Positions 1 to 39,316 of a stretch of 39,316 bases of DNA are shown piece after piece (the first letter of the stretch is position 1; every line of letters begins with the position of its first letter). Made by a program: the position numbers and the translations under genes. Source of the DNA: Spirogloea muscicola (taxonomy: Eukaryota; Streptophyta; Zygnematophyceae; Spirogloeales; Spirogloeaceae). The stretch covers positions 979,645 through 1,018,960 of the forward strand of contig WELB01000008.1 of the NCBI GenBank assembly GCA_009602725.1, in the 5' to 3' direction. The notes below the pieces were generated by a model. It was not told the DNA's origin, ran no database searches, and worked only from the letters and a program-made list of their open reading frames with translations.

Positions 1-216
1 GCCCCCCGCTCAGCACCTCCGACCTCCGCCGCCGCCGCTGCCGCAGCCGTCGCCGCCGCAGCCACCGCCGTCGCCTTTGCTGCCGCCGCCGCCGCGGGCT
101 CTTGCGCGGGCGGCGACTCGACGCCTCTTCCTCGGTGGAGCACACCGGTGCCTCCGGCCTTCTGCTCGTCGCCCTTCCGCACGCTTGGCGCCCGCCCGCT
201 GCTCCCCGCCGCCGCC

Positions 217-3200
217 ATGGAGTCCGGCTCCAGCCGGGCTGCCAGGCGCTCCGCCATGCTGGCGCAGCACCTTGCCCAGCAGCAGCGCTCCCCCTCGCCG
301 TCATCGCAGCTCGAGGTGGCGCAGTGCCTCAACTACGTCTCCCCCGAGGAAGCGGCAGGTGCGCGTTGCTGGCCGAGGTCTCAGGCAGGACCACCCCTCG
401 TTCACGACATGCTCCACCTTCTCCAAGTTGACGGGGCAGCAGAGGCTTTCTTTCTGCAGTAGTTTCGCTTTCACCTATCGCGCCACTCTCACCTGCTGTT
501 GTTAGTGCTGAATGGACAGACTTTATTGTTGAAAGTGACTGGCGTGCTGCACATGCTCAAGCATCTGACTGCTGCTGGAGCCCTTGATTCTGGCCCCAGG
601 GTCTCCGAGCTTTGACCCGAGGCAGCTCCAGAAACTCTTGGATGCACACAACATGGAGACAAGGGCTGAGATGTATGAGCTTTTCAAGGACAACAAGGTC
701 TTCTGGCCCAACAAGGACGCCAAGGTACCCAATCAGATGCGGAGTTGTTGCCCGTTGACACTGTCAATTGGTTAGTACATGTGATGACTGCTTGTATATG
801 AGCAGCAAACTGCGTGGGACCGCAAAGTCGAACGACCTTGCTGTGCAGATAGGTCCTGCTACAGCTCCAGTAAGGGGTGGGCTTGACATGCTTGCCTGGT
901 ATACTCAGATTGGAGGGCAACTCTACACGGCAATGGACTACAATACCTCTAAGGAGGATCAGAGGAATGCCACGTTCGATCGCATCCTCTTCCTCCGGGA
1001 TCGTGGCCACTTCAAGGTGAAGGCCTGCTGTCAACCGTGTTGCTCATTCAACCTGCAACTGGCCAGGCCTTGGGGCAGAAACTCATACCTCCATAGAAAC
1101 GTGTCAACGAAGCGCCCCCGGACAGACCTCTCCCTCTTTGCTTGTGCTGATGAGGGTGGTGATGCAAATCAACCTGCAGGGGTGGTTGACCAGTGATGAT
1201 CCTAAAGAGATAGGAAAGAAGGTTGCAATGCACGAGGCGCTGGGCGTGTATGACCACTCCATAGGTGTCAAACTCGGCGTGCACATCCACCTCTGGTCAG
1301 TACGCAGAGCGTCATCTCAAGCAGACCCCTAGCATCCATTGCCTTGCAGGAGTGGCTCACCAACGATGATCATGATGCTGTCTTGAGAAAGGCGGCAATG
1401 TTTGAGGCTGTATCTGTCTACGATCACTCCATGGGAATTAAGCTCGGTGTTCACATTCACTTGTGGTGAGTCTTGCTATAGTGTGTAGGATGAGAGACCA
1501 AGTCATAGCTGCACAAGGCCACTGCTGTAGTTGTCCAACTACTAAGGGAAAGGGCACAGAGCTCGACTGTGCTGTAGGTGTCCAATGTATGCCCCAGCTG
1601 GTCTGTATTGAGCATGTAGAGCCAATGTTGTTGCAGGGGAGGTGCTGTTAAGTACCTGGGGACAAAGAGGCACCACGACAAGTGGTTGAAAAGGACTGAG
1701 GATTATGATGTCGCCGGATGCTTTGCTTTGACCGCTTGGTCATGGGAGCAATGTGAGAAGAGCACGCCTTGCTAGCTCCACTGACATCTTTGCTGCACGA
1801 TCTTCAGAAGACGGCACTTCACTTGGCATGTCTTTATTTTCCAGAATCAGTAAAAAAGTGATTGCTACTTATTGCTGTGCGTAGCAACTCCAGGACCGCC
1901 ATGAGTCCCAGCCTGTAGCAATGGTTCCATACGCTTCCAGTAGTGATGTATGATAAGCTTGAGTACTGATTTTTTGCAGGTGAGAGGAATTGAGACTGAA
2001 GCGACTTATGACACCGGCACTCAGGAATTTGTAGTTAACACGCCCTGTGAGACTGCTCAGAAGTATTGGATTGGTGGAGCGGCTCAGGCAAGTGTTCAAA
2101 CCTCACCTTCCCACTCACATGATGAGTCAGGGGGGTTAGGGAGGTGGGGAGGGGGGGAGTGGGTTGGTGTGTTTTGGTCCTAATCCACTGTGCAATCAGG
2201 CATGGTGTCCTTGACTTGAACCAATTAGACTTGCCGAGCGTGGATAGCTGGCACTTCGTCTCCACGCTTCAGCTTCCATACAGATACAGAGCAGCATGAC
2301 TGCCGCTGAAATCTTGACAAACATTCTCCTGCTCACTTGACCTACAGCACGCAAATATGACCGTCTGCTTTGCACAACTGCACATTGAGGGCAAGAACCA
2401 GGGCGTTCATGCGTTTGTTGTGCCCTTGCGGGACAACCAAGGGCAGCCAATGCCCGGTATCCGCATAGCTGACTGTGGCCACAAGATTGGTCTGAACGGG
2501 GTCGATAATGGTCGCATCTGGTGAGCACTTGCGCCCCTGGCTACATTGCTTCATTAGTGCGACATCAGAAGCAAGGCTGTTGGCTTGGCAGCTGTACCTT
2601 AGGAGCAGTCTGGCTTGTGAGTAGTTTTCTGCATTGTGTGTCCTCTCGGCTGTTGTTGACGACAAGCAGTGGCCTGTCTACATGCACAGCATATCTTGTT
2701 GTGACTGCCTCAGGTTTGTTGTGTTTTGTGCAGGTTTGACCATGTACGCATTCCTCGGGAGGCTTTGCTCAACAGGGTCGCAGATGTGAGTCCCGTGGGA
2801 AAGTACGAGAGTGCGATCAAGGATCCTGATCAGGTGCATCATTGCTACATTCCTAGCTCAGTATATCAGCTCTCTTTAGCAGCACCGTCTAGCACAGGAC
2901 GCTCCTCTTGAAAGGAATGCCCAAGTCACAATACTGGCAATTGCAAGCACCAGGGAAGAGAGAGTAGATTTTCAAGTTGGTGCAGTTCACCTTTGCCACC
3001 AGTTAATGTTCATAGAGGATGTAATGGCAAAGGTGCTACTGTATAGGAGTATTATCACTGTGTGGACTTACTTTGCGTATTCGTATGACATTAACAGAGA
3101 TTTGCAGCACTCATGGCCCCCTTGACAAGTGGCCGTGTAACAATCGCTATAAGTGCCATCAACCAGTGCAAGGTGCAAGCCCATGACTCTCTTGATCTGA

Positions 3201-5666
3201 GCTTATGTACATAAGAAGTTTTGTGCAGGCTTCCTGTGCATGACACTTTTGCATGTGGATCTTACAGTCTGTTCCGAATTGACAGATTGGGCTTGCAACT
3301 GCCCTCCGCTATTCCCTGTCTCGGCGTGCTTTTGCTCTCAAGCCTGATGCTCCTGAGGAGCTCCTCCTTGACTACCCTAGCCACCAGCGACGGCTTCTGC
3401 CGCTCTTAGCAAAGACGTAAGTTGAATGCGAGCCTGGGTTCTTACTTGCTGCTCTTTGGGCTTTAGCACTCAATGTTATTAGCATTTGAAAGCATGTTAT
3501 GGTGGTCCTCCATCAGTATGCTACCTTCATGACATGTAAGCTCTTCTGGCCTTCTTTCAGGTATGCCATGAACTTCGCAAACAACAGTATGAAACTGTTG
3601 TATATAAGGAGACAACCTTCTGATGCCAAGGTTATCCACGTTCAGTCAAGTGGATACAAGGCCATGTTCTCGTGGCACATGCTCCGGACACTTCAGGTGA
3701 AAGGCTGAATCTTTGGCTTGACTGCTAAAGGATACCCATTGGGTGTTATGCCGCGTCTTCTTTTACCCTGGGTAGGGCTACTGTTGTGCATGTTTGGATC
3801 TTACGATGTCCTAAGCTTGCCGATAAATGCTATAAAACAGGAATGTCGTGAAGCATGTGGGGGAATGGGGATTGCTTCCAACAATCGTATTGGACAGTTG
3901 AAAGCTGAGCATGACGTCATGTCTACCTTTGAGGGCGACAACAATGTGCTCATGCAGCAGGTCCTTCGCTCTTCTGGACCACTCTTTAATCACACAATTA
4001 GCAACTAGGGACTCATTTGTCAGCTTCTGGTTTCTGATATTTGTGGTTTTTGTCAGTTTCCCATTGGTGGTCACAATTGCCCTGCTGCTGTCATTTTGGA
4101 TGCGATCAAGTCTCCTTCCATACGTTCAGTGTCACTGCTCTATCGAAGGACAAAAGTGGCACAAGTGGAAGACTTTTGGGGATCTACAGTAGAAGTTTCA
4201 TGTTTTCAGGCCTGGCATTGTAGAGTCCTTGTCATGCCAATTGAGCTGCCTATTTAACAGCCTTACCATGTTGCAGGTCAGCAAGGCAATGCTTGGTGAT
4301 TATTTCGTAGCCAAGAAGGCTCGCAAGCCCATTGCGGGGCTTGGCATGGAGCACATGAATGGTCCTCGGCCTCAGATACCTGCTTCACTGGGCAGCTCCC
4401 AGCTGCGTGACCCGGAGTTGCAGGTACGGGTGCTGCAGATCTGTGTCTCACAGAATTTGCCACAGCTCAAGAAGACTTTGTAACATCACTATCTATCTGT
4501 TGCCTCCCAGCGTGATCAACCCTTGCAAGTCTTCGTCCATGTCCATATTACGAAGCCAACCTGAAGCATCTGAAAGATTTTGTGGTGCGATCTGTGCATT
4601 GTGCACTAATGGACCCCACTGTTGTGCAGCTTGTCTTATTCCAATTGAGAGAGAGAGATCTGCTGGAGCGCCTGGCTGGCGACATATCTCAGCGGCTGGG
4701 CAGGGGCACTGCCATGGTTGATGCTTTTAATGAGGTCAGGGTCATTATTTTCCTCCCAGACTTATGGTTGGCGTGACATTGGTTGTCATGAGTGGAGTGA
4801 GTCCTTCTCGTTTCTCTGATGGCCCACTTTACCTATTATTCAACCTTACAGGCACCTACAACTCAGGCAGGGGGCACTTACAAATTGACTTCTGGTGCTG
4901 CAGAGCTACCAACTTGCTACGGACCTTGGGAAAGCCCATGCAGAGCGGGAGGTGCTGGAGGCATGTAGTGCAGTTGTGAAGGCTCAACGTCCTGGCCCTT
5001 TGAAGGTACCTCTTCTGGCTGCAGCTGGCAAGCAGCAGAAGCTGCCCTTTGGTGTCCTGGATATGAGAAGGCTTCTGAGCGTAGCAAAGTGCTGCTCGTG
5101 CGGGTGTTATTACTTGATGCGGCAGTTGCCAGCATTCACCAGCTGCATTGACAATGCTGATATTCGTGTTAACTTTACCTTCTGCCTTGCAGGACGTCCT
5201 CGAGAACCTGCGGACATTGTATGCATTGGTCACAGTAGACGAGGACGCAGTTTTCTTGAGGTAAATGGAGAAAGAACCTGCAAGCAAGCATATGCTCTTT
5301 ACTACATCTTGCTACTTGCAAACACATGCAACGTTGTCTGTAAGTTTTGTTGTGAGTTTGCTGCCTCTTTGACATCCAACCAACCTGCTGATAAAGAACT
5401 TCTCATGTAACTTCAGATATGCGTACATTATGGCGGACCAAGCACAAGCCGTGCACCGGGAGGTGGCTGCTCTTTGCAATGATGTACGGCCGCACACATT
5501 TGGGCTGGTGGAGGCCTTTGGCCTGCCCCCTCACATGCTTGGTCCCATCGCCTTCGACTGGGTGGATTATAACAGCTGGCACAACACCCGTGAGGCTGCT
5601 GCAAGCGAGCAGCGCCACATGGCCAAGAACGTGAATGGCCACTCTGTTGCCGCATACGCTTCATGA
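217..5666 (+). CDS. ACX3: Peroxisomal acyl-CoA oxidase, ACX3 type (medium chain)
   Basis: Flavoenzyme that makes the first double bond in peroxisomal beta-oxidation and passes electrons to oxygen. Exons: 217-358, 600-724, 909-1016, then 1180-1295 or 1350-1465, 1637-1752, 1980-2087, 2348-2520, 2734-2833, 3098-3172, 3286-3416, 3561-3696, 3841-3960, 4277-4423, 4630-4734, 4904-5005, 5193-5260, 5417-5666. Phases join throughout except for one 2-nt slip near 1734. About 707 residues, against about 675 for Arabidopsis ACX3, which it follows almost segment by segment ([45 protein letters not shown]). The catalytic Glu is expected in TFEGDN (exon ending 3960). The N-terminus has RSAMLAQHL, a PTS2-like peroxisomal signal with Ser where Leu/Ile/Val is usual. 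The C-terminus ends AYAS, with no PTS1. The intron at 2088 has a GC donor. The start is the first in-frame ATG, after a GC-rich leader. Confidence 0.93.
1180..1295 (+). other. ACX3: ACX3 alternative exon, version A
   Basis: This 116-nt exon is bounded by CTGCAG|GGG and CTCTG|GTCAGT. It reads from GWLTSDD to VKLGVHIHL and leaves two bases (TG) that complete Trp with the next exon. It covers the conserved YDHS segment of the ACX3 N-terminal alpha-helical domain. Its residues match version B at about 24 of 38 positions. Either version joins in frame between 1016 and 1637. Confidence 0.82.
1350..1465 (+). other. ACX3: ACX3 alternative exon, version B
   Basis: This second 116-nt copy starts 54 nt after version A and is bounded by TTGCAG|GAG and TTGTG|GTGAGT. 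It reads from EWLTNDD to IKLGVHIHL. Joining A to B shifts the frame and meets TGA within 12 codons. Skipping both meets TAA in the fifth codon of the following exon. Only one of the two can therefore be used per mRNA. The LRK residues recall Arabidopsis ACX3, so B may be the ancestral version. Confidence 0.82.
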
Positions 5667-5846
5667 CCACGTCAATCAGCATACCCTGCTGCGCGTCCTC
5701 GCAACCTGCCGTGGAACAGCAGCATGGACACAGAATTCTAGCCAGTCGGTGGTGTGACTTGGTGGTACGAGGGGATGTAGCATTGAGCATCCAGCATACT
5801 ACGATGATTTAGATTCTGTACTGTGACATTTGTACTGCGTCGCCAC

Positions 5847-5866
5847 CCTGTAATATTAATTACAGG
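5847..5866. terminator. Hairpin with TGTAA poly(A) signal on both strands
   Basis: Two perfect 8-nt arms (CCTGTAAT and ATTACAGG) flank a 4-nt loop. TGTAA, the chlorophyte polyadenylation signal, lies at 5849-5853 on plus, 183 nt after the ACX3 stop, and at 5864-5860 on minus, in the 3' direction of the convergent CDPK gene. Use for ACX3 is likely. Use for CDPK would need a 3' UTR of about 640 nt and is inferred. Confidence 0.55.
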
Positions 5867-6168
5867 TCTTATTGTCAGCAGTAAAGCTGATAAATTGACC
5901 TCGCTATATGGTGGCTCAATCTAATCAGGCAAGCTGACTATGATAAGCAAAGAAACGCGTATATCAGTTTCCAAGCAGTCAGCATCTTAATTGCTTCAGT
6001 GGAATGCAAATACTGCACAAGAGGTGGAGGTTGAGCTCATATACAATGTACTGGTCACCATCAGCGTTTGGAATGTTGTCAACTTGCAGAATGCGGGGCA
6101 TGTGCGCCGCCGCTTAGTGGCATGCGAGCTATACCTGCACATTAAGACCTCTGAGGCCCGTGGGCTGC

Positions 6169-6234
6169 TTTAGGCCATACTTTAGGCCATACCTGCACAC
6201 CCATGGGGTGCAGGCATGGGGTGCAGGTATGGCC
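6169..6234. repeat. Inverted repeat with duplicated left arm
   Basis: The 12-nt sequence TTTAGGCCATAC occurs twice head to tail (6169-6192). GGCCATACCTGCAC (6185-6198) is then the exact reverse complement of GTGCAGGTATGGCC (6221-6234), with a 22-nt loop. It lies in the intergenic region between the convergent ACX3 and CDPK genes. No coding role is seen. Confidence 0.75.
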
Positions 6235-6308
6235 TTGGGAGTCCATGCACACTTTCAGTCGACGCCCTAATGGCGCCAGCCGCCACTCCTTGTAACCTAA
6301 GGCTTAAT

Positions 6309-6368
6309 GCCTGAAGTAAGGAGGTCATCCAAGCTGCTGCCTGAAGTAAGGAGGTCATCCAAGCTGCT
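6309..6368. repeat. Perfect 30-bp tandem duplication
   Basis: The unit beginning GCCTGAAGTAAGGAGGTCAT is repeated exactly at 6309-6338 and 6339-6368. It is downstream of the CDPK stop on the minus strand, so it may fall in the CDPK 3' UTR. Confidence 0.85.
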
Positions 6369-6498
6369 CTAAGATTAAGAGGGATAAAAAGGACACTTTA
6401 AATATGTTGGGCCAAAAGTTTGTGACCTCCAGTGAGCCATCCTGCTGTCCTCCTGGCTCCGTCTGCAGTGGCAGGGTCCCAACTGCTTGCTGTCTTGA

Positions 6499-10726
<4,228 letters not shown>

Positions 10727-10791
10727 GGGCCGTCCTCATCTCACGGCGGCGGCGGCGGCGGCGGGGGCGGCGGCGCCGCCGGGGGGGGCGG

Positions 10792-11287
10792 NNNNNNNNN
10801 NNNNNNNNNNNNNNNNNNNNNNNNNNNNNNNNNNNNNNNNNNNNNNNNNNNNNNNNNNNNNNNNNNNNNNNNNNNNNNNNNNNNNNNNNNNNNNNNNNNN
10901 NNNNNNNNNNNNNNNNNNNNNNNNNNNNNNNNNNNNNNNNNNNNNNNNNNNNNNNNNNNNNNNNNNNNNNNNNNNNNNNNNNNNNNNNNNNNNNNNNNNN
11001 NNNNNNNNNNNNNNNNNNNNNNNNNNNNNNNNNNNNNNNNNNNNNNNNNNNNNNNNNNNNNNNNNNNNNNNNNNNNNNNNNNNNNNNNNNNNNNNNNNNN
11101 NNNNNNNNNNNNNNNNNNNNNNNNNNNNNNNNNNNNNNNNNNNNNNNNNNNNNNNNNNNNNNNNNNNNNNNNNNNNNNNNNNNNNNNNNNNNNNNNNNNN
11201 NNNNNNNNNNNNNNNNNNNNNNNNNNNNNNNNNNNNNNNNNNNNNNNNNNNNNNNNNNNNNNNNNNNNNNNNNNNNNNNNNNNNNNN
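10792..11287. other. Assembly gap (496 N)
   Basis: Unsequenced run bordered on the left by a GGC/GCC-rich low-complexity stretch (10743-10791), a common cause of assembly breaks. It hides the CDPK promoter and the 5' part of the plus-strand gene whose last exons begin at 11288. Single N bases also occur at 27503 and 36279. Confidence 0.99.
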
Positions 11288-11986
11288 GGCGCGGGCGACG
11301 GGCCCGCGGCCTTCGCTGCCGACGGCAGGGCCGCCGCTGGTGCGCCCGCCCCGCCGCGGGGCCACCGCTGCGACGACCGCCTGGAGGACGTGATCCAGGT
11401 GCGCGCTGCCCGGCCTCGCTGCACGAGCTGAAACGCTTGAGGTTATCAAACGCTGTCGGTCGCCGCGGGAAGCCATGAAATTCCTGGTCCTCTGGCCTCC
11501 GAGGTGCGCGCTTCTGATGCTTCGTGGCCGCCAGCAGGCGCTCTTCGAGGGGAGCTGGGGGCAGCACCTGCCGGAGCCGTGGCGCCTCTTTGTGGCATGC
11601 ATGCGAGCGCGACCAGGGTACGTGCATGCTGCTGATAGCCAGGCCAAAGGAGCTGCGCCACTTTTGCATGACGCCATTGGATCAGATCCTGCTTTGGCAC
11701 TTGATGCCATCATAAGCTTGTCCACAGTTGCTCTTCGGGTCCCTCCCGTGTTACCCTACTGTCGCCTTTGGCCACAGGAACGACGACTGGCCGTGCCGCT
11801 GAAGCCTCCTGATCATTCCGTCACAGCAGGGCGCTTCCTTCATAGTGCAGCATATGTACCGGAGTCTTACGTTGCTTCTGATTGAGCTCGTCTAATGTGC
11901 ACCATTTCAGGGACGAGCCAACCGAGCCTTTCAAGTATCTGCAAAAGGCGCCACCTGGAGTTGCTCAGCCAGACTCTGGAATTTAG
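11288..11986 (+). CDS. Unidentified protein, C-terminal three exons (5' end in gap)
   Basis: Three exons join in one frame: 11288-11398 (ends DDRLEDVIQ at a GTGCGC donor), 11535-11617 (LFEGSWGQHLPEPWRLFVAC, donor GTACGT) and 11911-11986 (DEPTEPFKYLQKAPPGVAQP, then TAG at 11984). Phases 0 and 2 match across both introns. The Trp/Pro-rich segment looks like real protein rather than chance. I do not recognise the family. The start must lie in the N gap, presumably divergent from CDPK. A long uninterrupted frame at 11475-11885 overlaps but has no recognisable content. Confidence 0.5.
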
Positions 11987-12287
11987 GCCGTCGGTGCAGT
12001 TGGATAACGCACTCGAGACCGGCAGCTTGTGAGCTTGTATTGGAGGGACCTGCAGCAAGACAGCAGTGCGCTTGCAGCAAGCCCAGCAGCTGAGATGTGG
12101 GGTGTGGTACTGGACCTGGAGTATGATCATCATTTGCAGGGTTTGGCGGCTTCCACTTGCTTTCTGGAGGTCTCCTGTCCTCTGTAGACGGCTGATACCT
12201 ACATCGCCACAAGCAGTGCGTCATTGGTCTCAACGTGCAGCAAACGGCTGCTATGAGTACCTTGGCTCACTATTTCCTCCCTTGAAG

Positions 12288-15200
12288 ATGGACGATGGTG
12301 GTTGTCTTGCAAGGGCCGGACCTTCTTCCTTATTTCTCGTTGCTACCAAGTTCGCCAGCACTCCGCATGTGTGGTCATGTGTCAAAGACAGGAGATGTGG
12401 TTTAGCAACGTCTACTGCACACCATGCAGCTTGGTCAATTGTGAGCAAATCTTCGATTCCGACAATATCTCTGAACACGGACTATCGGCCGCATGAAGGA
12501 AGACACTCCAGCTCACTGCCAACTGCTGTTCTTCACCGTCTCAATGGTGTGGACAGCACTTTCAACATAAGTTGTCCTTGCATTGAAGAACCCCCTTAGC
12601 TGCCAGCTTGGTTACAATGACAATCTGGTGAAGCTTGTTGGAGCTGTAGGAGCAGTCACTGTGCTGTATCTTTCACACATCTGTAGCATGGCTCTGAATT
12701 TTGCTGCCATTACTCAACTATACATATCATAGTCCCTGCTAGATATGGGAACTTGAACATTAACATTTGACAACATTATGCCCGGAGTTTGTGGCAGGCA
12801 TATGCCAGGACAGAGCCATGGCCACAAGGGGGCATTGTGTCTCCGTGCCAGACAACCCAGAGCTTGGCTATGGGGATGAGCTTATTCCGCTGGTCAGTCT
12901 AAATGTTAGATTTTACTGCATTGATAGCATTTCCAGAAAATTTATTCATGACTTCCTCTGCTCAAATGCTGCTATCCTATTTCAGAACAGCATAATACCT
13001 ATACAGTGATACAGTCTTGGCTTCTTCACATCTAGAAAGTGCACAGCATATATCCAGTTACAGCATGATCGTTGTAGCTAGGACATTGCATAGCTGCATG
13101 GCTAGAAGATCTGGTGATTCTTAGAGACTTAAGCAGGAAGTATGATGACAGTACGCACTCACATTGCAAAAGGGGCTCTGCATTTTTTTTCTTCTGCCAT
13201 CATGTCAAGCTTGAAGACAGTGAGGAAATACTCATGCAAGCAATCCTGTACGAGGCTCAAGAGGGTTTCACCAATGTACAGGGCCGCTCTGTGCGGTAGG
13301 TCCTTGCTTTGAAGGATATCATGGCTCTCTCCTTGTCCTGCTTCGCAATTTTGTGTGTCTTGCAAGGTACACGCCTTTATCTGTAGTACTTTGCCCACAA
13401 TGTTCACTTATTGCTGTATGGCAGGTTTAGTGATTTCTTGCATGAACAATTGAAATCAAAGGATTGGCGAACGAAATCGTCAAGCATATTGGAGGTGACA
13501 AGGCGGAGAGCTGCTTGTTACGCAGCTCTTGTGCTGGCAGACAGGAGTGCTCTCCTAAATCTGGTGAGGCTCTCGAGTTCTTGTGTTGCAATCTTGTCCT
13601 GCATGACCTGTTGCCTCTTTCTCGCACTCTTGCATTCATTAGTCCACTGGTGTGGCTGGTGCCTTGTGACTGTGGTCTCAAACACCTCAACGCAATTTGT
13701 GTGTCCAGGGTACTGACCGCTTGTTATTGTCCTCCTTGTTAAACCAGGTAGTTACAGACATCCTTCACTTCAAAAGTCTCAAGGAAGCTCAGGAGCACTA
13801 TGCTGCTGCGGTAGCAGCTGAGGATTCTGATAATACGGGCGGTGGTAAGCAGAGGCAGATTTTAAGTAGCTCGGAGCTACCAGCTGCTCAGTTGAATGGT
13901 CCGCATATAGGTACTGCAGAGGAAGCAAGAATCAGTATGACAAGTGTGCATGCTGAAACTGAAGCTAAGACTGCTATTGGAGCGTTGCGAAAGAATGTGA
14001 CAGCTCCAGTACGTGGGAAGGAGACTGTTGCAAACCATAATCGAAGCCTACCAGGCATCAATGCAGAGGCTGTAAATGAAGGAACAGACCCCAGGCCCCC
14101 GAGCGATCTAGGGAAGGATGATGCAGACGTATACCTGTCTGATCCAACTCTAAAAGAGGCACAGCTGCTATCACTTCTAGCAGACTGTCACCCGGCAATA
14201 CAGTATGGAGCAAGCGAGAGGATAGACCTACCTGGCCATGACGTCCTGGCAAGCACATTGCCAATCGATGGATTTGAGCATGTGGCACTCTTGGCAGAGG
14301 AGTTGAGACAAGGCGCGAAGCAAACAGCTGATAGCAGACCAGCAGAGATTGCTGTGAACGGCACGGAAAGGAGGGGGCAAGATGGGCTCGACAAGGCACA
14401 TGTTCGTGACATCGTCATGGACTACAAATCAGCCAAGGGAGGTCAACATGCTTCAGTAAAGGATGAGCCCCTCAAGCTTACTTCACAACCTGGTGTTGTG
14501 ACCAACTTGGACATGAGCTTGTCAGCTATTTCCGGGTTGACAACATTACAGCTTCAGCGATTACATCATGAGAAGTTCTTCACAGTAAGTTAGTCTCTGA
14601 GTTCTGCTACTTATGATCAGAAGACCACGTTATGCTCAGGTTCCTTGGAATGACTGCCTGCCAGATTAGGTGCGGTTCTCATGCACAAGAATGCCATTGC
14701 AGGTTCGCCAACTCTTGCAGCACTTCCCACGCACTTATGTGGACTACCAAAATCCTGCAGGGCAAATACAGGAGGGTCAGCATGTTGTTCTTGAGGGGAC
14801 TATTATTTCATCCAGGCCAGTTGTTCATCTTTGTCATCTCTATTGTGTTTCAGTTAGGAAGTTACTGCCAAGATGTGCCTCAGTCCAGAGTCTGGTGTCA
14901 CAGTTGCTCAGGTTTTTCAGCATTTGTTGGTCACTTTTGTGCCGAAGATCTAGACCCTATGTTGTCTGATGTTGATAGTCATGGACGTGAAAGCCTTCTG
15001 ACAAAGATCTGGTCATCTGTCCACGGTCCATTGCACCACTCATTCCTGGTCATCGTTTTCATTTCAGGGGTCGATCCTTGAAGGCTGGGTTCAATGTGAT
15101 TGACATTGTAATGAAACTCAACAATGACGAGGTTGCAGAAGGGGCTGCTGGGGACATATTGTATCGCACCTCTAAAAGTGAAGCGGCAGAAAGATCATCA

Positions 15201-18200
15201 GATGAGCCTGCGCCAGGGCATGAGCCTGTTTATGACCCTTCAGAGGTGCAGAATACGCCTGCTGCTCAATCGGAACCTGTCTTCATCCATCTCAATAGAT
15301 TCTTAAGAGGGAGGAAGTTCTCGTGGGCAGGCTTTCTTAATAAGTTAGCAGCCCAGTACCCTGTGGGAAGTGTGGCTTCAGTAACTGGGAAGGTATGCAT
15401 ATGTACTCTCTCTCTGGCTTGTCCATCTTACTGACCAAGCTCGTGCAACGCGTGTGCAGCCTTTTTATTCGCACTTATATCAGTAATTTTGCATCGCATA
15501 AGAACTTTCAAAGATAAAGTATGTCAGAGTGGTAAAATTATGTAAATAGTACTGATTGTGAAGCTATGCTCCAGGTGAAGGCTCTGGAGAAGAAGAACCA
15601 CTTTGAAATACAGGACTACACACTGACGCTCATGGATGGCAGTCACAGGACATCATTGCATGGTGATCAAGATCATCTTCTTCACAAGATACCCAGGCCA
15701 TCACCAGTGTACCCTGCCAAGGGAATGTTGCAGCCAAAAGTACTTGGCAACTTCATTGCAAGGTGCTTCTCCTTTTGAACAACACTGGTAGCAGTGATGC
15801 TCTACATCTAACTGCCACTTCAAAGGGAGGGTGGTATAGTTACCTACCTAAGCGGTCTTGTGCTTGAATATAAATTTTGACTGCCTGATACGCAGCTGTA
15901 CTGGTGCATTACATCCAAACCCGTGAGGCAGATATGCAGGGAGAGTAAAATAGAATTAAGCATTAGGACAAGCAGGGGAGGGAAGTCAATACTGTCAATA
16001 ACGAGTTGCTCATATGCCATGTCCTCGTTGCCCTACTCAATCAGGTTCCTGAGACTGCTGCCGGAGTCAATTGATCCTCTGCCGCTGGACCTCCGCGAGA
16101 ATTACGATCTCATGGGATTGCAGCAGGTCAGATTGTGTATAGCTACTTGTTGCCATGGTCACAACAGCTTGGAGCCCGTTGCGACAAGAGCTGAAGATCT
16201 GCCGCCTTCAGAAGCAACACTCTTAGCAAACAGTACCACCTCGTATAGTCTGGTCCTGATTTGGACATGAATTTAGTCGCTCTCACTTCACTCACTGCCC
16301 TGTATGCAGGCATATCATGCAATCCATGCACCACAATGTGCAGCTGATGCAGTGAATGCACGTTCACGTCTTGTCTTTGACGAATTCTTCTATCATCAGG
16401 TATGAGACCTAAGTGTTGCTCAATGTTATCCAGCTCTGGTGGCATCTTACAGATACTATGATATGTATACAAGCTACTGCGAATCTGAAAACAAGCATAA
16501 CCCGAGGGTGAATCTCAAGGGTGCACTGCAATGAAGAATGCACAGAAATCTGCTATTGCTGATGAAGCAGTCTTTAAGAATATGTGAAGACAATCAGCAT
16601 GTGGGGGAAAGAGAGACCTTTTGCTTAATAGGATGAATACTGCAGATTGGCGCATGCTTACTGTCCACTTGTGTTTGCTGAGCGAAAACAGCTAGCGTTG
16701 CTCGTTGGTCGACAACAGACTGAGGATGCCTATGCGTCAACAAAGGGACTTGATGCAACGATTGGAGCTATGAAGGGCAGGCTGCCAAAAGAAGGGTGGT
16801 CGGAGCTTCCATTGAAGCTCCTGGACAAGCTGCCCTTCCACTTGACAGCATCGCAAATGATTGCAGCGGAGGAGATAACGTGGGATCTAAGGAGGCCTTT
16901 ACCAATGAGCAGATTGTTGCAGGTGCGAAAAAGTGACTGGCCACTAGCTTGTGCTGCATTTGCTTCATAGTTACCAGTGCGAACATGTGTAGAACACAGG
17001 TTTCATGTCTATATGCTTGCTTCTCCTAGTTGAGCAGGACTTTGAGTTGACTGCATGCCTCATGTTGACATCTCTTGTGCAGGGGGATGTTGGTTGTGGG
17101 AAGACAATAATCGCAATGCTGGCACTTTTGGAGATAGTCTCATTGGGCTATCAGGTCTCTTCTACTTGAGTTTCTCTATGCTGCTGCAAGTGCATTTTCA
17201 CATGGAGTACTTAGACTAGATCTTGCTTCTTCTTATGCATTGCAAACACTGACATCAAGACATGGTCATCCTGTCACTCCACTTGTTGATGAGAAAGCGT
17301 CTTGATAAGAAATTTCCACTTCCTTACTGATACCAATGTGGTTAAAAGCTGAAGTCCCAGGCTCAGAAATTTTAGACTTATCTTCTCTTTGTCCTGCGTG
17401 TCATACAAGGCAAGCTGACTTGTCCTCACTATTGCAGGGTGCCATGATGGCTCCCACCGAGTTCCTAGCTCAGCAGCACCATGCTCGACTTTCACATTGG
17501 CTTCAGCTTATTGACGAACAAGCAAGGCCCTCATTAGCGCTTCTCACAGGGTCAACAGCTGTCAAAAAGGCTAGGGCAATTCGCGAGGTACGTTTGCTTT
17601 GACTGCAGGTCGTTTTACTGAAGGGCTACTCCACACATGCCCTAAGAGACTAACAGACTTTGTACCTTAACAGTAGCTTCTGCAAACGTGTACCGGCTGA
17701 TGCGTATGATGAGCATGTGTCTTGACAGGCTGTAGGAAATGGAGAGGTGAAGGTGATAATAGGCACACACAGCCTTCTCTCAGAAGGAGTAAATTTTGCG
17801 CAACTGGGCCTTGCTGTTATTGATGAACAACACAGATTTGGGGTCCAGCAGCGAGCTCGCCTGCACGGCAAAGTATGTAATTGGATAAAAGTGACCATCC
17901 TTTGGACGATGTTGCAGCTTTGCATTCGACTTCCTATGCTTGTTGTAGTCCACATTAGGACATTCCTTAATGACAGCATCTGCCCCTACTGACACATAGT
18001 AGCGTCATTTGTCCTTTTGACACTTGATAGCAACACCTGGGGCTAGAGGTCAGGTACTAGGTCAAGTATTGCTTCCTTAGTTTGCTTACACTGGAAAAGA
18101 GCAGCCGCAGTATCTATCATTTGTGCAGCTCACTTACTTTTGCAAGCGGCGTGCTACCAGGGCAGCCGCTTGCCACAAACCTCAGATGAGGTTGCCACTC

Positions 18201-20134
18201 CTGGAGCTCTGCTCCTCAATCCCCATGTCCTTGCCATGTCAGCAACACCAATTCCTAGGACCCTAGCACTGGCTCTTCATGGAGATATGGCCATCAGCCA
18301 GGTTAGTGAACCTGGCTGGCTTTCTGATGAATACGCATAGGCAATTTGAGCAGTTGCTTCCATACTCGAAGTACTATAACATGTTAAAAGTTGACTCAAC
18401 CACAATGCTGCTGAGTGATTGGTACATATAAATTTGTAGAATGAAGAAGAAGAAGTCTTGACACTATGTGCACTTTTAGAGTCCCATAGTCGTTGTGCCT
18501 CATACAGCAATATCATTGGACTACTTGTCAACAGATATCTGAGCTGCCGCCAGGCAGACCACCTATTACCACCCGTGCATTATTGGATACTGCTCATGGG
18601 CGACTAGGGGCATACCAGGTTGGGATTATTAATGCGATCGGGTTGATGAGGACATCTGTTGTGCACCGTCGTTTTCTATGGATCTGTTGTCAAGTTCGGC
18701 AAGCACGGCATTCTGTGGATCAGCCATCTGTTCTGCACAGTAATCATATGTCTTACATGGGATTCAGACAGCCTGGGGCCTGTTTCTGGCTGACTCTGCT
18801 GGTCCTCAGCAATTGGGCTTGCTTGTGCAGATATTGCGTAAGGAGGTACTCTCTGGAGGTCGTGCTTTTGTGGTCTTTCCCATGATCAACGAGTCTCTGG
18901 AATATCCAGAAGTACGGGCAGCTAGAGCTGAATTTGAGAATCTCACTGCTGATCAGAAGTTTCTTGGGGGTCTGATGTGCCAACTTGTTCATGGGCAAAT
19001 GCTGCCCTCTGAGAAGGCTTTAGCTATGGCCAACTTCAAAGAAGGCAAAATTCAGGTCAGACGCCTCACTTAATTGTCGGTACATGATGAATCACTTCGC
19101 CCAAGTCACTGCACTATATGCTTAATCAACCTCAGAAGCAGCAGCATATCAACTCTCTGACAATCACATTTCTGGCTTGCAGGTACTTCTTGCAACCACA
19201 GTCATAGAAGTGGGCATTGACGTGCCCGAGGCAACAGTCATGTTAGTAGAACATGCGGAACGATATGGATTGGCCCAGTTGCATCAGCTTCGTGGTCGAG
19301 TTGGAAGAGGAGCCAGGAAGTCAACGTGTCTCCTTCTTGGTTCGACCAGCTCTTCTATGACCCGACTCCACCTTCTTGAGCAGTCTCAGGTGAAGTATTG
19401 AGCTATAGGGAATGCTCTGTGATTACTCTTAGGCTTGGTCACCTTGAAGATGTAAGATGCTGCCGTGATCAGCAACACGATCAGCAACACTTCACTGCTT
19501 CCACTCAGTGGAAATCAAAATCTGGGCCATAATTAGTGTGAGGAATCTGATCTTATTGAGATTTGCAGTATAGCTATGCTGCATCTGGCAATCATAGTGG
19601 TAACTCAATGAGTGCCTCCTTGTCTTATGGCAAACATGTTATCAGGATGGCTTCTTCCTTGCTGAGATGGACTTGCGAATGAGGGGTCCTGGGGATGTTC
19701 TTGGGAAGAGGCAGTCTGGGCACTTGCCTGAATTTTCTCTTGCGAGATTGGATGAGGATGGCAACATTCTGGTCAAGGCCAGGCAGGCTGCTGAGGTACT
19801 GGTACTCCGATCCTGGTCCTTGCATGGGTCAGCTGATGTACTTAGTCTATGGATCCGTCCTTGGATGAGAATCACGTCTCGTCTGCAAAGGAGAGAAGAG
19901 TGCGACCCGATTGATGCTACAGTCTTTAATGTTCTAAAGACCACCAGCCACATTTTAATTTGACTGGACACCACTTCAGACGAAGCTGGGGTAGTGCATC
20001 TCCATGAAATATCTGATGATTTTGAGACTTGTATCTCCCAGGACATAGCCAAGGCCCATAGAGGACTTCATGGCTTACCTTTGCTGCAGGAGGAGCTAAG
20101 AGTGCGACATTCTCCTATTGCATTTGGGCAGTAG
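12288..20134 (+). CDS. RECG1: Organellar-type ATP-dependent DNA helicase RecG
   Basis: Branch-migration helicase that remodels stalled forks and Holliday junctions; plant RECG1 maintains organelle DNA. Exons: 12288-12546, 12798-12892, 13210-13295, 13425-13563, 13748-14584, 14703-14815, 15068-15392, 15575-15762, 16045-16126, 16310-16399, 16692-16922, 17083-17154, 17438-17587, 17729-17872, 18161-18301, 18535-18618, 18831-19055, 19183-19389, 19646-19795, 20042-20134. The frame closes at 1236 residues. Motifs: [14 protein letters not shown] in the wedge entry, Walker A GDVGCGKT (816), DEQH (921), [26 protein letters not shown], and the RecG tail [20 protein letters not shown]. Exon 5 (837 nt) encodes a long polar linker absent from bacterial RecG. 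The intron at 14816 has a GC donor. The first exon is Ser/Thr/Ala-rich and could be a targeting peptide, but its acidic start (MDDGG) is atypical, so the start and exon 1 are less certain than the rest. Confidence 0.9.
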
Positions 20135-21383
20135 ATGCAGGTGAGATCACATTGATGGGTGCAATTGTGAAGTAGGCCCTTCCTGTAGAATCTACTTGTA
20201 GTACGAGTATAGGTCTGCTTTCTTGCTAAGATCTGCACATCAATCTTCTCATCTGAGTCGTTGGATTATGCATGGCAGTAAAGATATTGGTGTGGCAGGA
20301 GCATGCTGAGTTCCAATGTGAATGCTGCAGATCTTCTGGCCGTAGATTCAGGTACTCAAGGTCTGGGGACCAAGAGGCTGACTCTTATCTGAGCAAAATG
20401 ATCTGATTATGAGAGGTTAGGAACTTTCAGAGTCTGTCCTGGAAGCATCTAAATGAGATCAGGTTGCATTCTGTGCTGCTTGATGTCCGTGGACAGGAAG
20501 CGGTTGCTGTTGCTGTTTGAAGCTCAGAGACATGTGTTATCGTGGAATAGTGTTGAAATTTCTCACTGCTCCTTAGTAGCACCTTGTAATTGCAGGATAA
20601 TGCAGGAAATGGAATCCACCTCTTCTGCAGAGGTCCTGGAAGCATTAAAAACAATGTGATTGTCACCTTCTTTAGATTTCATCAATGTCAGCATACGTGA
20701 AACTGCCGCCTTTCAGTCGTGCACCGTAATCGCATGGCAAGCGCAGGCAGCTTGCTGTAGTTGCACCTTTCATGCCATGGAGGTCCAATGACCACCAATT
20801 TGCCGACCGGTGGGGTACCTTATGCCTGTTGGCTGTACGAGAACACTCAGCCGTTTCTACATTTCTACCTTTCGTGTAAAATGCTTAGCCAGCTCATTGG
20901 CCAGCTCATCTGGAGTATAGGCCTTAATTCATGGACTCTGTGACAACCCATTTTTTGACATCGTGTAGTGATGGACAAGCTTCCCTCAGAGGAGAGAAGT
21001 TGTTCTTCTGAAAATTGATTCCCTGAATGATCTACTTGTACGATGGCAAGTTGAGATCAGTGTACAGCTGGGTGTAATGACAACACATGATGCATATCCC
21101 AGAGAGTGAATGTAGTTGTGAACTTGCCTAAATTGCTACCTTTGTCCAAGTCGCTGCATTGCACGCCACTGAAGCAAAGGTCTTCAGCAGTTCCGCTTTA
21201 CCAGCAGACGCGGCAAGCTAGCAGTGTACTTATCATATCTCTACTCTGCTGAGAGTATCTTCACCTACTGGCGACCTATCATGCCAGTCTGCCGTGCTCT
21301 CAGACGGAAAGGCCCAGCAGTACACAGCTGACCCCAGTGTAGTATCTGCGGCCGAGATAGCTTCAGTTGCCTAGGTTTGTATA
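20135..21383. other. Intergenic region with no gene seen
   Basis: About 1.2 kb of unremarkable composition downstream of RECG1. A TGTAA at 20585-20589 lies 451 nt after the RECG1 stop and could serve as its poly(A) signal. No conserved protein segment or structured RNA was recognised on either strand. Confidence 0.6.
20585..20589 (+). terminator. Candidate poly(A) signal TGTAA for RECG1
   Basis: TGTAA in the context CACCTTGTAATTGC, downstream of the RECG1 stop. The assignment rests on the chlorophyte consensus only, and other TGTAA copies exist downstream. Confidence 0.3.
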
Positions 21384-21420
21384 TCAAGCCACTGGGTCCC
21401 CTGAAGGATGCCCAGTAGGG

Positions 21421-22262
21421 TCAAAATGCCCCGTCGCTGTTGCATCTGCATGGGACAGTGAGACGGATGGCGCAGTTCCTGATGCATAAGCAGTAGGGGT
21501 AGTTGTTGTTCCAGTCGATAGAGTCGCAGAAGCAGTACAGGCCGCTGTTGCCCCCGGCTGACTTCCCGCAGTCTGTGTAAGCTGGGCACGTCGAGGCGCC
21601 GCTATATGGGCATGTTCCACCTGCACAGGCGCACATGCAAGAAAGTGACATGTCAGGCAAGCGGTGCGCTCGGTGCAGAGCCAGCGTTTGCCTCTGGAAG
21701 CTCGATGCTGACAGGGAGCAGCTGGTCTCGGGAGGCTCCAGCTGGAAGGTCTAGCGTTGGCAAACCCCTACGGACAGGGCACCATCGAGCAACGAAGGGG
21801 ACAAAAGCCACCTACCGAGCGTCACCGAGCGATCTGTGGTGGTCCAGTTGAGCTACTCATTCCCTTCTTCTACCCAGATATAGTCCTTGGACCTTTGTTT
21901 TTGTTGCTTTTACCTTTTTATTAAGTATATTAGGCACTTTTTTCGTTCGTTCCGGTTTATTGTCCTCTGTACATAGCTTCGCTACAGATTCTACGCGAGG
22001 AATTTTTCTTTTCACTTTTTTTTGTTTATTGTGTATAATTTCTCTCATTTTATTTCTCAAAAAACAAAAACGGCAAAAGAGAAAAATACCGCTGTAATGG
22101 AATTACAGTGAGGGGCAGGTCCTTGAGGGCCGCCTCCAACTCCACCACGGGCGTCGCAGGAAGAACCGGAGCCGCCGCGGCCTTGACCGTGCTCGCGGCC
22201 CGGGCGGCAGCCGCGCAGGAGCTCGAGGCCAGGAGCAGCAGGGCGGCGAGGCAGGCAGCCAT
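21421..22262 (-). CDS. Candidate secreted Cys-rich protein (model incomplete)
   Basis: The first exon (22262-22107) starts ATG and encodes [20 protein letters not shown], a clear signal peptide, followed by an Ala/Pro-rich stretch and a GTAATT donor. A downstream frame ending in TGA at 21421 encodes a Cys-rich segment ([18 protein letters not shown], then [18 protein letters not shown] and CRCNSDGAF), with ten Cys in about 65 residues. Splicing the two directly at the GTGCAG acceptor near 21639 gives the wrong frame: it continues to 21384 and is Thr/Ala-rich instead. A small middle exon of length 3n+1, or an upstream start for the Cys exon, is therefore needed. Both parts look real; their connection is inferred. 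The family is not recognised. Confidence 0.4.
21860..22095. other. AT-rich island with a Lys/Arg-rich reading frame
   Basis: A sharply AT-rich, T-rich (plus strand) segment between GC-rich flanks, lying in the presumed intron of the secreted-protein model. On minus, 22060-21857 is an open frame of 67 residues ([19 protein letters not shown] onward), very basic. It is not recognised. Composition unlike its neighbours suggests either a special intron or inserted organellar DNA. Confidence 0.45.
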
Positions 22263-22754
22263 GGAGGCGGGCGCGGCTATCGGCGGCCGGGCGTTGAGCG
22301 GTGCTGCGGGCACGGCGGGAGGGGAGGAGTGGAGTACAGGGCCCCCAGCTGCGAGGCTTAAGCTACCAGCTACACGGCTGCAGCGAGGGAGCTCAATAGC
22401 CCGGGGCCTGGAGAAACAGCTCTCCCGGGGTGCTTTTTGCACTCCCCCGCCGCCGATAATGCGGGCGGCGAAGCGGCGCGGCGGTTGGGGGCCGAGCAGC
22501 AGCTCCTGGGGAAGGAACTGCAGCCGCGGGCTGCTGGGGTGCCAGCTGAAGTGGGCTACTCATGAAGGGGCCGGGGGCTGCGATTGACCAGCCCAGTAAG
22601 GCTTTGATAACCCTTAAGGACACGAAGGCCTTGAGGCACACAGCTATGTGAGAGCCTACAGCTGGGCGGCGCTCGAGCTCGAGCTCCGCGGCCGCCATGG
22701 CGGAAGGTGGGCTGGGCTGCCTCCTCGCCGATCGCCCGATCAACCCCGGACTCG

Positions 22755-22774
22755 GGCGCGCCACGTGGCGCGCC
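22755..22774. promoter_or_regulatory. 20-bp perfect palindrome centred on a G-box
   Basis: GGCGCGCCACGTGGCGCGCC is its own reverse complement and contains the G-box CCACGTGG, a bZIP/bHLH target in plants. A second CACGTG lies at 22828-22833. It is about 500 bp upstream of the secreted-protein start on minus, so it could belong to that promoter. Confidence 0.5.
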
Positions 22775-22936
22775 GGGGCGCCGGGCGGGGCGCAATCACA
22801 ACAGCCGGGGGGCGCCTCCACGGGCGCCACGTGTCCCCGCCGGCCCGCCTCCCGGGAGGCCAACCGGCGGCCCCGGAGCCGAGGCCGGCCCCGGCCGGCC
22901 ATGGCTGCCAGAGAAAGCGCGGCCAGATTGACTGGT

Positions 22937-22973
22937 GGCTGTGAGAGGCCAGCCCAAAGGAATGGACAAAACC
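22937..22973 (+). repeat. Short dispersed repeat (related copy also at 39088)
   Basis: GGCTGTGAGAGGCCAGCCCA followed by AAGGAATGGACAA matches 39088-39125 (GGCTGTGAAAAGCCAGCCCA, then GAAAGAATGGACAA) with few differences. The core is close to the reverse complement of the repeats at 23474, 23693 and 27047. Confidence 0.6.
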
Positions 22974-23112
22974 TGGAGGAGCCGGATGGAGCAGAAAGCA
23001 AGGTACCAAGTGCTAAGACGGCAGCAAGGGGACTCTCAGTAACCTCTAGCCAGTGGATGCAAACTAGATGAGCTAGCAGGCGGGTAGACGTCGCCCAGAG
23101 CTTGATCGACGT

Positions 23113-23168
23113 GTGTTCGGCAGGACTCGAACGTGCGCGGGGCAGAGGCCAACAGCTTTCGAATGGGT
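23113..23168 (-). pseudogene. tRNA-Ser-like 3' half (degenerate)
   Basis: Read on minus, this has a variable-arm-like segment CTCTGCCCCGCGCA followed by a T-arm with the B-box-like GTTCGAGTCC and then CTGCCGA, much like the 3' half of a eukaryotic tRNA-Ser. A CGA lies in a TTCGAAA loop upstream. The anticodon stem and the 5' acceptor half do not pair, and no D-arm is visible. A tRNA remnant or a tRNA-derived SINE head are both possible. Confidence 0.3.
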
Positions 23169-23473
23169 AGCAGCTACGAAAGAAAGTGCGCGCCCATAGA
23201 GAAAGGGGGCCAGCAAAGCCAGCCCAGAAGGCTGCTAGAGCGATCATGTGATCATCCTACACGGTCCTTGCTTAGTCATGTCTCTCAGCGCTTCACACAG
23301 CCCCCGCCCACGCTGAGGAGCCCACCCCCTTTTCGAAAGGGCTTGCTTCTCGGTACAGCCCTCGCCCCCCTTGGAAACGCTCATTCGCTCCCGGCCCCCC
23401 CAAACCTTGTCAGTCAACTCCTTCGGGCTGGCTTTCCGTAGCCCTCGCCGCCTTCGCACGCCCGAATATACCG

Positions 23474-23545
23474 TCAAGACATCTTCCGTATGCACCTGGC
23501 TGACTTTCGCAGCCGCTCTACTAATGTCAGCAGCCGCCGCCTTCA
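23474..23545 (-). repeat. Dispersed repeat family, copy A
   Basis: Shares with copies B and C the core GGCTG(A/G)CTTTC(G)CAGCCGCTCT on plus. On minus it reads MKAAAADISRAAAKVSQ and then GTGCAT, which could be a splice donor. GC-rich surroundings, no identified gene. Confidence 0.65.
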
Positions 23546-23692
23546 TCTGTTGAGAGCCACTATCCGAGCTGCGCGGCCCTCCGCCTGCAGCCGGGCGCCC
23601 ACCAGCCGGCAGCCCTGGCCCCGTCGCCAGCAGCGCGAGCGCCCGCGCCGCCGCCGCGTGCCCATGGCGCGGCCTCGCTTGGCCCACTCATA

Positions 23693-23776
23693 TAGTCATG
23701 CAGACCCTCCGTATGTACCTGGCTGGCTTTGACAGCCGCTCTCTTATCATCAGCAGCCCCGCGCTTCTTGCCCGCC
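23693..23776 (-). repeat. Dispersed repeat family, copy B
   Basis: About 220 bp from copy A in the same orientation. On minus it begins with ATG and reads MAGKKRGAADDKRAAVKASQ, followed by GTACAT, a possible donor. The reading frame is open on both sides. It resembles a first exon of a small repeated gene or element. Confidence 0.65.
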
Positions 23777-24130
23777 ATCGGCTGCTCCCGCGCATGGTCG
23801 ACCACGCTTGCCAGCGCGCGCCTCCAGCCGGGGCCTCTGCTCAGTGCCCGGCCGTCGATGCAACAGGTGGGTGCCAGCAGTGCCTTCTCTAACGGCTGCG
23901 CCGCCGGTGCCCGCGCTTGTGCCAGCTGCTTGCGCCGCTCAGGCCCCACGGGCCCATTGTCGCTTGCCCGTCACTCGCACGCGACCCTGTGCGCTACTCC
24001 GGTCGCGGTGCCTGCGAGGGCAACGCAGCTTCACCACTTGCTTAGGCTGTCGCTTGGGAGCTTGGATTGCACCCAGGGGGGCGGCCAGGACGTGGGCTGC
24101 GCCATGAAGGTATTCGACTGACAGGTGGGA

Positions 24131-24400
24131 TCGCAGAGTGTTGTCCAACGTACTCCGGCTTCCGATCCAGCACCACATATTCGTACGAAGAGATTTCGTA
24201 CGAAGAGAAGCGGCCGCCCCTGCACCGGACAGCACAGGCTGGAACGCTAATGACAGACTGATAGTTGGGAATGCAGGGTTGTGTCCATCCAGCGTACTCC
24301 AGCTTCCAATCCAGCAATACATATATATGCACTAAGAGAAGTGGCCGCCACAGCACCGGACAGCACAAGCTGAAACGCCGATTGCAGACCTGCCTGCTTG
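24131..24400. repeat. Diverged tandem duplication of about 140 bp
   Basis: Unit 1 (from about 24131) and unit 2 (from about 24271) share the series GTACTCC(G/A)GCTTCC, ATCCAGCA, then AGAGAAG(C/T)GGCCGCC and CACCGGACAGCACA, in the same order. Unit 1 also contains TTCGTACGAA, a perfect palindrome, twice at a 15-bp spacing (24180-24189 and 24195-24204); unit 2 lacks it. No coding potential recognised. Confidence 0.75.
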
Positions 24401-24823
24401 CATGTCTCAGCCGCATTACCAGTATTACAAGACACTCTTGATCTTCTACTGTGCGCGCTGTTGCGTGTGATGAGCAGATGATGGCAGCCTCGCTGAAAGG
24501 TGAAGTAGGTTGGCCTGGCAATACTTCCAGCCCACACCCTGCAATACGATGTTGATCCAGACTTGGACACATTGCGGAACTTACGAAGCTCGCCAGATTC
24601 TGGCCAATGTCGCCTCTACTTTGCTGTGCGAATTGCACACTTTGCAAGCCCAGTCTCACGTCCGTCTAATTCTGAGGCGAGAGCAGTGCCTGACCAATCA
24701 TAAGAAATCAACAATGTGACCGGCACAATCACAGAAGTAGGAGGTGCACTTCTGCTGCAGGACCAACTTATAAAGAATAAGCTTCCCAAGCCCAGCGGAG
24801 CTGCCAATCCCTGCTGTGGTCAG

Positions 24824-26858
24824 CTACCAAGTGAAATAAGGAACTGCATATGTCGGAGAAGGAGTCATTTCTGTCTCAATCAGCCTGTGGAGGGCTTCCA
24901 CAGAGAAGGTACTCTGCAGTTGTCCTCGTTCTATGGTCGTGTCATCACCAAGCCGTAGATTGGATCTCAATAGGGCGTCCGCATGTATGCCTCCCACCAC
25001 AAACAGGCTGTCCATTGCCGCGCCAGCGGCTCCAGCAATGTCGTGAAGCAGGGAGTCTCCAACCATGATACTCTCCGACGAGTCCACCTTGGTCATCTCT
25101 GCAGCGGCTGCGTAAACCACCTGCAGATGCCAAATGGACAAAAGCGGCAGCTGACGCTTGAGCTTGCACAATCTCACACAGCTTGCTATCTGGAAGGTGA
25201 CACGCCTATCTGTAGACGGTCAACCAAGCTTGGTAAATGCAGACGCATGCACAGCACGGTCCATCAATGGCACCATCTTGGCCTTAGGAGCACGTGAAGA
25301 TCTACGTGCATTGAAGCAAACAACTACTCATGCCTCTACTCATCATTGTTTCTGAACCTGAGCCGTGCAAAGCCAGCTGCAGTCACAAGGGATTGCAGTC
25401 AATTAGTATAGACTAAGAAGACATGAGATACTCAACATGTGCATTTACCGGGTCAGGCTTTCCCATACACCGCACCTCCCCTCCCATCTCCCTGTACAAC
25501 TTGCCCAAGGTACCTGAAAATGTCATGGGCGAAACTGTCAGCTCCAGGCAGGACACCGAAGGCGTTCCAGTAGCTGATAAGCAGCAAACAGCTTTGCAGG
25601 AGCACCTCGACCTGGCCGAGAGCGCTGCCATGGCAGAGGAAGGACAAGCCAAATTATAAGTACCTGGCATCACTTTGAGATCTCGAGCCTCCACGGTTAC
25701 CAGGTCGGGATTGGCGATGATAAGCGGGAGGGGCTTGCAGGTAGCTAGGCGGGCGCAGGCTGCCAAGACCTGCTTCATGTCATCAAGTGCCATGGGCCGC
25801 ACACCACCCCCGCTTGCTGTAGCGATGCCCATGGCTTCGGTTCCATGTGCCAGGAGGAAGTCGGCCTGGCCCACGTCCTCAACGACTTCCAGATCAAGCT
25901 CCTGCATCCAGTCATGGAGTCAGCTTTGCTGAGGTGTACTCTGAACCTCGGCAGGTGCAGATAGACTTCGCCACCCACTTTTGCAAACTCCCACAAAGAC
26001 TATCAGAAATTTGCTGCCACGCAGGAACGAGCATCTGTATTTTGCAGAAGAAAGGCAGCCATGATTAAAATATAACCAAGAATAGCAGATTTCCACAGGA
26101 TTGGTGCCAAGCTCTTTCACATTGGTCAAATGGTACTCCTACAGTGATTGATAATGTCGAGAGGCTTGTGTACCTCAAGGGAGATAACGCCCCGGCCTTT
26201 CCAGGTGAAGTGGACACACCTCCGCCCCACGTTAGCGAACCAGGAATCATCCCTCCTGCCAAACAAACATCTCCAGGAAAACGACCTTACCCACAAGCAG
26301 CACAATGTGCGTGACCACAGCTGGCCCTCAAGTGCTAACATTGTGAGATGCGAGCACCTGTGCTAATGGCAGGGGTGCGAGTGCAAAGGGCCTTCATTAC
26401 GCTTGAAATTCCAGAATGGCGGCTACAGGAGCTCCTGACCAGACCAAGTCTGCCTTGACAGACACATGTTTGCTGCCAACCTGAGGAGCTTCTGGTGCGT
26501 CAGCTCGCCGCTGGTGATGGCGCCGGCGAAGATGGCCGGGTCGAAGCCCAGCGGCGCGAGCTTGGAGAGCGTTGTCGCGGCGCGCTTGGACGAGTTGCTG
26601 ACGAGCACCAGCCTCGCGCCCGTGGCCGCCAGGCGCTCTACTACCAGCACGCCGTCCCCACACCAAGAGCCCCAATGGCGGGCCGATCACCACGAGCCGG
26701 CTGCCGCAGCGGCAGCGGTGCATGGTGGGCGCTGGCGAGCTACACGCGAAGCTGGCCGGCAGCGCCATAGTGGCAATGCAGGGCTCACAGGTGTCGACGG
26801 CGCCCGGGTAAGGCTTGCGGCCGTCGTGCAGGACACCGAACTGGTCCAGCAGCCACGC
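24824..26858 (-). CDS. HAD superfamily class IIA hydrolase, 5' exon missing
   Basis: A haloacid-dehalogenase-fold phosphatase of the group found in plants and alphaproteobacteria (TIGR01459-like); its substrate is not known to me. Minus exons: 26858-26789, 26640-26481, 26255-26174, 25901-25664, 25513-25449, 25120-24824, all in phase, 303 residues plus stop. Motif I is DQFGVLHDG (nucleophile Asp in the first exon seen), motif II is LVSNSSKRA, the Lys motif is GKPDP, and the metal-binding motif is VGDSLLHDI. RRDDSWFANVGRRCVHFTW is also typical. No in-frame ATG exists upstream of AWLLDQFG before a stop near 27050, and CGCGCAG just before 26858 is a good acceptor. A short first exon must therefore lie further upstream, near the divergent glucosidase I start. 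Confidence 0.88.
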
Positions 26859-27046
26859 CTGCGCGGCGACGACAAGGCGGCGGTCGGGCCATGCCGGCGG
26901 CCTCTCTCGTGCCGATGGCCTCTCAGTGCGGCGGCGCTCCGGGGAACGCAGCCTGCGAGCCGCCGCCGCTGCCGCCGCCGGCGCCGCCGCTGGCGCCGCC
27001 TCTGCGAAGCTACTGCAGCTCGCAAGCCGGCTCTCGCTCGGTTGTG

Positions 27047-27120
27047 GTCATGAACACCTGTATGCATCTGGCTGGCTTTCACAGCCGCTCTTTTGATGAT
27101 TTCAGCAGCCGCTTTCCCGC
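27047..27120 (-). repeat. Dispersed repeat family, copy C
   Basis: On plus it carries CTGGCTGGCTTTCACAGCCG. On minus it reads KAAAEIIKRAAVKASQMHTG, clearly related to copy B but with indels of three bases and without the GT after the SQ codons. It lies between the divergent HAD and glucosidase I genes. Confidence 0.65.
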
Positions 27121-27463
27121 TTTGGCCTAGCTCCAGCCAAGGGCTTCGCTTCTGTGTAGCCCCTTACGTTGCGCTTTCTCGTTAGCCCGCCCGAACAGCG
27201 GTCACTTGTGGGTTGGCTTGCTTCTATTGTGGGCCACTCCAGCATTCCGCAGGCCTTAGTTGCAATGCATATTAACAGTATCCCTTCGCGGTGCTGAATC
27301 TCGAGCTCATGCCAGCGACCCACCAGCCACGCTCCTCGACCTCGGCCAGCTGCCTCCGCAAGAGCGGCGGCTGGAGGCAATGCCGCGGCGGCGCAGGTGG
27401 CGAGAGCGGCGGGGCACGACGGCTTGCGCGCGCCCGAGGCGGGAGCTCCGGCCGCTGTGAGGA

Positions 27464-30400
27464 ATGGCAGTCAGGGCCAGTGAGGTCAGCAATGAGTGGC
27501 GANCCCTGCTGGCTCCGCGGGCGCCGGCGCCGCTGGCGGCCGAAGCCGTCGTCACCCCCCTGGCTGCGCGGCGCATGCTGGACCTCGCCCAGGTGGGCCT
27601 GCCGCCGCAACCAGGCCGGCTGCGATGCACGGGCAGCCGCTGAGCTTAGCTCGTCTGCTAGCTCAGCTTGCCCGACAGCCCATCCCACGGGCCTCGACAG
27701 CCGTACACGGCCTCCATGACGAGGCTGCGGGCGCGGCCTGCCGCGCTGCGCTGCAGTTCCAGGGCAGCCGGCGCGAGCGCATGCTGTGGGGCACGTACCG
27801 TCCGCACCTCTACTTTGGCGTCCGCGCAAGGCGAGCCTCGCGCGGCCGAGAAAATCTGGTCTTCTTCTTGGAGCACTGTGACCAGCACAAGCGAGAGCTG
27901 CGTCTGTGGAGCACTTTATCTCGCAACGGAGCCGGCTGCGCAGCTCCACACCGCGTCATGGAGCTTCGTCCGGCAATCGATGGCCCGGGCTTGACTAAGA
28001 GGCATCGAGCTGGTGGCATCGTCGTTCCCTCAGGACGCCCAAGTCGCTGCTTGGCGGTTTCCTGTGGCTTGGGATCAAGGACGGTGGTCTATCCCTGCGC
28101 CACACCTGCGAGGAGTCGGACCGGCTTGCCCGATATGGTTGGCTCCGCCACAACGGCGAGAGCTTCGGCCGGCAGGTCGGGCATGGAGCAGCTCCTCCGT
28201 CCACCGCCTTGTGCTTCAGCAGCAGCTCTGTGTGGCTCACTGCTGCATGGTGCACCGAAGCGGCTGCCTCCGGATGGTCAGCTCAGTCGAAATCAAGCGC
28301 CGTTCTAGTCCAGCTGGTCCAGGTTGCAGCTTAAGGAGGCATCCGCCATGCTCCTACGTTCAGGCTGGGGCGCTGCTGAGGCGGCGTGGCAGTGCTTGCT
28401 CCGCAGGAGATCCTCGATGACCAGAGGCTGATCACGACGTCCTTTGTGAAGAGCTTCGAGCCTGGAGCCGGTTATGGCGGCAGCTGGGCGGCCCGCTTCG
28501 AGGTCACGGAGCCTAGGTAGGAGCCACACCCCTCCTCAAGGCCACTGAGTGACTAGCCAGGTACTGGTACCATGCCGAGGGCCCTTGCTTTATTGTCAAG
28601 CTTGGGCCATGTCATGAAGTCCGGACCAACTTCAGGGCGAGGAAGTCAAATTTGGCTCAGCATTTCTCTGCAGATTACCTACACGTGCTCGCGCATGTGA
28701 GCTTGTTGAGGTGTGGAGTTCCACATAAGCATATGCTTGAGTTTAGTGCCGGTGTCTATGCCTCGCCTAGCTCTGCCTGTTGCTGCAGCCACTTCCGGGG
28801 GTCAAGCTCACCAGCAGCGGTGCCTCCCGAGCAGCTCGAGCAAGGAGGAGTACTCTGACCCTCTGAGGAAGGCTGTGGCGATCTTCTACATGGTCGATGA
28901 AGGAGGTGGAGAGCTGGCGCCCCCTCGAGAAATGCCACTTGCATCGGGCAGCGTTGTGGCCTCTGGGTCGGACAAGACCGTTGGCGAGTGGGAACTGACC
29001 TTGCATGTACAGGTATTGCACTGTCACCGAGCACTCTTTGCATACTGGACTATATAAGTCTGATGTAAGGATCTCAAGATAGTATCAAGTATGCAGATGG
29101 GCTTGCTCTATCAATCAGTCCATGAAGATGGCCCGTGTTGAACTGGCTCATCGCAGAGCTGGGCAGATGTAAGCTGGGTTGGCCTGCAGACAGCCCATAT
29201 GCACAACATTACCGACCTGATGATGCAGGTCTACATCCAGCAGGTAATTGATCAGAAAGCTGTCCCTGCACTGGTTAGGAAGTCACAGTAACGAGAATCT
29301 GAGCTTGTGAAGGTCGTTTGATCATGGAGATGCAATCTGAAAAAGGAGTAGCGGCAAGTGGGTAAAGGATCCAAGGAAGCAGAGAAAGCTACACAATGCT
29401 CTTGCCAGCAATGATGTTAATTTCATGCTTGACTTGGCCTTCTGTGCAGTTTCGGGAGCGGCAGATTGTGGAGTTGCCTAATAGCAGCATGCACCACCCT
29501 AACCTGATTGCTATACAGGTACGATGCAAAGAATTGTTGATAAACTTGGACAGTGCTTCAGTGCTTCTTTGATGAGGAAGCTCCACCCATGGTTGCACGC
29601 CTTCGTTTCATCAATGTAGTTGGTTGGGTTGCAATTTGCACATTGTTCGATAGATGGCGGCCTAACTTGGGCCAGTCCTTTTTGCCTTGATGCCACGGCC
29701 AGAGACTGGCTGACTCTTAAGGGTGGCGGTTGACCCCTTCAGGTCTCTGCAAAGCCACCTCTTCAAGTGGATTTCTCTTTTGTGTCTGGCCTCAAGATAT
29801 TCCGTGGTTCCAGCCGCGCCCACCAGCTCGCAGGTTACTTGACAGATGCTGCCCTGACTGCTAACTGAGCCTCTAGTGTCTTTCATCTACATGCTGCATC
29901 GGTCATATCATCTACACTATCTGCTCCTGACGGTCATACCAACTTTGTGGCTGGCTTCGCCGAAATATCACTATTGTCATGATGAACTTGGTAGTCTTGA
30001 AGTGTTGCGACAAGGTTCATCCATCCGAGAGCATGTCTCAGCCATATAAAGCTGTCCAATGGCTAATGTTGCTAGCCATTCATGCGTGCTCTTTTGTAGG
30101 TGAGAAGCTAAGCGCCATGCTCAAGCAAGAGGAAGACAAATTCGACAGCAAGTTTGAAAGAATTTTCTCCTTTCCGGCTGAGGTATATACCTAGCTTGAG
30201 AAGGTATTGATGTCTCCAACCAAGGGTGCCAAAGTCAAGCTATCTCAGTTGACGTTGACTGCATTTTGGAATTGACAAACATGTGAGTAGAAGTTGGCTT
30301 TGTGCCTACTTCAAGCTGCCCACGATCTGGTCATTGTGAGTAGCATAAACTGCATGGGTGGCAAGAGTTATGCCTACTTACATATTGGAATCAATATTTT

Positions 30401-33400
30401 TCATCATCCCCAGAACGAGATTGTCAAGTATTACAAGTATGTGAGGTACAACCCTCCTTGGAAGGCTCTATCAGCCTTCTAAGCCTGCCCTTTTGCTGGA
30501 GGTCTCGCAGGTGGACTCAACTGACAAGGACATTGCCAAGGCTGCCCTCAGTAATCTGCTAGGTGGCATTGGCTACTTCTATGGTCGCTCCCGCATACAG
30601 GTGTGACACTGTAGCCATATTTGTCTCCAATGCCATTGCCTGCTTCTCATGGCAGGCACTGAACTTGAATTTCTGAACGTAACGGAGGTAATGAAGGTAC
30701 TGAAGGTAATGAAGGTAACGGTCGAGACGCATCAACGTGAAGTTGCTGTGGATATATAAGAGTTGCTATGTCATGACGGGGCATATGCAAGTGTCATACG
30801 TTGGATCGACTACTTAATCAGTGAATGGCAATTAACAAGGTGTGGGCAAGCACTCTACTACGTACTACTTGTCCTGTTGATAAAGGACCTGACAAAGGTC
30901 CTACTGCTACAGGCAACTGCAAGGAGTGGTGCGGAATCAAAGATCCAGCTCTATTGGCCTGCTCCCCTGTACACAGCAGTACCTAGCCGGTCCTTCTTTC
31001 CAAGAGGCTTTCTGTGGGATGAGGGATTCCATCAGCTCCTCATCAGGTTCGCAATTCTTAACCAGAAGTTGTTTCATGTAGGTCAATACTGTTGTGAATT
31101 AAGTATATGCGGCTAATATTGTGTGATGTCAACAAGCTTTACATCTTTCATCCTCTAGGTAGTGGTGGTTGTTGTACATTTTTCATCGAATCCCCGATGT
31201 CTGACCACCTGGCCTGAGAAATAGTGATGGAACAGTGCTATGATGCTGCAGAAAGTGGGACAAGGGCATCCACCATGACGTGGTAGCACACTGGTTGGAC
31301 CTTATGAATTGTCAGGGATGGATTCCGAGGGAGCAGATACTTGGGCAGGAGGCTCGCAGGTGATTGCTGGTTAGCTGCACATACGACGTGGCTAGCGTGA
31401 CTAGCTACTCAAAACCAACACTCATGCCTGGTTGACGTATGTGCCTATGAGAAATGAGGCTATGCCCTCCACCAGCTATCGGTCTCAGGACTTCACCTCT
31501 CTCTTTGCTTGTGGCGAGCAGCAAGGTCCCCAGCGAGTTTGTTGTCCAGCGGACTTCCAATGCCAACCCACCTACCCTCTTTCTCTCTTTCCAAGGTACG
31601 ATGCTTTTACCTCTGCTTCGCAGTTGGCTTTGATTCGTCGAGCTGGGCTGAGCGTATGTCATGGCAATTACCGAGTATTCAAAGAGAAGCTGGTAATTCT
31701 GTTGCGCATGCTGCTTGCTTTTATGCAACCCAGATAGAGAGAACTCATATGTACATAACAACTGCTCCCATATCCCTTGTAGAGCTGGCAATGGAAGTGG
31801 AGCGAGGAGAAGGAACTGCAGATGATGTCGAATTTCTGCGTAGCAGTTTTCCTCGTTTGAAGGCCTGGTACAACTGGTTCAACAGTACCCAAAGAGGCAA
31901 GTGGCTCTACTTGCATGCTACTAGTAACTAGATGAGCCAGCTGCTTGCTATCATGCAGGTTCTTCTGCAGGAATAGACATCAGGGCTTTGCATTTTCAAG
32001 CGCATTCTCCAGACATTCGAGTATATACCTTCCATTCTTGTAGGATAGTCTCAGTTGCTTCTCCAGCTTGCATCCTGCCATTGGTAGTGCCCTATCAACC
32101 TCCTCGTCTCCATCAAATTCTGGCGAGGTGACCAGAGTGGCGTCCTGTATCCTTCCATTGTGGCAGGTTCCAACCCTGGAAGCTTCTACTGGCATGGCCG
32201 TGATCAAGATACTGAAGCTGAACTCAATCCAAAGGTAATGTAGCACAGACAAAGCCTGTGAGCTAGTATTCATTGTCTGTCATGATTGCGGAACACTTGT
32301 CACAGCAACAATTCGGGCCCTTTGAGAAGATTATACTAAATCCTAAATCCTGCAATTAAGGCTTATCTGTTGATATCCCAGGTTCAATATCAGATGTGCA
32401 CCTTTTCTTTGGTGATTGTTTTAGATAAAGCAAGACTGGAAGTGCTATGGTTGGTCCTTAATGATGTCATTCCTGTTCTACCACATGCACCTGAAGACTC
32501 TGACCTCGGGTTTGGACGATTATCCAAGAGCTAGCCATCCCTCGCATGACGAGCGGCATTTGGATTTACGCTGCTGGATGGCGCTGGCTTCAGAATGCAT
32601 GTTCCGCATTGCCAGGATCATCAAGGAACCTTCTCATGTGAGATTCTTGCATATAAGCTCGTTATCTTGTCGTAATATTGTAGCACATCTTGTGAGTACT
32701 CCAAATGCTGTCCTTGTTATACGGACTTATACTGCCTCGAACTGTCACCAGATGCTGTGTGCTGATTGATAGTTGTTATTTTGCAAATCACTCTCTCAGG
32801 AGTATGAAAAGAATCTGATACAGCTGTCGCAAATGGAAGCACTTGACAAGGTCAACAACCTGTGACATTGTGACTGCAGTGATAATGTTGCAAGAAGTTG
32901 GCAGTCTCTATGAAAAACTCTGCTCAAAGTAGCAAATGCAGCTCATTGCATGTCCTGCTTGCATAGTGGAGTCACCTACAAGGAGCATCAATTTGCCCCG
33001 CGGCAAGGCCCAAACACTGAGATGGAGCCACCTATTGCTTGTTCAGCTACACCTGGATGCTGCCTCAGGTCGATACTACGACTTTGGCAATCACACGGAG
33101 CAGGTGAAGAGCAGCATTTCTGTAGATGCCAGCTCCGCACGAGAGAATCAATGTGGAGTCTCATTTGCTTTCAGATATAGCGATTGATTTACTCAGTACT
33201 GTGCATGCCCAGTAAACCCTGGCAGCTGGGTACTGCGTCGCCTCTTGAATCTAGGTGAAGCTGGTCAGCACAGAGGAGGGGCACTGGGTACGGCAAGTTC
33301 TTGGCCGCCCAAGGCCGCGGTTGGTGCCGCAGTTTGGCTACAACAGCTTGTTCCCCCTCCTCATGCGATTACTTCCTTCAGTGAGCAGTCTGTCACTGAG

Positions 33401-34540
33401 CTGACTTAGCCCCAGCTGTTTTCATGTTTGATGTTGACGCAGCTGCTCAATACTTTGACTTTCATAGAAGGTGCAATCATTTGCATAGTGAGGGAGTAGT
33501 CAATGGCTTAATATCAGGTGACAATCGAAGCTGTTGTGTCACCCTCTTGATAGTGCAGTCCTCAGATCGCCTGGGTCAGCAGCTCGAGCTGCTGAGGGTC
33601 GAGACACTCCTGTGGACTTCCTTTGGCCTTCGCTCCCTTGCCACCTCGAGGCACTTACAGCTTCTCTTTCTCAGGCTGTCATTGATGCAATCATGCTGCT
33701 GCATGCAAAGCAGAGAGAGAGAGATGTGCCTAACATGGTGCAAGTTATGCCCTGAAGCACGAAAACATGTCACACACTGGAGTGAGGACAAAGTGGGCTT
33801 ATTTGTTTGTGATCAAGTTGTGTGCTTGCTGTAGGCAGCTCCTTGTACATGAAGTACAACACGCAACATGATGGCCCATACTGGCGAGGGCCTGTTTGGA
33901 TCAACATCAATTTCATGACACTATCCTCCCTCCACTTCTACTCACGCGGTGAGTGTTCCAGCCCGCTTTCAAGAGTGATACTCGCCAGCCATGCGGATGC
34001 TGGGAGTCAATGAGGAGCTGATTACTTCTGGCAACTCTAATGTCGTACTATCATGAGCACAGATTGCATGATCAGACGCTTCTGGCTGTTACAGGCTACC
34101 CATGAAGATGTTATTGCATTCTTGTGATTCCTTCATTGCAACTTTTGGCAGCTCAAGGGCCTCATCAAGAAATCGCCGCTAGACTCTACACTGAGCTCCG
34201 GCAGAATGTGATGAGGTGCGCATCAACTGAATCCCAGGTTCATGAGTATTAACTTACTAAACTGCTAGCAGCCCCGCCCTAAGAGCTTCTTTGACAAAGT
34301 AAGAAAGTCTTACATCCGTGCCTGCTTGTTGGCAACCCCTAGCATCTCTCAGGCACCTCATGACAGGAGTACTAACACCATCTTGACTGTCTCTGCAGGA
34401 ACGTTTTAGCTGAGTACCGAGCAAGTGGTTACCTGTGGGAGCAGTACGACAACGCAAACAGTGGGAAAGGGAAGGGGTCACACCCATTCACTGGCTGGAC
34501 ATCATTGCTCGTCCTCATCATGGCAGAGAGCTACCAGTGA
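27464..34540 (+). CDS. GCS1: Mannosyl-oligosaccharide glucosidase (glucosidase I, GH63)
   Basis: ER enzyme that removes the terminal alpha-1,2 glucose from the N-glycan precursor. Exons: 27464-27592, 27757-27830, 28034-28175, 28407-28516, 28835-29012, 29157-29228, 29450-29518, 29743-29833, 30100-30182, 30511-30600, 30913-31046, 31252-31359, 31522-31595, 31783-31896, 32167-32234, 32497-32637, 32800-32850, 33047-33103, 33255-33380, 33559-33650, 33839-33948, 34158-34215, 34399-34540. The frame closes at 770 residues (Arabidopsis about 852). Motifs: [26 protein letters not shown] (catalytic Asp region), [45 protein letters not shown] (catalytic Glu region). Introns at 27831, 31897 and 33651 use GC donors. 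The usual N-terminal membrane anchor is not seen and an N lies at 27503, so an upstream exon may be missing. Confidence 0.93.
30681..30721 (+). repeat. 9-bp intronic tandem repeat of donor-like units
   Basis: Units of (A/C)TGAAGGTA are repeated about four times inside the glucosidase I intron 30601-30912. Each carries an AAG|GTA-like donor match. Likely a slippage microsatellite. Confidence 0.6.
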
Positions 34541-34898
34541 AGTGCATGGCAAGGAAAAGCACTCCTGTGTAGTTACAAGGTGTGCTTAAGGAAGTAAGCT
34601 GGTAAGCACAGACTGTGCTGTCTGCAAACTTCCAACAGTACTGAGATCCTGGAAGGGCTCACAAGTCGAAAGTTAAGGAGGAAGATCACATACAAATAGG
34701 GAAATAATTTCTTCAGTCAATACCTCACACCTTGCCACACGGCATTTGCTGGTAACAGGTACCAGGACTCCTTGTGAAAGTTGACAGTCAGCCTTCTTGC
34801 CATGATGTTTTACCTTTTTCACCACAAAAAATCGGCCGAGTCCTGATGTATTTGAGTCGAGACTGTTTGAGTACACTAGGCCACTGTGGCCTACCCTC
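34541..34898. other. Convergent 3' region of glucosidase I and LEA-like gene
   Basis: It separates two stops facing each other. TTACA at 34573-34577 gives TGTAA on minus, about 320 nt after the LEA-like stop, and is a candidate poly(A) signal. No TGTAA is seen on plus here. Confidence 0.4.
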
Positions 34899-35678
34899 CT
34901 ACTTGGCCTTGCCAGCGTCCTTCTCAACCTCCTTGGTGACCTCATCTTCGGTATTGATGGCGAGATTGCCGCTCCCACGGCGCTTGCCAACCAGGTCCTC
35001 CGCGAGGCCTTGGCCGCCACCCTGCAGCTCCTCGCCCAGCGACCCCGCAACCGAGCTCACGGCATTGGCGATCGAGGTCACGGTCTCACGGGCGGCAGTG
35101 CCGAGGTCCACGCCGGGCGCCGAGTTGGCGCTCGTGGCCTTCTGCGAGGCCTCCCCGGACATGTAGTCCGCCTCCTGCTCCAGATGCTGCGCCGCGCGGC
35201 CGGCGTCCTTGTGCCCCGGGCTGGTGTCACCCCCGAAGAGGCCCTGCGCGCCGCGCCGCGCGTCCTCCATGAGCTGCTCCGCGCCCTCCACCGCGCTCTC
35301 GGACGCGAGCTCCTTGACGACGCCCTCCTCGCCCTTCTTGTGGGCGCCGGCGTCCGTGCCCTCGCCCAGCACCTCGATGAGCTTCGCCTCGGTCGGGATG
35401 CCGATGTCCTCCGAGTCGCGGTGGCCGCCCATCATGTCCTGCTTCAGCTCCTGCCCCAGGTCCTGGCTCTTGTGCACCCGGCGCTTGTCCTCGCCCAGCT
35501 CCTGCGCCTGGGCGCGGCAGCCGCGCCGGCGGCCGGCCACCAGGGGCCGCGCGAGCGGCGCGCCGCCGACCAGCGGCCGGGCAAAGGAGGTCGACCTGGA
35601 GGCTGACAGCGCGCCCAGCTCGGCCACGGCGAGGGCGACCGCTTGCGGCGGCGCCGCGCAGGATGCGGAGGCCGCCAT
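34899..35678 (-). CDS. LEA-like hydrophilic protein with plastid-type leader
   Basis: Intronless frame of 259 residues starting at the ATG 35678. The first 60 residues are rich in Ala, Ser and Arg with no acid residues apart from one Glu (MAASASCAAPPQAVALAVAE, then SASRSTSFARPL), resembling a chloroplast transit peptide ending near RRRGCRAQAQ. The rest is hydrophilic, rich in Glu, Lys, Ala and Gly, with no membrane segment (HLEQEADYMSGEASQKATSA; ends TKEVEKDAGKAK). This is the composition of late-embryogenesis-abundant proteins that protect during dehydration; no exact family is recognised. It shares a divergent promoter with the gene at 36637. High GC and strong codon bias support it being real. 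Confidence 0.75.
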   Translation of the reverse strand: MAASASCAAPPQAVALAVAELGALSASRSTSFARPLVGGAPLARPLVAGRRRGCRAQAQELGEDKRRVHKSQDLGQELKQDMMGGHRDSEDIGIPTEAKLIEVLGEGTDAGAHKKGEEGVVKELASESAVEGAEQLMEDARRGAQGLFGGDTSPGHKDAGRAAQHLEQEADYMSGEASQKATSANSAPGVDLGTAARETVTSIANAVSSVAGSLGEELQGGGQGLAEDLVGKRRGSGNLAINTEDEVTKEVEKDAGKAK

Positions 35679-36103
35679 GGCTGCAGGCTGGGCTTGGGCA
35701 GCGGTGCCACTTGCGAGCGGGCCTGCGTGAGCTGCAGGAAGGCGGGCGAAGGTCGACCCTTAGCGGAAACGGCGGCGCGGGCCCTCTCGCAGCGCAGCGG
35801 TCCCTCTGGCAATGGCGGCGGCGGCGGCGGCGGCGGCGGGGACGGGCAGTCGGGCTCGGGCTATCCGAAGTATGACTCCAAGTTTGCACCCAGGCGCCTG
35901 GGAGGACAAGTCAGCACCGCCACGTGGGACCCTTGGCGCTGGCCACCTGTGCGGGCTCAGGGCGACGGGGCTGCGAGGAGCCGGAGGAGAGGGAGCGGCC
36001 GCGGCTGCCACGTGTTCTCTCGAGCCGACGTGGCGCTCGAGGTCTGCGGGTGCGCCCCAGGCCAACAACGGGGGCCGCCCCGGGTGGCGGGTGACCGCTG
36101 TCC

Positions 36104-36159
36104 GCGGTTAGCCGAGCTCCAGCTAACCGGCGGGGCCAGCGCTGGCGGTTAGCCGAGCT
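36104..36159. repeat. Direct and inverted repeats in the divergent promoter
   Basis: GCGGTTAGCCGAGCT occurs at 36104-36118 and exactly again at 36145-36159. Between them GCTAACCG (36122-36129) is the reverse complement of CGGTTAGC in the second copy, with CCAGCGCTGG, itself palindromic, in the loop. The arrangement suggests a protein-binding site. Confidence 0.7.
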
Positions 36160-36174
36160 AGCGTGGTTTCACCG

Positions 36175-36186
36175 AACCCTAACCCT
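36175..36186 (+). promoter_or_regulatory. Telo-box-like AACCCTAACCCT
   Basis: Two telomere-like units beside the promoter repeats. Telo-boxes are promoter elements in plants. Two units are too few to suggest an internal telomere. Confidence 0.35.
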
Positions 36187-36545
36187 CAGCCCCGCGAGGG
36201 GCGAGGCGCCGACCCCTGCTGGAGTTATCCGGCCGGTGACCCGGTCGGCCTGTCGGGGTTAAGTCCTCCCGAACCCCTNGCGCTGCGCCTGCCCGCGCCG
36301 GGCGAGCCCCGCTGCGGCGCTGGAGGGCTGCGCGCCGCCGAGCCCTCTGGTGAGCTCCGCCTGCTGGCTCGCTCGGCCTGCCCGGACGGCCTTCGCCGGC
36401 GTCGTAGTGGCGGCGCTGGTGGCGCCAGCGCGCGTCGGGTCGCTCTCGGAGGCAGCACGTCCACCGGTCGGAGGGCCCGTCCAGTCGGCTCGCAGTGGCG
36501 CTCAAAGCCCACTGCGTGGTCAGCTGATGCGCGGCTTTGTGGCTC

Positions 36546-36552
36546 TTTATAT
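36546..36552 (+). promoter_or_regulatory. TATA box for the gene at 36637
   Basis: TTTATAT inside otherwise very GC-rich DNA, 85 bp before the first in-frame ATG. It fits a start of transcription about 55 bp before the ATG. Confidence 0.5.
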
Positions 36553-36636
36553 GCGCAGCGACGCGACGGGCGCCACGAGGCCTCAGAGCGGGGCTTCCTT
36601 TCCAGGAGCAGCGGCAGGCCGTTCGGGCCGTCGCGG

Positions 36637-37473
36637 ATGCTCCTGGCGGCCGCGGGTGCCAGCGGCAGTGGTGGCAAGACGGAGTTTGAGGAGCACTCGA
36701 TGGAGGAGCAGGCGGGCGGGAGGGCCAAGCAGGCGCTGGAGGAGTCCGTGGCGGACGCCCGGGACTCGCACGGCTCCGACGCCAAGCCCGCCACCGCGTC
36801 CTTCTCGGAGCACTCGCTGGAGGAGGCGATGGGCGAGCGCGCCAAGGCCGCCATGGAGGGCTGGACGGAGCGCCTGCAGAGCGACGACGACAGTGGTGGC
36901 GTCGTCGCACCAGCGCCTGGGAAGGGCTCGTGGCGTGCGGATGGGGACGGCTCCATGGGCGATGCTGCAGGCGGTCTCCTCGAAGACGGACAATCACGAC
37001 AAGCGTCAGGAGGGGGGGAGGCAGAGCGAGGCTCGCATGACTCGACGGCAGCGAGTGCCGCTGGCAAGGTCACCAGAGGCGCGGGTGAGGCGGGCGTCGA
37101 TGCTGGGGCCGTCACGGTCGACGACCTGGCGCAGCACGAGCGGCAGCTGCGGGCGGCCAACCGGCCCCTGACAAACGGCCGGCTGGCCTCCATCCAGCCT
37201 GCACCCCATAAGGACAGCGTCACAGCCAATAGTGGGGAAGGCGTGGCAGGCGATTCTGCAATGCTAAACGTCTTGATGTCCCCGCAGTCCGACGCCGAGG
37301 TCGTCATGCGAGGCAGTGGCAACAGGATCGAGGGCTTTGCAGAAGCGGCGTCGCTGCAGACCTGGCTGGCTGAGGAGGGCATGCTGAAGGAGGACTACCT
37401 TCAGCGGGCAGAGGGCTTCCTTGCTGAGGGCGCAGCAGCCATCCAGGAGAGGATAGGTGCTGGCAGCAGCTAG
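36637..37473 (+). CDS. LEA-like hydrophilic protein with internal EHS-RAK repeat
   Basis: Intronless, 278 residues from the first in-frame ATG (36637); the frame is open further upstream to 36163 but has no ATG there, and a TATA box at 36546 supports the later start. Hydrophilic, rich in Gly, Ala, Ser, Asp and Glu. Two related segments occur about 39 residues apart: FEEHSMEEQAGGRAKQALEE (17-36) and FSEHSLEEAMGERAKAAMEG (56-75). The C-terminus is predicted helical (WLAEEGMLKEDYLQRAEGFL). No known domain is recognised. It forms a divergent pair with the LEA-like gene at 35678, and similar composition suggests a shared stress role. An organelle leader is not obvious, although the upstream frame is Arg/Ser-rich. 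Confidence 0.7.
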   Translation: MLLAAAGASGSGGKTEFEEHSMEEQAGGRAKQALEESVADARDSHGSDAKPATASFSEHSLEEAMGERAKAAMEGWTERLQSDDDSGGVVAPAPGKGSWRADGDGSMGDAAGGLLEDGQSRQASGGGEAERGSHDSTAASAAGKVTRGAGEAGVDAGAVTVDDLAQHERQLRAANRPLTNGRLASIQPAPHKDSVTANSGEGVAGDSAMLNVLMSPQSDAEVVMRGSGNRIEGFAEAASLQTWLAEEGMLKEDYLQRAEGFLAEGAAAIQERIGAGSS

Positions 37474-38326
37474 TCATAAGCAGCGGTCACAACTGCTGTA
37501 GTCCTACATTGTCGACATTGGTTTTTCACTTTGCAGTTGCATGCTGACTTCCGACTAGGTAGTTGCGCTTCTTTTATTTCTGTGCCATATACATACCTTT
37601 TTCACAGCTGCTGAAAGGCCGCGATTGCATCTCAGGACTTAGTTCATAAGCCTGTATGTTGCAATTGGCACAGTAAACCCTTGGTAGCTTGACCCGCTTG
37701 GCAAGCATCGGTTATGTCCTGTGTGCGACCGTAGTTGGCAGGGTGTTATCTCTGTTCCTCAGTCCATCTGGACTCTCACTGGTGCTGTTGGACGATTCTT
37801 CAGCCCAAGACTATTGAAGCCCTGGAATAATAGTAACCCAAAGCCATATGCTTATAGACATATGGAAGTTGCGACGTGCAATGTCATACTGTGAGAGGTT
37901 GGAGAGGTTGCACAGAGGTTCTGCTGGGCAGTTGTAGGCTGCGCTTAATTTGCAACAATACGATGTTGTTAGACATATAATGCACAGCGGAGGGCTGATT
38001 GTCGAGCCTCCCAGCCAGGTGAAACGCCTCACCGGTTCTGCAGGCATATCGCGAAGGTCTGTCGGTGCTAAGGGGCTCATCTCATTTAGCTCCGCAACCC
38101 TGTAGCCTCCGCACTTGTGGACGAGACAGCTGAGGACAGTAGCGGAGGAGATGGTGCTATCAAGTGCTGGTGAGCTGAGGCACTGTGCGGGGCCCAAGCT
38201 CAGCAGCCCAATCCAGCCCATTTAAGTGCCGCGAGGTCCAAGTGGGCATGTATATGCTCATACGGTGGGGCCTCCGTAAGCAAGCGGGTACTGATAGTCG
38301 AGAGCAGTTGTAAGAGCAAGCCATGT

Positions 38327-38611
38327 GTGTGCAAAGTAGGATCTTGGAATGCATCTACATTACGCGGAGCTGGCGGCCTGGCAGCTCAGGCCCTCTTTGG
38401 ACCACCATGTCAAAAGTGGATGAGTACGGTGTCGGTGTACTGCGTCAACTGCACGCAAGACAAGCTGACTGCTGCTCTTCAAGAGCTGGCAACTCTTCAT
38501 GTTGCACCTGTCGACTGGTTCACTGCCGCCTCCGCTTCTTGCATCCCCACTCCGAGTATTCAGCTGGCCATTCGCCCCTCTGCTTTGGACCACCATACTG
38601 CGTCAGTCTGA
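38327..38611 (+). mobile_element. Possible degraded LINE endonuclease fragment
   Basis: The frame begins MCKVGSWNASTLRGAGGLA and later has DKLTAALQELATLHV. This recalls the start of LINE apurinic-type endonuclease domains (WNVRTL, then a helix ahead of a catalytic Glu). The catalytic Glu and the rest of the domain are absent. Only two short resemblances support it. Confidence 0.25.
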
Positions 38612-39087
38612 CCGGCCAAGACACCTTTTTGCCTTATGGCAGCAGATACGGAGCAGACTAGCATTGGCTTGGCCCGCTCTTGGGGTCGGCAGCAGTTCTT
38701 GCTGAAGCACAGGAGTAGGCGTGGTTGCCTCAAAATCAGAGTGTCTCGATTTTAGAGCTCAAAGTGCCAGGCAACCCTTCTCGAAGGGAGCCAATCCAAA
38801 GCCCGCTGACCTGGGTTGCATGGTTCACCAGCCGCTTGCCGAGGTTCACCATATTATCACGCTCAACACTCCCAGTAGATATGCGGCATAAGCCAGAACC
38901 TGCAAGCTCCTGCATCATCTGTCTCCGACAGATATTGAGTCGTCAACCCGAGTGGCAAGGTCACTCCGGCAGGTTGCTCAGTAACGTTAAACACATCAGC
39001 CTTGGACCTTTTGAACACCTTGGTGCAGACAGGTGTCTGTCTGAGAAAAAAAGTCTGAGAAGGAAATAAGCTCTTCCAAAGGGCAAG

Positions 39088-39125
39088 GGCTGTGAAAAGC
39101 CAGCCCAGAAAGAATGGACAAGGTC
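39088..39125 (+). repeat. Short dispersed repeat (related copy at 22937)
   Basis: GGCTGTGAAAAGCCAGCCCA followed by GAAAGAATGGACAAGG. It lies just downstream of the minus-strand stop at 39167. Confidence 0.6.
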
Positions 39126-39166
39126 CAGAGAAATAGCTGCAGGATGAATTCGCCAATTACAGCCCT

Positions 39167-39316
39167 CTAGTGAAGAGTCTTTCTATGGACCTTTCGGCCC
39201 TCCCACTCAACGACGCCCTCGAGCGGCGCCACGCGCGGCGACGCCGCCTCCGCAGCCGCCTCCACGGTGCGCGCCGCGTCGGCGGTGCCGGTGGCGGCCC
39301 GCAGGTCGGCGGCGAT
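39167..39316 (-). CDS. Unidentified protein, C-terminal exon (runs off the window)
   Basis: A minus-strand frame open from the window edge to TAG at 39169-39167, 49 residues: an Ala-rich acidic helix-like part (DLRAATGTADAARTVEAAAE) and a tail VEWEGRKVHRKTLH. Very GC-rich like other coding starts here, with an abrupt drop in GC after the stop, which supports real coding sequence. The family is not recognised and an acceptor upstream cannot be seen. Confidence 0.4.
   Translation of the reverse strand: MAADLRAATGTADAARTVEAAAEAASPRVAPLEGVVEWEGRKVHRKTLH

Follow-up and report, generated by a model that had tools for sequence, protein, structure and literature searches.

An ACX3-like acyl-CoA oxidase gene of the alga Spirogloea muscicola carries two adjacent, homologous exons of 116 nt, hereafter A and B, which code for one and the same segment of the protein, as the members of a mutually exclusive pair do. 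By comparing three genomic copies, we consider it likely that A and B are a real and functional pair of this kind, and we infer from the sequence both that their use is exclusive and that each of them is used. In what follows, the window is the whole stretch of 39,316 nt that was analysed, and positions are counted from its first letter.

Two homologous exons encode the same segment of an acyl-CoA oxidase

The acyl-CoA oxidase gene lies on the + strand at the start of the window, within its first 5.7 kb. The 286-nt stretch that spans A and B is found at three places in the genome, on C8 (the window), C272 and C6, and the features of the hand-built gene model are as follows.

217..5665, + strand: ACX3-like acyl-CoA oxidase gene, 17 coding positions of which one is duplicated, from E1 (217-358) to E17 (5417-5665)
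909..1016, + strand: E3, constant exon upstream of the pair, 108 nt, in phase 0 at its end (...GHFK)
1180..1295, + strand: E4A, alternative exon A, 116 nt, 39 residues, open in all three copies
1350..1465, + strand: E4B, alternative exon B, 116 nt, 39 residues, open in all three copies
1637..1752, + strand: E5, constant exon downstream of the pair, 116 nt in the window and 118 nt in C272 and C6
2088-2093, + strand: donor GCAAGT of the GC-AG intron after E6, present in all three copies

Apart from this GC-AG intron, all introns of the model are GT-AG. That the gene codes for an acyl-CoA oxidase, as the initial annotation had proposed, is backed by the protein translated from the spliced C6 copy, in which PF22924 (ACOX_C_alpha1), PF01756 (ACOX) and PF02770 (Acyl-CoA_dh_M) all scored over the Pfam cut-off and for which the best PDB match was 5ys9, “Acyl-coenzyme A oxidase 3” (E 1.2e-94), an enzyme that we take to be from Yarrowia. 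The gene itself is presumably of the ACX3 type of plants, which fits the 5ys9 match. Near the N-terminus, the peptide RSAMLAQHL (window 247-273) resembles the PTS2 peroxisome signal motif, with a non-canonical S at position 2 and with its final L replaced by F in the C6 copy. Elsewhere in the genome, light-harvesting genes are represented by 10 PF00504 matches at E 1e-20 or better, while none of 14 prokaryote controls had any, which supports a phototrophic host.

Both A and B start in phase 0, and their last two bases open a codon whose third base comes from E5. In the window, they share 75 of 116 nucleotides (65%) and 25 of 39 residues (64%), and in C272 and in C6 they share 24 of 39 residues. 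These values agree with the identity of about 63% given in the initial annotation, which also had the coordinates, splice dinucleotides and frames of the two exons right. When the bases of B were shuffled and compared in register with A, none of 100,000 shuffles reached 75 identities (maximum 49), so that the likeness between the exons is not due to chance. By scanning the window for similar open peptides of at least 25 residues lying at most 800 nt apart, we found that A and B form its strongest tandem pair (score 168), followed by their own antisense (84) and then by the next unrelated pair (70). This weaker pair of similar peptides lies on the + strand at 23485 and 23708 (SVCTWLTFAAALLMSAAAAFI / SVCTWLALTAALLSSAAPRFL; score 70).

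The residues that differ between A and B are unevenly spread. In the window copy 14 of 39 differ, with 12 of these 14 among the first 22, and across copies the number of differences is 14-15 of 39, the pattern YDHS-x-G-x-K-x-GVHIHLW being nearly fixed. The segment encoded by the alternative exon precedes the middle domain (191-300 by Pfam), in keeping with the earlier placement of the varying segment in the N-terminal domain.

The reading frame penalizes the use of both exons or of neither. Joining A to B in the window copy leads to a stop at codon 176, the 12th codon wholly within B, and skipping both brings a stop in the 5th codon of E5 (codon 130); the corresponding stops in C272 and C6 are at codons 175 and 129. 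Hence, the TGA within 12 codons and the TAA five codons into the next exon that had been noticed in the first place are both confirmed. The further claim that only one of the two exons gives protein holds in C272 and C6, which encode 706 residues with either A or B, but not in the window copy, where a stop at codon 207 intervenes.

This stop results from the absence, near 1733/1734 in E5 of the window copy, of two bases that are present in both C272 and C6, so that neither isoform is full-length as assembled, whether A or B is used. By counting the changes along each lineage, we found 7 nonsynonymous for 36 synonymous ones in the window lineage, compared to 20:29 and 20:33 in the two others, so that amino-acid changes are fewest, in number and in proportion, in the window lineage. 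For this reason we rejected the idea that the window copy is an old pseudogene. Since the window lineage is the most constrained, the loss of the two bases is either very recent or an assembly error.

Both exons are under selection in three genomic copies

The three copies do not look scattered. The window at 14-16 kb matches C272 and C6 in the corresponding place and orientation, and at 30-32 kb it matches only C6, indicating homeologous blocks at least across the first 16 kb. ACX2-like genes (C40, C77 and C94) and several chaperonin genes are likewise found in twos or threes. Together, these observations suggest a triplicated or hybrid genome whose introns are about 15% diverged.

A and B are open and flanked by GT/AG sites in all three copies. 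Leaving out the A-B intron and trimming intron ends, we measured a divergence between copies of 14.8-15.6% in introns and of 4.6-5.0% in the other exons. The pairwise differences were 1, 2 and 1 of 116 for A, with binomial probabilities under the intron rate of 6.5e-8, 2e-6 and 1.7e-7, and 2, 6 and 6 of 116 for B (7.3e-7, 1.0e-3 and 9.5e-4). When A is compared with B, pS reaches saturation (0.83-0.85 across copies) whereas dN is 0.27-0.31, which argues that both peptides are under selection. Thus, the low divergence of each exon between copies and the comparison of dN with pS between A and B both point to constraint at the protein level. Given the saturation between A and B and the retention of both exons in three copies, the duplication predates the separation of the copies, and both peptides have been selected since.

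The silent sites of A behave in a particular way. None of its 39 codons varies synonymously among copies, compared to 88 of 619 codons in E2, E3 and E5-E17 (P 0.0025), and not one of 582 windows of 38 codons elsewhere lacks synonymous variation. Such an invariance would fit the presence of splicing signals inside the exon. The A-B intron is also unusually similar between the window and C272 (1 of 54 positions differs, P 0.0012), and the comparisons with C6 are not unusual (4 and 5 of 53, P 0.09 and 0.18). Because this intron is nearly identical in the window and in C272, some of the likeness between these two copies might be owed to local gene conversion.

The intron between A and B is probably too short to be spliced

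The intron that separates the two exons stands out by its size:

1296..1349, + strand: A-B intron, 54 nt in the window, 54 nt in C272 and 53 nt in C6

The other 16 introns of the window copy measure 113-316 nt; when the three copies are taken together, 113 nt is also the lower limit among 48 such introns. Elsewhere in this genome, 39 introns of chaperonin genes (PF00118), whose lengths we estimated from neighbouring matches, all measure at least 93 nt. For this estimate, 78 of 108 rows of profile matches were used, most rows with internal stops being left out, and neighbouring pairs were kept when their profile coordinates were at most 9 positions apart. One of the rows left out, a read-through on C267, contains a GC-AG intron of 93 nt, which leaves the minimum unchanged.

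In human splicing, about 50 nt are required between donor and branch site, and assembly on one test RNA was lost when the distance was 35 nt (PMC6692369). Within the A-B intron, our best candidate by sequence for a branch-point-like A is at 1319/1320, which puts it about 24 nt away from the donor. With 54, 54 and 53 nt against at least 113 and at least 93 nt, the intron has the size expected for the short-intron (steric) type of exclusion, and by the 50-nt rule, which is a human one, it would presumably be unspliceable in the alga. We therefore propose that A and B exclude each other by the shortness of this intron, with the frame lock as a backstop. The intron, which was absent from the initial annotation, is probably the main enforcement of exclusivity. 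By contrast, the docking/selector mechanism is unsupported, as no intron-intron helix of at least 9 pairs was conserved in all three copies among the three introns.

Next, we scored the splice donors with a simple matrix built from 42 constitutive donors, whose own scores range from 5.83 to 11.05:

1296..1301, + strand: donor of A, GTCAGT, identical in all three copies, score 5.86
1466..1471, + strand: donor of B, GTGAGT (GTGATT in C272), scores 6.77 in the window, 4.44 in C272 and 3.44 in C6

The donor of A outscores just 2 of the 42 constitutive donors, and the donor of B in C272 and C6 falls below all 42, suggesting that B may be little used in these two copies. The GTGATT found in C272 in place of GTGAGT may lower the use of B there, and offers a natural experiment on copy-specific exon choice.

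Alternative explanations

Given the weak donor, one may ask whether the duplication has left a decaying relic, most likely B, with A alone in use. Besides the scores of 4.44 and 3.44, below the constitutive minimum of 5.83, this explanation can draw on the greater variation of B between copies (up to 6 of 116 positions, compared to 2 for A). Yet B has stayed open in the three copies, its highest divergence (6/116, or 5.2%) is close to that of the other exons and far under that of the introns, and A and B combine a low dN with a saturated pS, so that we regard a relic as unlikely. It is very unlikely, in turn, that B (or A) serves as a poison exon, that is, that double inclusion shifts the frame of the mRNA, nonsense-mediated decay (NMD) lowers the level of the enzyme and the protein made with the second exon is incidental. 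Early stops upon double inclusion and double skipping in all three copies would suit such a role, but a poison exon does not need the protein-level constraint seen on both exons, and the 54-nt intron disfavours the very joining of A to B on which it would depend.

A last explanation, which we find scarcely credible, is that both exons are used non-exclusively through a donor located 4 nt downstream of that of A. A GT at 1300-1301, conserved as GT in all three copies, would extend A to 120 nt and bring it in frame with B, adding about 40 residues to the protein. This donor scores -4.68 in the window and in C272 and -8.14 in C6, far too low against the constitutive 5.83-11.05, and the intron left would be just 50 nt long in the window; we thus rejected in-frame double inclusion. 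A functional, mutually exclusive pair is the reading that we retain.

Proposed mechanism

We propose that one exon of an ACX3-like gene was duplicated in tandem before the three copies separated, and that E3 would since be spliced to either A or B and then to E5. Joining of A to B would be blocked mainly by the 53-54-nt intron, too short to accommodate donor and branch point together. Transcripts with both exons or with neither would be frame-shifted, would reach a stop codon after at most 12 or 5 codons, respectively, and would presumably be degraded by NMD. The two remaining mRNAs would yield proteins of the same length, distinguished by 14-15 of the 39 residues that the exon encodes, on the N-terminal side of the middle domain. 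By analogy with vertebrate ACOX1, the exon switch most likely changes the preference for acyl-CoA chain length or type, an effect on substrates that the initial annotation had also suggested.

Comparison with other acyl-CoA oxidases and other exon pairs

Within the genome, we found no sign of the duplication in the acyl-CoA oxidase genes on C40, C8 and C35. In the gene on C40 (L006), which we label ACX2-like, the segment is held in one exon, and no second copy was found in the following intron of about 590 nt. For the genes on C8 and C35 that we label ACX1-like, no similarity to A or B had an E-value below 1.7, and in the genes on C77 and C94 the stretch expected to hold the segment reads N.

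Vertebrates offer the closest parallel. Their ACOX1 gene has a mutually exclusive exon 3a/3b (PMC11178532, PMC12318918), which is conserved from zebrafish to human (PMC11178532), and ACOX1 exon 3 is entered among tandem exon pairs in a table of PMC5224494. According to PMC11178532, recombinant human ACOX1a has its peak on C10-CoA and a nearly 10-fold higher activity on DC12-CoA, and ACOX1b has its peak on C16-CoA and is alone in being measurably active on C24-CoA. In another account, the activity and tissue distribution of the two isoforms are described as relatively similar and their substrate specificity as unclear (PMC10864527). The idea of exclusive exons is therefore already known for this enzyme family. 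Among the matches listed in our literature search, no such exon pair was found in a plant or algal acyl-CoA oxidase, in line with the initial annotation, which had missed the vertebrate precedent.

Like ACOX1, the algal gene codes for an acyl-CoA oxidase and would use mutually exclusive exons to make isoforms of equal size. Unlike ACOX1, it belongs to another branch of the family, given that an acyl-CoA oxidase 3 is its closest match in the PDB, and its alternative exon is 116 nt long. The end of the algal exon aligns to about residue 107 of 1is2, presumably the rat enzyme, and the alternative exon of mammalian ACOX1 covers about residues 90-142. On these approximate positions the two segments overlap without appearing to share their boundaries, which makes independent origins probable. 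The boundaries of the mammalian exon are not visible by comparing the PDB chains 1is2 and 7q84, which are nearly identical over residues 102-205.

Similar arrangements have been reported in unrelated genes. In the green alga Volvox carteri, exons 4 and 5 of cyn23 are mutually exclusive, measure 106 nt each and are both used, as reported from RT-PCR (PMC4378016). The two cases have in common a green alga and equal-length exons not divisible by 3, with the use of the exons in cyn23 established by RT-PCR, but cyn23 is a cyclophilin-related gene and not a metabolic oxidase. In Caenorhabditis elegans, the mutually exclusive exons 6a and 6e of coq-2, of 134 nt each, are reported to decide between two pathway products (PMC7434440); here too we find two equal exons whose length is not divisible by 3, although coq-2 codes for an animal polyprenyltransferase. 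Finally, alpha-tropomyosin is the case of steric exclusion, with a donor too near the next branch point (cited in PMC6692369 and PMC7969005). The exclusion that we propose would rest likewise on the proximity of donor and putative branch point, except that in the algal gene the whole intron is short (53-54 nt).

Significance

Mutually exclusive tandem exons being already known, the algal pair is a new and apparently independent case. Reasoning from ACOX1, we tentatively suggest that vertebrates and this alga may each, independently, have evolved an exchangeable N-terminal exon that switches the acyl-chain preference, and that exon duplication at this place could be a repeated route to the substrate range of beta-oxidation; we hold this idea as possible rather than probable. 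The worked examples that we met of exclusive exons altering the substrate or product of an enzyme, ACOX1 and coq-2, are both from animals. An algal case in beta-oxidation that overlaps the site used in vertebrate ACOX1 would amount to convergence, and would be directly testable with two purified isoforms. In addition, an intron of 53-54 nt kept in three diverged copies allows the steric rule for mutually exclusive splicing to be examined in a simple natural setting outside animals. If both exons are used, a single fat-burning gene would give this alga two forms of the enzyme, and the choice of exon may offer a natural handle on the lipids that it burns.
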